The notes under the pieces were generated by a model. The model saw only the letters and a list, made by a program, of their open reading frames with translations, had not been told where the DNA came from and did no database searches. A stretch of 47,657 nt of DNA from a virus, in the IMG/VR virus record IMGVR_UViG_3300002835_000319, positions 1 to 47,657 of that record; one strand, 5' to 3'. The position numbers were made by a program, and so were the translations under genes. Of this stretch, positions 1-47,657 are shown piece by piece. How positions within the stretch are numbered: the first letter of the stretch is position 1; each line of letters starts with the position of its first letter.

Positions 1-845
1 CCTAGTTCACTAAAGTCAAACTCCCCTTTAGCTTCGTCAAAATACGAGTAGATGTCAGCAAGTTGTGCAAGTGCTTTTGGTGATTTGCTGATCAAGTCGT
101 TTTTACGTGCAGCTTCATCGGGTTTGAGGTTTTCCAGTACCGCTTGTTTCCTGGCCTGGTCCCAATCAAGGCTTTGTACAGTATCATAAAGTTGTTCGTA
201 AAACTGCACACGCTGTTGTTCTTCTTGTAATTTTTGTTGACGTACAAGTTCTAACTGTTCTTGTTTTTCTTGTTGTACAAGTTGTTGTTGGTCATTATAT
301 ACTTCCTGTGCTTTTTCAAGTAATAGACCATCTTGTAACAAGTCGTCAAGATAACGTGTGGCTTTTTCTTCTGTAGGGAACAACTTGGTCTGCATGATGA
401 GCGGTTTGAGGAACTCATACGCTTCATCATCAGTGGTAGGCGCTTCTATGGAAGAAGGCCTTAAATAATATGTGTCAAAGAACTCGGCAAAATCCTGTAC
501 GGAAAGATCAGGTTTTTGAAAACTTAACTGAAGAAGTTCTTGTGCAAAATCAGGTAAGGTAGATACTGCCTGGGCAAACATCTGTTCCGGTAAATCGGCA
601 ACTAATGTTTCAAAGTTTTCAACAGTAGGTTGAAACTCTTCATCCTCAGGTATGATGTTGGACTCTACCAAAATATCATAGAGTACTTTTACCCTATCAT
701 CAATTTCTTCTTCAGGACTATCCTCAAGGTTATTATCAGGGGTTTCTTGAGGTTCGTCTTCAATGACTTCCTTCTCTACAGGTTCTTCCAAGTTCACTGG
801 TTCATCAAATCCTATCAGATCTTCAAACAGCGATTTTTTTTCCAT
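1..845 (-). CDS. Scaffold-like acidic coiled-coil protein (C-terminus cut by window edge)
   Basis: An open frame starts at the ATG on the complement of 843-845 and runs without a stop to base 1, so about 281 codons are visible and the end is missing. The N-terminus (MEKKSLFEDLIGFDEPVNL) leads into a very Glu/Asp-rich segment. A Gln/Glu-rich stretch around residues 190-220 (QQQLVQQEKQEQ) looks like a coiled coil. The gene lies 35 bp downstream of the portal gene on the same strand. In tailed phages this is where scaffold or head-maturation genes usually sit, before the major capsid gene. Composition and position suggest a capsid scaffold; no enzymatic motif is visible. The role is inferred, the reading frame is clear. 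Confidence 0.75.
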   Translation of the reverse strand, partial: MEKKSLFEDLIGFDEPVNLEEPVEKEVIEDEPQETPDNNLEDSPEEEIDDRVKVLYDILVESNIIPEDEEFQPTVENFETLVADLPEQMFAQAVSTLPDFAQELLQLSFQKPDLSVQDFAEFFDTYYLRPSSIEAPTTDDEAYEFLKPLIMQTKLFPTEEKATRYLDDLLQDGLLLEKAQEVYNDQQQLVQQEKQEQLELVRQQKLQEEQQRVQFYEQLYDTVQSLDWDQARKQAVLENLKPDEAARKNDLISKSPKALAQLADIYSYFDEAKGEFDFSEL

Positions 846-880
846 TGTCTCAAAATTAGAATTAACTTAAATAAAATACT

Positions 881-3406
881 TTACTTTGATTTTTGATTCA
901 TACTACTTGCTTTGATACGGGCAAGGTTTTCTTCATGTTGTCTGTCTTTTTCTTTTTCGCTAGCTTCAAATATTTGTTTTTCCCTATCTCTTTCAATAAG
1001 ATCGTTTTCTTTGTTCTTATTGATGTCATATTGATTAGCTAATGATTGTGCCTGTAGTTCAGCTATCTCCCTGGAAGATATACGTTGCTCACGTATCTTA
1101 GCTAGATCTCCTTCCAGTTTAAGATCAGCACGATATTGTTCAAGTTCGCGCATAGCTTTCTTCTGTTCTTCTATTAAACGCATCTGTTCCTGTTGTTGCT
1201 TATCTATGCGTTCCTGCATTGATCTTGATTCAGTAGCTAAGATCTTATGCATCTCTTCTACAGAGTTAGTGGTAGTGAGTGCTTTAAGTACACTGGATAC
1301 CTGTTCCACACCTTGACCAGCATTTTGTGCAAAAGAGAATACAGACTGCAACATATAATTAAAGTACAGTTGTTCCCTACCATTATCAAACAGGTACAGA
1401 CCTAGACCTTCAAGTTTATCTACATGTTTAGGTTCTACTGACATATATTCCTTAGTACCATCAGGCAACATATATTCCAAGTCAAAGTGTTTGAGGTTGG
1501 GGTTATCCTGTAGATAATTCTTAATATAAGTACGCATATTCATAATATGCTCGTCAAGGGCATGTGCCCATACCATATCAAGAGTAAAGAACAGTGTCTG
1601 TGTAGCTAATGTAGATTGTACCAGTGCTTGTCTGTTATCTGTAACATTAGTGTTGGGCATGGTAAGGGATTCCCTTTGTGGCGGTATACCCATACGCATA
1701 CCTACTTCCATATCCAACATAGAACAGAAGTTCTGTATGTTAAGAAGTTGAGGGCTGGTATCTACCACATTATATGTAACACCAATAGTCCTGGTAGGTG
1801 CTGCTGGCAAACCATTTGCACTCCTACCACTGGAATAAAACCTGGTACCTGTCTTCCTTGCTATTACCTCAGCTTTTAGTGTAGGGTCTGTAGACATTTC
1901 AGCATTGGTCTCGTGATCTTGTCCAAGTTCATCAGGTACCTGGTCAACATCAATAGCCCTTTCCTGACCAACATACTTACTAATTTCCCTGTCTTGAAGT
2001 CTTTTAGCTGCCATGTACTGAAATGCTGTAGGCATGGCACGTTGTACCAAAGATATCCACTTAGCGTTCCTATTGTACAGTATCGTACCTTTATACGATA
2101 GTTCAAACTTAGAAAATGGATTATCGCCATAATCAGGTTGAAAAGGTACTTCACGATAATCAACTAAGATATCACTACCTAACCTTGTTACCTCATACCT
2201 CCTAGGTATCATTAAGATTTCAGCTTCCATTTCCAGATTAGAAACTTCATCTACCCATACATACTTAGTAGATTCTTCCATCCACCTGTTTGTATATTTA
2301 ACCTTAGAAGCATATGATGGTATAACATCGGTATCTACTTGTAACGTCACATGCGTATTATACTCATCTTTAATGGTCAAGAAGATAACTTCTTTAAAAG
2401 CCCTGAACTCCAAGTGTAGACGTTGGATAGTTTGATTAAGATTATAATTAGTAAGCTGATTACCTTGATGGGTGCCAATACCCTTTCTCCTAAACTCACC
2501 TAGTGAAGTAAGTAACGAATAATACTTTACATGGTCAAAGACGGGTTTTGTCATATGACTTTCTGTCAACGGATTTAGCGTATAGCTATAATCAAGGATT
2601 TTCTGTATCTCTTCATCATCGAGCCTGTTCTGATATTCAAGGAGTGCATCACCTACAGTAATCTCGTCCCAATGAAATACATAATCACCTTTTTCTATAA
2701 ACTGTGTATCAGGGCTTTTCTGAAACCCAACATGTAAAGGATTAAGTACTTTAATATAAGGTCTACCATTCTTCCAACCAGTATACAAAAACACCCTAGA
2801 TACAGTAACCAAGTCTTCCAGTGTTTCCAGTTTCTTAGACTGAATAGCTTGATCTACATTTGCATGTTGTAGTAACTTAGAATACAGTGACTCGGACTCT
2901 CCTTGAAATGTTTTAACTGCTAAGTCCTTGGGGGAAAGTTGTGTCCTTAGTGATTCTATGTACTGATCGACTTCTTCCTTAGACATACCCTCCATCAAAG
3001 CTTGTTGTTTTTGTATCTCAAGAGATAAGTCTTCATTAATACTCATTTCAAAAGCTTTCAAGAGTTCTTGGTTTTTATCCCTGATAGCTTTTGCCGTAAG
3101 GAGCATAATCCTGTGATTGAGACCACGAGCTAGAAGATCACCTTTAAGTACTTCCAGCTTATTGGGTATAGGATTGTATGGTACAAGGGTTTCTTCAGTA
3201 GCACCATATTCCTCTAAAGAACCACAGTAGTAAGCAATGTCATCTTTAAACTTAGATAGATCATTGTTTACAAACTCATAGAGTTTTTTCATCTCCATAT
3301 AGTCATGTACTATAGGAGATGCAGTGTATGGTACATATCTCTCAAGTTGATATTTATACCATTCCCTGTCTTTAATCTTTTCACGAAGTTTTATAGCGTC
3401 GTTCAT
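881..3406 (-). CDS. Portal protein
   Basis: 841 aa. The protein would form the dodecameric ring at the capsid vertex through which DNA is packaged and ejected. The first ~330 residues carry a portal-like arrangement, including a YTGWKNGRPYIKVLNPLHV segment (around 210-230) similar to the wing/clip region of large phage portals. The C-terminal ~130 residues (about 700-841) are a long charged, Gln/Glu/Arg-rich coiled coil. The start overlaps the end of the terminase gene by 26 bp, the classical TerL-portal order. It is longer than most portals (450-600 aa) but within the size seen in crAss-like and jumbo phages. Assignment rests on size, order and overall pattern rather than a short diagnostic motif. 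Confidence 0.8.
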   Translation of the reverse strand: MNDAIKLREKIKDREWYKYQLERYVPYTASPIVHDYMEMKKLYEFVNNDLSKFKDDIAYYCGSLEEYGATEETLVPYNPIPNKLEVLKGDLLARGLNHRIMLLTAKAIRDKNQELLKAFEMSINEDLSLEIQKQQALMEGMSKEEVDQYIESLRTQLSPKDLAVKTFQGESESLYSKLLQHANVDQAIQSKKLETLEDLVTVSRVFLYTGWKNGRPYIKVLNPLHVGFQKSPDTQFIEKGDYVFHWDEITVGDALLEYQNRLDDEEIQKILDYSYTLNPLTESHMTKPVFDHVKYYSLLTSLGEFRRKGIGTHQGNQLTNYNLNQTIQRLHLEFRAFKEVIFLTIKDEYNTHVTLQVDTDVIPSYASKVKYTNRWMEESTKYVWVDEVSNLEMEAEILMIPRRYEVTRLGSDILVDYREVPFQPDYGDNPFSKFELSYKGTILYNRNAKWISLVQRAMPTAFQYMAAKRLQDREISKYVGQERAIDVDQVPDELGQDHETNAEMSTDPTLKAEVIARKTGTRFYSSGRSANGLPAAPTRTIGVTYNVVDTSPQLLNIQNFCSMLDMEVGMRMGIPPQRESLTMPNTNVTDNRQALVQSTLATQTLFFTLDMVWAHALDEHIMNMRTYIKNYLQDNPNLKHFDLEYMLPDGTKEYMSVEPKHVDKLEGLGLYLFDNGREQLYFNYMLQSVFSFAQNAGQGVEQVSSVLKALTTTNSVEEMHKILATESRSMQERIDKQQQEQMRLIEEQKKAMRELEQYRADLKLEGDLAKIREQRISSREIAELQAQSLANQYDINKNKENDLIERDREKQIFEASEKEKDRQHEENLARIKASSMNQKSK

Positions 3407-5762
3407 TAGTTTTAAATATTCTTTCGTTTGTTACATAATACTGTAACAACTTCTTTTCTTGTTGCTTTCTTTCTTTTGAAGTAGTTGCAGCTAATTTAGT
3501 CTCGTGTTCCCGTAAGCCAAGTACGGCACCCCTGAAACCATCAAAGGCATCAAAGTTACCGTCTAAGTCGTAAGCTATCATTTGTTTTATAAGGAATAAA
3601 CATGGTATCCTTTCAAAGTTCTTTTTGATACCATCATACTTAGGATCACCACAGTGTATCTCTGTCTCTTCTAATAGCCAGTCCCGCATCATCTTAGCAA
3701 GCCTGAGCTTAGTAACCCTATTACCTACCAAGTAACCAAAAGAAGTAATGTTCTTTTGCCTAATATCCATACCTTCTTGGTACTGTGGAGTAAAGCATAA
3801 CAGATAAGCTTTATGTTTTCTTACATAATGTGCCCTACAGTCTGCTCCCCTATTCTTTTCAAACCATAACCCTTGTGGTGGGTTACCATAAAATGCCAGT
3901 AGTTTTTCTTGTGTCTCATAATATTCATCTAAGCCACCTAACGGCTTATCTATATACGAAGCTACGATAATATTCCCTGGCATACCACTGGATATATAAG
4001 CAGGGTTCATAAGGATGTAAGTAGAGCCTACTGATCCACCTTTAGTAAACCCTTCTTCTACATAAGGGTCATGGCCTATAAACATATACATATCCGATGG
4101 TATGGCATTGTTAATCTTCCTGGGAAAATCATATATCACCGGACACCCCCTTGGGTCTTTTCTCTTAGCTAAGTTTAAAGGCCAATCTGTATATGGTTCG
4201 CTTTCATGATCGACTTTATAAGTAACACCATTAGGAGATGCGGAATCCCATATGAGCGATACAGGTGTGTACAAGTCTTTGTAGTGTTGATATGAGATAA
4301 GTTGTTTTTCACGGACTTGTAACTCTTCAACAGGCATGAGTTGTTCTTCACTACCCAACCACATTTCATCTACAAAACAAGGTCTGTTTATCTTCTCATT
4401 CCTTAAGATATTAGGGTCATTGGATTTAGCAAAGTCAGCTCTAAGTGCATTGATCTTAGCTATAGCCATAGCATAATCCGTGTTACCATTATGATCCTTA
4501 CAATCCCTATGTATCATGTAATTAGGTAAGAAGAACGCTACCTTACCATCATTACCTTCAGTACCATGCCTGTTGTGCCTTTCGACAATATTGTAATCCT
4601 GTGGCGATAGAAACATCTTCTTAGCACCTATGACCCTGGACAAGTTTCCTGATGTACCTAAATACAATTCAGTACCAAATCTACCATCACGTGTCAAGGT
4701 AGCTTCATTGGCAACATGTATATCCAACACATTAGGTACTAAACCAACCTCTTCGATAACAGATAACGAATACCTACCACCAACAGCAGCTTGTGAACCA
4801 TCACCTTTATTTAAAGAATAGTTCACATGATAAAGTGCAGACTCTGTACCCTTAGACACCCATCTGTTACCAGAACTGACTTTGTACTGGTGTCGGTATG
4901 GGTTTTTCTTATTAGGTGCTTCTAACGAACCAGTCATATCTTTAAATATAGGGCTAGGTGTAAAGTCATCATCTTCATGCTTACCATATACACCAAACCT
5001 TCTACCTATGACAGGATCTGCTTTTGCTAGTATAGACTTCTGTACTTTATTAGCTAAATCACTGGACTTATCTGTTAAAGATGAACCTAAGACAAGCTTA
5101 GATGTAAGTTCACCGTTTATGAAGGTCTCATCATATCTGATCGCACCATCAAATATCAACCTATGTTCTATGACACCGGCAGTAAAATAACTCTTACCAC
5201 CAGACCTGGTACCTAGGATCATAGCATTCCTAGTTTCATTTTCATAAAGTGCATTGCCTAGTGGATGAGATTTAAGTTCTTTGAGATACTCTTCAACAGG
5301 TTTAAACTTCTTTAAACTTCCAGATGAAGATATAGCTGTAGGATATTCTGACCTAATATAGTCTTCAGTGACATTAGAGTTATTAAGTACTTTTAGACAA
5401 GAATAAGTATCATCTTTTTCAAAACCAGAAAATCCAAATGCCTCCATCAAATAATATGCTATCTCCCATTCAATGTCATCTATCCTGGGTACAGTATACT
5501 TGGTAGACTTGGTTTTCTTACTCGTAGTTTCAAGTACAAAGAAGTTACCATAGTAATATAAAAAACCAGGACAGTAACGCCAGTTGTCGAACATCTTACC
5601 CCACAAACCTTCTATACACCTTTTAAACTGTAACGACCAATATTCAGTATAGTTAGGATCATCAGGGTGTAACAAAGGAGGGTTAGTCAGAAAATGATCA
5701 ATGTTTTCTAATCTGATGTAATCTGTATATACCTGTCTATCCCCAATAAAGTAATTATTCAT
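3381..5762 (-). CDS. terL: Terminase large subunit (packaging ATPase/nuclease)
   Basis: 793 aa from the chosen ATG (5760-5762). That ATG overlaps the upstream stop in the string ATGAATAA and gives MNNYFIGDRQ; an ATG 18 bp upstream is less likely. The N-terminal ATPase shows Walker A GTRSGGKS, Walker B SLSVIEE and a coupling-type LGTSGN motif. The C-terminal RNase-H-like nuclease shows Asp in FIGHDPYVEEG, Glu in GLWFEKNRGAD and Asp in FDAFDGFRG. Together these drive DNA translocation into the prohead and genome cutting. The gene sits between a possible small-terminase gene and the portal gene. The family call is secure; the packaging strategy (cos, pac or terminal repeats) cannot be read from it. 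Confidence 0.95.
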   Translation of the reverse strand: MNNYFIGDRQVYTDYIRLENIDHFLTNPPLLHPDDPNYTEYWSLQFKRCIEGLWGKMFDNWRYCPGFLYYYGNFFVLETTSKKTKSTKYTVPRIDDIEWEIAYYLMEAFGFSGFEKDDTYSCLKVLNNSNVTEDYIRSEYPTAISSSGSLKKFKPVEEYLKELKSHPLGNALYENETRNAMILGTRSGGKSYFTAGVIEHRLIFDGAIRYDETFINGELTSKLVLGSSLTDKSSDLANKVQKSILAKADPVIGRRFGVYGKHEDDDFTPSPIFKDMTGSLEAPNKKNPYRHQYKVSSGNRWVSKGTESALYHVNYSLNKGDGSQAAVGGRYSLSVIEEVGLVPNVLDIHVANEATLTRDGRFGTELYLGTSGNLSRVIGAKKMFLSPQDYNIVERHNRHGTEGNDGKVAFFLPNYMIHRDCKDHNGNTDYAMAIAKINALRADFAKSNDPNILRNEKINRPCFVDEMWLGSEEQLMPVEELQVREKQLISYQHYKDLYTPVSLIWDSASPNGVTYKVDHESEPYTDWPLNLAKRKDPRGCPVIYDFPRKINNAIPSDMYMFIGHDPYVEEGFTKGGSVGSTYILMNPAYISSGMPGNIIVASYIDKPLGGLDEYYETQEKLLAFYGNPPQGLWFEKNRGADCRAHYVRKHKAYLLCFTPQYQEGMDIRQKNITSFGYLVGNRVTKLRLAKMMRDWLLEETEIHCGDPKYDGIKKNFERIPCLFLIKQMIAYDLDGNFDAFDGFRGAVLGLREHETKLAATTSKERKQQEKKLLQYYVTNERIFKTNERRYKTS

Positions 5763-6333
5763 AGTCTTCTTTTGGTACAATCAAATTACCTTTTTCTCTA
5801 ATCGTTTCTTTCCTACCACCATATACCTTAGGTGATATAGACTCTGCTTCAAATAACTTCCTGGCAGCTTCATATTGTGCATAAGCTTTAGCTGTAGAAC
5901 TGTGCATGGCTTCTACCTTGGCCCAGAGTGCTTGTGTATCTTTGTCTACCATAGAAAAAGGGTTCTGCCTAGTCCTTTCCAGTAATTCAGTCCTTACCAG
6001 TTTAATCATCTCAGACCTCATATTTAATGCCTCTTCTTCTTGCTTAAGTGCACGAGCTGCAGGTGATAACCTGTATTGATTATATGCTTCAATAATAGTT
6101 ACCTGGTCAGGGTTTTCTGGGTCAAACTTAGAATAGTACTTTTGTATAGCTTGTAGTTTGACATCTGTGCGCAACCGATACAGTTTATTATTAGGATCAG
6201 GGTCACACCATAAATATACACACCACATAAGTTTACTATCTTTTACCTTATCAAAAGGTGAAATATACTTAAGCTGTGGGTTAAGCTGCCAGAAATCATC
6301 AGTATCTATATTACCATTTACAAAATCAGACAT
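5755..6333 (-). CDS. Unknown protein directly upstream of TerL (possible small terminase)
   Basis: 192 aa from ATG at 6331-6333 (MSDFVNGNIDTDDFWQLNP). An upstream in-frame start would run back into the preceding gene. The middle is a charged helical region (LSPAARALKQEEEALNMRSE). The C-terminus (RKETIREKGNLIVPKEDYE) overlaps the terL start by 8 bp, so the two are translationally linked. Position suggests a terminase small subunit or packaging accessory, but no helix-turn-helix is obvious. Function is inference from context only. Confidence 0.75.
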   Translation of the reverse strand: MSDFVNGNIDTDDFWQLNPQLKYISPFDKVKDSKLMWCVYLWCDPDPNNKLYRLRTDVKLQAIQKYYSKFDPENPDQVTIIEAYNQYRLSPAARALKQEEEALNMRSEMIKLVRTELLERTRQNPFSMVDKDTQALWAKVEAMHSSTAKAYAQYEAARKLFEAESISPKVYGGRKETIREKGNLIVPKEDYE

Positions 6334-6625
6334 CTTTAATGATTGCGTTAATAACCAAAAGTGTTTGGTCACCATCTTCAGTAGTAACCTTGATATTTCT
6401 AGATATAGCTGTTTCTTTAATCTTAGCCAGTTTAAGATGACTTGGGAACTGTGGTGCTGTAAACTTTACAGTAATAAACTTATTTTCAAACTTAGCTACA
6501 GAACATGAACAACCAGACTCCGCTTTCTTAATAGAAGACTTGCCTACGTAATCAAACTTTACATGTCTAACAGATCCTGGTGTAAGTTCACCTAAACTAA
6601 TCTCTGTCGTTTTCCAGTTTGCCAT
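6326..6625 (-). CDS. DUF1573-like small beta-sandwich protein
   Basis: 99 aa. Starts MANWKTTEISLGELTPGSV. It contains KKAESGCSCSVAKFENKFI followed by TVKFTAPQF, the pattern of DUF1573 domains: an Ig-like beta sandwich with a Cys-rich turn, very common in Bacteroidota. In a virion cluster it could be a head decoration or an assembly factor. The gene overlaps both neighbours by short stretches, which fits one late operon. The resemblance is to the Cys turn and strand pattern only. Confidence 0.7.
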   Translation of the reverse strand: MANWKTTEISLGELTPGSVRHVKFDYVGKSSIKKAESGCSCSVAKFENKFITVKFTAPQFPSHLKLAKIKETAISRNIKVTTEDGDQTLLVINAIIKDV

Positions 6626-6839
6626 TAGGGTGAATACATTTTAAAGATGATAAAAATAAAGGTCCTACTTGACAACCGCAATGTATGCAAAAACCAGAGT
6701 CATAACACGGTTTACATTCATAAGACCTTTTTAAAAACTTTAGTATAAAATACTTAGTCAAAAACCATAATATATGACCTTGTACATAATACCAAGCTCG
6801 TAAAGGATTTCGCCTTAAAAGAATAAGATAATCACGCAT
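6597..6839 (-). CDS. Small Cys-rich protein, possible zinc binder
   Basis: 80 aa from ATG 6837-6839; the start overlaps the upstream stop as ATGCGTGA. The basic/hydrophobic first half (RRNPLRAWYYVQGHILWFL) could associate with membrane. The second half holds CKPCYDSGFCIHCGC, giving CxxC and CxxCxC pairs like a zinc ribbon. Unknown role, co-transcribed with the packaging genes. Confidence 0.65.
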   Translation of the reverse strand: MRDYLILLRRNPLRAWYYVQGHILWFLTKYFILKFLKRSYECKPCYDSGFCIHCGCQVGPLFLSSLKCIHPNGKLENDRD

Positions 6840-7449
6840 TGACAATTACTTTTATCCTCTGATAAGGTACCAAACAATATCCATAATGTCTATCCGTACA
6901 AACCTTTGGTAATTCTGGTAAAAGATATTCAGGGTGTGCATAACCAAACTCATACCCTACCACTTCCTGACCAAGTACTTCTGCTTTAGGCCTGATCACT
7001 TGTACTACCATACCAGGCTTAAGTTTCTGCTCATAATCAGGTGTACAAACAATAACCGCTAATGAAGAAAATTCATAAGGGTTAGTAATCAAATCCCCAG
7101 GTGTATGCGAACCAGGCCTGATAGATTGTACCTTTTCTTCAGGTTTAATCAGCAAACCAGATGACGTGGTGATGTTCTCCCTTATAAACATCCTGATAAT
7201 ATACCCATCGATAGGATTGAGAACAGTGTATAAAGGATCAAGGTCACGTATTTGCTGATTGTACCAAGCCTTTTTTTCAGTATCAGATTCCAGTTGTTTA
7301 ATAATATTTTCCTTCTCCAGCCAATCATAAGGTTTAGAAGGTTGGATAGGTGTTTGGAAACTTACAGTTGTAGGTTTATCTTTCTTGGACTCGATAAAAT
7401 CCTGTAACGTTTCATTTTTTAATTTCTGATTACTCTTCAGTATTTCCAT
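6832..7449 (-). CDS. GroES-like co-chaperonin candidate
   Basis: 205 aa. After an ~80-residue polar N-terminal region comes a segment that follows the GroES/Cpn10 barrel: DGYIIRMFIRENITTSSGLL (start strand plus the mobile-loop TSSGLLI), then SSLAVIVCTPDYEQKLKPG and MVVQVIRP (turn and VGD-like strand). It ends LVPYQRIKVIVNA, comparable to the ESDILAIVEA end of GroES. Phage co-chaperonins such as T4 gp31 and RB49 CocO lie near head genes because the capsid protein needs them, and the neighbourhood here fits. Similarity is by eye. A structural protein with a similar barrel is the main alternative. Confidence 0.5.
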   Translation of the reverse strand: MEILKSNQKLKNETLQDFIESKKDKPTTVSFQTPIQPSKPYDWLEKENIIKQLESDTEKKAWYNQQIRDLDPLYTVLNPIDGYIIRMFIRENITTSSGLLIKPEEKVQSIRPGSHTPGDLITNPYEFSSLAVIVCTPDYEQKLKPGMVVQVIRPKAEVLGQEVVGYEFGYAHPEYLLPELPKVCTDRHYGYCLVPYQRIKVIVNA

Positions 7450-7789
7450 CTTTAAATAAATTTTCGTAATAAATATTTAACCTTTTAGTTTCTGCTATCT
7501 GATTAGGTGTTTTCCTTGAAGACTGTTCGATGTTAAAACATATCTGGTGGTAGTATCTCGACAAGTTCCTGTAGTTATAAAACCCAGAGTTGGCATACTG
7601 ATACGCATACCTCTTAACCTGTTTATACCTGACCTTTAACCTAAACACACTACCTATAACAATACCACCAAGTATCTTATGCGGTTCATACGTGTACGAT
7701 TTTAATGTCTTCCAGTAATCATGTATTACCTGATCAACAATAGATTGATCTATAGACAAATGCTCAGCTACACGTTTATTTAACTCCAT
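7430..7789 (-). CDS. Small basic protein, possibly HU/IHF-like
   Basis: 119 aa. The first 50 residues (RVAEHLSIDQSIVDQVIHDY, then GGIVIGSVFRLKVRY) loosely follow the helix-helix-strand start of HU/IHF proteins. The rest is Tyr- and basic-rich (VKRYAYQYANSGFYNYRNL). The gene overlaps both flanking genes by 14-20 bp. HU-fold proteins occur in crAss-like phages, but the resemblance here is weak and function remains open. Confidence 0.65.
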   Translation of the reverse strand: MELNKRVAEHLSIDQSIVDQVIHDYWKTLKSYTYEPHKILGGIVIGSVFRLKVRYKQVKRYAYQYANSGFYNYRNLSRYYHQICFNIEQSSRKTPNQIAETKRLNIYYENLFKDGNTEE

Positions 7790-8099
7790 TTGAAATGTTT
7801 ATCGACAACGTACCATTAAGTTTGGTCAACAGGCTATCAGGCTTGTTACCTTGATCTATCCAACCCTTATCACGTATCCTTTTCATATGTCCTGATAAAG
7901 ACTGTGTAGACATCTTTAACTGTTTAAGAAGTATTTTCCTTGACTTACCTTCAACAGGTTCAGGATTCGTTAATATAAACGAAACTATGTGTTCTTCAGT
8001 AGACGTAAGACGTTTATCTTCTTCTAGAAAACATGATATACACCTTAAACATACTTTATAATACTCGATGGTATTTTCATATTGTTTAACAATATTCAT
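7776..8099 (-). CDS. Winged-helix DNA-binding protein
   Basis: 107 aa, the first gene of the leftward operon. LTSTEEHIVSFILTN, KSRKILLKQLKMSTQSLSG and HMKRIRDKGWID read as helix 1, a helix-turn-helix and a wing, as in MarR-like regulators. There is a CLRCISC motif near residue 20. It starts 59 bp from the divergent glycosyltransferase gene, so it could regulate either direction of transcription from the shared gap. DNA binding is inferred from the fold pattern; a small-terminase-type role is an alternative. Confidence 0.65.
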   Translation of the reverse strand: MNIVKQYENTIEYYKVCLRCISCFLEEDKRLTSTEEHIVSFILTNPEPVEGKSRKILLKQLKMSTQSLSGHMKRIRDKGWIDQGNKPDSLLTKLNGTLSINISNGVK

Positions 8100-8130
8100 A
8101 ACATTCTTATTTCTGGTTACAAAGTTTGTT

Positions 8131-8138
8131 TATTTTTG
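8131..8138 (+). promoter_or_regulatory. Bacteroidota-type -7 element (TAnnTTTG)
   Basis: TATTTTTG matches the TAnnTTTG -7 consensus of Bacteroidota primary-sigma promoters and lies 20 bp upstream of the 8159 start, in the divergent gap. A weak TTTC/TTG-like -33 element may lie around 8110. It would drive the rightward operon. Pattern match only. Confidence 0.4.
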
Positions 8139-8158
8139 TGATAGAAACAAGACAAATT

Positions 8159-9112
8159 ATGAATATTTTAATTATCAGTCCTTGTTTAAGGACACACGGT
8201 GGCATAAGACTATTAGTAGACATGGCCACATTATTAAAAAACAGAGGTCATCATGTAGTATTCCACAGTATAGACCCAAGTACTGAAGAGGAAGAACAAT
8301 GGGCCAACTTACAAGTCTATTACACTAAAGGTAATGATTTGTATTTACTAGGCTACGATGTTATAATAATAGGCACACCTCCTTTAGCCGGTATCCTTAA
8401 AGATTACCCTGTTAAAAAGTTTATGTTCTTACAAATGGCAGAGGAAATGTTTATGCCAGATAACCTAGACTGGTTTTATTCTTGCAATGCTGGATATCAT
8501 AGTGGTGTACCTATCATAACCTATAGTCACTGGTTAATGCACAGGCTTAGAAGTATGGGAGTAAATAGTCAGATGCATTACATAGATCCTGGTGTAGATG
8601 AAAGATTTGTTAACAAAGGTAAAGAGAGGGGATATGTACTGGTAGCTAACTGGAATGCACAGAACAGTGTCAAAGATATAGACATACTGGGTCCAAGGGT
8701 AGCAGGGTTTTTGAAAAAGAAATACGGTGTAAAAATAGTAGGGTATGGTGCTGAAAGGCCAAAAGTATATAGTGATGTGTGTGATGAATATGTAGTTAAT
8801 GCAGGGGTTGAAGATTTAGTAGAACTCTACAATGGAGCATTATTTACCATACAAGCTACCAGGTTTGACTGCAGATCGTTGGTAGGTATGGAAAGTATAA
8901 GCTGTGGTACACCAGTATGTAGAGGTATTATCAGTGGCGATGAAGACGTAAAACATTTAATCAACAGTGTGCGTTGTAACTATAATATAGACGAGATGAT
9001 ATTCTGGGCTGATAAGATGTACAGTAATAGGGAATTTCTAGAGGGTTTGAGAAAGAACTGTAGAGAAATCAGATGGGATATAGAGATAATAGAAAAAATC
9101 ATTAGTATATGA
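8159..9112 (+). CDS. Glycosyltransferase, GT-B type (family 4-like)
   Basis: 317 aa from ATG 8159. An upstream in-frame ATG would begin inside the promoter. The N-terminus MNILIISPCLRTHGGIRLL is the Gly-rich loop typical of GT-B glycosyltransferases. The C-terminal half has a nucleotide-sugar-binding pattern (VNAGVEDLVELYNGALFTIQ, then GMESISCGTPVCRG), the family-4 EXxxxxGxPV-like signature with an initial Glu in GMES. It probably transfers a sugar to phage DNA, a virion protein or a host surface polymer. The stop overlaps the next gene as ATGA. Confidence 0.8.
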   Translation: MNILIISPCLRTHGGIRLLVDMATLLKNRGHHVVFHSIDPSTEEEEQWANLQVYYTKGNDLYLLGYDVIIIGTPPLAGILKDYPVKKFMFLQMAEEMFMPDNLDWFYSCNAGYHSGVPIITYSHWLMHRLRSMGVNSQMHYIDPGVDERFVNKGKERGYVLVANWNAQNSVKDIDILGPRVAGFLKKKYGVKIVGYGAERPKVYSDVCDEYVVNAGVEDLVELYNGALFTIQATRFDCRSLVGMESISCGTPVCRGIISGDEDVKHLINSVRCNYNIDEMIFWADKMYSNREFLEGLRKNCREIRWDIEIIEKIISI

Positions 9113-9732
9113 AAACAATAGCACTTGTGTTGGACTATGAAGAAAGCCAATGTTATGGCGTACTTAGGGACTTTGACAAACGCGATATAGTCAGGGTAGA
9201 CAGGCAAGGCGTAGGTTCAATGGCCAAAGCGTTCAATGAAGGTTTAGAGAAACTTAAAGGTAAAGATGTAGACTATGTGTGGTGGATCACCAACATAGAG
9301 TTTGAAAAAGGTAGTAAAGAAAAGTTAGAGAGTGTACTAATAGACAACCCAGAAGTGGGTGCCGTACACCCTAAATTCCAATCAGACCATCCACATATCA
9401 GGTTTGGATCAGGTAAGGTACCGTTCATAGAATTTACTGCACCTATGTTCAGGTACAAAACACTAGTAGATGTAGGCGATGTAGACGAGCTTATGCCTTA
9501 CTGGGGTTTTGATTTTGACTGGTCTTATAGGGCTAAGTGTAAAGGTTGGGAACTAGTAGTAGAAGATGAAGTAGAAGTCTGGCATATGTACAGTAGACAT
9601 CTAATGCGTCACCCAGTAACTGATGCCAGGTTGTTCTTAAGGGAATACCATGACCAAGGTACTATCGACAGGTTGGTAGAAAAATATGGACCAGGGTGGA
9701 GAGAGTTAATGACACATTACCTATATTTGTAG
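9109..9732 (+). CDS. Glycosyltransferase-like protein, GT-A type (family 2-like)
   Basis: 207 aa. The pattern MAKAFNEGLEKLKGKDVDYV, then WWITNIEFEKGS, and PYWGFDFDWSYRAKCKGW with a later VWHMYSRH is that of family-2 transferases: the acceptor Glu/Asp region (ED-like FDFDWSYR) and a metal-binding His. The usual DxD is replaced by a TNIEFE stretch. It overlaps the preceding transferase gene by 4 bp and likely acts in the same sugar pathway. Stop is TAG. Confidence 0.7.
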   Translation: MKTIALVLDYEESQCYGVLRDFDKRDIVRVDRQGVGSMAKAFNEGLEKLKGKDVDYVWWITNIEFEKGSKEKLESVLIDNPEVGAVHPKFQSDHPHIRFGSGKVPFIEFTAPMFRYKTLVDVGDVDELMPYWGFDFDWSYRAKCKGWELVVEDEVEVWHMYSRHLMRHPVTDARLFLREYHDQGTIDRLVEKYGPGWRELMTHYLYL

Positions 9733-9751
9733 TAAATAAAAACAATCAATT

Positions 9752-9940
9752 ATGATAGATGTAACGGGAGCAGTGTTGACCAAGTTAGCTACAAGAGCAG
9801 ACAGGTCAATAGTTATTACCTTAGACCTAGGGGAGTTGGTAAAACTAGGCGACTTTGACGGTATGGTACAAATGCCTTTAAGGGTAGTACTGATTACAGA
9901 AGACGAGATTAAAGGTATGGAAAATGACAAACAAGATTAA
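9752..9940 (+). CDS. Small protein of unknown function
   Basis: 62 aa, acidic, with SIVITLDLGELVKLGDFDGM then LRVVLITEDEI. It starts 19 bp after the glycosyltransferase and overlaps the HAD gene by 17 bp. No family recognised; probably translated because it links two clear genes without a gap. Confidence 0.6.
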   Translation: MIDVTGAVLTKLATRADRSIVITLDLGELVKLGDFDGMVQMPLRVVLITEDEIKGMENDKQD

Positions 9941-10373
9941 ACACATACTCATCGACATCGATGGTTGTTTAGTGGACAACAAGCAAGACATTGATGAAGA
10001 GGGTAGGAAGATCAGTAAGAAAATACACTGCAGAGATACCGTAGCGATAAAAAAGTTACTTGAAGAAGGTTATAAGGTGACGTTGATCACAAACAGTTCC
10101 TGGTTAGGTATGGAAATGTGGAGTAAGAAACTAGGATGTGAATACCTATACTGTAAAGGGAACAAGGCTAGTATAGATATAAACTGGGACGAAGTATTAA
10201 GTGTAGGTGATGACTACTGGTTGGACAAAGACATGTTAGATAAATCCCTAGAATCCTGCGTAGTAAGAGATGCCGATATACGTTTACGTGAATGTGGTGA
10301 ATACATAGTACTTGACACTAAGGGTGGTGACGGTATAGTAAACGAATTAATATATAGATACGATCTGATATAG
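9924..10373 (+). CDS. HAD-superfamily phosphatase, KdsC-like
   Basis: 149 aa. Motif I is ILIDIDGCLVD, motif II LITNSS, and motif IV SVGDDYWLDKDML. The late GGDGIVNELI also matches small capless HAD enzymes such as KdsC (3-deoxy-manno-octulosonate 8-phosphate phosphatase). Lying just after two glycosyltransferases, it may dephosphorylate a sugar acid used in glycosylation. Substrate is inference. Stop is TAG, followed by a terminator. Confidence 0.8.
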   Translation: MTNKIKHILIDIDGCLVDNKQDIDEEGRKISKKIHCRDTVAIKKLLEEGYKVTLITNSSWLGMEMWSKKLGCEYLYCKGNKASIDINWDEVLSVGDDYWLDKDMLDKSLESCVVRDADIRLRECGEYIVLDTKGGDGIVNELIYRYDLI

Positions 10374-10409
10374 TATCATCTGTTTCCGTTTATGGTCATT
10401 GCTAAGAGG

Positions 10410-10438
10410 GGTGCTGTTTATACAGCACCTTTTCTTTT
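10410..10438 (+). terminator. Rho-independent terminator after the sugar-modification operon
   Basis: GGTGCTGT/ACAGCACC 8-bp stem with a TTAT loop, followed by a T-rich tail (TTTTCTTTT), 37 bp after the HAD stop. Confidence 0.85.
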
Positions 10439-10439
10439 A

Positions 10440-10734
10440 TCAAACATATTAAAGAAAAAAAAATATCAAAAAAGTTAAAAAAATATTGGTGAAAATGAAC
10501 TTATGTGAAATCTCGATTGTTAAATAAAAAAAGTAAGTAGATAAGTAACCAGTGTACACAGTATATTTATTTATCTAAAGAATCTTTTTTATTTAATCAC
10601 AGGCGAAGCTATATCAGTATCTGATCAAAAGATAAGTGTTAAAAATTTGTTAAGATAGGTTAAGTTTTTTTCATGGTAATTAGTGGTTAGTTATTGTAAC
10701 CTGTATGTGTGTAACACGTGCAGGTTATTTTTTT
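10440..10734. other. Non-coding AT-rich region with nested palindromes (origin or control region candidate)
   Basis: No credible ORF. A perfect 12-bp inverted repeat (TTAAATAAAAAA at 10520 against TTTTTTATTTAA at 10585) encloses a second one (TAGATAA at 10538 against TTATCTA at 10571) centred on the palindrome GTGTACAC at 10552. The region is A/T-rich with several A-runs. Nested dyads with AT-rich DNA are typical of replication origins or strong regulatory sites. The region separates two transcription units, so either is possible. Confidence 0.5.
10698..10734 (+). terminator. Hairpin plus T-run
   Basis: AACCTG...CAGGTT stem with an inner GTGT/ACAC pairing, followed by seven Ts. It ends the palindromic region and would shield the C-rich block from upstream transcription. 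Confidence 0.7.
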
Positions 10735-10743
10735 ATACATAAG

Positions 10744-10904
10744 TACCCCCTACCTTTTTAATGTGTAGTTGTAACCCCCCCTCCCTTATTGTGAGATATA
10801 TAATGGTGTATGTAGGAGCTTAAACATAAACTCTATATATACAATAGTCTGTGTATGGGCTTCCCCATCCCCACCCCCCCTTGTAACTGGACAGGAATAC
10901 CCCC
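10744..10904. repeat. C-run block (G-rich on the minus strand), G-quadruplex potential
   Basis: Within 160 bp lie C5 (10746), C7TCCC (10775), CCCCATCCCC followed by A and C7 (10863-10880), and C5 (10900), in otherwise AT-rich DNA with no ORF. The 10863-10880 stretch read on the minus strand offers four G-runs with 1-2-nt loops. The block lies directly upstream of the gene at 10934. Confidence 0.8.
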
Positions 10905-10933
10905 TGTATTATTCACACTTAAAAACTAACAAA

Positions 10934-11185
10934 ATGAATTACAATCAGTTCGTGGAAGAGCATGGCCTCGAAGGAAAAAAGATGCAGGTAATGCAGGCCA
11001 AGAAGAGTAGCTATGGCAAGGTAGGAGACCTTGTCATAATCTTCGGAGGGACAAGTGAGAAACCTTGGTCTACCCTAACAGCTGCTGAAAAAAATGCATT
11101 CAAAAAGGCTGATGTCACAGAACTCTCTGAAAACGTGTACGTTATAGGAGGGGGTGCCCAGGTAGTGGGCACATGGACATTCTAA
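10934..11185 (+). CDS. Small protein of unknown function
   Basis: 83 aa. Central KVGDLVIIFGG and a Gly-rich end (VYVIGGGAQVVGTWTF) suggest a compact beta fold. It is preceded by the leader TTCACACTTAAAAAC and followed immediately by a terminator, so it is a single-gene unit. Codon use is rich in AAG, GGC and CTC, unlike its AT-rich surroundings, hinting at high expression. No family recognised. Confidence 0.75.
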   Translation: MNYNQFVEEHGLEGKKMQVMQAKKSSYGKVGDLVIIFGGTSEKPWSTLTAAEKNAFKKADVTELSENVYVIGGGAQVVGTWTF

Positions 11186-11212
11186 GAGGGGCTGTAGCCC
11201 CTCACCTTTTTT
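11186..11212 (+). terminator. Rho-independent terminator
   Basis: GAGGGGCT/AGCCCCTC stem beginning at the base after the stop codon, with a six-T tail at 11207-11212. Confidence 0.9.
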
Positions 11213-11229
11213 CCTTTAACACTTCCAAA

Positions 11230-11266
11230 CCGCGCCTCAAATCCCTACTTAAGGGCATTTAGGCGG
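11230..11266 (+). ncRNA. Intergenic hairpin
   Basis: CCG...CCT, AAAT, CCCT pair in order with AGGG, ATTT, AGG, CGG around an ACTTA loop, giving a long interrupted stem in the leader of the next gene. No T-run, so a leader structure is more likely than a terminator. Confidence 0.45.
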
Positions 11267-11354
11267 TGTATAGTTCCAATAAGATTAGCTAATTACATGG
11301 GGTTTAGCCAGCCCCAAAGTCCTCATTTACTTCACACTCTAAACTATAATAAAA

Positions 11355-11930
11355 ATGGAAAAAATTATGGTAACCTATTACATGATTGATGGGATACTCC
11401 ATTACAACCATGGACATAGCATAGGACAAACCGCAAGTCCTATTTACAAAAAACACGTAAAAGGGCACAACAGAGAAAAAATGACTCTAGAAGATCTCTA
11501 CGTTGGGAAAAAATCAATATACGGAGCAATGCCTGAAGGAGTATGGGATGTTGACGGGTACAATACCCGTTATGGATACCAACCAAGAAAAAAGAAGTAC
11601 GTAGAAGGAGAGCCTCTCCGTAATGGTCAGTATTTTTATACTGATCAAGATGAGGATTTCTGGGGTGGATACGCAGCAATTTCTGAGATCCTCAACATAG
11701 ACGTGTTAAATGTATATGTTCCATCTAACTTCATATGGGGAGAAAAAGGGTATAAGTTTGTGCCATGGGGTGCAAAAGAAAGAATTGCTACTTCTACAAA
11801 AGCAGAATACGAAGTTGAACTTAAGAAAGTAATAGTTACGTTGGCTCTTCATGGAAGAGCTAAATACGAACTAATTACTAATATAACCCCGAATAGCATT
11901 GAAATTACAAGGGTCTATGAACCTTTGTAA
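11355..11930 (+). CDS. Unknown protein
   Basis: 191 aa. ATG follows TTCACACTCTAAACTATAATAAAA. Tyr/Gly-rich (YYMIDGILHYNHGHSIGQT; EDFWGGYAAISEILNIDVL) with no signal peptide and no recognisable catalytic motif. Transcribed alone between two structured intergenic regions. Clearly coding by length and composition; function unknown. Confidence 0.8.
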   Translation: MEKIMVTYYMIDGILHYNHGHSIGQTASPIYKKHVKGHNREKMTLEDLYVGKKSIYGAMPEGVWDVDGYNTRYGYQPRKKKYVEGEPLRNGQYFYTDQDEDFWGGYAAISEILNIDVLNVYVPSNFIWGEKGYKFVPWGAKERIATSTKAEYEVELKKVIVTLALHGRAKYELITNITPNSIEITRVYEPL

Positions 11931-12269
11931 TTAAGAACTGAGACCTAAGCAAGTCTATAAACTGCATAGTATACAGGTACTATCATAATGAAGTCGCAAT
12001 CCTGTATGAACTTGCTAACAATCACCTTGTTAGTTGGGACCACATTGTGGTTAGACCTGTAAAACGTAAGGGTTTATTTCATAACACTGCTACCCGCAGA
12101 TCTTAGTATCTCATGGTATTTATGAGCAGTGTATCAACAACGATGGTGGTATAAAACGTTGTAACCTATAAGAGAGAACCACCTCCCCGCATAATATATC
12201 GGGGTTGTAAGTGAACTTTACTTTAAGTGAAGGAACCTACTTACACTTTAAAAACTCAAAACTCATTAC
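11931..12269 (+). ncRNA. Gene-free, structured intergenic RNA
   Basis: No ORF above 25 codons with context. AGCAAGT (11948) pairs with ACTTGCT (12010) across 69 nt and encloses ATAGTA/TACTAT and TACAGG/CCTGTA pairings, a multi-branch, tRNA-sized fold. Further downstream are CTAACAA/TTGTTAG, ACCACA/TGTGGT, ACAACG/CGTTGT, CCCCG/CGGGG (12185-12204) and GTAAGT/ACTTAC. So many local complements suggest a folded leader or a small RNA. It ends with the leader TTACACTTTAAAAAC. Confidence 0.5.
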
Positions 12270-12563
12270 ATGAAATTTCCAAAGATAAAAGCCAACCTGC
12301 ATTCTTTAATGAGTGTAGGTGTATCAGTAACAGGGTTTCTTGTTACTGATGGTAGATATGATAGGGATCTTAAACCTCATGAATATGAGGTAAAGATTCC
12401 AAATACAGAGATTGATGTGTTTTTTACACATGGTATATTTTGTGCCTATGTGTATGATGAAACACATAATGTCTTAACAGAACTGGAGATAGAGAAAGAC
12501 CTAAAAGATAGTGAAGTTGTAAACTTTGCTAAAAAACATTTTGGGGTGGATCCAATAAACTAA
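12270..12563 (+). CDS. Small unknown protein
   Basis: 97 aa, MKFPKIKANLHSLMSVGVSV start, acidic (EYEVKIPNTEIDVFF, LEIEKDLKDSEVV). No family recognised. It is a single-gene unit between a structured leader and a strong terminator. Confidence 0.7.
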   Translation: MKFPKIKANLHSLMSVGVSVTGFLVTDGRYDRDLKPHEYEVKIPNTEIDVFFTHGIFCAYVYDETHNVLTELEIEKDLKDSEVVNFAKKHFGVDPIN

Positions 12564-12616
12564 CTTGCTGGTGGGTTTGAGCTAAAATACTAGCATTTTA
12601 TTGCCAATAGCTCACT

Positions 12617-12683
12617 AAGTACTGGTTCAGTAAGGTAAAACCTATAACCAACAGATTACAGCTCTTACTGGCCAGTACTTTTT
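12617..12683 (+). terminator. Long-stem terminator
   Basis: AAGTACTGG pairs with CCAGTACTT (9 bp) and CAGTAAG with CTTACTG (7 bp), making a 16-bp stem with a small internal bulge, followed by TTTTT. Confidence 0.8.
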
Positions 12684-12715
12684 AATTGATTATTCACTAC
12701 TAAATACATAGCTGT

Positions 12716-13060
12716 ATGAAAATAGATACAGAAGTCTACAAGGAAATAGAAATACTAGTTTTCTATAACGAGAGAACAAAGTATTTCTTTGCCACATCCA
12801 TTGTGGGTAACAGCCACAATGAATTTGATACAAGATTGAACAACTTCTGTGGTGGATTTAAAACACCGAAAGAAGCTGTTAATGATGTAAGAAAACAGAT
12901 CGATGCATTTCTTCAAGAACAGCCTAAGACTTATGAAGAACTTGCACAAGCAATTACTAAAACCTTGGTATGGACAGGTTATGAAGACTGCTATGCTGAT
13001 ACGTTTATTGTACAAAAATTAGTAGAAGGGTTCCTAAAGACTAAAGGTATAGAACTGTAG
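12716..13060 (+). CDS. Small unknown protein
   Basis: 114 aa. EIEILVFYNERTKYFFATS begins a likely beta-strand pair, followed by helical FKTPKEAVNDVRKQIDAFLQ. No catalytic motif. Stop TAG. First of a run of small genes reaching to 13978. Confidence 0.7.
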   Translation: MKIDTEVYKEIEILVFYNERTKYFFATSIVGNSHNEFDTRLNNFCGGFKTPKEAVNDVRKQIDAFLQEQPKTYEELAQAITKTLVWTGYEDCYADTFIVQKLVEGFLKTKGIEL

Positions 13061-13111
13061 TACATATGGAAAATAAAAAACATTTATTACACTCTTAAAA
13101 ACATACAAGTT

Positions 13112-13210
13112 ATGACAGGAGAAACATTTGTCTTAATTGTAAGCTGTATTATTGTATGGTTCATAGCAGCCTTGTATATTATATACAGGGTAGATAATCA
13201 TGACCTATGA
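13112..13210 (+). CDS. 32-aa single-pass membrane peptide
   Basis: MTGETFVLIVSCIIVWFIAA is followed by LYIIYRVDNHDL: one hydrophobic segment (residues 6-25) and a short polar tail. The leader TTACACTCTTAAAAAC precedes it and its stop overlaps the next start as ATGA. Small phage membrane peptides of this kind often act on host membrane proteins, but no role can be assigned. Confidence 0.6.
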   Translation: MTGETFVLIVSCIIVWFIAALYIIYRVDNHDL

Positions 13211-13374
13211 AAACATACAGGATAGATTACTGTTATACGTTTTGCGATGAAGATGATGGTAGAATCATCACATCCAAAGGTTACTGCCTTATAAAGGCTA
13301 AGAGCCAAGAACAAGCTATCAAAACATTTAACAAAAAATACAGGGGTGACCTTGTAGAAATTCAAGAAGTATGA
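13207..13374 (+). CDS. 55-aa unknown protein
   Basis: MKTYRIDYCYTFCDEDDGRI, then YCLIKAKSQEQAIKTFNKKY: a strand-helix pattern like small DUF-type RNA- or protein-binding modules. It overlaps both neighbours by 4 bp (ATGA at each end), so it is part of a coupled set. Confidence 0.6.
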   Translation: MKTYRIDYCYTFCDEDDGRIITSKGYCLIKAKSQEQAIKTFNKKYRGDLVEIQEV

Positions 13375-13550
13375 ATAAGAGAATACCAGAATTAAAACAG
13401 AAGCATATTGATACAATCTTTGTAGCAATAGCAGAAATACGCAGGGATCAAAAAGAAGGTAGAATTTCTACAGCTGATGTAGTAGAGATATTACAGAAGT
13501 ATTATGAGTACAGTGAAAAACTAATTCAACTGATAAAACAAGACGCATGA
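13371..13550 (+). CDS. 59-aa helical protein, paralogue of the next gene
   Basis: Contains RRDQKEGRISTADVVEILQK and YYEYSEKLIQLIKQD. These align without gaps to HIDHKEGKLSTRDVIDILNK and YYDFGDKMIELLKKE in the 13547 gene, so the two arose by tandem duplication. An HTH-like helix pair (ISTADVVEIL) could bind nucleic acid. The next start overlaps the stop by 4 bp. Confidence 0.65.
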   Translation: MNKRIPELKQKHIDTIFVAIAEIRRDQKEGRISTADVVEILQKYYEYSEKLIQLIKQDA

Positions 13551-13978
13551 ATAAAAAAACACCGCCGACATTGACAGAAAAGTATGTTGCTGAAATTTTT
13601 GTAGTAATTTCCGCAATTCACATAGACCACAAAGAAGGTAAACTATCTACACGTGACGTGATTGATATACTGAACAAGTATTATGACTTTGGAGACAAAA
13701 TGATTGAATTATTGAAAAAAGAAGTAGATCATGAAATAATGACTACAATACTTGAAAGCCACGAAGACTACCAATTAGTACACTACAGCTACACGATAAA
13801 ATTTCAAGGCTGTCAGTGTATTAAAGACTGTACATGCAGAGAAGACTACAAGCCCTGGAATGAAGAATATTACAGGGTGGTACCTACAGACCCTAGTAAG
13901 GGTAGAGGTCAGAAATTTTATAAGTACGAGCTTGCACTAAAGCTGTACAATAAACTTACTGGGAAATGTAGCGTATAA
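13547..13978 (+). CDS. Unknown protein with paralogous N-terminus and Cys cluster
   Basis: 143 aa. The first ~60 residues match the whole preceding gene. The extra C-terminal half holds CQCIKDCTCRED, a dense CxC...CxC cluster, and ends with LALKLYNKLTGKCSV. The arrangement suggests the upstream gene is a shortened copy. Unknown function; metal binding is possible. Confidence 0.7.
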   Translation: MNKKTPPTLTEKYVAEIFVVISAIHIDHKEGKLSTRDVIDILNKYYDFGDKMIELLKKEVDHEIMTTILESHEDYQLVHYSYTIKFQGCQCIKDCTCREDYKPWNEEYYRVVPTDPSKGRGQKFYKYELALKLYNKLTGKCSV

Positions 13979-14011
13979 TACACACAACAAGTAAAGTTAG
14001 CACATGTTTAG

Positions 14012-14041
14012 GAGGCTATGTGTAATGCATAGCCTCTTTTT
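14012..14041 (+). terminator. Rho-independent terminator
   Basis: GAGGCTATG/CATAGCCTC perfect 9-bp stem with a TTTTT tail. Confidence 0.9.
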
Positions 14042-14064
14042 ATTAAACTTAATGAATCACAGCA

Positions 14065-14643
14065 ATGAAGAAAACAGTAGAAATTAAAAATTTGGATATC
14101 AAAGAAGTTAGCATTTTTATCGAGGGTGTATCACCATTGATAGTAAATAGATGCTACAACGATATTCCAATAAATCCTGGCGAGGAAGCGAAAACCAGAA
14201 AACGCAAAGAAAGAAACATCAACGAAGAGTTCCAACTATCTAAACATATAAGTGAAGATGGTTGGGAAGGATTTCCTGCATCTGGTTTCAAAGGAGCTAT
14301 CATTAGGGCAGCAAAAGTCTGCGGTTTAGTAATGAAAGATACACAAGTATCTTTTTTTATCAAACCAGACTGCAGGAAGACACAACTGGTGAAAATCTTT
14401 GGCGAAGCACAACCTCGTCATGATATAGCCAGGAATGCAAATACAGGTGCTGCTATCCAGGTATGCAGGCCAGAATACAAAGAGTGGTCTGCTATCCTCA
14501 ACATCGAGTATAATGAGGGTATGATTAGTATTAACCAACTTTTTCAACTGGTATCTGCTGCTGGCTGGGCTTGTGGTATAGGTATTATGCGCCCTGAGAA
14601 GGGTAAGCATGGCTATGGCAGATGGGAACTTGTTACAGAATGA
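14065..14643 (+). CDS. Unknown conserved-looking phage protein
   Basis: 192 aa. Basic KTRKRKERN at about 45-53, then WEGFPASGFKGAIIRAA and a C-terminal GWACGIGIMRPEKGKHGYG. The F-P-A-S-G-F-K-G-A-I-I-R string and the Gly-rich finish recall RAMP-type RNA-binding folds (PGSSxKGaiR), but this may be convergence. The stop overlaps the next start (ATGA), so the two products probably act together. Confidence 0.7.
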   Translation: MKKTVEIKNLDIKEVSIFIEGVSPLIVNRCYNDIPINPGEEAKTRKRKERNINEEFQLSKHISEDGWEGFPASGFKGAIIRAAKVCGLVMKDTQVSFFIKPDCRKTQLVKIFGEAQPRHDIARNANTGAAIQVCRPEYKEWSAILNIEYNEGMISINQLFQLVSAAGWACGIGIMRPEKGKHGYGRWELVTE

Positions 14644-15122
14644 ATACGAAACCTGTAGAGTACTTTTGGAAAATGAAAGGGTTTTTCAAAGGTATAAATC
14701 CCAACGAAGCTATAGTAGAACTACAGCGAATACAAAAAGAATATGGAGAGCTTACACCAAAGACTGTGTTAGAAGCATCGAGAAATCCAGATGCCTTATT
14801 TCACAAATACTTTGAGTGGGATGATACAAAAGCTGCTGAAGCCCACAGACTTCAACAAGCTAGGATACTGTTGAACAATGTTGAAATACGTGTAGTATCA
14901 TCTGGTAAAGATGTTGTTATACCTGTATTTGAACATGTGAAAACAGAAGAGAAAAATACCTACAAAACCTTTATGAGTTTTGATACTGAAGATGTTAGTT
15001 ATCTGAAAGATAGAACTCGAAAGGAAATAGAAATACTAGTTGTTAAGCTTTCCAAGTTTGAACAATTTAACAAAATTGTCAATATGCTTGAGGAAGTACT
15101 TAATGAGCTAGATTGTGTTTAA
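14640..15122 (+). CDS. Unknown phage protein with FEWDD motif
   Basis: 160 aa from ATG 14640, which overlaps the upstream stop. ASRNPDALFHKYFEWDDTKA and AEAHRLQQARILLNN form a motif seen in many phage hypothetical proteins of ~150 aa. The C-terminus is helical (EVLNELDCV). Role unknown, probably partnered with the 14065 product. Confidence 0.7.
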   Translation: MNTKPVEYFWKMKGFFKGINPNEAIVELQRIQKEYGELTPKTVLEASRNPDALFHKYFEWDDTKAAEAHRLQQARILLNNVEIRVVSSGKDVVIPVFEHVKTEEKNTYKTFMSFDTEDVSYLKDRTRKEIEILVVKLSKFEQFNKIVNMLEEVLNELDCV

Positions 15123-15198
15123 GTTGCTTTCTGTATGCTAAGTTAAGTTAAAGTAAAGTCAAGTATTTAGTCACAAACCTAAAGCATTTACGTTGGTA

Positions 15199-15267
15199 AC
15201 CTGATTGATGTAATTGGTAGCATAATACTATTAAGTGTTTGTGCAGGTTCGAGTCCTGTATCAGGTT
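15199..15267 (+). tRNA. tRNA-like element 1, anomalous anticodon arm
   Basis: Acceptor ACCTGAT/ATCAGGT is a perfect 7 bp. The D arm is ATGT-AATTGGTA-GCAT, and the T arm GCAGG-TTCGAGT-CCTGT is canonical. Between them only 19 nt remain for the anticodon arm and variable loop. The best fold is AATAC-TATTAA-GTGTT with a 6-nt loop, so the anticodon cannot be read safely. No encoded CCA. Total 69 nt. It could be a degenerate tRNA or a deliberately altered one. Confidence 0.5.
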
Positions 15268-15282
15268 CTAAAAACATATACT

Positions 15283-15432
15283 ATGAAGAAAGACAAATTC
15301 TTTTTTATACTTCCTATGGTACTATACAATAGGAATAATGGGAACACTGCTATCCTTGTAGGATGGCTAGGTTACCTTAAGATATTTAGGTTGAAAACAC
15401 ATTGTCCAGGTAGTGTAACGAATAACACATAG
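15283..15432 (+). CDS. Possible 49-aa protein
   Basis: MKKDKFFFILPMVLYNRN, then TAILVGWLGYLKIFRLK. It has an ATG after an A-rich leader and some hydrophobic content, but its 3' end overlaps tRNA-like element 2, so it may be spurious. Confidence 0.3.
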   Translation: MKKDKFFFILPMVLYNRNNGNTAILVGWLGYLKIFRLKTHCPGSVTNNT

Positions 15433-15478
15433 GAATGCGCAGGTGCACCTATATATAGGTTCGAATTTTGTCCTAACT
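15404..15478 (+). tRNA. tRNA-like element 2, 5' half intact
   Basis: GTCCAGG-TA-GTGT-AACGAATA-ACAC is a good acceptor 5' strand plus D arm. Downstream, ATAGG...CCTAT pairs around a 14-nt loop and there is a T-loop-like GGTTCGAAT. The 3' end, CCTAACT, does not pair with GTCCAGG. The only matching 3' strand, CCTGGAC, is 478 nt away at 15882. Confidence 0.3.
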
Positions 15479-15494
15479 ACAAAAAATAAAAGTT

Positions 15495-15737
15495 ATGAAG
15501 TATATTTATAAAATTAGACACATTGAAACAGGAAAGTTTATTCGAGTTAAATTAGAACTTGAAGGCATTCGTGTGTGGAAAGAAAAAAAAGTACTCCAAG
15601 AAATAACCCCTGAAATGGGTAATCAACTATTTGATACACATAAAGGTTGGAGAACCCCTCCAAATCCTACCAATGAAGATTTTAAACAAATTGGTTGTGA
15701 AATTGTTGTGTATCAAATATTTGAGAAAGAATGTTAG
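15495..15737 (+). CDS. 80-aa unknown protein
   Basis: MKYIYKIRHIETGKFIRVKL opening, then DTHKGWRTPPNPTNEDFKQI and a Cys at the end. It has a good A-rich leader and no frame conflict. Lies between tRNA-like elements. No family recognised. Confidence 0.65.
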   Translation: MKYIYKIRHIETGKFIRVKLELEGIRVWKEKKVLQEITPEMGNQLFDTHKGWRTPPNPTNEDFKQIGCEIVVYQIFEKEC

Positions 15738-15741
15738 ATAT

Positions 15742-15834
15742 AGTCGGGTGGCGGAATTGGTTTAGACGCTTCGGTGCAAATCCGATTAACCCACAGTAGG
15801 GGTAGTACATTAAGGTTCAATTCCTTATTTGGTG
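15742..15834 (+). tRNA. tRNA-Leu-like element (class II), mispaired acceptor
   Basis: TGGCGGAATTGGTTTAGACG is the hallmark D-arm of class II Leu tRNAs. The anticodon region GGTGCAAATCC suggests CAA but lacks the expected T33. A variable arm ACCC-ACAGTA-GGGGT and a T arm TAAGG-TTCAATT-CCTTA follow. The 5' strand AGTCGGG does not pair with the 3' TTTGGTG, so the acceptor is broken. Probably a degenerate tRNA. Confidence 0.4.
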
Positions 15835-15859
15835 TATATACATCAAGTTGGCGCTGTAC

Positions 15860-15891
15860 CACTTACAGGTTCAAATCCTGTCCTGGACACA
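15860..15891 (+). tRNA. Isolated tRNA 3' half (T arm plus acceptor strand)
   Basis: ACAGG-TTCAAAT-CCTGT followed by CCTGGAC and A. The acceptor strand is exactly complementary to GTCCAGG at 15404 but to nothing within normal tRNA distance. A tRNA interrupted by an insertion, or a relic. Confidence 0.35.
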
Positions 15892-15980
15892 AAGCCTGAG
15901 GTAAGGGTACGAGAGGTGTGTGCCAATAATTGATTGAAAAGGTAGGAACACACACTTGCTGCAGTACAGCCTTAGGCTTT
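15891..15980 (+). ncRNA. Structured RNA with long closing stem
   Basis: AAAGCCTGAGG pairs with CCTTAGGCTTT (11 bp, one G-U). Inside, GTAC (15907) can pair with GTAC (15964), and GTGTGTG (15916) pairs with CACACAC (15949) around a ~26-nt apical region. This three-tier stem lies 30 bp before the 16010 gene, so it may be a leader element or an independent small RNA. No T-run follows. Confidence 0.6.
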
Positions 15981-16009
15981 CTTAGATTATTCATTTAAAA
16001 CATATAACT

Positions 16010-16309
16010 ATGATGCTTACTGTAATTTTTCAAAATGTACATGCACTACGTGATGTACATGCTTGCAGCATATACAAAAAAGACATCGACTTTTCTGTTG
16101 GTAGTATTTTACTATTGAACAAAATAAGTTACGGATCTGGCAAGATAACCCACAAGAATGAATACCGAGTAGTGTATATCACTAACCGGAACTACAAGTT
16201 TGTTAATACCCTTACTGGGGAGTTGACAAACAACCCTGCTATCCTGCACAAAGATGAAATACCTGTAATTACTCGAAATGATTATGTCATTAAAAAATCT
16301 GAAGAATGA
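16010..16309 (+). CDS. 99-aa unknown protein
   Basis: Starts MMLTVIFQNVHALRDVHACS; middle VGSILLLNKISYGSGKIT; likely a small beta barrel (VGS...Y...V...I). Follows the structured RNA at 15891-15980. No family recognised. Confidence 0.65.
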   Translation: MMLTVIFQNVHALRDVHACSIYKKDIDFSVGSILLLNKISYGSGKITHKNEYRVVYITNRNYKFVNTLTGELTNNPAILHKDEIPVITRNDYVIKKSEE

Positions 16310-16491
16310 TCTATGCATTTATCCTTGCTATGCATCTAGACACTTTACCTCCTAAAGAGGTAATGCCTGTTGCATGGGCATATCTCCGTAAACCAATTTC
16401 ATCACAAAATTACAAACAACATGAAAAACAAGCCTTGGAGCAAGCAAGAGTTAGACTTGCTCCAAAAAACCGCAGAAAACCTCAAAGATGA
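16306..16491 (+). CDS. Doubtful 61-aa ORF
   Basis: Begins with an ATGA overlap with the previous stop, but overlaps the better-supported 16421 gene by 71 bp. It contains a TTACCTC/GAGGTAA hairpin that may simply be an intergenic element. Confidence 0.25.
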   Translation: MIYAFILAMHLDTLPPKEVMPVAWAYLRKPISSQNYKQHEKQALEQARVRLAPKNRRKPQR

Positions 16492-16744
16492 TGCTGCGAT
16501 TATCTACGAGGTATCTAAAGCTACAGAAAGAAGCGCATCGGCTATTGCCAACAAGCTTTGGCAAATGCGCAAAAACGAACAACAAGTACCACAAGACAGT
16601 CGTGTACCAGTATTTTACATAAGTATAAACGGTACACGGCTAGAACTACATCTACAAAAAAGCTCATTAAAAGAAATGAGCACACTTCGTATCTATGACA
16701 AAGCAAACGATCTTGTCGGTACCCTACAAGTAACAGTGCAATAA
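16421..16744 (+). CDS. SANT/Myb-like DNA-binding protein
   Basis: 107 aa from ATG 16421 after an A-rich leader; an upstream in-frame ATG has no leader. KPWSKQELDLLQKTAENL and ATERSASAIANKLWQMRK follow the W-x-E-x-D-L-L...R-S-x-x-A-I-x-x-K-x-W-x-M pattern of SANT/Myb-type helices common in phage proteins. The C-terminal half is a separate small beta domain (VFYISINGTRLELHL). Possibly a regulator. Confidence 0.65.
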   Translation: MKNKPWSKQELDLLQKTAENLKDDAAIIYEVSKATERSASAIANKLWQMRKNEQQVPQDSRVPVFYISINGTRLELHLQKSSLKEMSTLRIYDKANDLVGTLQVTVQ

Positions 16745-16793
16745 ACAACAGTGTAATTATGTTTTTCATTAACCATTAATAATAATTTTAACC

Positions 16794-17588
16794 ATGACAA
16801 AACTTGAAGTTTTATTAAAAGATGGAAAAGCTCTCAAACCTTACTTAAGGGCAGCTTTTCGTGTTGACAACACTGCCAGGGGAGGTAAGGCAGGTTGGCG
16901 TTTATCCTTCTTACAACAGAGGGAAAGCGTTGCTGCTACACCTACCCAAAATTCGTTGCTCCGGAAATCCCTAGCCATTAATGGCTGGATTACGTATACT
17001 GCCATCATTGCCACCACGGAAAAGTTTCTTAAGGAAACTTTCCTGGAAGATTGGACTGGTGAAAACTTATTCTTTGTATCTCAAAACCAAAATGGTACTG
17101 CTGTAGACAGTAACATTGAGGGTGACTACAGAGTTGTAGACTCACTGATTACTGCTGATGCTTTGTTTGGCATTGAAGAGGGAGGTACTACCATTTGTGT
17201 AGTAGAATCTTTTACTGTAGATCCTTTCAGGGCTACTACAATGCAACCGGTCTCTAACCCACAAACAGGCAGCCCTGTACTTGTCATGGCTCCTGATGGT
17301 AAAGCCAGGCCTTATTACAGGCATACTGAAATCCGGGCAAAAGCTGAACTCTTTGGCGCAGAGGTTCAGTACATTACAGATTATGTCAAACTGGCTACCA
17401 ATGGTGGTGAAGAAAAGCCACACATCCTTCTGCCAAGTGTAATCGGTAATTTGATGTCTAAACCAGGTACTATTGATGCAGCAATGCATCTGATGAAAAA
17501 TCCATATGATATCATCGACCTGAGCTATGACATGCCAGTTACCACTGCTGCTGAAAAGATTGGCATAGGTAACTTACTCGGAGCGTAA
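16794..17588 (+). CDS. Unknown 264-aa protein, likely abundant
   Basis: Opens MTKLEVLLKDGKALKPYLRA; contains DWTGENLFFVSQNQNG and ends DMPVTTAAEKIGIGNLLGA. Codons are richer in GGC, CTC and CCA than neighbours, as in other high-expression genes of this window. No motif recognised. Single-gene unit: leader AATAATTTTAACC before and a hairpin after. Confidence 0.8.
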   Translation: MTKLEVLLKDGKALKPYLRAAFRVDNTARGGKAGWRLSFLQQRESVAATPTQNSLLRKSLAINGWITYTAIIATTEKFLKETFLEDWTGENLFFVSQNQNGTAVDSNIEGDYRVVDSLITADALFGIEEGGTTICVVESFTVDPFRATTMQPVSNPQTGSPVLVMAPDGKARPYYRHTEIRAKAELFGAEVQYITDYVKLATNGGEEKPHILLPSVIGNLMSKPGTIDAAMHLMKNPYDIIDLSYDMPVTTAAEKIGIGNLLGA

Positions 17589-17613
17589 GATTTTTGAGTG
17601 TGAATTTTTAGTA

Positions 17614-17634
17614 GGGTAGGCTTCGTGCCTACCC
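17614..17634 (+). terminator. Terminator-like hairpin
   Basis: GGGTAGGC/GCCTACCC 8-bp stem with a TTCGT loop; the downstream T-run is weak. Confidence 0.65.
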
Positions 17635-17658
17635 TTACATTTATTTAAAAACAAAAGA

Positions 17659-18681
17659 ATGCAACCATACAACCATCATGCAGAAAACAAAGCAGAAGCT
17701 TGCTTTATTGAAGAATCTGCAATAGATATACTACAAGATACAACAGACCTTCAAGAGCTATTGAGCTTTGATAAGCGTCTGCTTGCATACCAAGCAGTAC
17801 AGGTTATACCCAGGTTCAAAGACAAAGAAGCGTACTTATGCTCGAATACCAAGTTTGCCAAAAATAACCCTGTCAAGGTGAACAAACACGTACATCCAAA
17901 ACTGGGAGAACTCATCCTTGAAAACTTGGATAACTTACAAAAGGCTTTTCAAGAAAACCTGATACTCTTCAGCTTCAGTGGCTGGCATATTAAACTTATA
18001 GGATATCTGCAAATATTCTACAACAAATTTAGTAAAACTGTAGAGTTTGTAGAGATGAACTACACAAAAGAAGAGATCATCCTGCTCATAGCCGCAAGTA
18101 CCGTAATAAGGGAGAACGCTACAAAAGAAATAGAAAAAATATCCAAGCTCAAAGAAGATAGTAAGGATATGTCTATCAAAGCTCTCCTTAAAGCTTTAGG
18201 CGAAGAGGATGATATATTAACAGTCACCTATGAAGGTAAAGAACTTTCAGAAGAGGAACTGGAAATACCTTCTTTTGACAGCGACAAAGTAGACAGGGAT
18301 ATTGACCAAAACATCGGTAATGAATTGTGGTTACAAGGTAGCAATACGGCACACATTTACGGTGTGAGCGGTGATTGTATGATGACTAGTGATGGTTTGA
18401 ATGCAATCAAGGAAGCTATCCAGCTACCATACAATGGTCAATACACCGATATGGAAAAAGTTTGTTTGTTAGAAAACACCACAGAAGGTGTGATCAAAGC
18501 AATAACAAAGAAATATGGAGAAGATACCTTGATGATAAAGATGTTAATTGAACTCCAGTACAATAAAACAGACTGGAGACATCAGGTTATCATGCACGAC
18601 AGGGTAAGCCGTGTTATGTATTATCGGAAAAATAACATACAAATGGATGATATAGAATATATTATCCATAAAGTACTATAA
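17659..18681 (+). CDS. Unknown 340-aa protein
   Basis: Mostly helical and acidic (SIKALLKALGEEDDI; GKELSEEELEIPSFDSD). A Cys-containing YGVSGDCMMTSDGLNAIK segment lies in the C-terminal third. It follows the 16794 gene and is closed by a terminator. No recognisable enzymatic signature. Confidence 0.75.
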   Translation: MQPYNHHAENKAEACFIEESAIDILQDTTDLQELLSFDKRLLAYQAVQVIPRFKDKEAYLCSNTKFAKNNPVKVNKHVHPKLGELILENLDNLQKAFQENLILFSFSGWHIKLIGYLQIFYNKFSKTVEFVEMNYTKEEIILLIAASTVIRENATKEIEKISKLKEDSKDMSIKALLKALGEEDDILTVTYEGKELSEEELEIPSFDSDKVDRDIDQNIGNELWLQGSNTAHIYGVSGDCMMTSDGLNAIKEAIQLPYNGQYTDMEKVCLLENTTEGVIKAITKKYGEDTLMIKMLIELQYNKTDWRHQVIMHDRVSRVMYYRKNNIQMDDIEYIIHKVL

Positions 18682-18707
18682 GGGTTAGTTTTTAAGCAGT
18701 CTTTTGG

Positions 18708-18739
18708 CCAGGGGAGTATATTGTACTTCCCTGGTTTTT
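18708..18739 (+). terminator. Rho-independent terminator
   Basis: CCAGGGGAGTA/TACTTCCCTGG 11-bp stem (one G-U) with a TTTTT tail. Confidence 0.9.
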
Positions 18740-18764
18740 ATGTATTTTTGAAAAAAAAATACAC

Positions 18765-19592
18765 ATGGAAATCAAAAAGTTATCTCCTATGCTAATGGAA
18801 ATTAGGATACCATACGGTGAACCAGCATTTTTTTTCCTATCATCAGACTGGCACTATGACAACCCTAAATGTTTAAGGGATAAACTACATAAACACTTAG
18901 ATATTACCAAAGAGAAACAAGGACATGCGCTTTGTTTTGGTGACTTCTTTTGTTTCATGCAGGGTAAGTATGATCCCAGATCAAGTAAGAAAGATATTAG
19001 ACCAGAACACAAGGTCTCTAACTATATAGATGCAGTGATCGATGATACTGTAGAACTGCTAAAAGATTACCCCATACTTATGGTATCAAATGGAAATCAT
19101 GAACGGAACCTTTTAACTAGGCTAGAAACAGATGTTGTACAACGTTATGTAGACAAACATAACCTTATATCTGACTATAAAACTTATGTAGGAGGATATC
19201 ATGGGTTCATTAAGTTTGTATTTCACAACAATAACAGTAATACCAAAACATACCTGATGTACTTCCATCATGGTCTATGGGGAGGATCAGTAATGAAAGG
19301 CTTTCAAGCCAATACCAGATATGCAAGTTATGTAGATGCAGACTTTATTGTATCTGGACATATACACACAAGACACTTAGATGAATCCATGCGGTATAAT
19401 ATTACCAAAACAGGTAATTTAGAACTTAGACCGCAATACTTCATCAAGTCTGGTACTTACAAAGAAGAGTACCTAACTGATAATGGATGGGCTATAGAGA
19501 AACTAGCTATACCTAAAAACATAGGTGGTTGGTTTCTAGAGTTTACAGGCAAACATAGAGACACAATAGATTTTAAAATATCAATGACTTAA
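18765..19592 (+). CDS. Calcineurin-like metallophosphoesterase
   Basis: 275 aa. The five metal-site motifs appear in order: FLSSDWHYDN (D-x-H), CFGDFF (GD), VSNGNHERN (GNHE), MYFHHG, and VSGHIHTRH (GHxH). Such phage enzymes act as nucleases or phosphodiesterases with two metal ions. Substrate unknown. The first gene after a terminator, followed closely by small genes. Confidence 0.9.
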   Translation: MEIKKLSPMLMEIRIPYGEPAFFFLSSDWHYDNPKCLRDKLHKHLDITKEKQGHALCFGDFFCFMQGKYDPRSSKKDIRPEHKVSNYIDAVIDDTVELLKDYPILMVSNGNHERNLLTRLETDVVQRYVDKHNLISDYKTYVGGYHGFIKFVFHNNNSNTKTYLMYFHHGLWGGSVMKGFQANTRYASYVDADFIVSGHIHTRHLDESMRYNITKTGNLELRPQYFIKSGTYKEEYLTDNGWAIEKLAIPKNIGGWFLEFTGKHRDTIDFKISMT

Positions 19593-19594
19593 TT

Positions 19595-19825
19595 ATGGCA
19601 AGAGAACCATTTCCAGGTGAACAAAAGTTTACCCATGCAACACCAAACAAGGCAGGTGCTTACCGTGCTCATTACTACAAGCAAAAGGTATGGATAGCCA
19701 AACCTGTAGACGAAACAGTTGTCAAACTAGAAGCTGATACCATTATGCGTATTAGAGACTTTAAAGGTAATATTGAAGAAGTATTTGCATCTGAATTACT
19801 ATTTTCTAATTTTTCTAATAATTAA
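19595..19825 (+). CDS. 76-aa unknown protein
   Basis: GAYRAHYYKQKVWIAKPVDE is a likely strand-turn-strand. ATG lies 3 bp after the phosphoesterase stop, so it is probably co-translated. No family recognised. Confidence 0.65.
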   Translation: MAREPFPGEQKFTHATPNKAGAYRAHYYKQKVWIAKPVDETVVKLEADTIMRIRDFKGNIEEVFASELLFSNFSNN

Positions 19826-19836
19826 ATTTACTTATT

Positions 19837-20019
19837 ATGCCAACTAAAAAAATTCGTGTAAACGTAGAGCATCCTCAAACAGGTGAAAGGGTCACTGCTA
19901 TCACAACTGGTCTTGGTAAAGGCCTTAATTCTGAAGTTATCACTGCAGATGGAGCTTATACCACTATTGGTAAAGGAAAAGGTATTGTGCATCCAAAAGA
20001 CAAAAAGAAAAACCAATGA
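19837..20019 (+). CDS. 60-aa basic protein
   Basis: MPTKKIRVNVEHPQTGERVT then GKGKGIVHPKDKKKN: a short domain with a Lys/Gly-rich tail, suited to nucleic-acid binding. The stop overlaps the next start (ATGA). Confidence 0.65.
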   Translation: MPTKKIRVNVEHPQTGERVTAITTGLGKGLNSEVITADGAYTTIGKGKGIVHPKDKKKNQ

Positions 20020-20318
20020 AAGACGAAGCAATGATCATGAAAATGGCGGAACATATGCCTCATAAGTTCCCGCCAGTAACGGAACACAGCAATTATGTAG
20101 ATCCTGAAGGGTTGTCTGAACAACCCTTTACCAGGTCTATGACTAAGGCTGAAATGTGTTATTACCTAGCAAATGCAGACTACGAAACATACCAGATGTA
20201 CGTAAGTTTGTGGCTAGCTCACCTTGAAGCGAGAGCGAGTACGATGAAGTTGCTCTCTACAAGAAAGAAACTTATCAAAGCCAATTACGCCTACACTGTA
20301 AAGAAAATGAAAGTATAA
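20016..20318 (+). CDS. 100-aa unknown protein
   Basis: Helical; TKAEMCYYLANADYETYQMY and LEARASTMKLLSTRKKLIKA. It overlaps the previous gene by 4 bp and the next by 1 bp. No motif recognised. Confidence 0.6.
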   Translation: MKDEAMIMKMAEHMPHKFPPVTEHSNYVDPEGLSEQPFTRSMTKAEMCYYLANADYETYQMYVSLWLAHLEARASTMKLLSTRKKLIKANYAYTVKKMKV

Positions 20319-21034
20319 TGAATGTTTCAATGAACTTTGGAGGGTTTCTATATTCTATGGATATAGCCCTCCGTATCCTAAAAGCAAAATACCAGGATGA
20401 CATTGAAGACATGTTTGTAGACTTACCACAGCTCAAAAAGAGCTGTGGTGAGTTTATAACAGAAGTCTGGGATAGTGTTAAACCTGTTACCATGATGGAA
20501 CTGATGGATTCTAAATCCAGTATCTTTGTAAATACCCGTGAAGAAAACATTGGAGACAAAAGAAGAACTTTGTTTAGGTTCTTACCTTTATCCCTGATGT
20601 ATGAAAACGCCGAAGTAGTAGATGAAAGAGTTGTTGTTACTAAACAACTTGACGGTGTTATCGAAAATGTATACCGCCTTAAAAGACTAAGTGTCAAAAA
20701 GGTATTACCGGAAGTCAAACAACCTGAGTTCAATGGTAAGAAGGTTACTTGGATGTATGCCGTAGAAGTTACGGATACACATACAGGTAAGAAGTACCAC
20801 CTCAGGGTACCTGCTGATGAACCATTTTGTAAGAAAGGTAGTTATAATGCCGCAGCTGCTGTAGCATGGACTTGCTATGTGAGGATACCTGTAAACTACA
20901 TTGAGTCTATTACCAGACAAGGTGAGGTACACTCGTTCAAGATAAAACCTGAATGTGTGGGCAAACCTTGGCACAACGAAGCTTATCACATGTCGGAATC
21001 TAATTATTTTACTTTATTAAATCAACAAGCATGA
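20318..21034 (+). CDS. Unknown 238-aa protein
   Basis: Helical first third, then strands with KTFG-like basic pairs (GKKVTWMYAVEVTDTHTGKK). The 4-bp overlap with 21031 (ATGA) couples it to a small, likely abundant partner. Function not recognised. Confidence 0.75.
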   Translation: MNVSMNFGGFLYSMDIALRILKAKYQDDIEDMFVDLPQLKKSCGEFITEVWDSVKPVTMMELMDSKSSIFVNTREENIGDKRRTLFRFLPLSLMYENAEVVDERVVVTKQLDGVIENVYRLKRLSVKKVLPEVKQPEFNGKKVTWMYAVEVTDTHTGKKYHLRVPADEPFCKKGSYNAAAAVAWTCYVRIPVNYIESITRQGEVHSFKIKPECVGKPWHNEAYHMSESNYFTLLNQQA

Positions 21035-21336
21035 ATGCAACTTGGCAAGAAGTGACCCTTACGAGAGGTTCACAAGAAAAGCATGTGTTACAAGGTGATG
21101 TACAAGTGGTCAGGAACGATTTTGACTCTAACTTTGTACAAACCGATGTGATCACCATGCCAGCACAAGTACCTTCAGATCGCGGTTCTATCGTGGCCTG
21201 GGTAGTACCAGAAGGTAAAACAGCAGTGCTCAAGCACCCCACGCATCAGCCTGTAACTTTTAAACCTGGTCTCTACTTCTCTGTTATCCAGGTCGAGTTC
21301 AACGAGTTTGAGGGTATTACCGATGCCTGGGATTAA
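21031..21336 (+). CDS. 101-aa unknown protein
   Basis: Beta-rich: WQEVTLTRGSQEKHVLQGDV, VITMPAQVPSDRGSIVAWVV, acidic end NEFEGITDAWD. GC-richer codon choice than its neighbours, and it ends an operon at a strong terminator. An acidic tail on a small beta fold resembles SSB-type proteins, but this is only a shape argument. Confidence 0.65.
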   Translation: MNATWQEVTLTRGSQEKHVLQGDVQVVRNDFDSNFVQTDVITMPAQVPSDRGSIVAWVVPEGKTAVLKHPTHQPVTFKPGLYFSVIQVEFNEFEGITDAWD

Positions 21337-21362
21337 GGACTAAGTTTTCTTCATTATTTTCA

Positions 21363-21396
21363 ACAAGGGGCCTTGCTATAGGCCCCTTGTTATTTT
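21363..21396 (+). terminator. Rho-independent terminator
   Basis: ACAAGGGGCC/GGCCCCTTGT 10-bp stem followed by TATTTT. Confidence 0.9.
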
Positions 21397-21408
21397 AACG
21401 ACCCACAT

Positions 21409-22254
21409 ATGAATATAAATAAATTCAGACAAGACGTTGCCGCCAACATACAAAGTATGGACCCGATACATTTTGGGGATTGGTACAAAAAAGAACTACC
21501 TAAGTACGATATGTTTTTCAATACAGAAGAACTTGAAAACATACACTTGAGGGCAGCACAATACATCGACCAGGTAAAAATAAAAGAGTTTAAACCTATC
21601 CTTGGTATCGAGGTAATAGCGCAGCGTGAACTTCAAGAAAGAATACACGACGATATACACTTTGGTGATTATGTACAACTACCTGCAGAAGTCTTTCCTT
21701 TAATCAAAGCGGGCAAGACAGTACTTACCTTTGACCAGTTTGACTCATTCTGTTATCACACCAATACCGATCTACCTAATGATCAAGGCTATGGTAGAGG
21801 ATCAAGGCCAGCTATCAACTTACATGTTGTAGACACTATCCGTTATATCAACTGGATAAATGATATGCAAGGTAAGCCTATGCCTTACATCCTTAAAAAG
21901 TACAACGATGCATGGTGGTTCTGGTACAATCCAGAAATCCGTGGCCATGCCGTATATGTATTCCCTACCAAATCCGAGTGGTATAAAATTGCAGCAGACC
22001 ATGCAGAAAACTTAGATACCAGGGATGACCTTGGTGAGATTGCTTGGACAGCAGCAGAAATGGATGGTAAGACACAACCTACTTGTATGAAGAAACCTAA
22101 TAAGTATGGTATCTATGATACGGTAGGTAATGTGTGGAAGATGGCGGTACCTGATGAACTTCCTTTTATGAGCGAAGAAATTTGGGCAGAAAAATTCCCA
22201 AATGAACCGTATCTTAGCGGTATATTCTTCTACCAAGGTGTTCATATATGGTAA
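21409..22254 (+). CDS. FGE-sulfatase (SUMF1-like, C-type lectin fold) domain protein
   Basis: 281 aa. Residues ~130-260 follow the formylglycine-generating-enzyme family: VVDTIRYINWINDMQGKPMP (VSWYDAxxYCNWL), VFPTKSEWYKIAADHAE (LPTEAEWEYAARGG), LGEIAWTAAEMDGKTQP and KKPNKYGIYDTVGNVWKM (KxPNxxGLYDMxGNVWEW). The usual continuation (D...VxRGGSW) is absent, so the fold is shortened or diverged. In phages this fold usually serves as a ligand-binding module. The first 120 residues are unrelated. Confidence 0.75.
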   Translation: MNINKFRQDVAANIQSMDPIHFGDWYKKELPKYDMFFNTEELENIHLRAAQYIDQVKIKEFKPILGIEVIAQRELQERIHDDIHFGDYVQLPAEVFPLIKAGKTVLTFDQFDSFCYHTNTDLPNDQGYGRGSRPAINLHVVDTIRYINWINDMQGKPMPYILKKYNDAWWFWYNPEIRGHAVYVFPTKSEWYKIAADHAENLDTRDDLGEIAWTAAEMDGKTQPTCMKKPNKYGIYDTVGNVWKMAVPDELPFMSEEIWAEKFPNEPYLSGIFFYQGVHIW

Positions 22255-22418
22255 CTGGTTGGAAATACTATGTGAAAATTAACGGTGTACTTGTACTAGG
22301 TCCTTACAATACCTTAGTAGAGTTAGAAGCTGATCTTCCACCTTTAAAAGGGTCATATACCGTTGTGAGAATAAACAATGCCGAAAAAGAAGAGTATTAC
22401 ACAACGATAAAAAAGTAG
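22248..22418 (+). CDS. 56-aa unknown protein
   Basis: MVTGWKYYVKINGVLVLGPY then LVELEADLPPLKGSYTVVRI. The 7-bp overlap with the FGE-fold gene and the compact strand pattern suggest a small accessory to it. Stop TAG, then a terminator. Confidence 0.6.
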   Translation: MVTGWKYYVKINGVLVLGPYNTLVELEADLPPLKGSYTVVRINNAEKEEYYTTIKK

Positions 22419-22440
22419 TTTCAATAGGATGCTTTATTCA

Positions 22441-22474
22441 GCTAGGGCATTTCGTCTGGTGCCCTAGCCTTTTT
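22441..22474 (+). terminator. Rho-independent terminator
   Basis: GCTAGGGCA/TGCCCTAGC 9-bp stem with a T-rich tail. Confidence 0.9.
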
Positions 22475-22486
22475 AACACTACGATT

Positions 22487-22726
22487 ATGCTTATAGATAA
22501 AGTTGTCGTAAACCAGATCATCGAAGATTTAATTTATCTGTTCAATGCCCTTGAACATAATGATCTCGAAAGTGAAGACACTGAAGTGGCAATAAATAAA
22601 ACTGTTGCCATGCGTGATAAGCTTTTTTGTATATGTAATAAAGCATACGGTAACGATATTAAGGTATGCCCTTTGTGTAAAAAACATATATTTATACGTT
22701 GGGATGGTTTAATCAAACACAAGTAA
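22487..22726 (+). CDS. 79-aa zinc-ribbon protein
   Basis: Helical N-terminus (VVNQIIEDLIYLFNALEH), then RDKLFCICNKAYGND and IKVCPLCKKH: two CxC/CxxC pairs suited to binding one zinc. Likely protein- or nucleic-acid-binding. Confidence 0.65.
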   Translation: MLIDKVVVNQIIEDLIYLFNALEHNDLESEDTEVAINKTVAMRDKLFCICNKAYGNDIKVCPLCKKHIFIRWDGLIKHK

Positions 22727-22728
22727 TT

Positions 22729-22935
22729 ATGGAATTTAACATTGGCGATAAAGTCGTTTATGTAAAAACCAACGAAAAAGGTATCGTAAAGCAAGTAAAT
22801 CAAGACACTTGCCATGTAGTGTACAACTGCAATAATGACTGGGATAACTATGCTTATTACACAGGTCAGCTTACTAAAAAAGAAGATTTAATACATAACT
22901 GGGAACAAAATGGAAAAGATAAAGGAAGTCGTTAA
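22729..22935 (+). CDS. 68-aa KOW-like small barrel protein
   Basis: From ATG 22729: MEFNIGDKVVYVKTNEKGIV then NQDTCHVVYNCNND. The G-D-K-V-x-Y-V...K-G-x-V pattern fits KOW/SH3-like small barrels. It overlaps the next gene by 26 bp. Confidence 0.6.
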   Translation: MEFNIGDKVVYVKTNEKGIVKQVNQDTCHVVYNCNNDWDNYAYYTGQLTKKEDLIHNWEQNGKDKGSR

Positions 22936-23194
22936 GAGAACAGATCCTGTATATTTTTACCTTGAAGAAAGGTATCAAGCACCAGGGACATACCACTACC
23001 AATACATGAACCACACTAGGATATGTAAGTTGTTCGATCCTGGTAAAGCACAGACGCCAAACCTTCGTCAGGCATATTATGACGTATGTACAAAGTCATT
23101 AAATTATGCACTCACGAAAAAGTTAAAAACGGAAGAAAAAGAAGAAATCCAATCTAAGCTAAAGAATCTTGAAAGATTTAAACCCTATTTATAG
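22910..23194 (+). CDS. 94-aa unknown protein
   Basis: RTDPVYFYLEERYQAPGTYH, then KTEEKEEIQSKLKNLERFKP (charged helix). The last conventional gene before the micro-ORF array, followed by a terminator. Confidence 0.65.
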   Translation: MEKIKEVVKRTDPVYFYLEERYQAPGTYHYQYMNHTRICKLFDPGKAQTPNLRQAYYDVCTKSLNYALTKKLKTEEKEEIQSKLKNLERFKPYL

Positions 23195-23228
23195 GGGCAT
23201 AGGTGTTTTGGTTATTTATTATGCTAAG

Positions 23229-23256
23229 GCGGGTGTAGAAATACACCCGCTTTTTT
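23229..23256 (+). terminator. Terminator directly upstream of the micro-ORF array
   Basis: GCGGGTGT/ACACCCGC perfect 8-bp stem, AGAAAT loop, six Ts. It lies 24 bp before the first array ATG, so the array needs its own promoter or read-through. Confidence 0.9.
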
Positions 23257-23279
23257 ATTTAAATCACATTCAACAAGCT

Positions 23280-23411
23280 ATGATAATAAAAACAGCACAC
23301 ATATTACAAAACCAGTATTTATTCCATAAGATAGCAAGTACTAATTACTTTCCATGTTATGAATGGTATTATAAAGGTACTATTAGAATAAATTTAAAAC
23401 ATGTACTATGA
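23280..23411 (+). CDS. Array micro-ORF 1
   Basis: 43 aa, MIIKTAHILQ start, NYFPCYEWYY Cys site, INLKHVL end. The first member after the terminator. ATGA overlap with unit 2. Confidence 0.7.
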   Translation: MIIKTAHILQNQYLFHKIASTNYFPCYEWYYKGTIRINLKHVL

Positions 23412-23524
23412 ATATAATATCAACTATTATATGTCCCCGTTACTATAGCCTTAAGTATCATATGCACTGTTCTTTAGTAGCTACCTACATTGTACGTTTA
23501 CCTTTAAAGTATATATCCGCGTAA
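23408..23524 (+). CDS. Array micro-ORF 2
   Basis: 38 aa, MNIISTIICPR start, HMHCSLVA Cys site, LPLKYISA end. Not directly coupled: about 86 bp of degenerate array-like sequence (CCTTAAGTATCATAACGC, an ATG followed at once by TAG) comes before the next members. Confidence 0.6.
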   Translation: MNIISTIICPRYYSLKYHMHCSLVATYIVRLPLKYISA

Positions 23525-23563
23525 ATATAACCTTAAGTATCATAACGCTTAAAAATCATGTAG

Positions 23564-23653
23564 ATGAAAACCTTTGATTTATATTTCATAACATACAAAA
23601 GATATACAGCATGGAAACCTTTGATTTATATCCAATTAATGCTATGTCACTAA
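23564..23653 (+). CDS. Possible degenerate array ORF
   Basis: 29 aa, MKTFDLYFITYK. Its first 18 nt are repeated 47 bp later at the start of unit 3, so it is probably a duplication remnant. Confidence 0.3.
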   Translation: MKTFDLYFITYKRYTAWKPLIYIQLMLCH

Positions 23654-23721
23654 GAGAGTATATGGAAATAATTAAAAAAAAAAGGTTGAAAATAAGAAAC
23701 TGTTTAATACTATGTCACTAA
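23611..23721 (+). CDS. Array micro-ORF 3, truncated by duplication
   Basis: 36 aa, METFDLYPINAMSLREYMEI, RNC Cys site, ends ILCH instead of LKHI. Its tail (from ATGTCACTAA at 23644) is repeated 68 bp downstream as unit 4. Because 68 is not a multiple of 3, the frame closes inside the second copy. Confidence 0.55.
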   Translation: METFDLYPINAMSLREYMEIIKKKRLKIRNCLILCH

Positions 23722-23837
23722 AGGAGTATAAGGAAGTAATTGAAAAAAAAAGACTGAAAACAAGAAACTGCTTAGGTTCAAGAGGCTATAGCAGATTACT
23801 AACACTAAAATATGTACCATGCATACTAAAGTATTAG
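23712..23837 (+). CDS. Array micro-ORF 4
   Basis: 41 aa, MSLKEYKEVIEKKRLKTRNC, then LLTLKYVPC near the end. A near-copy of the second half of unit 3 with a restored LKY end. 19-nt overlap with unit 5. Confidence 0.6.
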   Translation: MSLKEYKEVIEKKRLKTRNCLGSRGYSRLLTLKYVPCILKY

Positions 23838-23950
23838 CAGTTTTTGATGTAGGTAAATCTTGCATACAACACATAAATGGTATTAACTATACAGACTGTT
23901 GTGTTATATTTTCAAATCTTGTAAGGTTTAACTTAAAACACATATTATGA
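23819..23950 (+). CDS. Array micro-ORF 5
   Basis: 43 aa, MHTKVLAVFDVGK, NYTDCCVIF Cys site, FNLKHIL end. ATGA overlap with unit 6. Confidence 0.7.
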   Translation: MHTKVLAVFDVGKSCIQHINGINYTDCCVIFSNLVRFNLKHIL

Positions 23951-24090
23951 TAGCAACTTCAATAGGTTTTATTTTTGGTAATAATACCAAAGATTACAAC
24001 ATAATGGCAACAATGTGGAATTGTAAATACAAGGAAGCAGTGTGTGATGATGATGTTTACTTAGCTTTAAAGCACATACCATGGAAATAA
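23947..24090 (+). CDS. Array micro-ORF 6
   Basis: 47 aa, MIATSIGFIFGNN, MWNCKYKEA Cys site, DDD then LALKHIPWK end. 10-nt overlap with unit 7. Confidence 0.7.
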   Translation: MIATSIGFIFGNNTKDYNIMATMWNCKYKEAVCDDDVYLALKHIPWK

Positions 24091-24230
24091 TTGAACACAT
24101 GATTAACAATAAAAGTGTTAGCATATTATTCCACAACATTATAAAGCGGGAGTACACTTACTTCAGTAACTGTATGTTGAGACCATACAAAGAAAACGAT
24201 ATTGTCTTAACCTTAAAACAGATACCGTGA
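24081..24230 (+). CDS. Array micro-ORF 7
   Basis: 49 aa, MEIIEHMINNKS, YFSNCMLRP Cys site, NDIVLTLKQIP end. The following start overlaps as GTGA. Confidence 0.7.
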   Translation: MEIIEHMINNKSVSILFHNIIKREYTYFSNCMLRPYKENDIVLTLKQIP

Positions 24231-24232
24231 AC

Positions 24233-24376
24233 ATGTGGATAGAATATGTCTTAGCACCTTACCCATTTAAACGCAGACATCAATACAGGAACTGTATAAC
24301 TATAGAGATAAACAGTACACTGTTTAGTGAAAGTGTTTTAGTCTTAAAACATATAACATGCAAGTACACAGTCTAA
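24233..24376 (+). CDS. Array micro-ORF 8
   Basis: 47 aa from ATG 24233 (a GTG at 24227 overlaps the previous stop). MWIEYVLAPYPF, YRNCITIE Cys site, VLVLKHITCKYTV end. Confidence 0.7.
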   Translation: MWIEYVLAPYPFKRRHQYRNCITIEINSTLFSESVLVLKHITCKYTV

Positions 24377-24492
24377 CTAACATCGGTAAAAACTACATGT
24401 ATGAAGTTTATTTAAGAAACTATTTAGGTTGTGAAGGATATATACGTAAACATGCTAAACTGTTAATACTAAAACATATACCATGCAAGTAA
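24358..24492 (+). CDS. Array micro-ORF 9
   Basis: 44 aa, MQVHSLTNIGKN, LRNYLGCEG Cys site, LLILKHIPCK end. 19-nt overlap with unit 8, 10-nt with unit 10. Confidence 0.7.
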   Translation: MQVHSLTNIGKNYMYEVYLRNYLGCEGYIRKHAKLLILKHIPCK

Positions 24493-24623
24493 GACACATA
24501 ATGTACAGAGAAGGACTTTACTATGGCTACTACAGATGTACTAGTCAAAAATTGGAAGTTTATGAATTAATAAAACGCACATGTGACCCTTTAATCACTT
24601 TAAAACTTGTACCATGCGTGTAG
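24483..24623 (+). CDS. Array micro-ORF 10
   Basis: 46 aa, MQVRHIMYREG, YYRCTSQK Cys site, PLITLKLVPCV end. 10-nt overlap with unit 11. Confidence 0.7.
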   Translation: MQVRHIMYREGLYYGYYRCTSQKLEVYELIKRTCDPLITLKLVPCV

Positions 24624-24709
24624 GATTAGATATACAAATTATGGTAACAGACTACATTTGTATCTGTAACAAGATTGGATACATTATAACACACAAGCGA
24701 TGGAACTAG
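24614..24709 (+). CDS. Array micro-ORF 11, short
   Basis: 31 aa, MRVGLDIQIMV, YICICNK, ends RWN without LKHI. Likely a truncated unit; 10-nt overlap with unit 12. Confidence 0.5.
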   Translation: MRVGLDIQIMVTDYICICNKIGYIITHKRWN

Positions 24710-24828
24710 AGCTGTACCATAGTTATTCGTTTTGTCAAGTTATGGCATTACATATACCTAACAAATCTTGTATAGGTGATAACCCGTTTAATGAAACATT
24801 AATACCTGTATTAAAACTAATAAGATGA
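24700..24828 (+). CDS. Array micro-ORF 12
   Basis: 42 aa, MELELYHSYSFC, NKSCIGDN, IPVLKLIR end. Its start DNA (CTAGAGCTGTAC) recurs at the start of unit 30, so the two are related. Confidence 0.65.
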   Translation: MELELYHSYSFCQVMALHIPNKSCIGDNPFNETLIPVLKLIR

Positions 24829-24947
24829 TAATAACATGTCCAAACTATTCAAGACATTTACCACTAGCTAACTGTTATGTTAGTTGTTTAAACTATCAAT
24901 CATTTAACAACCACATAACAATCATACATAAACTATGCATGTACTAA
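24825..24947 (+). CDS. Array micro-ORF 13
   Basis: 40 aa, MIITCPNYSRH, ANCYVSCLN double Cys site, IIHKLCMY end (LK variant). 13-nt overlap with unit 14. Confidence 0.6.
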   Translation: MIITCPNYSRHLPLANCYVSCLNYQSFNNHITIIHKLCMY

Positions 24948-25069
24948 ATAACTTAAGCGATGTAGTAAGTTGGAGGGTACTACCTAATAGTTTTAATGAT
25001 TACATATTAGATATTGATATTACTTGGCAACTTGATGATTTTCTAATTACCTTAAAACATATAATATGA
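24935..25069 (+). CDS. Array micro-ORF 14
   Basis: 44 aa, MHVLNNLSDVVSW, no Cys, DDFLITLKHII end. ATGA overlap with unit 15. Confidence 0.65.
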   Translation: MHVLNNLSDVVSWRVLPNSFNDYILDIDITWQLDDFLITLKHII

Positions 25070-25236
25070 TAGCAACAACACGCCATGCATATGACATACT
25101 TTATCTTGGAAGACCTTCCCTCAGGTTACTTATACATGATGCAACAGGCACATTCAACAATTATGAATTAGCTATAAGTTGTATTAGGCGTAAAGATGAC
25201 TTAGACACAGTGTTAACATTAAAACATATAATATGA
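25066..25236 (+). CDS. Array micro-ORF 15
   Basis: 56 aa, MIATTRHAYDIL, LAISCIRRK Cys site, DDLDTVLTLKHII end. ATGA overlaps both sides. Confidence 0.7.
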   Translation: MIATTRHAYDILYLGRPSLRLLIHDATGTFNNYELAISCIRRKDDLDTVLTLKHII

Positions 25237-25415
25237 TAGCATCAGCTCATTATATAGATAGCGTACTTATCCGAAAACCATCACCAGGATGGATTATGCA
25301 CAATACACTACGTATAGACCGCAATGATGACTTAAACTCATTAAATATAATATTAAGTTGTACAAAATCTATGTCATACATGGATAACTTAGTGACCTTA
25401 AAATACATATTATGA
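25233..25415 (+). CDS. Array micro-ORF 16
   Basis: 60 aa, MIASAHYIDSV, IILSCTKSM Cys site, NLVTLKYIL end. One of the longest members. Confidence 0.75.
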   Translation: MIASAHYIDSVLIRKPSPGWIMHNTLRIDRNDDLNSLNIILSCTKSMSYMDNLVTLKYIL

Positions 25416-25537
25416 ATATAATAACAGGTATGAGTGGTCTTACCATAAGTAAATACTACACAGACACATTTACTTGTATAATATTCTACAAGAAATTTAC
25501 ACTTAAACTGTTACTAAAACATACACCATGCGAATAA
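25412..25537 (+). CDS. Array micro-ORF 17
   Basis: 41 aa, MNIITGMSGL, TFTCIIFYK Cys site, LLLKHTPCE end. 10-nt overlap with unit 18. Confidence 0.7.
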   Translation: MNIITGMSGLTISKYYTDTFTCIIFYKKFTLKLLLKHTPCE

Positions 25538-25692
25538 TGCTATATAATCCAGGACCTTATTATTATTATACAGTGTTAAATCTTAAGTCACATTTAGATA
25601 GTTTATCAGTATACTCTTGTAAAGAAGCTCATAGTTATGAAAATGATATTATACTAACTTTAAAATACATACCATGGAATTATTTAGCTTAA
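25528..25692 (+). CDS. Array micro-ORF 18
   Basis: 54 aa, MRIMLYNPGPYYYY, VYSCKEA Cys site, NDIILTLKYIPWNYLA end. 19-nt overlap with unit 19. Confidence 0.7.
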   Translation: MRIMLYNPGPYYYYTVLNLKSHLDSLSVYSCKEAHSYENDIILTLKYIPWNYLA

Positions 25693-25859
25693 ACAAACTA
25701 GATCCTTCTGGTAACTTTCACAGCTTTAACAGTAGGATACACGAGTACTTACACTCAAGTAGGATAACTCATACTATTACTGATGAAACTTTTAGAAGTT
25801 GTAAAAACTTCTACGAAATGCAAGATGATGTATTCATAACCTTAAAATACATGCTATGA
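25674..25859 (+). CDS. Array micro-ORF 19
   Basis: 61 aa, MELFSLNKLDPS, FRSCKNF Cys site, DDVFITLKYML end. The longest unit. ATGA overlap with unit 20. Confidence 0.75.
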   Translation: MELFSLNKLDPSGNFHSFNSRIHEYLHSSRITHTITDETFRSCKNFYEMQDDVFITLKYML

Positions 25860-25996
25860 GAGCAAATATCAACGTTTTGATGTATGCATAGGATGTAAAG
25901 AATGTTTTTTCAAGTATCATATACTGTCATTGTCATTATCGTGAAGGGTTTCTTCAAGATGATTTCTCAATAGCTTTAAAACTTATGTCATTATGA
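25856..25996 (+). pseudogene. Array micro-ORF 20, interrupted by an in-frame TAG
   Basis: MRANINVLMYA then TAG at 25889. The same frame continues as DVKNVFSSIIYCHCHY and ends DDFSIALKLMSL with the usual Cys site and LK motif, exactly at the ATGA overlap with unit 21. TAG ends several ordinary genes here, so this is most simply a nonsense mutation. Read-through is the alternative. Confidence 0.6.
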
Positions 25997-26145
25997 TAGT
26001 AAAAATGTCAAATGTTGTTGAAATAGCATATACACAGTTTAATAAAGCAACTAATTACAGGAACTGTAGATGTACTAGTTTTGCAGTTCAGTTTACCTAT
26101 GTAATACCTTTTGATCCTAGCTTAATACTTAAATTATGGAAATAG
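25993..26145 (+). CDS. Array micro-ORF 21
   Basis: 50 aa, MIVKMSNVVEIA, YRNCRCTS Cys site, DPSLILKLWK end. Shares YRNC with unit 8. 10-nt overlap with unit 22. Confidence 0.7.
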   Translation: MIVKMSNVVEIAYTQFNKATNYRNCRCTSFAVQFTYVIPFDPSLILKLWK

Positions 26146-26285
26146 GAGCAACCTTATTTAAAGGATTAGAGATAAGCATATTGTACAAGTGGATTTCTGT
26201 TCTGATACCTAGATATATAAACTGTAAAGAATACTACAAACATGACCCTGCTGATATGATAACAATACTAAAACATGTATCATGA
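26136..26285 (+). CDS. Array micro-ORF 22
   Basis: 49 aa, MEIGATLFKGLE, YINCKEYY Cys site, DMITILKHVS end. ATGA overlap with unit 23. Confidence 0.7.
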   Translation: MEIGATLFKGLEISILYKWISVLIPRYINCKEYYKHDPADMITILKHVS

Positions 26286-26428
26286 AACTCTCAACTACAT
26301 TTGGCACTACACTTTCAGGTAGAGCATTGTATATAGTCAGAAAGTCTAACGAAAAACGTATGCTGATATACAACTGTATAAATAGTAAGTTGGAAAACAA
26401 TATTAGATTACTGTTAAAACACATATGA
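26282..26428 (+). CDS. Array micro-ORF 23
   Basis: 48 aa, MKLSTTFGTTLSG, IYNCINSK Cys site, IRLLLKHI end. ATGA overlap with unit 24. Confidence 0.7.
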   Translation: MKLSTTFGTTLSGRALYIVRKSNEKRMLIYNCINSKLENNIRLLLKHI

Positions 26429-26556
26429 AAATAGCAACTTATCTCTATATGTACGGTATGGAACATTTTAATGGTATCGACAACAAGCTTTATTTTACGA
26501 TGTCTACGGATTTTGTTACCGATAAGATATGTATGCTTAAATATACCTACAAGTAA
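26425..26556 (+). CDS. Array micro-ORF 24
   Basis: 43 aa, MKIATYLYMYGM, KICMLKYTYK end; the mid-protein Cys is missing. The last unit of the unbroken -1-frame chain. Confidence 0.6.
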   Translation: MKIATYLYMYGMEHFNGIDNKLYFTMSTDFVTDKICMLKYTYK

Positions 26557-26566
26557 ATATTTAACC

Positions 26567-26689
26567 ATGCAGATACAACACTATATTATCTTGGACGTAA
26601 TCTTTCAAAAAGATTATATTTACCACTACAGGTCTTTACACATGATTCCTGTAAAAACAGGTTTGTGCATAAAGGTTTTTAATACTTAA
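26567..26689 (+). CDS. Array micro-ORF 25
   Basis: 40 aa, MQIQHYIILDVIF, GLCIKVFNT end. Weak match to the family; 10 bp gap from unit 24 instead of an overlap. Confidence 0.5.
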   Translation: MQIQHYIILDVIFQKDYIYHYRSLHMIPVKTGLCIKVFNT

Positions 26690-26691
26690 GT

Positions 26692-26826
26692 ATGAAAGTA
26701 TATGCTTTACCAAAGTTTTGGTTTGCTATCAACACACCTTTGTTTTGTACAGATACTTACAACAGTTGTTTAAACTGGGGAGATTCTGATTATTTACCAA
26801 TAATAAAATACTATAATAGTAAGTAA
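26692..26826 (+). CDS. Array micro-ORF 26
   Basis: 44 aa, MKVYALPKFWFA, YNSCLNWG Cys site, YLPIIKYYNSK end. Confidence 0.6.
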   Translation: MKVYALPKFWFAINTPLFCTDTYNSCLNWGDSDYLPIIKYYNSK

Positions 26827-26845
26827 TAACTATACAAAAACTTAT

Positions 26846-27025
26846 ATGGACATAGAATATGTATATGTTTTAAAGTGGTATAATCATACAGATAAGTTCT
26901 GTACATCATATGCAAAAGTAATAATAAAAAAGTCAAGAAGGTCAAGTTATGTCTTTAGGGATATAATTAACTGTTTGAATATAACCGGCGTAGATAATAG
27001 TATACTGTTAAAATTTATTGTATGA
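26846..27025 (+). CDS. Array micro-ORF 27
   Basis: 59 aa, MDIEYVYVLKWYN, IINCLNI Cys site, NSILLKFIV end. ATGA overlap with unit 28. Confidence 0.65.
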   Translation: MDIEYVYVLKWYNHTDKFCTSYAKVIIKKSRRSSYVFRDIINCLNITGVDNSILLKFIV

Positions 27026-27171
27026 TAGTACGTAGCTATATCTCTACCTGTTTAATACATACGATGTCTGAGTTTTATACCACAACGTTTATATCTACTA
27101 CGCGCAAATTTGCAGCACAGAACACATACCTCATAGATGCTTATACCGTTACTAAATACAATTCATTATGA
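27022..27171 (+). CDS. Array micro-ORF 28
   Basis: 49 aa, MIVRSYISTCLIH, ends YTVTKYNSL; the LK motif has become TKY. ATGA overlaps both sides. Confidence 0.55.
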   Translation: MIVRSYISTCLIHTMSEFYTTTFISTTRKFAAQNTYLIDAYTVTKYNSL

Positions 27172-27332
27172 TGCTGTACCACCTTTCACGCAGGTTAAAC
27201 GATGATCTTGTATTTCCTGTATCTTTCATATTCAAGAAAAATTCATATTTGACTTATGTTAGTTGTATATACAAAGGTAGGGTTATGAAAGAAGATGACT
27301 ATAACTTAATGCTAAAGTACATAATACTCTAA
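27168..27332 (+). CDS. Array micro-ORF 29
   Basis: 54 aa, MMLYHLSRRLND, YVSCIYKG Cys site, DDYNLMLKYIIL end. A clear family member. Confidence 0.7.
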   Translation: MMLYHLSRRLNDDLVFPVSFIFKKNSYLTYVSCIYKGRVMKEDDYNLMLKYIIL

Positions 27333-27366
27333 GTCGTAAGGATACAGATATGTTTATCATAAAACG

Positions 27367-27504
27367 ATGTTACTAGAGCTGTACATATTTACCATGGAAG
27401 ACACCCACCTATCTAACAAAGATGAAGTAGTAGGATGGTGGTGGCCTATTATCAAAGAGTATAATAGAGTTTTAATACAATGTAAGTTATTTTTTAATCC
27501 ATAA
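27367..27504 (+). CDS. Array micro-ORF 30 (last)
   Basis: 45 aa, MLLELYIFTMED, WWWPIIKEYN, ends LIQCKLFFNP. Its 5' end resembles unit 12, but the C-terminal motif is lost. It lies 12 bp before the AAA+ ATPase gene. Confidence 0.5.
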   Translation: MLLELYIFTMEDTHLSNKDEVVGWWWPIIKEYNRVLIQCKLFFNP

Positions 27505-27515
27505 ACTTTTTATCA

Positions 27516-28940
27516 ATGTTTAGAAAACGGAAAACAGTAGACAACGTAATGGCAGATGCCGGACTTGAGTTCATGAAAGAACTCTTCAGCGATGTCAAAC
27601 CAAGTGGGTACAAAAAGTTCAACTCCCAAGGTGAGAACGACCCTACCCATTATGATGGACAGACGGTACAACTGCCACAAGACATGAGCTATTTGCAAGG
27701 TGCCGATCAGCTTATAGCTTATCACCAGTTCAGTGAAGCGTTGACCACTGTCACGCAACCCTTCCAAGGGTATTTCATCAATGACTTTTTGCTTACCGTC
27801 ACTGACATATTGACTAAGACTGTAGGCAAACTTATCGAATCTACACGCGATTATGAAGGCGATAATTGCCAGAACCAGTATGTGCAAATCCCTTTGCGCT
27901 ATGAAAATGGTAAACTTGTTGAAGAACAAGCCTTCCTAGGCAGTATCAAAGTTCAGGCTTGGGGCGATGCCATCATGACCATACAGGTAGGTTTCATCGG
28001 CATCTCTGTTAAGAACAAGTACAAGAAACATGCTGAAATGTTCTTGAAGTTCATCGGCGAAAGGTTACGTGAACGTAAGGTCATGGAAGGTCAGGCATTG
28101 GAAATCCAGGTACAAAAGAATGGTATCATGGCTATTCCTATCCAACTCAAAGAAGCTAAGAACATTGTCTTGGCCAACAGGGTGGAAAGTACTTTGACCA
28201 ACTTGATCTTTCCTTACATCCACAAGCGTAATTCCAGGTCTCAGAAGGCTATGTTCTACGGTCCATTTGGTACTGGTAAAACCGAGACAGCAATTCGTGC
28301 AGGTGTAGAAAGTGTTAATGCTGGCAGGACTTTCTTCTATCTGAAGAACTCTGCACAGCTCAAACCTTTGATCGAATACCTGCCAAACTACCAGTTCTCT
28401 ACAGTCTTTGCCGAAGACTTGGACCAGGTAGCAAGTGGTGACAGGGATTCAGGTATGAACGACTTGCTGAACACTATCGATGGTCAGCAACTGAAGAACT
28501 GTGATGTGTTCCTGATCTTTACCTCAAACAATGTGGACAGTATCAACCCTGCATTCCGTAGGAGTGGTAGGATTGACTTCCTCTTAAAGTTCGATTACTG
28601 CGATAAGGAATCCATCATCAAAATCTTCGAACTCAATTTGAGCAAGCTCAAGGGCTTTGATAAGGTAGATACCGATGTCCTTGCAGAAAGGATGCCTTCG
28701 CCTATCAGTGGTAGTGAGGTCACTGCATTCTGCAACAGGTTGATTACAGTGACTAAGTTCCTGGACACAGATCTTACCACTGAACTTATCGATGTCAACA
28801 TTGGCCAGCTTGTTGAACACAATGCCTTTATCCATTCTGAACAAGTCAAGCCAGAAGGTGTCGACTTCCATCTGGGCAAAGCCTTGCACGGTGCACTTGC
28901 ACAAACACTTCCCGGTTTAGTGAATGAATATGGTAACTGA
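27516..28940 (+). CDS. Classical AAA+ ATPase (FtsH/Bcs1-like ATPase core)
   Basis: 474 aa. An N-terminal domain of ~240 residues of unknown type is followed by an AAA module: Walker A YGPFGTGKTET, Walker B STVFAEDLDQ, sensor 1 FLIFTSNN, arginine fingers PAFRRSGRID, and a C-terminal lid. This type of ATPase remodels or unfolds protein partners as a ring. The Walker B acidic pair (ED) is intact, so it should be active. Codon use is much GC-richer than in the adjoining array, suggesting strong expression. The gene lies directly after the array, but nothing in the protein links the two. Confidence 0.9.
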   Translation: MFRKRKTVDNVMADAGLEFMKELFSDVKPSGYKKFNSQGENDPTHYDGQTVQLPQDMSYLQGADQLIAYHQFSEALTTVTQPFQGYFINDFLLTVTDILTKTVGKLIESTRDYEGDNCQNQYVQIPLRYENGKLVEEQAFLGSIKVQAWGDAIMTIQVGFIGISVKNKYKKHAEMFLKFIGERLRERKVMEGQALEIQVQKNGIMAIPIQLKEAKNIVLANRVESTLTNLIFPYIHKRNSRSQKAMFYGPFGTGKTETAIRAGVESVNAGRTFFYLKNSAQLKPLIEYLPNYQFSTVFAEDLDQVASGDRDSGMNDLLNTIDGQQLKNCDVFLIFTSNNVDSINPAFRRSGRIDFLLKFDYCDKESIIKIFELNLSKLKGFDKVDTDVLAERMPSPISGSEVTAFCNRLITVTKFLDTDLTTELIDVNIGQLVEHNAFIHSEQVKPEGVDFHLGKALHGALAQTLPGLVNEYGN

Positions 28941-29016
28941 TTAACTTGACAGGTTAACTAATTAAAGGTATATTTACCGTTGTTAGTTAGGCTGTGATTT
29001 GTTGAAAACGCCTTTA

Positions 29017-29049
29017 GGAGATGTGGTCACAAAACCACATCTCCATTTT
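29017..29049 (+). terminator. Terminator after the AAA+ ATPase
   Basis: GGAGATGTGGT/ACCACATCTCC perfect 11-bp stem followed by ATTTTA. An alternative TTG start at 28999 would put this hairpin inside a coding region, which is why it was rejected. Confidence 0.8.
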
Positions 29050-29103
29050 ATCTCCCCTACACAAAATCTTTGTGATAGGTATTTCTTCACTAATACAATC
29101 CTG

Positions 29104-29592
29104 ATGTATTTATGGTATTTAATGTTGCAATTATTCCTGCCTCATAATGTTACTTATGCAGTAGACCTTGAGCCTGTAACAATATATTCTACAAAAATGT
29201 CTTATGATAAAGACGTAGAACTATTGGCCAGGTTAATCTACTGTGAAGCTGGCAACCAACCCTACTTAGGCAAACTAGCTGTTGCCAATGTAGTCGTAAA
29301 CAGGCAGCAGTTACTAGGTACTACCCTACATAAGACAATACACGCCAAAGGTCAGTTCGATGGTATAAACACAAAATACTTTTACCAGAAACCGAACTAT
29401 GAAAGTTATCAAGCGGCGTATGATGTCCTTGTAAATAAAAAAAGGGTGTTACCTTTGTCAGTAGTGTACTTTGCTAATGAGAGAATATCCACAGATAAGA
29501 AGTGGATCAAGCGTGTACAGAAAAACAAATACATGGATATCTATGATCACAGCTTCTATCACGAACCCGTATACATGCGCAAGACTGTTTGA
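29104..29592 (+). CDS. SleB/CwlJ-type cell-wall hydrolase with signal peptide
   Basis: 162 aa from ATG 29104. MYLWYLMLQLFLP plus HNVTYA reads as a signal peptide. The mature part has LLARLIYCEAGNQPYLGKLA, the Hydrolase_2 core with the catalytic Glu in CEAG, then VANVVVNRQ and FDGINTKYF, and ends SFYHEP. It probably cleaves peptidoglycan after export. Its place amid replication genes instead of a lysis cassette is unusual. It overlaps the polymerase start. Confidence 0.85.
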   Translation: MYLWYLMLQLFLPHNVTYAVDLEPVTIYSTKMSYDKDVELLARLIYCEAGNQPYLGKLAVANVVVNRQQLLGTTLHKTIHAKGQFDGINTKYFYQKPNYESYQAAYDVLVNKKRVLPLSVVYFANERISTDKKWIKRVQKNKYMDIYDHSFYHEPVYMRKTV

Positions 29593-31408
29593 GGTAGATC
29601 AAGTAGGTTTAGACGTAGAAAGCTTTTCTAACTTCTTTTGTGTGGGTATTACCGATTTCAAAGGTAATACCCATTCTTTTGTCTATGACAAATTTCAAGA
29701 TGATAGAAAATTACTTTTTATGTTGTTGGACCACTTTGATAAGAAACAAGTAGAGGTCGTTACTTTTAACGGTATACACTATGACTGTCCTGTCCTTAAC
29801 TATGCCAGGTTGAACCCACAAAGTACTACCGAAGACATCAAAAGGTTCAGTGATATGGTCATTACACAGGATTATTGGTGGGGTACAGATGGATATAAGA
29901 TATATCGCTACCATCAAAAGTGGAAAGATATAGACTTATTCCTGTACTGGTCTAAGCTACAACGCATTACCAAGAAAATCAGTTTAAAAGGTTTGGCAAT
30001 ACAACTGAAGTACCCTGTCATACAGGAACTTCCTGTTAAACCTAATGAGCCTGTACCTGATAACATGAGGATGGAAGTACTTACGTACAACGCTGTCCAC
30101 GACTTGGGTATCTTAAGGTATTTAATGGAAAAACCGTTTAAGCTGCAAGGCAAGAAGACTAGTTTTAACGAAGAAATAAACTTGCGCAAGAAAGCTATCG
30201 AAAAATACAATTTCGATAAACGAGTGCTTAGCTATGATGCCGTTAAACTGGGCTTACAGGTAGCGTTGAACAGAGCAAGAGAGATACCACCGCCTAGGAT
30301 GTTTAACTTATTTCAGGAAGTCATCAACCCTTTGATCAAGTTTGATACGCCTAAATTCAACACTTTACTTGACGATATCAAACAAACGCCTAGGGAACAC
30401 GGTTTACATAAAACCATAGGATCAGGTGGCCTACTCTTTGAATTAAAGCAAGGTGGTTTGCACTCTAAGAACAAGCCTTGCATATATTTCAACAAGCCTG
30501 GATATATCTTCCACAGCCTTGACGTAAGCGGTTACTACCCTGCACTTGCAGAAACGTTAAAGTGTAAGTTGTACGAGGAACTAAGTGTCATACGTAAAGA
30601 AAGGTTGGACTTAAAACATAAAGGTTTAGGCAAGACACCGGAAGCAAACCTGCTTAAGCTGGCAGCAAATGGTACTGTTGGTAACTTTAACCAGGAAGTC
30701 AGCCCTATCTATGACCCATTTAGTTTTTATTCTATTACCATCAATGGTCAACTGTTTTTACTCATGTTGCTTGAAAAGGGCATAAGCTTAGGTTGTATAC
30801 CTATCATGGCCAATACTGATGGCTTTGAACTCTATGTACCTGAAGATAAGTACGATGAGTTTATGGACATCTGTAAGTCTTGGGAGAAATATACTGGTTT
30901 TGAACTGGAACATTTTAGGTACAAAGCGTTGTACATGCTTAATGTCAATAGCTATCTTGGTGTATTTGATGATGGTAGTATAAAGGAAAAAGGTTGGTTT
31001 GTAACTGATCCTGATTTAGGCAACAAAGTAGATTTCTTGATACTACCAAAAGCATTACAAAACTATTTGTTGTACGATATACCATTTGATGAAACATTTA
31101 GTAAAGCTAGTATTTACGATTTCTGTGCTGCACAGAAGGTAGATAGGTCATATGAAATGTATCATGGTAATATCGTACTACCACAAAGGTTAAATGTGTA
31201 CTATGCTTCATTGTCAGGTAACTACTTGTTTAAGTCAAGGCACAATAAAAAATATGCTTTATCATCGATGAAAGGTGTAAAAACAACTATCTTTAACAGG
31301 TACAAACCAGGCCCATACAATATAGACTATGGTTTCTATAAAGCCAGGTTGGAAGATGTACTCCTTGAATTAGGTTTAACTTCTCAACAGTTAACTTTAT
31401 TTCTATGA
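29543..31408 (+). CDS. Family-B DNA polymerase (compact)
   Basis: ~621 aa from the preferred ATG 29543; the ORF is open from 29471 and the true start is uncertain. Proofreading motifs: VGLDVESF (Exo I), FNGIHYDCPVLN (Exo II), YNAVHDLGILRYL (Exo III). Polymerase motifs: A HSLDVSGYYPAL, B KLAANGTVGNF, C IMANTDGFEL. In motif C the first Asp of DTD is Asn, but the catalytic second Asp is kept. No large insertions, so it is smaller than most PolBs. It would replicate the phage genome. Overlaps the hydrolase gene by 50 bp and the next gene by 4 bp. Confidence 0.9.
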   Translation: MITASITNPYTCARLFEVDQVGLDVESFSNFFCVGITDFKGNTHSFVYDKFQDDRKLLFMLLDHFDKKQVEVVTFNGIHYDCPVLNYARLNPQSTTEDIKRFSDMVITQDYWWGTDGYKIYRYHQKWKDIDLFLYWSKLQRITKKISLKGLAIQLKYPVIQELPVKPNEPVPDNMRMEVLTYNAVHDLGILRYLMEKPFKLQGKKTSFNEEINLRKKAIEKYNFDKRVLSYDAVKLGLQVALNRAREIPPPRMFNLFQEVINPLIKFDTPKFNTLLDDIKQTPREHGLHKTIGSGGLLFELKQGGLHSKNKPCIYFNKPGYIFHSLDVSGYYPALAETLKCKLYEELSVIRKERLDLKHKGLGKTPEANLLKLAANGTVGNFNQEVSPIYDPFSFYSITINGQLFLLMLLEKGISLGCIPIMANTDGFELYVPEDKYDEFMDICKSWEKYTGFELEHFRYKALYMLNVNSYLGVFDDGSIKEKGWFVTDPDLGNKVDFLILPKALQNYLLYDIPFDETFSKASIYDFCAAQKVDRSYEMYHGNIVLPQRLNVYYASLSGNYLFKSRHNKKYALSSMKGVKTTIFNRYKPGPYNIDYGFYKARLEDVLLELGLTSQQLTLFL

Positions 31409-31719
31409 AATTTTATTCTGAGATATTACACCTTGCCAAACAACAAGAGCCGTTTTTAATCTGGGTACTTGACCCTTTGTACTTTAAGAAAGCTATGGCT
31501 ATCATAGAAGATACACATGCCTATGATGAAGAAGAAATGGTAGATGTTTTGATGGCCAGTAAGAAAATAGCTTTCTATGACAAAAACAGTGACAGTTATT
31601 ACATGGGCGGTAACAAGTACCTAAATCATCCTTTCAAATCACAACTGGTACAATACGTCAAACTAAGTGCTGATGACGGTGACGGTTATATTTTCTTTAT
31701 CAATAATCAAGACAACTAA
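31405..31719 (+). CDS. 104-aa unknown protein
   Basis: Acidic; EDTHAYDEEEMVDVLMASKK and a beta end (DGYIFFINNQDN). Sandwiched by overlaps between PolB and the SF2 helicase, suggesting a replication accessory. Confidence 0.65.
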   Translation: MKFYSEILHLAKQQEPFLIWVLDPLYFKKAMAIIEDTHAYDEEEMVDVLMASKKIAFYDKNSDSYYMGGNKYLNHPFKSQLVQYVKLSADDGDGYIFFINNQDN

Positions 31720-32951
31720 TGTTTCAAAAGAACCTGGCATCGCTTATAGAAATACAGCAACAAGCAGTGTCTTTCATTAAACAGTACAAAAAGTTTTTTC
31801 TAAATTGGGAAACAGGTATAGGTAAAACCTTACCTGCATTACAAGCTGCCCACGATATAGGTGGTAAGTGGTTATGGGTGATGTCACAAAACGTACAGGA
31901 AAAGAACATTTTAGCTGAATGTAAGAAGTTTAAACTTAAGCCTGATATCGTTTTTGTCAACTACATATCACTACACAAATATTGTAGTGCCACTGGTTTT
32001 AAAGGTATTATCCTGGACGAATGCCATAGGCTTACTATGAAATCTGCCAGTTGTTTACCTGAGATACCGGTAGAATACTGTATCTGCCTATCTGCAAGTA
32101 TCACACCACAGAGAAGGGTTGTCCTCAAAGAAGCTACTGGTTATGTAAAAGCTTGGAAGATAACTTTGACAGAAGGTATGAAGCTAGGTATCATACCGCC
32201 TATGGGTATCGTAGGTGTAGAGGTACCATTGGATTTGGATACGGATATATACACTGCAGAGATGAAAAGGTTTACTTCCAGTAAGCCAGTACACATGAAC
32301 TTCGATGAATACATATTTAATTCTAAAAGGTACATAGCCGACGACTTTATTGTACGTGCCTGTACTTTAAAAGAATATCTACAAGTCATCGAAAACGAAA
32401 TGGAGTTTTGGAAACAACAGTACTATAGCAAAAAACAAGAATGGTTGAAAGATACCAGATGGTTACCGTTAGGAGGTTTAAGGAAACGTATCCTTGCAGA
32501 CCACAAAGCCAGGTCTTTGGATATTATCCAGGAACACCTTAAAGGTAAACGTTATGTTATTTTTGCCGAGAGCATAGAACAGCTGAAGAAGTTACAAGGG
32601 GAGAAGATACACAGCAAACTACCTAAAGAAGATGTCGAAAAAGCCATTAAGAAATTCAACACAGGTAAAACAAATGTGTTGTGTACTGTGAGGATGCTTA
32701 ATGAAGGTATTAACCTAAGCAATATCGATGCAGTAGTGATCTTGAGTTTAAACGGTATAGATGTGCAGAACATCCAACGCAGGGGCAGGTCTACAAGAGG
32801 TACAAACCCTGTAGTATATGCTTGTTATGTACCGTTTACAAAAGACCACCAAAACTTTACAAAGTTTGTAGAAGGTTACGAAGACAAAACAAGAATAATA
32901 ACAATCGATAAACTAAAAACACATATGTATGAAGAATTTACCGATAAGTAA
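31719..32951 (+). CDS. SF2 DNA helicase/translocase
   Basis: 410 aa. Motif I WETGIGKTLPAL, motif II ILDECHRL (DECH), motif III CLSASITP, motif V VRMLNEGINLS, motif VI IQRRGRSTRG. A two-RecA-domain SNF2/UvsW-like ATPase expected to remodel branched DNA during replication or recombination. The preceding stop overlaps its start by 1 bp. Confidence 0.9.
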   Translation: MFQKNLASLIEIQQQAVSFIKQYKKFFLNWETGIGKTLPALQAAHDIGGKWLWVMSQNVQEKNILAECKKFKLKPDIVFVNYISLHKYCSATGFKGIILDECHRLTMKSASCLPEIPVEYCICLSASITPQRRVVLKEATGYVKAWKITLTEGMKLGIIPPMGIVGVEVPLDLDTDIYTAEMKRFTSSKPVHMNFDEYIFNSKRYIADDFIVRACTLKEYLQVIENEMEFWKQQYYSKKQEWLKDTRWLPLGGLRKRILADHKARSLDIIQEHLKGKRYVIFAESIEQLKKLQGEKIHSKLPKEDVEKAIKKFNTGKTNVLCTVRMLNEGINLSNIDAVVILSLNGIDVQNIQRRGRSTRGTNPVVYACYVPFTKDHQNFTKFVEGYEDKTRIITIDKLKTHMYEEFTDK

Positions 32952-33432
32952 TGAATTACTGGAACTACTAGAACCAATGCCAGATAAAAGTCTGGCATTG
33001 TTGTTTTGTCTTGCAGTAGAGTATGGTTTACTAGATACAATGATTGATTCAGGAGTAATCAATAGAGATAACGAACACTATTACAGGATTAATCTGACTC
33101 AAGTTGATGAAGATGGTAACTTAAGACTACGGGTACCTTTGTTCGGTAAGATACAAGACAACACCGGTGAGTTTTATACCTACATCGAGAAACTTATCCA
33201 AAAGGGTATGACCCTAACAGGTTTTGGTTTTAATATGCAGGAATACACTGTACTTACTACAGATAGTGAAACACAAGACAACTTTGTACGTGTTAAGTTA
33301 TCTATCGATAATTTTAACATAGACAGACTTGTAGATGTTACGGTAAAGTACTACCAACAAACAGTAAAAGCTAAAGGTCTGAAGTCCTTTTTAGCTAAAG
33401 ATGCTATCACTGCTTATACCATAGGTGCATGA
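32929..33432 (+). CDS. 167-aa unknown protein
   Basis: MKNLPISNELLELLEPMPDK, then ALLFCLAVEYGLLDTMID. Overlaps both helicase genes (23 and 4 bp), so a helicase cofactor or loader is possible. No motif recognised. Confidence 0.7.
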   Translation: MKNLPISNELLELLEPMPDKSLALLFCLAVEYGLLDTMIDSGVINRDNEHYYRINLTQVDEDGNLRLRVPLFGKIQDNTGEFYTYIEKLIQKGMTLTGFGFNMQEYTVLTTDSETQDNFVRVKLSIDNFNIDRLVDVTVKYYQQTVKAKGLKSFLAKDAITAYTIGA

Positions 33433-34490
33433 GTTTATTATATCACATACAGAAGGCCAGGTCTGGTGAAGTGTATGGTGCCAGGACTACATCTAGGTCT
33501 ATCAACATGGCTATGGGCGGTATACATCCTGGTATGTACATTGTAGTAGCCAGTGAGCAGAAGGTAGGTAAGTCTACATTTGTCAACGAGTTCTTTGTCG
33601 ATGGTCTTATTGAAGCCAACCCAGATCTGGATATTGAATACAATATTATTTCTACTGAGATGCCAAGACAGGATATCGAAGCCAAGATGATTACCAGAAA
33701 GATATATCTTCAACATAAGATTATCTTGTCAAGTAACTACATCATGGGTAAGAAACTTAATCCTGATGGTTCAAGGGTAAGGGTAAGCGATGATCACTAC
33801 AGGTTGATAGAGAAAGTGTATAACGAATATGTCTTACCTATCAGCGGTGAGTATGACAAAGATGGTAGATTGATACACAAAGGTAAGATTAACTGGTTAC
33901 CTAGAGACAACCCTACCGGTATCAGGAATTACTTCACACAACATGCAAGAAGCAATGGTGAGATTATTACCGAAAGGATACAAGTGTATGAAGATTCTGT
34001 ACCTAGGATTGTTGAAAGAGTTGTAGGGTATAAACCACATAAGCCTTCTAAACTGGTAATTAATATCATTGACCATATACGACAATTACCAAGGGAGAGA
34101 GGGTTTAACATGAAAGAGAATGTGGACAAGATGTCCGAATACCTTGTAGAATCCAGTAGGATGTTCCAACATGTCAATGTAGGTGTTATTCACTTAAACA
34201 GGTGGGTAAGTGTAGACATGTTAAGATACTATGGAGACAAGATTAAGCCTACATCTGACAACATTAAGGACACGTCTAACACTAGTGAAGATGCCAATGT
34301 AGTAATTACTCTTCTGGATCCAGCAGATCCTATGTATAAACTCGAAACCCATATGGGTTATAACTTCAAAGAGTTTAACAATGCAGGTAAAGCTAAGTAC
34401 AGGTCTGCGCATATTGTTGAGAACCGTTATGGTGATTTAGCTGATATGCGCCTAGGATTTGTAGGTGGCGCCCACTTTTTTGAATTTTAA
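33429..34490 (+). CDS. DnaB-like replicative helicase (RecA-type ATPase domain only)
   Basis: 353 aa. GIHPGMYIVVASEQKVGKST is the Walker A region of DnaB-family helicases, IISTEMPRQDI the downstream Glu strand, and KLVINIIDHI the Walker B. VGVIHLNRWVS and NTSEDANVVI match later DnaB motifs. The N-terminal collar domain is missing, as in many phage helicases. It lies between SF2 helicase and AAA ATPase in the replication module. Confidence 0.8.
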   Translation: MSLLYHIQKARSGEVYGARTTSRSINMAMGGIHPGMYIVVASEQKVGKSTFVNEFFVDGLIEANPDLDIEYNIISTEMPRQDIEAKMITRKIYLQHKIILSSNYIMGKKLNPDGSRVRVSDDHYRLIEKVYNEYVLPISGEYDKDGRLIHKGKINWLPRDNPTGIRNYFTQHARSNGEIITERIQVYEDSVPRIVERVVGYKPHKPSKLVINIIDHIRQLPRERGFNMKENVDKMSEYLVESSRMFQHVNVGVIHLNRWVSVDMLRYYGDKIKPTSDNIKDTSNTSEDANVVITLLDPADPMYKLETHMGYNFKEFNNAGKAKYRSAHIVENRYGDLADMRLGFVGGAHFFEF

Positions 34491-34507
34491 TACTAAATAC
34501 ATTAATT

Positions 34508-35260
34508 ATGCAAAGTTTTGTAATTGCAGGCTACCCTGCAAGAGGGAAGACTACTTCCTTATTCCCTAATGAAGAACTGGGTATTAAAGGTTTACCTATT
34601 GACAAGACCTTGTACATTACTTGTGCTGGTCCCGGTAAATCTATCCCTGTACCACAGTGGACAGAAAAGTTCAATGCTGACAAGAAGATCAAAGAAGGTG
34701 GTAGGTTCTTAAGGTCTACAGACCCTAACATGATTAGTCAGGTAATCTTGTATGTTGCAGAACACCGCAAAGATGTCAAGGTTATTGTTGTCGACGATGC
34801 TAACTTGGTCATGGGTAAGACTGTCATGCAAAAGGCTAAGATGGAACGTAGTGACTGGGCAGACTTAGGTGTAGTAACGTATAAAATGTTTAACGTACTT
34901 GATACAATTACTGCATCACCAACATTGAATCGTGAGGATTTGTTTATTATATTTACATTCCATCTTAGCGAGACAGAAATACAAGATGGATATGCAGTAA
35001 GGACTAAGCATGAACTTAGTACTTCGGGTCAAATGTTAAAAAAGAATGTACCTCTAGCAAGTCTATGGGATGTTATTCTAGTAGCTAACCTGAAGTATGA
35101 TCCCATGAAAACAGAACCTGATTATGTGTTTGAGACCAGGCCATTTGGTGATACCCCTGCCAGGTCACCTTTTGGTATGTTCCCAAGGGAGGGTATCATC
35201 AACAACGATGCTGGCTTAGTGTTGGATATCTTGTGTGATTATCATGGTATTGTTCTTTAA
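34508..35260 (+). CDS. AAA_24/Sak4-like ATPase
   Basis: 250 aa. IAGYPARGKTTSL (Walker A), VIVVDDANLV (Walker B), LFIIFTFHLSET (sensor-like Ser/Thr strand). This compact RecA-like fold occurs next to SSB and recombination genes in many phages (Sak4-type strand annealing or DNA-binding ATPases). The next gene 20 bp downstream may be its SSB partner. Confidence 0.8.
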   Translation: MQSFVIAGYPARGKTTSLFPNEELGIKGLPIDKTLYITCAGPGKSIPVPQWTEKFNADKKIKEGGRFLRSTDPNMISQVILYVAEHRKDVKVIVVDDANLVMGKTVMQKAKMERSDWADLGVVTYKMFNVLDTITASPTLNREDLFIIFTFHLSETEIQDGYAVRTKHELSTSGQMLKKNVPLASLWDVILVANLKYDPMKTEPDYVFETRPFGDTPARSPFGMFPREGIINNDAGLVLDILCDYHGIVL

Positions 35261-35279
35261 TCTATAAAATCATTTAACT

Positions 35280-35939
35280 ATGTACGGAGAAACCGTAAAT
35301 GTAGGCAAAGCAGGTGTACAAGAATGTACCCTGGCAAACTTTGGACTGGCCACAGTAAACACTGAAAAGTACAAAGGTGTTGCACTGGACATTGAGTTCA
35401 AAGTCGGTGAGTCTTCTTACCGCATCCGCAAATTCCCTGTTAACAGGGTGCAAGTACAATCTGACATGGACAAGTATCCAGAGAGGTTCAAAAACAAAAA
35501 GACAGGTGCTATGCAGACTATCGATGAAGTAATCTCTCGCAAGCAACGCGACTTGTCTTCTTATGTCAAGCATGTGGTGACAGGTTTTGTAACCGATGAG
35601 ATCTGGTCCAAGAAAATCAGCGAGTGGCTTGAAACAAACAAGTTTCAGACAGGTGTACACGAACCTACTTTTGAACAGTTTGTGGCCTTTGCACAGTCTT
35701 TACTACCTGTTAACTATCAGTCCATAGCAGGTATGGTAGCTGTTGGTTACAAAGGCAACACTGCTTATCTGGAAGTACCTGATGATATGTACATCATGGG
35801 GGATTTCTTCTCGACACCGCTTAATCCTAAAGAGGTTGCGGTACCTGATACGAAATACTTCAAGGTAAAGCAATGGGACAAGGGTAACGGCAGCGCACCT
35901 GCAGCTGTAAACCCTACAACTTCGGTTATGGATTATTAA
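35280..35939 (+). CDS. Possible single-stranded DNA-binding protein
   Basis: 219 aa. Beta-rich first 60 residues (ALDIEFKVGESSYRIRKFPV), a helical middle, and a flexible Ala/Pro/Thr tail ending VMDY. Codon use is high-expression type. Position after a Sak4-like ATPase, plus the tail, suggests an SSB, but no OB-fold signature could be confirmed. Confidence 0.6.
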   Translation: MYGETVNVGKAGVQECTLANFGLATVNTEKYKGVALDIEFKVGESSYRIRKFPVNRVQVQSDMDKYPERFKNKKTGAMQTIDEVISRKQRDLSSYVKHVVTGFVTDEIWSKKISEWLETNKFQTGVHEPTFEQFVAFAQSLLPVNYQSIAGMVAVGYKGNTAYLEVPDDMYIMGDFFSTPLNPKEVAVPDTKYFKVKQWDKGNGSAPAAVNPTTSVMDY

Positions 35940-35949
35940 CAATAACCTA

Positions 35950-35990
35950 AAGGAAGGGTGCCTCTACCAAAGGCACCCTTTTCCTTTTTT
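35950..35990 (+). terminator. Rho-independent terminator
   Basis: AAGGGTGCCT/AGGCACCCTT 10-bp stem with TTCCTTTTTT after it. Confidence 0.9.
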
Positions 35991-36002
35991 AATATACATG
36001 TT

Positions 36003-36968
36003 ATGTACGGGTTGGAAAACAGTAAATTTGTATTGGAACATGTAGATCAGCTCAAATGTTGGTCTATGGTGTTAGGTTCTGAAGTATCTTTAAACCAGTT
36101 GATAACATCGCCATTTAGATTAGACAATAAACCTACATGTTATTTACGAGATTACAACGGTGTTGTTTTATTTACAGACTGGGCATTTCCCAGTTTTAAT
36201 AAATACACTGTCGTACATGCATTAGCACACCTTAAAGGTACTACATTTACGCAAGCTTCACAAATCTTATATGATTTTGTTTACCATAATGTATTAATAA
36301 GTGTTAACAATAACATTGTTATTACCGATACCATATTAACATTGACAGGTGAACGTAAACACATCTATTACGAAACATATACTTATGATGGTCAAGTATC
36401 TTATACTCAACTCGACGAGGATTATTGGGCTAGAAGGAAAGTTAAATTTCCAGAATTGCTTGCAACACAGCAACCTTGTTACAGCATATATAAATATTGG
36501 ATCGACGGAAAAGCATATTATCCTAAGACATATCCCTGTTATGCTTTGACATTTAACGAAAGCCAAAACTTTAAGATGTACTGCCCATATGCAGAAAATA
36601 GGTTCCCATTGTCTACGGCTACATCCAGTGATGTTTGGAAGTGGAAGTCACATACATCAGCATGTGTTATCACCAAGTCTTATAAAGATGCATACCTTGT
36701 AAATAAGATTACAGGTATAGACACCTATGCTTTTCAAAGTGAAGGTATCATACCTAAAGATCTTAGTTTCCTATCTCAGTATAACACAAAATTAATTGTG
36801 TATGACAACGACAAAGCCGGTATAGAAGGATCTAATATACTTAAACAAAAACTCGATGATGCCAAACAGATGTATTACCCTAAGCAGTTAGGTAAAGATA
36901 CAGATGACTTAGTAGTGAGAAACATGGAAAATATTGTTTACCAAATGATAAATACCGCAATACAATGA
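36003..36968 (+). CDS. DnaG-type primase (TOPRIM)
   Basis: 321 aa from ATG 36003. An in-frame start at 35958 lies inside the terminator. SPFRLDNKPTCYLRDYNGVV resembles the CHC2 domain region (CPFHxxxxPS), but the zinc Cys residues are lost. TOPRIM motifs: Glu strand VITKSYKDA (unusual, Glu replaced), LIVYDNDKAGIEG (DxD) and GKDTDDLV. It probably makes RNA primers for PolB. The Glu-to-Ser/Lys change in the first TOPRIM motif deserves checking. Confidence 0.8.
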   Translation: MYGLENSKFVLEHVDQLKCWSMVLGSEVSLNQLITSPFRLDNKPTCYLRDYNGVVLFTDWAFPSFNKYTVVHALAHLKGTTFTQASQILYDFVYHNVLISVNNNIVITDTILTLTGERKHIYYETYTYDGQVSYTQLDEDYWARRKVKFPELLATQQPCYSIYKYWIDGKAYYPKTYPCYALTFNESQNFKMYCPYAENRFPLSTATSSDVWKWKSHTSACVITKSYKDAYLVNKITGIDTYAFQSEGIIPKDLSFLSQYNTKLIVYDNDKAGIEGSNILKQKLDDAKQMYYPKQLGKDTDDLVVRNMENIVYQMINTAIQ

Positions 36969-37153
36969 ACTTACCACCTATCAGAGACTTTACCAGATGT
37001 GCTATCTGTGGTAAAAAAGATGGATGCAAAACTGTCGAAGATGCACATAACTGTCCAAACAAAATTAAAATACAACAAGAAAAGAAACTGTTGGAAAAAG
37101 AACCTGTCGAATGGCAGAGATTTATCAGAAAAGAACGCGAACAACCATGGTGA
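36965..37153 (+). CDS. 62-aa zinc-finger-like protein
   Basis: FTRCAICGKKDGCKTVEDAH then NCPNK, followed by a Lys/Glu helix ending RKEREQPW. Four Cys (CxxC, C, C) suit one zinc. Overlaps primase by 4 bp and DHFR by 7 bp; it could be the zinc module missing from the primase. Confidence 0.65.
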   Translation: MNLPPIRDFTRCAICGKKDGCKTVEDAHNCPNKIKIQQEKKLLEKEPVEWQRFIRKEREQPW

Positions 37154-37617
37154 ATATCATAGCTGCCATAGATAGAAACATGGTAATAGGCAACAACGGT
37201 AAACTACCATGGCATTTACCTGCAGACCTTAAACACTTCAAAGCACTTACCACAGACAATGTTGTCGTAATGGGCAGGAAGACTTTTGATTCTATAGGTA
37301 AACCTTTACCTAGGCGTACTAACATTGTACTTACAAGAGATAAGACTTTTAGACATGATGGTGTGCTTGTATGCTATAATCATAATGATATACTCACACT
37401 CAACAATAACATTTTTATTATTGGAGGTGGTGATATATATCAGTTGTTTATGCCACATGTACATCGACTATATATTACACACGTACAAACTGTAGTTAAA
37501 GGAGATGTGTATTTTCCTGCAATACCACAACATTTTAGTATTAAAGAGATACAATCTGTACCTAGTGACGAAGTGAATATGTACGATATGGATTTCTGTG
37601 TTTATGAAAAACCGTAA
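37147..37617 (+). CDS. folA: Dihydrofolate reductase
   Basis: 156 aa from ATG 37147 (MVNIIAAIDRNMVIGNNGKL). PWHLPADLKHFKALT holds the catalytic Asp, VVVMGRKTFDSIGKPL the NADPH-binding loop, and IFIIGGGDIYQLF the GG-x-x-x-Y motif. Full length for the family. Supplies tetrahydrofolate for thymidylate synthesis during replication. Confidence 0.95.
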   Translation: MVNIIAAIDRNMVIGNNGKLPWHLPADLKHFKALTTDNVVVMGRKTFDSIGKPLPRRTNIVLTRDKTFRHDGVLVCYNHNDILTLNNNIFIIGGGDIYQLFMPHVHRLYITHVQTVVKGDVYFPAIPQHFSIKEIQSVPSDEVNMYDMDFCVYEKP

Positions 37618-37710
37618 ACTGTATATACATATAATATGTTTAGGGTTATACTTGACCCTACTTTATGTATTAACGACAATCGTATTCTTAAACTTAATAA
37701 GCTAAAAATC

Positions 37711-37968
37711 ATGGACGTTGAAAAACAAAAAGTGTTTGACATTATCGAAAAAGTAAAGGTCATTATGGAAAACAACAGACCTCGTGATGGTAGGGGATAT
37801 ACCGAAGAGGAAATAAAATTTATTACCCAGACCAATGTGCCAAACTTTGACGAAGCTTTGTATAACAAACAGCTCCAGGTTGTTAACTTCACACAGATAG
37901 GTGCATATGCAGTCGCACATAGTTCTGAATTGGAAGCAGTACTTTACAATATGTTGTACAAAGCATGA
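37711..37968 (+). CDS. 85-aa unknown protein
   Basis: From ATG 37711 after an A-rich leader (an upstream start would add a poorly conserved-looking segment). Helical, RGYTEEEIKFITQTNVPNFD, suggestive of a small HTH. The stop overlaps the next start (ATGA). Confidence 0.6.
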   Translation: MDVEKQKVFDIIEKVKVIMENNRPRDGRGYTEEEIKFITQTNVPNFDEALYNKQLQVVNFTQIGAYAVAHSSELEAVLYNMLYKA

Positions 37969-38192
37969 TAAAACATCCTGTTTTTATTGAGTTTCAAACT
38001 ATGGGAGATATGCTTAAATTTAAAAAGCATATCGATGCTAATGAAGACCTTAAACATTACTTCGGGGGCAATACCTTACGTGAAATACAGTTTGAGTTTG
38101 ATACCCTTGAACAAGCACAAATGTTTGGTAAAGCTATAGAGGCAATATCAAATAAGAAGAAAGTAAAATTATCATTCAAAAGAGATGGGTAG
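37965..38192 (+). CDS. 75-aa unknown protein
   Basis: IEFQTMGDMLKFKKHIDANE and FEFDTLEQAQMFGKAIEAI repeat a F/I-x-F-x-T-x-x-x-x-x-F-K/G pattern, possibly two copies of one alpha-beta unit. The stop lies inside the following hairpin. Confidence 0.6.
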   Translation: MIKHPVFIEFQTMGDMLKFKKHIDANEDLKHYFGGNTLREIQFEFDTLEQAQMFGKAIEAISNKKKVKLSFKRDG

Positions 38193-38206
38193 TAATACTA
38201 CCCATC
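38184..38206 (+). terminator. Perfect 10-bp hairpin overlapping a stop codon
   Basis: GATGGGTAGT/ACTACCCATC, with only a weak T tail (TTATTTAATTTT). Confidence 0.6.
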
Positions 38207-38225
38207 TTATTTAATTTTCAACAAC

Positions 38226-38912
38226 ATGAAACATCCTAAACTGGCACATGAAGACTGGAAGTCTTGCCCAGCCTTTACATTAATACCTTCTATTATGCAA
38301 GGTTTGATACCTAACTCTTTCAGGCCTGCAGAACCTAGCTTGATATTCAGGGCTTTTGAAATGCCACCTCAAGACATTAAAGCTGTTATTGTAGGATTAA
38401 GCCCTTATCCAGGCAGTTATACCAGTGGTGAACCACATGCGTGTGGATATGCTTTTGCAATAGAAAACATTGATACACCAAAACATGCTTGGCCTGTAAG
38501 CTTACAGATGATTTGTGAAAGTATGAAAGACCTCTATGATGTCGATGATATATATAAGTATTTTGACCCAACCTTAAGTCTATGGAAAGATGCTGGTATA
38601 CTTTTACTTAACACTGCACTTACGACAATACCTTCAGATCCCAGGTCACACCTTAAACTATGGGAACCATTTACCATGAACTTATTGTCTTGGTTAAATA
38701 ATGAGTATCCAGGTATCGTGTATTACTTTATGGGCAGTGATGCTTCTAAGCTAAGTTCTTTGATATACCCTATGTGGAACCATGTCATCGTAAGCGAACA
38801 TCCATCAAGGGCTGCAAGGGAAAACAGGAAATTTAACCATAAGTTTAAAATATTCCAGGTAGCATACGAAGATAAATATGATTCTCCTCTAAGGCTAATA
38901 TTACCTTTCTAA
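38226..38912 (+). CDS. Uracil-DNA glycosylase-fold protein lacking the catalytic Asp
   Basis: 228 aa. Motifs of family-1 UDG appear in order: VGLSPYPGSY replaces GQDPYHG, ACGYAFA matches GLAFSV, LLLNTALTT matches LLLNTVLTV, MGSDASK matches WGSHAQK, and SEHPSRAARE matches HPSPLSAHRG. The water-activating Asp of GQDPYH is Ser here and the following His is Pro, so ordinary uracil excision may be lost or changed. Possible roles are a diverged glycosylase with another substrate or a DNA-binding replication cofactor. Confidence 0.8.
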   Translation: MKHPKLAHEDWKSCPAFTLIPSIMQGLIPNSFRPAEPSLIFRAFEMPPQDIKAVIVGLSPYPGSYTSGEPHACGYAFAIENIDTPKHAWPVSLQMICESMKDLYDVDDIYKYFDPTLSLWKDAGILLLNTALTTIPSDPRSHLKLWEPFTMNLLSWLNNEYPGIVYYFMGSDASKLSSLIYPMWNHVIVSEHPSRAARENRKFNHKFKIFQVAYEDKYDSPLRLILPF

Positions 38913-38949
38913 GCTATGGAGGCAAAATATTCAATCAATTTACATAGAT

Positions 38950-39075
38950 ATGTGGGCAAGTAACGTAGAGTTTAAGTCACTTAGTTTTTCCTATAAAATT
39001 TTACATGAAAGGAATACCTACAATGTAGTAACATACTACAACATGGACATATTATCATTGTTAAAACATATGTAA
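38950..39075 (+). CDS. Orphan member of the micro-ORF family
   Basis: 41 aa, MWASNVEFKSLSFSYK, then VTYYNMDILSLLKHM at the end. The LLKHM terminus encoded by TTAAAACATATG and the stop/start overlap (TAATG) with the next gene copy the array junction geometry, 11 kb away. No Cys at the usual site. Confidence 0.6.
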   Translation: MWASNVEFKSLSFSYKILHERNTYNVVTYYNMDILSLLKHM

Positions 39076-39524
39076 TGGACAAAGCTAAGATAGGTAAACG
39101 TAACCGTATTAATGGACACAACTTTGAAAGATATGTTAAGTCTGTGTTTATCAAACTAGGGTTTTTAAATACGGCAACGTCAAGGGCAGTATCTAAAGTA
39201 GCTGATGATAAAGGCATTGACTTAGTAAATACTGGTGACTTAGGTGTACAGTGTAAATACACTGTAACAAGACCTAACTACATTGAAATACTTAAGTCAA
39301 TGCCTTTAAACTTACTCAATGTTATATTCCATAAACAACCTAAAGGTAAGGTCTATGTAATTATGGAAGAACACGTATTTACAGAACTTTTAAAATGTTA
39401 TATCAATGAACGGGGAACAAAAGGCCAAACAGATCAGGCAATACTACTCTCACCCAGGGATAAGCCAGAGCGAGATAAAAAGACATCTGGCAACAGGGGT
39501 AGTAAAACAAACAAAGGAAACTAG
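39075..39524 (+). CDS. Holliday-junction resolvase-like PD-(D/E)XK nuclease
   Basis: 149 aa. RINGHNFERYVKSVF (active-site Glu), DDKGIDLVNTGDLGVQCKY (D...QxK) are the core of archaeal-type/phage Holliday resolvases and Vsr-like nucleases. The last 40 residues are polar and probably disordered, and that part overlaps the next gene. Confidence 0.75.
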   Translation: MDKAKIGKRNRINGHNFERYVKSVFIKLGFLNTATSRAVSKVADDKGIDLVNTGDLGVQCKYTVTRPNYIEILKSMPLNLLNVIFHKQPKGKVYVIMEEHVFTELLKCYINERGTKGQTDQAILLSPRDKPERDKKTSGNRGSKTNKGN

Positions 39525-40365
39525 TGCTCTATCTAAAGGTAAGGTATTTGATGTACTTACTTTGATACCAGAAGCATACAAGTATTTATTTGTTGACTGG
39601 GACAAACCATTTAACCTGCCAACAGGTAAAGTCAAAGACATTGTAGATAAGTTCTACAAGATTACACCAGAGACTAATTTGCTTACAGACAATAATGAAT
39701 TGCTTATACAACTTATTGAGGAGTTTGACTACTACAAAAACCTTAAACTACCATCAAGGATACATAGCTTAGTAGTTACCAAACATGGACAACAGTATCA
39801 CAACCACTTACAAGAAAAAGGCGATAGAGATTTAGTACCAGGTTCTTTGAAGAGTACATTGTATGGTCCAAGTCAAATGCTTAGGTCACATCTGTATGAA
39901 CAAGTGAAAGACTATCTAGAGATACATCCACAGCACTCTGTGTACTTTAATTACTTAGGCACTCAGTGTAAAGGTTTGTTAGACTTGTTAGTTGTTTATG
40001 CAGATAGGGTTGAAGTTAGAGATGTCAAATATACTGAGTTAAGTATCAATGACTATAATATTGAGCTTAGACGTAGAAGGACTGATATACAACTTAGCTA
40101 TTATAAATATGCTATTAAGCAACAGTACAAAGACATACCAGTACATTGCTATGTAGACATATACTCTAAACAAGATGATGCCTGTTTCTCCTTTAAGTTC
40201 TCAGACTTAGACTTAGAAATAGCCAGGTATGGTGCTGAACGTAGTATGGGTACTATAACTACTGCAGGTTTGGTAATACCTTGTTCTAGTAGGATAAAAG
40301 GATGGCATGAGTATTTTGAACCTGTAACAAGTGTGAGTACAGATTTAGACTCTATTTGGATGTAA
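39406..40365 (+). CDS. RecB/Cas4-type PD-(D/E)XK exonuclease-like protein
   Basis: 319 aa. SHPGISQSEIKRHLATG at the start and, around residue 190, GTQCKGLLDLLVVY followed by VEVRDVKYT (G-x-x-D ... D-x-K) and QLSYYKYAI (Q-x-x-x-Y). These are the motifs of RecB-family/lambda-exonuclease-like nucleases. It would make single-stranded ends for recombination or degrade host DNA. It overlaps the resolvase gene by 119 bp; if this is right, the two nucleases share coding DNA. Confidence 0.75.
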   Translation: MNGEQKAKQIRQYYSHPGISQSEIKRHLATGVVKQTKETSALSKGKVFDVLTLIPEAYKYLFVDWDKPFNLPTGKVKDIVDKFYKITPETNLLTDNNELLIQLIEEFDYYKNLKLPSRIHSLVVTKHGQQYHNHLQEKGDRDLVPGSLKSTLYGPSQMLRSHLYEQVKDYLEIHPQHSVYFNYLGTQCKGLLDLLVVYADRVEVRDVKYTELSINDYNIELRRRRTDIQLSYYKYAIKQQYKDIPVHCYVDIYSKQDDACFSFKFSDLDLEIARYGAERSMGTITTAGLVIPCSSRIKGWHEYFEPVTSVSTDLDSIWM

Positions 40366-40386
40366 CTTTTTAAATTATCATATACC

Positions 40387-41160
40387 ATGAAGCAAGTTAA
40401 TCTTGATGACTTGATGCAGTACAAAGCTACTGTACAAGGTGGAAACCAATTCTTAACATTACCTGGACCAGAAGCTATCCTTAGCCCTGTGTTTGCTAAG
40501 CTAGGCGGTAAGGTAAAACACTACAACTGTTATGTACAAGAACCTAACCGCAAAGCTGCCGATGTAAACAATGGCGAAGTTACTGCTGCCTACCAGTATG
40601 CTGACAGGGTACTTGTAGAAGCAGTACTTGATGATGATCTGCAAGTGTTTGGTACAGACAGGTATGAAACAGTTATTGGTATTATTTATGCCCATGACAT
40701 CAACAGACCTGTGATAAAAGCTTACTTAGGCTTTGAGAACCAAGCTTGTTTGAACCTGAGCGTGTTCAACCCTTTAGACATTACTGCTAAAGACTTTGCA
40801 GCAACAGACTTCAGTACTATCTATGACAACATTGATGTGTACTTGGCCAGTGTACAACAGCGCAAGTTACAACTACAAGAAGCTGTAAGGTTCTTGAGCG
40901 AAGAGAAGTTGAGCGGTGACAAACTGAAAGAAGTCATTGGTGATGTTGCCGTCAAAGCACACACCAGTATTGCCATGAAGACGCACTTTTCTGCGATGAT
41001 GGATCATGTGTTTAAATCTACAGGTAAGTATTACTCGCCACAAGGGGAACATACCAGGTATAACCTGTACCAAGCTTTTACGCATACCATTTCTAAAGAC
41101 AGGGAAGTAAGCCTGGCCAGACCTGATAAAGTTCTTGAAGCTTACAACTTCTTTAACTAA
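40387..41160 (+). CDS. Unknown 257-aa protein, DUF932-like at the C-terminus
   Basis: N-terminal half ADRVLVEAVLDDDLQVFG, helical middle (QQRKLQLQEAVRFLSEEKLS). EHTRYNLYQAFTHTIS recalls the conserved W-x-x-x-N-A-x-T region of DUF932 phage/plasmid proteins. High-expression codons. Overlap with next gene 1 bp. Function unknown. Confidence 0.7.
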   Translation: MKQVNLDDLMQYKATVQGGNQFLTLPGPEAILSPVFAKLGGKVKHYNCYVQEPNRKAADVNNGEVTAAYQYADRVLVEAVLDDDLQVFGTDRYETVIGIIYAHDINRPVIKAYLGFENQACLNLSVFNPLDITAKDFAATDFSTIYDNIDVYLASVQQRKLQLQEAVRFLSEEKLSGDKLKEVIGDVAVKAHTSIAMKTHFSAMMDHVFKSTGKYYSPQGEHTRYNLYQAFTHTISKDREVSLARPDKVLEAYNFFN

Positions 41161-41780
41161 TGCGCGTACAATTAGATAAGATCTATGTGAACCGTACAAG
41201 GATGTATTTGGCAAGGGCTATGCTTGCATATTTTGACAGGCAGTCTTTGTATAACGTGCAGATACTAAAACCTATTATGTGGGGCACATATGATCAACTC
41301 TACTTGGAAGCTAAAGGTATTAAAGAAGTACAGTATAAGTTGTTCTTACTTGCTGAAGTGAAGTATAAACCACAACGTACCGCACTTAAGGAACTACGTA
41401 CACACATGTATTATGAAGACGATTATCCTATGGATATCAAAAACACTAAATATGTGTTTATCGTATTCCAAATACCTTCAAATTTACATATGAGTTATAA
41501 CTCGTTTATGGAAGGTAGATTTTCAGAAATGTTTACGGTAAAAGAACTTGACAAGATGGGTATAAAAAAGTTTGAAGACAACGAACCTAACCCTGTCTAT
41601 GCAGTACTTACCAAGAAAAAACATCTGAAAGAAGTGTTCAGGCAGAGATTAGAAAAAGTCTTTGATGTAGAGATCAGTGAAGAAGACCTTGTTAATTCTG
41701 AACTGGACTCTTTCTTTGTACCTCCTACATACGAAGCTTTTAACGTTGACCATTATGGGCCAAAGATAAAAGAACAGTGA
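41160..41780 (+). CDS. Unknown 206-aa protein
   Basis: MRVQLDKIYVNRTRMYLARA start; LFLLAEVKYKPQRTALKELR and an acidic end. Paired with the previous gene by a 1-bp overlap and closed by a terminator. No family recognised. Confidence 0.7.
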   Translation: MRVQLDKIYVNRTRMYLARAMLAYFDRQSLYNVQILKPIMWGTYDQLYLEAKGIKEVQYKLFLLAEVKYKPQRTALKELRTHMYYEDDYPMDIKNTKYVFIVFQIPSNLHMSYNSFMEGRFSEMFTVKELDKMGIKKFEDNEPNPVYAVLTKKKHLKEVFRQRLEKVFDVEISEEDLVNSELDSFFVPPTYEAFNVDHYGPKIKEQ

Positions 41781-41794
41781 GTGTTTTATTTACG

Positions 41795-41825
41795 GTGGGG
41801 TAGCTTACGGGCTACCCTACTTTTT
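41795..41825 (+). terminator. Rho-independent terminator
   Basis: GTGGGGTAGC/GCTACCCTAC 10-bp stem (one G-U) with a TTTTT tail. Confidence 0.9.
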
Positions 41826-41837
41826 ACCTTAACGATT

Positions 41838-42710
41838 ATGAAACAAATAACAGTACTGAGGTCCCCAAGTAGGGGTACTAATTTTTATCGTATAGACAAC
41901 CCTATGCATTTTGTTAAGTCAGATGTCTTGATGCGCGAAGTATATCTCCCTGTAGAAAACTACATTAAAGTATTAACTGGAAGTTCTGCTTTGTTCGTGT
42001 CCATGCCTACGGATAAACATGCGTTGTGGTTGATTATGGCGGCAAGAGCTATGGACATACCTGTAATATGTGATGTCGATGATTTGTTGACAGCAGATTA
42101 TGGTGAAGCATATAAAGACCATTTAGACTGCCTGGACCTGGCAACGGTTATCATATGTGCCACTGAAGAATTACAAGATGTGTACATGCAGTACAATACA
42201 GTGTTGATAGAAAACTTTTTAGACCTTAAGTTTACGTCACAGAAACGTAAGTCTCTAAGACCTACTATAGTTGTACGTGGTTCTACAGCTAGAAAAGAAG
42301 ACTATGAACACTATCAGGATATGTTCGTAGAGATAGAACAACGCCTACAACCTAAGTGGTACTTCATGGGTTATACACCAACGTTTTTCAGACCTATACT
42401 TGATGAGGTCATACCTTTTTCAGAACCTATGAAGTTTTTCCATAAGTTGTGCGACATCAATCCACATTTTATCTTCCATCCTATTGTAGATACGCCTGTA
42501 GGTAGGTGTAAATCTAAAAGCGCATATTGGGAAGCAGCATTATGTAATGCACAACTTGTAACAACGGCAACATGGTGGAAAGGTGAAAACATTATTACCG
42601 ATGTAAAAGATATGGCATTGCCTGTAAAACCTGCTGTTGTAAACAAAGCACACAATAAAAAACAAATTGATAAATTTAAACAACTTATTTATGATTACAC
42701 TAGTGTATAA
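41838..42710 (+). CDS. Glycosyltransferase-like protein
   Basis: 290 aa from ATG 41838 after the terminator. IPVICDVDDLLTADYGEAYK (DxDD), ATEELQDVYMQYNTVLIEN and SAYWEAALCNAQLVTTA follow the GT-B pattern of phage family-1/4 transferases, where the DVDD stretch is typical and the last motif binds the nucleotide. Third glycosyltransferase of the window, far from the 8159-10373 cluster. Confidence 0.7.
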   Translation: MKQITVLRSPSRGTNFYRIDNPMHFVKSDVLMREVYLPVENYIKVLTGSSALFVSMPTDKHALWLIMAARAMDIPVICDVDDLLTADYGEAYKDHLDCLDLATVIICATEELQDVYMQYNTVLIENFLDLKFTSQKRKSLRPTIVVRGSTARKEDYEHYQDMFVEIEQRLQPKWYFMGYTPTFFRPILDEVIPFSEPMKFFHKLCDINPHFIFHPIVDTPVGRCKSKSAYWEAALCNAQLVTTATWWKGENIITDVKDMALPVKPAVVNKAHNKKQIDKFKQLIYDYTSV

Positions 42711-43116
42711 TTGGATGCAAACATTTCTGATACCTACCAACAGGAATACAGAAACAGTAGACCTCTATTCCAGACTCATCGAGGAAGAACATCAAGAAAC
42801 CAATGATGAGTTTAGTAGAGGTAGAAGTACTGAAGAACTCAAGGAATGTGTAGACTTGTTATGGGTCACTATTGCTAAAGTACTTTCATTAGGGTATACA
42901 CCTGAAGAAATAACTAAAGCACTAGAAGCTGTATATGAAAGCAACATGTCCAAGTACAGTAACACCAAAGAAGAGTTGGAAAAGTATATTACCCATCACA
43001 GTTTGTTATCACACAGTATCCAGAAAATAGGTGAAGGCAAATATGTATTGTTAAATCAAAATGGTAAAATTCAAAAAGGACCTAACTATCATGCAGCAAA
43101 AATCGATCTTAAGTAA
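42691..43116 (+). CDS. MazG-like nucleotide pyrophosphohydrolase
   Basis: 141 aa from ATG 42691 (ATG 42715 is an alternative). SRLIEEEHQETNDEF and ELKECVDLLWVTIAKVL give the E-x-x-E ... E-x-x-D metal site of all-alpha NTP pyrophosphohydrolases. ESNMSKYSN matches the N-x-S/M-K end. It would hydrolyse NTPs/dNTPs or lower (p)ppGpp-type signals. Confidence 0.8.
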   Translation: MITLVYNWMQTFLIPTNRNTETVDLYSRLIEEEHQETNDEFSRGRSTEELKECVDLLWVTIAKVLSLGYTPEEITKALEAVYESNMSKYSNTKEELEKYITHHSLLSHSIQKIGEGKYVLLNQNGKIQKGPNYHAAKIDLK

Positions 43117-43477
43117 TGTCTTACAGCTTATCTTGATGATAGGCGCTATCTACTTGTTTTCAAAATTTGCTTGTAGCAAAGAAGAAACAACCAGTGTAAA
43201 AGAAGAGAAAGTACAAAGTACCAATGATGCTTATGATTATGACTATTCCGTACACAAAGCTGAACGTATCTCGATTAGTGAACAGATATGTAGGAACCAT
43301 AGTAAAACACCTGAAGAACACTTTATGTGCGTACCTATGGTGCAAAGTACGGTGTCTTTTAAACTTGATTCGCTTTATACCGTGTTGAAAACACGTGTGG
43401 GCAATAAAGAAATTACACCGAGACAAGCTGGTAGTATCACTAATGATTATGTAAAAAGTTTATTGTACAAAAACTAA
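43091..43477 (+). CDS. Exported or lipoprotein-like 128-aa protein
   Basis: From ATG 43091, MQQKSILSNVLQLILMIGAI with YLFSKFACSKEE: hydrophobic segment, then a Cys that could be lipidated (imperfect lipobox KFAC). Polar remainder with two more Cys (QICRNHS, FMCVPM). Possibly an outer-membrane or periplasmic lysis factor such as an o-spanin, judged on topology only. Confidence 0.6.
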   Translation: MQQKSILSNVLQLILMIGAIYLFSKFACSKEETTSVKEEKVQSTNDAYDYDYSVHKAERISISEQICRNHSKTPEEHFMCVPMVQSTVSFKLDSLYTVLKTRVGNKEITPRQAGSITNDYVKSLLYKN

Positions 43478-43482
43478 TAACT

Positions 43483-43563
43483 ATGTTACCTTTCTTTATA
43501 GGTTATTTCTTCTTAGCATGTTTTATTATTTATTTATTCAAAAAATTAATAGACGATAAATGA
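43483..43563 (+). CDS. 26-aa single-pass membrane peptide
   Basis: MLPFFIGYFFLACFIIYLFK followed by KLIDDK; nearly all hydrophobic with a charged tail. The stop overlaps the 43560 start (ATGA). May regulate or escort the neighbouring membrane proteins. Confidence 0.6.
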   Translation: MLPFFIGYFFLACFIIYLFKKLIDDK

Positions 43564-44312
43564 CACAGTATGTACCAATGATCATTGCTGCTTTAGGTAT
43601 AGCAATGATCTTTATGATATTCAAATCTAAGTCTAAAGGCACAGATATTATTGATGCTATCCGCGATAGAAAAATAGTGCTTCAAGAAGCACTACTCGTT
43701 TTCTTAGCTGTCCTTGAAGGTTTGATAGCAGCAGACGTGGCTTTTTCAGAAAACATGAACTACTGGGTAAGACTCAGTGCGCACATGGCCATAGCTGCAA
43801 TATCTGTTATCTTTGGCTCTACATTGTACAGGCAATTTCAAGAACTATATGCTTCTATAAAACTTAAGCAAAGTTTTTGGATGGTGTTTAAAGAACTTAC
43901 CGATGTCTTCATGTCTGCTATGTGGACGGTGCTACCAGCATTTGCTAATACTTGGTTTATCGTTATGGGTAGGAAAACACAAGCACAAGCTGTTAATTTC
44001 CTCACTGCATTATTTAATTTTAAGTTTACAGATGCATTGTTAGCTTTAAGTGACGGCACTACTTTTATGTCTATGTTTATCCTTAGTGCTCATGTATTTC
44101 TACCTATATATTTAGGTTTGTTTGCACAAGTAAACGAGAGTGTAGATAACGTTCTTAAACCTAAAGTTGACAATACTAAAGTAGAAATAACACCAGCACA
44201 AACAAAACCTGCAGTGGAAAATGAAGATGACGATGATAATGAAGTAGAAGAAGAAGACATAAAAAAGAACACGGGCACTATCAGGAGCATGAGGCAGATT
44301 TTAAAGAGATAG
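43560..44312 (+). CDS. Multi-pass membrane protein with acidic tail; frameshift upstream partner
   Basis: 250 aa. Hydrophobic segments lie at about 4-20, 42-60, 70-88, 110-132 and 163-186, so ~5 membrane passes. The cytoplasmic-looking end is very acidic (ENEDDDDNEVEEED). Codons ATA AAA AAG at 44259-44267 place the heptamer A AAA AAG in the correct phase for -1 slippage. Without slippage it ends IRSMRQILKR at the TAG inside the stimulatory stem. Unknown function. Confidence 0.8.
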   Translation: MTQYVPMIIAALGIAMIFMIFKSKSKGTDIIDAIRDRKIVLQEALLVFLAVLEGLIAADVAFSENMNYWVRLSAHMAIAAISVIFGSTLYRQFQELYASIKLKQSFWMVFKELTDVFMSAMWTVLPAFANTWFIVMGRKTQAQAVNFLTALFNFKFTDALLALSDGTTFMSMFILSAHVFLPIYLGLFAQVNESVDNVLKPKVDNTKVEITPAQTKPAVENEDDDDNEVEEEDIKKNTGTIRSMRQILKR

Positions 44313-44318
44313 ATGCCC
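44261..44318 (+). promoter_or_regulatory. Candidate programmed -1 ribosomal frameshift signal
   Basis: Slippery A AAA AAG at 44261-44267 in 0-frame phase, 5-nt spacer, then a stem GGGCACTATC (44273-44282) pairing with GATAG-A-TGCCC (44308-44318), 10 bp with one bulged A. The 0-frame stop TAG (44310-44312) lies in the 3' arm. The -1 frame has a stop at 44240 and is then open to 44602. Confidence 0.7.
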
Positions 44319-44602
44319 TTAAAGAAATAGAGCCTCGTATACCGGACTTTAAGAATACACTTAACTACTGTACGAAACATATGTTTCAAGACTTAACTTT
44401 ACACGAAAGATTGTTGAAAATAAACAAATGGCTAAGTAAAAACTTTACTAATAGATCTGAAGTTTTAACGAAGGCTGTTGAAGTATGTTTACGTGCAAGA
44501 GATGCTGCTGAAAAAGCGCAAAGCGAAAGATTTAAAAACATAAAATCTAGCGAAGAAAAAGCTATGATTGCACATATAGAAAAACTTATTGAAAATGCAT
44601 AA
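44267..44602 (+). CDS. -1 frame extension; fused to the membrane protein by frameshift, or separate from ATG 44381
   Basis: 111 aa in -1 frame after the slippery site, beginning EHGHYQEHEADFKEIDALKE; the ATG at 44381 (MFQDLTLHERLLKINKWL) lies 38 codons in. The 38 upstream codons have normal charged-helical composition and no start codon, so they are explained only by frameshifting. A fusion would be 347 aa: membrane domain plus a charged helical domain (LRARDAAEKAQSERFKNIKS). Internal initiation may make the short form too. Confidence 0.65.
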   Translation, partial: EHGHYQEHEADFKEIDALKEIEPRIPDFKNTLNYCTKHMFQDLTLHERLLKINKWLSKNFTNRSEVLTKAVEVCLRARDAAEKAQSERFKNIKSSEEKAMIAHIEKLIENA

Positions 44603-44972
44603 GTATATCTTACATGTGTCTATGTTTATAAAAATAAGATATCAGTTTTGGCTCTACGATAATACTTTTCCTGAACTAATTTTATTAGAAACTGGTCATG
44701 ATCCTGAAAGGTATTATAAAATAAAACACGATTTATCACAAACAGAGTATGATGAACGAGTTAGATACGTAGAGCCAATACCAGGTATGTTTATTGAAGG
44801 CGTTGATGCTAGTAAGCTGGCAAGATCTGTTTTACTCAAGCTAGATCTCCCTGAAGAAGAAGCCGAGGAGATATTTACAGACAACTCTCTCTTTGAATTA
44901 AATGAGTTTTATTCTATTCTTAACAATTTAATCGATAAACTATGGCAGATCAAAAAGACCATCAAATCATAG
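44595..44972 (+). CDS. 125-aa unknown protein
   Basis: From ATG 44595, overlapping the previous stop by 8 nt. MHKYILHVSMFIKIRYQFWL, ETGHDPERYYKIKHDLS, then an acidic LDLPEEEAEEIFTDN. Next gene overlaps by 31 bp. No family recognised. Confidence 0.6.
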   Translation: MHKYILHVSMFIKIRYQFWLYDNTFPELILLETGHDPERYYKIKHDLSQTEYDERVRYVEPIPGMFIEGVDASKLARSVLLKLDLPEEEAEEIFTDNSLFELNEFYSILNNLIDKLWQIKKTIKS

Positions 44973-45217
44973 ATGTGTTATATGCACATGTAGAAGCTCG
45001 TTCACAAATAAAAGAGTTACTACAGCTTTTAGAACAGGCTAAAACCAATGTTGCTGGACTGGACAAAACTATTCTTCAGTTTATGTCTGACAATAAAAAA
45101 GACAAGATGGCAGTATACCTTGAAGGTACTAATACTATTGTAGTGTATTACCTTGAGAACTACAAAGCAGAAGGTCCTTTGTTACGCATGGAGGGACCTA
45201 TCCCTATGCTTAGTTAA
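44942..45217 (+). CDS. 91-aa helical protein
   Basis: MADQKDHQIIDVLYAHVEAR, then IKELLQLLEQAKTNVAGLDK (coiled coil) and a beta end. The last rightward gene; its stop is 1 bp from the stop of the convergent virion gene, with no visible terminator between. Confidence 0.65.
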   Translation: MADQKDHQIIDVLYAHVEARSQIKELLQLLEQAKTNVAGLDKTILQFMSDNKKDKMAVYLEGTNTIVVYYLENYKAEGPLLRMEGPIPMLS

Positions 45218-45218
45218 G

Positions 45219-47657
45219 TTACCTTGTTGCAGACTTATCTGATTCCAGTACATCAAATGTCTTACGGATATAGTATATACCAGGGATCAATGATACGGTA
45301 TAATGGAACTTACCCGCTTTCTCATCTCCTTTGTTAGCACCAAAGGGTATGGGGAAGCGGGCATCACCTTCACCAAAGAACACATCACCAGTCTCATCAA
45401 GAGTGTTACCTACTAACTTACGTGCTTGTGTAAACAATCCTATCAGAGGTATAGGGTTGGCAAACAACTTTTCGTATTCCATAGGATCATAAGTAAACGA
45501 CATTTCGGTTTTAGTACGGTTAAGTACCTGGAACATTTTATGCGTCAACCACATCTCTGCATATAGTTTCTCACCATCATCATCGTAATCAGATCCTAGT
45601 AAAAATATCATAGCAGTAAGTACCAGAAGTATTTCTATCTCACCAAGCATAGCTTTGATCTGACCTTTCTTCATTTCCAAGAATTGTTCATAGGTAGGGA
45701 ACATACCTTCCATTACTGGTGAGTTAGCATACTTCCTTTGAAAAGCAGCATACTGTGCCCTGGCTTTTTTATCATCAAACTTGTACTCATTACCTAACAT
45801 CCTACCTATGGTACCATAAGTAAGTAAGTCTTTGGTAACAAACTTTAATGAGTTACCTAGTGTCTCAAGCCAGAACATACCAGTCTTGATATCTTGCTCA
45901 CTACTTACCTCATCCCAGAACACCCTATACCTACCTTGTTCTGCAGTGTCAAGTACATTGTTGTACTTAAGACTACCAAACCTTTCCCTTACCACACCAG
46001 GCATCCAGGATTTAAACTGCATCATCAACCTGCCATAGATAGTTGTCTGCCAAAATGCAATCTCTTCTGAAGACATAGTACCTTTTATCCTACGTTGTCC
46101 AGCTCTTACCTTTTGTTGAAACTGTCTGGTAATGCGTAAGATGACATCATTATCACTAATCCCTTCAAAACTAAGTTCCCCATTCTCATTAATAGTAATC
46201 ATGTCACGTAATGGTTTACTACCTTCTGGTAAGTTAGCTAGCCTACGCACATTACCATTGCTATCTATACCATAGTTCATAGCCATAGCATTAGCTATGT
46301 GGTTATCTATCCTCTCATCACCATAACTATATGGTCTCATTAACAACCTCTGATTGATATACTGTTGTGCTGTAGAACTGTACAGGTTATCTTTTAAAAT
46401 ATTACCACCAGCTCTGTTAGTAACTACATCTCTGAGCATATCTTCACCATGTATACCAAAGTAATACCCTATACCATGGTATCTTTTACTATCTGTAGCT
46501 TGTAACTTCAGTGAGTCATTCCACTGATTGATATTAAATATCTGTCCTTTAGTAGCTTCTAACCTAGTATTCAACTGTGCTGATACATAACTAGCTGTTG
46601 CTGGTATAATACCTAAACCTAGTGTGCGTATAGAAAAGAAGTTTTGTAACTTGCTGATGATGTAGTTAAACTTTTCACCACCAATACTACTATCCATTTG
46701 TATACCATATAGGTGATAGTTAGTAAGTGCATTAAACACCCTATCTGTCATACTACCACCTACAGTCTTATCTTTAAGTGCTAAGTTATCTAGTGTTTCA
46801 AATGTCTTAGTACCCCAACCTTTCTTTTCATACTCAACAGTCTTTAACATATCCTTGATAGCTAGTATTTGACTTTCTATTTCAGACATGTACTTGTAGT
46901 TAAGTGCCATCTTAGCAAATAACCTGGTAGATGCACCTATATCCATACTTAGTTCAGCAGTAGTAATCTTGCCATCAGCATCTCTAAATGGATTGGTAAA
47001 GAATATAGGTACTTTAACCTCACCTTCAACATCAATATTCTGTTGACCAAACATGGTCTCATCTTCACGAATACTAAATGTTTTCTTGATATCCCCTAGG
47101 GCTGAATACAAGTCACTACGCTGTGCTTTCTCAACAATATCAGCACGTACTATAGGATAAAATAACTGTGAGTTAACAGCATCAAAACCTACCAGTTGTT
47201 GAAATCTGGAATTAAACTCCATCATCTTATCATAATATGCGCTAAGACTAGGGTTAGATTCTATTACACTATACTGTTCTGACTTATACCTCTGTAGTGT
47301 TTCTGGTTTAAGCTCTAACCAACTGTTACTAGCTTTTAACCAAGCTGAAGGGTGATTAGGTTTTCCAGTAACTTTATTAAGACTTAAGTCCCACTGACTT
47401 TCCCACCACTTCATAGCCTTATCTACACGCTCACCTTGATTAGGATACCTTTCCTTTAACGTAGCTTCATATTCTTTCTTTGACCTGGCATACCATCTCT
47501 GATATGTCTCACCATTTAAGTTCTTATCCCTTACCTTATAGGCATTGACCATGAAGTCTACATCTTTATTTTCCCTAGCTTCTTTCTTCTCTTCGTAAAA
47601 TGTACTGGACACTTTAGAATAGTACCTACCTGTTTTCTTGTTTATTAAGTATTTGTG
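45219..47657 (-). CDS. Large virion-type protein, C-terminal part (start outside the window)
   Basis: At least 812 codons, open to the right edge. The stretch upstream of the GTG at 47612 (HKYLINKKTGRYYSK) is in frame and stop-free, so the start lies beyond. A hydrophobic helix ILLVLTAMIFLLG lies near the end. FWQTTIYGRLMMQFKSWMPG and VRERFGSLKYN, with VRAGQRRIKGTMSSEE before, resemble the C-termini of giant internal or polyvalent virion proteins of large Bacteroidota phages. It transcribes leftward, toward the early region. Probably ejected with DNA; this is inference from size, position and composition. Confidence 0.7.
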   Translation of the reverse strand, partial: HKYLINKKTGRYYSKVSSTFYEEKKEARENKDVDFMVNAYKVRDKNLNGETYQRWYARSKKEYEATLKERYPNQGERVDKAMKWWESQWDLSLNKVTGKPNHPSAWLKASNSWLELKPETLQRYKSEQYSVIESNPSLSAYYDKMMEFNSRFQQLVGFDAVNSQLFYPIVRADIVEKAQRSDLYSALGDIKKTFSIREDETMFGQQNIDVEGEVKVPIFFTNPFRDADGKITTAELSMDIGASTRLFAKMALNYKYMSEIESQILAIKDMLKTVEYEKKGWGTKTFETLDNLALKDKTVGGSMTDRVFNALTNYHLYGIQMDSSIGGEKFNYIISKLQNFFSIRTLGLGIIPATASYVSAQLNTRLEATKGQIFNINQWNDSLKLQATDSKRYHGIGYYFGIHGEDMLRDVVTNRAGGNILKDNLYSSTAQQYINQRLLMRPYSYGDERIDNHIANAMAMNYGIDSNGNVRRLANLPEGSKPLRDMITINENGELSFEGISDNDVILRITRQFQQKVRAGQRRIKGTMSSEEIAFWQTTIYGRLMMQFKSWMPGVVRERFGSLKYNNVLDTAEQGRYRVFWDEVSSEQDIKTGMFWLETLGNSLKFVTKDLLTYGTIGRMLGNEYKFDDKKARAQYAAFQRKYANSPVMEGMFPTYEQFLEMKKGQIKAMLGEIEILLVLTAMIFLLGSDYDDDGEKLYAEMWLTHKMFQVLNRTKTEMSFTYDPMEYEKLFANPIPLIGLFTQARKLVGNTLDETGDVFFGEGDARFPIPFGANKGDEKAGKFHYTVSLIPGIYYIRKTFDVLESDKSATR

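Follow-up and report, generated by a model that had tools for sequence, protein, structure and literature searches.

A candidate pseudoknot-stimulated −1 ribosomal frameshift in a membrane protein gene of a crAss-like phage

The locus and its phage

The window, meaning the whole stretch of DNA analysed here, comprises the 47,657 bases of an IMG/VR virus record. Its PolB, helicases, toprim primase, Sak4-like gene and two further conserved proteins, o319 (39406-40365) and o206 (41160-41780), have counterparts in crAss-like records and in Flavobacterium phage FpV4, in a shared order and at roughly 22-37% identity. The shared replication genes place the phage among the crAss-like phages (Crassvirales and relatives), and the host is probably a member of the Bacteroidota. 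The lineage is an isolated one, and its nearest relatives beyond near-identical contigs show 27% identity in the primase and about 36% in the helicase.

The gene of interest follows the replication genes, a gene for a conserved crAss-like protein and one that is MazG-like. Its near upstream neighbour, 43061-43477, encodes a small protein with a hydrophobic N-terminal stretch, which overlaps the MazG-like gene and for which no homologs were found. On the other side, 45219-47612 on the minus strand encodes a protein of 797 aa without family matches; its relatives, at 24-27% identity, are found on other IMG/VR contigs with the neighbour genes arranged differently. Elsewhere in the window ARAGORN calls one tRNA-like gene, at 15199-15268, whose anticodon is abnormal in having two bases (tt). 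The features of the gene itself are as follows.

43560-44312, + strand: 0-frame ORF from ATG 43560 to TAG, a multi-pass membrane protein of 250 aa
44261-44267, + strand: slippery heptamer A_AAA_AAG in 0-frame phase, counted from ATG 43560 (direct reading)
44267-44602, + strand: −1 frame extension of 111 residues plus stop, its first 38 codons startless
44268-44272, + strand: 5-nt spacer between heptamer and stem 1 (direct reading)
44273-44318, + strand: stem 1, pairing 44273-44277 with 44314-44318 and 44278-44282 with 44308-44312, with a bulged A44313 (predicted fold)
44289-44338, + strand: stem 2 of the proposed pseudoknot, 44289-44295 with 44332-44338 (complementarity)
44300-44306, + strand: second in-phase heptamer, T_TTA_AAG, directly before the 0-frame stop and within pseudoknot loop L2
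44310-44312, + strand: 0-frame stop TAG, in the 3' arm of stem 1 (direct reading)

The membrane protein and its extension

The 0-frame protein has about 4-5 hydrophobic helices and an acidic C-terminal tail (14 D/E among the last 40 residues preceding the site), and it terminates in NTGTIRSMRQILKR. Its charge distribution suggests that the C-terminus is cytoplasmic. The predicted junction peptide of the −1 fusion contains KKEHGHYQEHEADFK, with K-K-E-H-G-H-Y as the junction residues. The 111-aa extension is predicted, with low confidence, to be all-helical; AlphaFold2, run on both halves with no alignment, returned helices only at a pLDDT of 48-49, and Foldseek, comparing the two models with the PDB, found nothing at E 0.001 or below. 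Sequence searches of Pfam, PHROGs, NCBIfam and the PDB produced no meaningful match. Identity with the tail assembly chaperone G/GT was considered and rejected: the gene falls in no PHROG, Pfam or NCBIfam family, and it shows neither homology to these chaperones nor a position by tape measure and major tail genes. crAss-like phages are short-tailed.

Does either half of this gene occur elsewhere? Peptide-pattern scans of IMG/VR with the two parts, membrane and −1, and with their fusion match nothing except one twin contig, described below. No homolog was found by tblastn of phage records with the same three queries, in GTDB genome contigs (membrane part or −1 part), or in about 95 other crAss-like records searched whole (either half). 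An empty answer from this whole-record search, run without a positive control, shows little, so the absence of homologs is not proof. Relatives reached through the neighbour gene at 45219-47612, the primase and the DnaB-like helicase comprise many crAss-like loci, 23-37% identical; a phmmer search of 6,683 open frames in the relatives' loci found no homolog, and in the stretch past o206 none of the crAss-like loci carries an equivalent gene.

The slippery site and the two frames

How would a ribosome pass from the membrane protein into the extension? An earlier note on this DNA had pointed to an A AAA AAG in 0-frame phase, and direct reading finds it at 44261-44267. The site codons are GAC ATA AAA AAG AAC, 44261 is the third base of ATA and the heptamer is read A_AAA_AAG, an X_XXY_YYZ motif in phase with the upstream ORF as programmed −1 frameshift signals have it. 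There are six in-phase A_AAA_AAG in the ORFs used, and solely the one at 44261-44267 is close to the end of its ORF. No clear Shine-Dalgarno-like enhancer was seen upstream of the heptamer. The T_TTA_AAG at 44300-44306, which that note had overlooked, opens onto the same −1 frame; it is possibly a back-up or secondary slip site, or it may be there by chance.

The −1 frame behaves as that note had described. TGA at 44240-44242 closes it upstream, and from 44243 it stays open until the stop at 44600-44602. The 38 codons that follow the site lack a start (the earliest ATG, GTG or TTG is ATG 44381), and the 0-frame stop does fall inside the downstream stem. The note's wording, that the signal fuses a membrane protein to the next ORF, needs amendment. 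The two frames are indeed joined; the downstream frame has no start of its own and is not an independent ORF, and the claim is therefore better put as adding 111 residues to a minor isoform. Recoding of TAG was set aside as needless because all three standard stops are in use in the window (25 TAA, 12 TGA and 5 TAG).

Codon usage was scored by a log-odds model for which 42 of the window's ORFs served as the training set. The earlier note had called the 38 startless codons (44267-44380) normal in composition, and their score of 13.5 is coding-like: genuine in-frame segments of equal length score 10.8 on average (sd 4.1), and not one of 554 off-frame segments gets as high. A −1 frame that runs open through the site and is coding though it has no start of its own is a further mark of programmed frameshifting. 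When the switch point is left free, the best one (score 33.8) lies at 44261-44264, inside the heptamer, and points as far as about 44288 fall short of it by no more than about 2 units. Use of the 0 frame to its stop scores 25.6, which is 8 units worse. These scores exclude a chance open frame and make a start at ATG 44381 unlikely. Codon usage by itself cannot separate a programmed from an accidental frameshift.

A candidate pseudoknot downstream

The stem announced by the earlier note, 10 bp with one bulge and 5 nt 3' of the heptamer, is present, and folded alone it reaches −12.8 kcal/mol (z −2.1 to −2.6). What that note had missed is that the loop of stem 1 could pair with 44332-44338, and a two-stem pseudoknot is proposed from this complementarity. 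Stem 2 would join AUGAGGC (44289-44295) to GCCUCGU (44332-44338) in 7 bp, one of them G-U, leaving loops L1, L2 and L3 of 6, 12 and 13 nt; an L2 of 12 nt is long compared with classical H-type pseudoknots. Nested folding of the longer region is unremarkable (z −0.5 to −1.1) because stems 1 and 2 compete in longer folds. Different nested foldings recover either stem 1 or stem 2, and both are compatible as a pseudoknot.

Could such pairing arise by chance? Pseudoknots were scored as summed stem stacking energy with spacers of 3-9 nt, a simple in-house scheme rather than a full pseudoknot energy model. On this scale the two stems at the 44261 site, correctly spaced, together reach −28.1 kcal/mol of stacking. 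Among the window's 10,296 coding positions 8 do as well (4 of 2,958 when G+C is matched); so do 2 of 5,000 dinucleotide shuffles, and none of 5,000 synonymous randomisations that preserve the −1 protein does. Given stem 1, the quality of stem 2 is equalled in 33 of 20,000 shuffles. By the same score, none of the five remaining in-phase A_AAA_AAG in the window is followed by a structure like it. An Rfam search returned nothing relevant. The complementarity of both stems is thus non-random, and the modelled structure, beyond what chance gives, sits within the 5-8 nt at which a stimulator is expected.

Programmed shift or accident?

A programmed −1 ribosomal frameshift, as the earlier note had proposed, is the best explanation of these observations and one that we hold with good confidence. 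Three independent lines agree with it: the frame switch falls at the heptamer, the predicted structure downstream is very unlikely to be a chance one, and the site is retained in a second, non-identical contig. This twin, IMGVR_UViG_3300049595_003262, differs from the window by 4 mismatches in 20 kb and is identical to it over 37560-47657, with the site unchanged. It is the only contig besides the window in which the locus was found, and it may derive from a related sample.

The alternative that survives best, with a small chance of being right, is an accidental indel. The true or ancestral gene would then be a single ORF of 347 codons from which one base was lost in the A6 run, through sequencing, assembly or a real recent mutation, and nothing would be programmed. 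A homopolymer is the typical place for such errors, and the codon-usage evidence fits this account equally well. How often do accidents of this kind imitate a frameshift signal? The window and related loci (160 sequences, 2.2 Mb) were scanned for an in-phase heptamer followed by 70 or more codons of −1 extension with no upstream start in that frame. More than 12 startless codons occurred in two independent cases only, the window (with its twin contig) and a relative, L033, whose startless −1 extension lies at 13341-13380 and whose apparent −1 frameshift at AAAAAAG spans L033:13317-13778. The L033 gene, a conserved crAss-like one, is a single uninterrupted ORF in FpV4 (L004 21361-22623, 74% identity) and in others, so what resembles a programmed frameshift in L033 is accidental: either an indel from sequencing or assembly, or a broken gene, in an A-rich stretch. 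Look-alikes of this sort exist, and the window's case therefore has to be told apart from them. Two observations do so: the A6 site agrees in two non-identical contigs, and an indel leaves unexplained a pseudoknot at the right spacing (8/10,296; 0/5,000), whereas L033 has a stem score of −10.9 and no stable hairpin. A search for a heptamer with a startless coding extension alone thus also catches sequencing accidents, and the downstream pseudoknot score, which told the two cases apart, is usable as a filter.

A second alternative, very unlikely in our estimate, is that two separate proteins are made, the downstream frame being translated independently, either from ATG 44381, which would give 73 aa, or through stop-start coupling at an ATA that overlaps the TAG (ATA-TAG, 44309-44312). 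That ATG and the overlapping ATA are both present, and coupling is frequent among phage genes. However, the −1 frame is coding well upstream of ATG 44381 (24 codons at 44309-44380 score +7.0) and even ahead of the 0-frame stop, where the 14 codons at 44267-44308 score +6.5 and the 0 frame −1.3; translation very rarely starts at ATA, and upstream in the −1 frame there is no ATG, GTG or TTG. Least probable of all is transcriptional slippage on the A6 run, in which a share of the mRNAs gains a base and the frames are joined into the same fusion: A runs are its substrate, but in bacteria they are longer (more than 7 A; PMC3711429), and slippage requires neither the in-phase heptamer nor the downstream structure that occur here.

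A model for the expression of two isoforms

We return to programmed frameshifting as the preferred reading. This crAss-like phage likely produces two forms of one multi-pass membrane protein in a constant proportion, by means of a −1 frameshift that a pseudoknot stimulates. The majority of ribosomes would stay in the 0 frame and stop at TAG 44310, yielding the 250-aa membrane protein. A minority would stall at the pseudoknot 5 nt downstream with AAA in the P site and AAG in the A site, both tRNA-Lys would slip one base back to re-pair on AAA AAA, and the shifted ribosomes would run to 44602. Their 347-aa product would carry the same membrane part followed by the 111-aa helical C-terminal domain, probably on the cytoplasmic side, and one mRNA would thereby supply both forms. 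What could be the function of the longer one? By analogy with other programmed frameshifts, the simplest role would be that a minor share of the subunits of a membrane complex bears an extra domain.

If true, this would take frameshifting beyond the structural, transposase and replication genes from which most known phage and bacterial examples come. The phage's host is probably one of the Bacteroidota, in which enhancers of the internal Shine-Dalgarno type should be weak, and the frameshift would there depend on RNA structure. If real, the signal offers a compact, testable probe of how the ribosomes of this likely host respond to a pseudoknot. Standard phage gene calling drops such extensions, so a whole domain of the protein is invisible in the annotation. 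We found no account of ribosomal frameshifting for crAss-like phages in the literature searched, subscription journals being mostly outside it.

Comparison with known frameshift systems

In E. coli, A_AAA_AAG with stimulators of this kind ranks among the three −1 motifs of highest efficiency, and −1 stimulators mostly begin 5-8 nt downstream (PMC4066793). E. coli dnaX likewise combines A_AAA_AAG with a downstream stem-loop; it differs in having an upstream Shine-Dalgarno-like enhancer and a shorter shifted product (PMC3711429), whereas here the product is longer and no such enhancer is clear. The OrfA/OrfAB genes of the IS3 family have an A-rich heptamer, a hairpin or pseudoknot stimulator and a longer fusion, as in the window (PMC4066793), although they encode a transposase and not a phage membrane protein with an H-type layout and a 12-nt L2. 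By analogy, the window's signal would work as it does in dnaX and IS3-family elements.

The tail assembly chaperones G/GT of long-tailed phages also shift −1 near the end of the first ORF to make a minor C-terminal extension (PMC5009743), but the gene and its neighbourhood differ from those described here, and certain tailed-phage −1 frameshifts apparently need no stimulatory signal (PMC5009743). A −1 frameshift in a bacterial membrane-protein gene is known from E. coli copA, where the shifted product is a short putative chaperone of 70 aa (PMC5009743); in the window the shift would lengthen the protein. Set against these systems, the case presented here is a known type of expression signal in an unusual gene.
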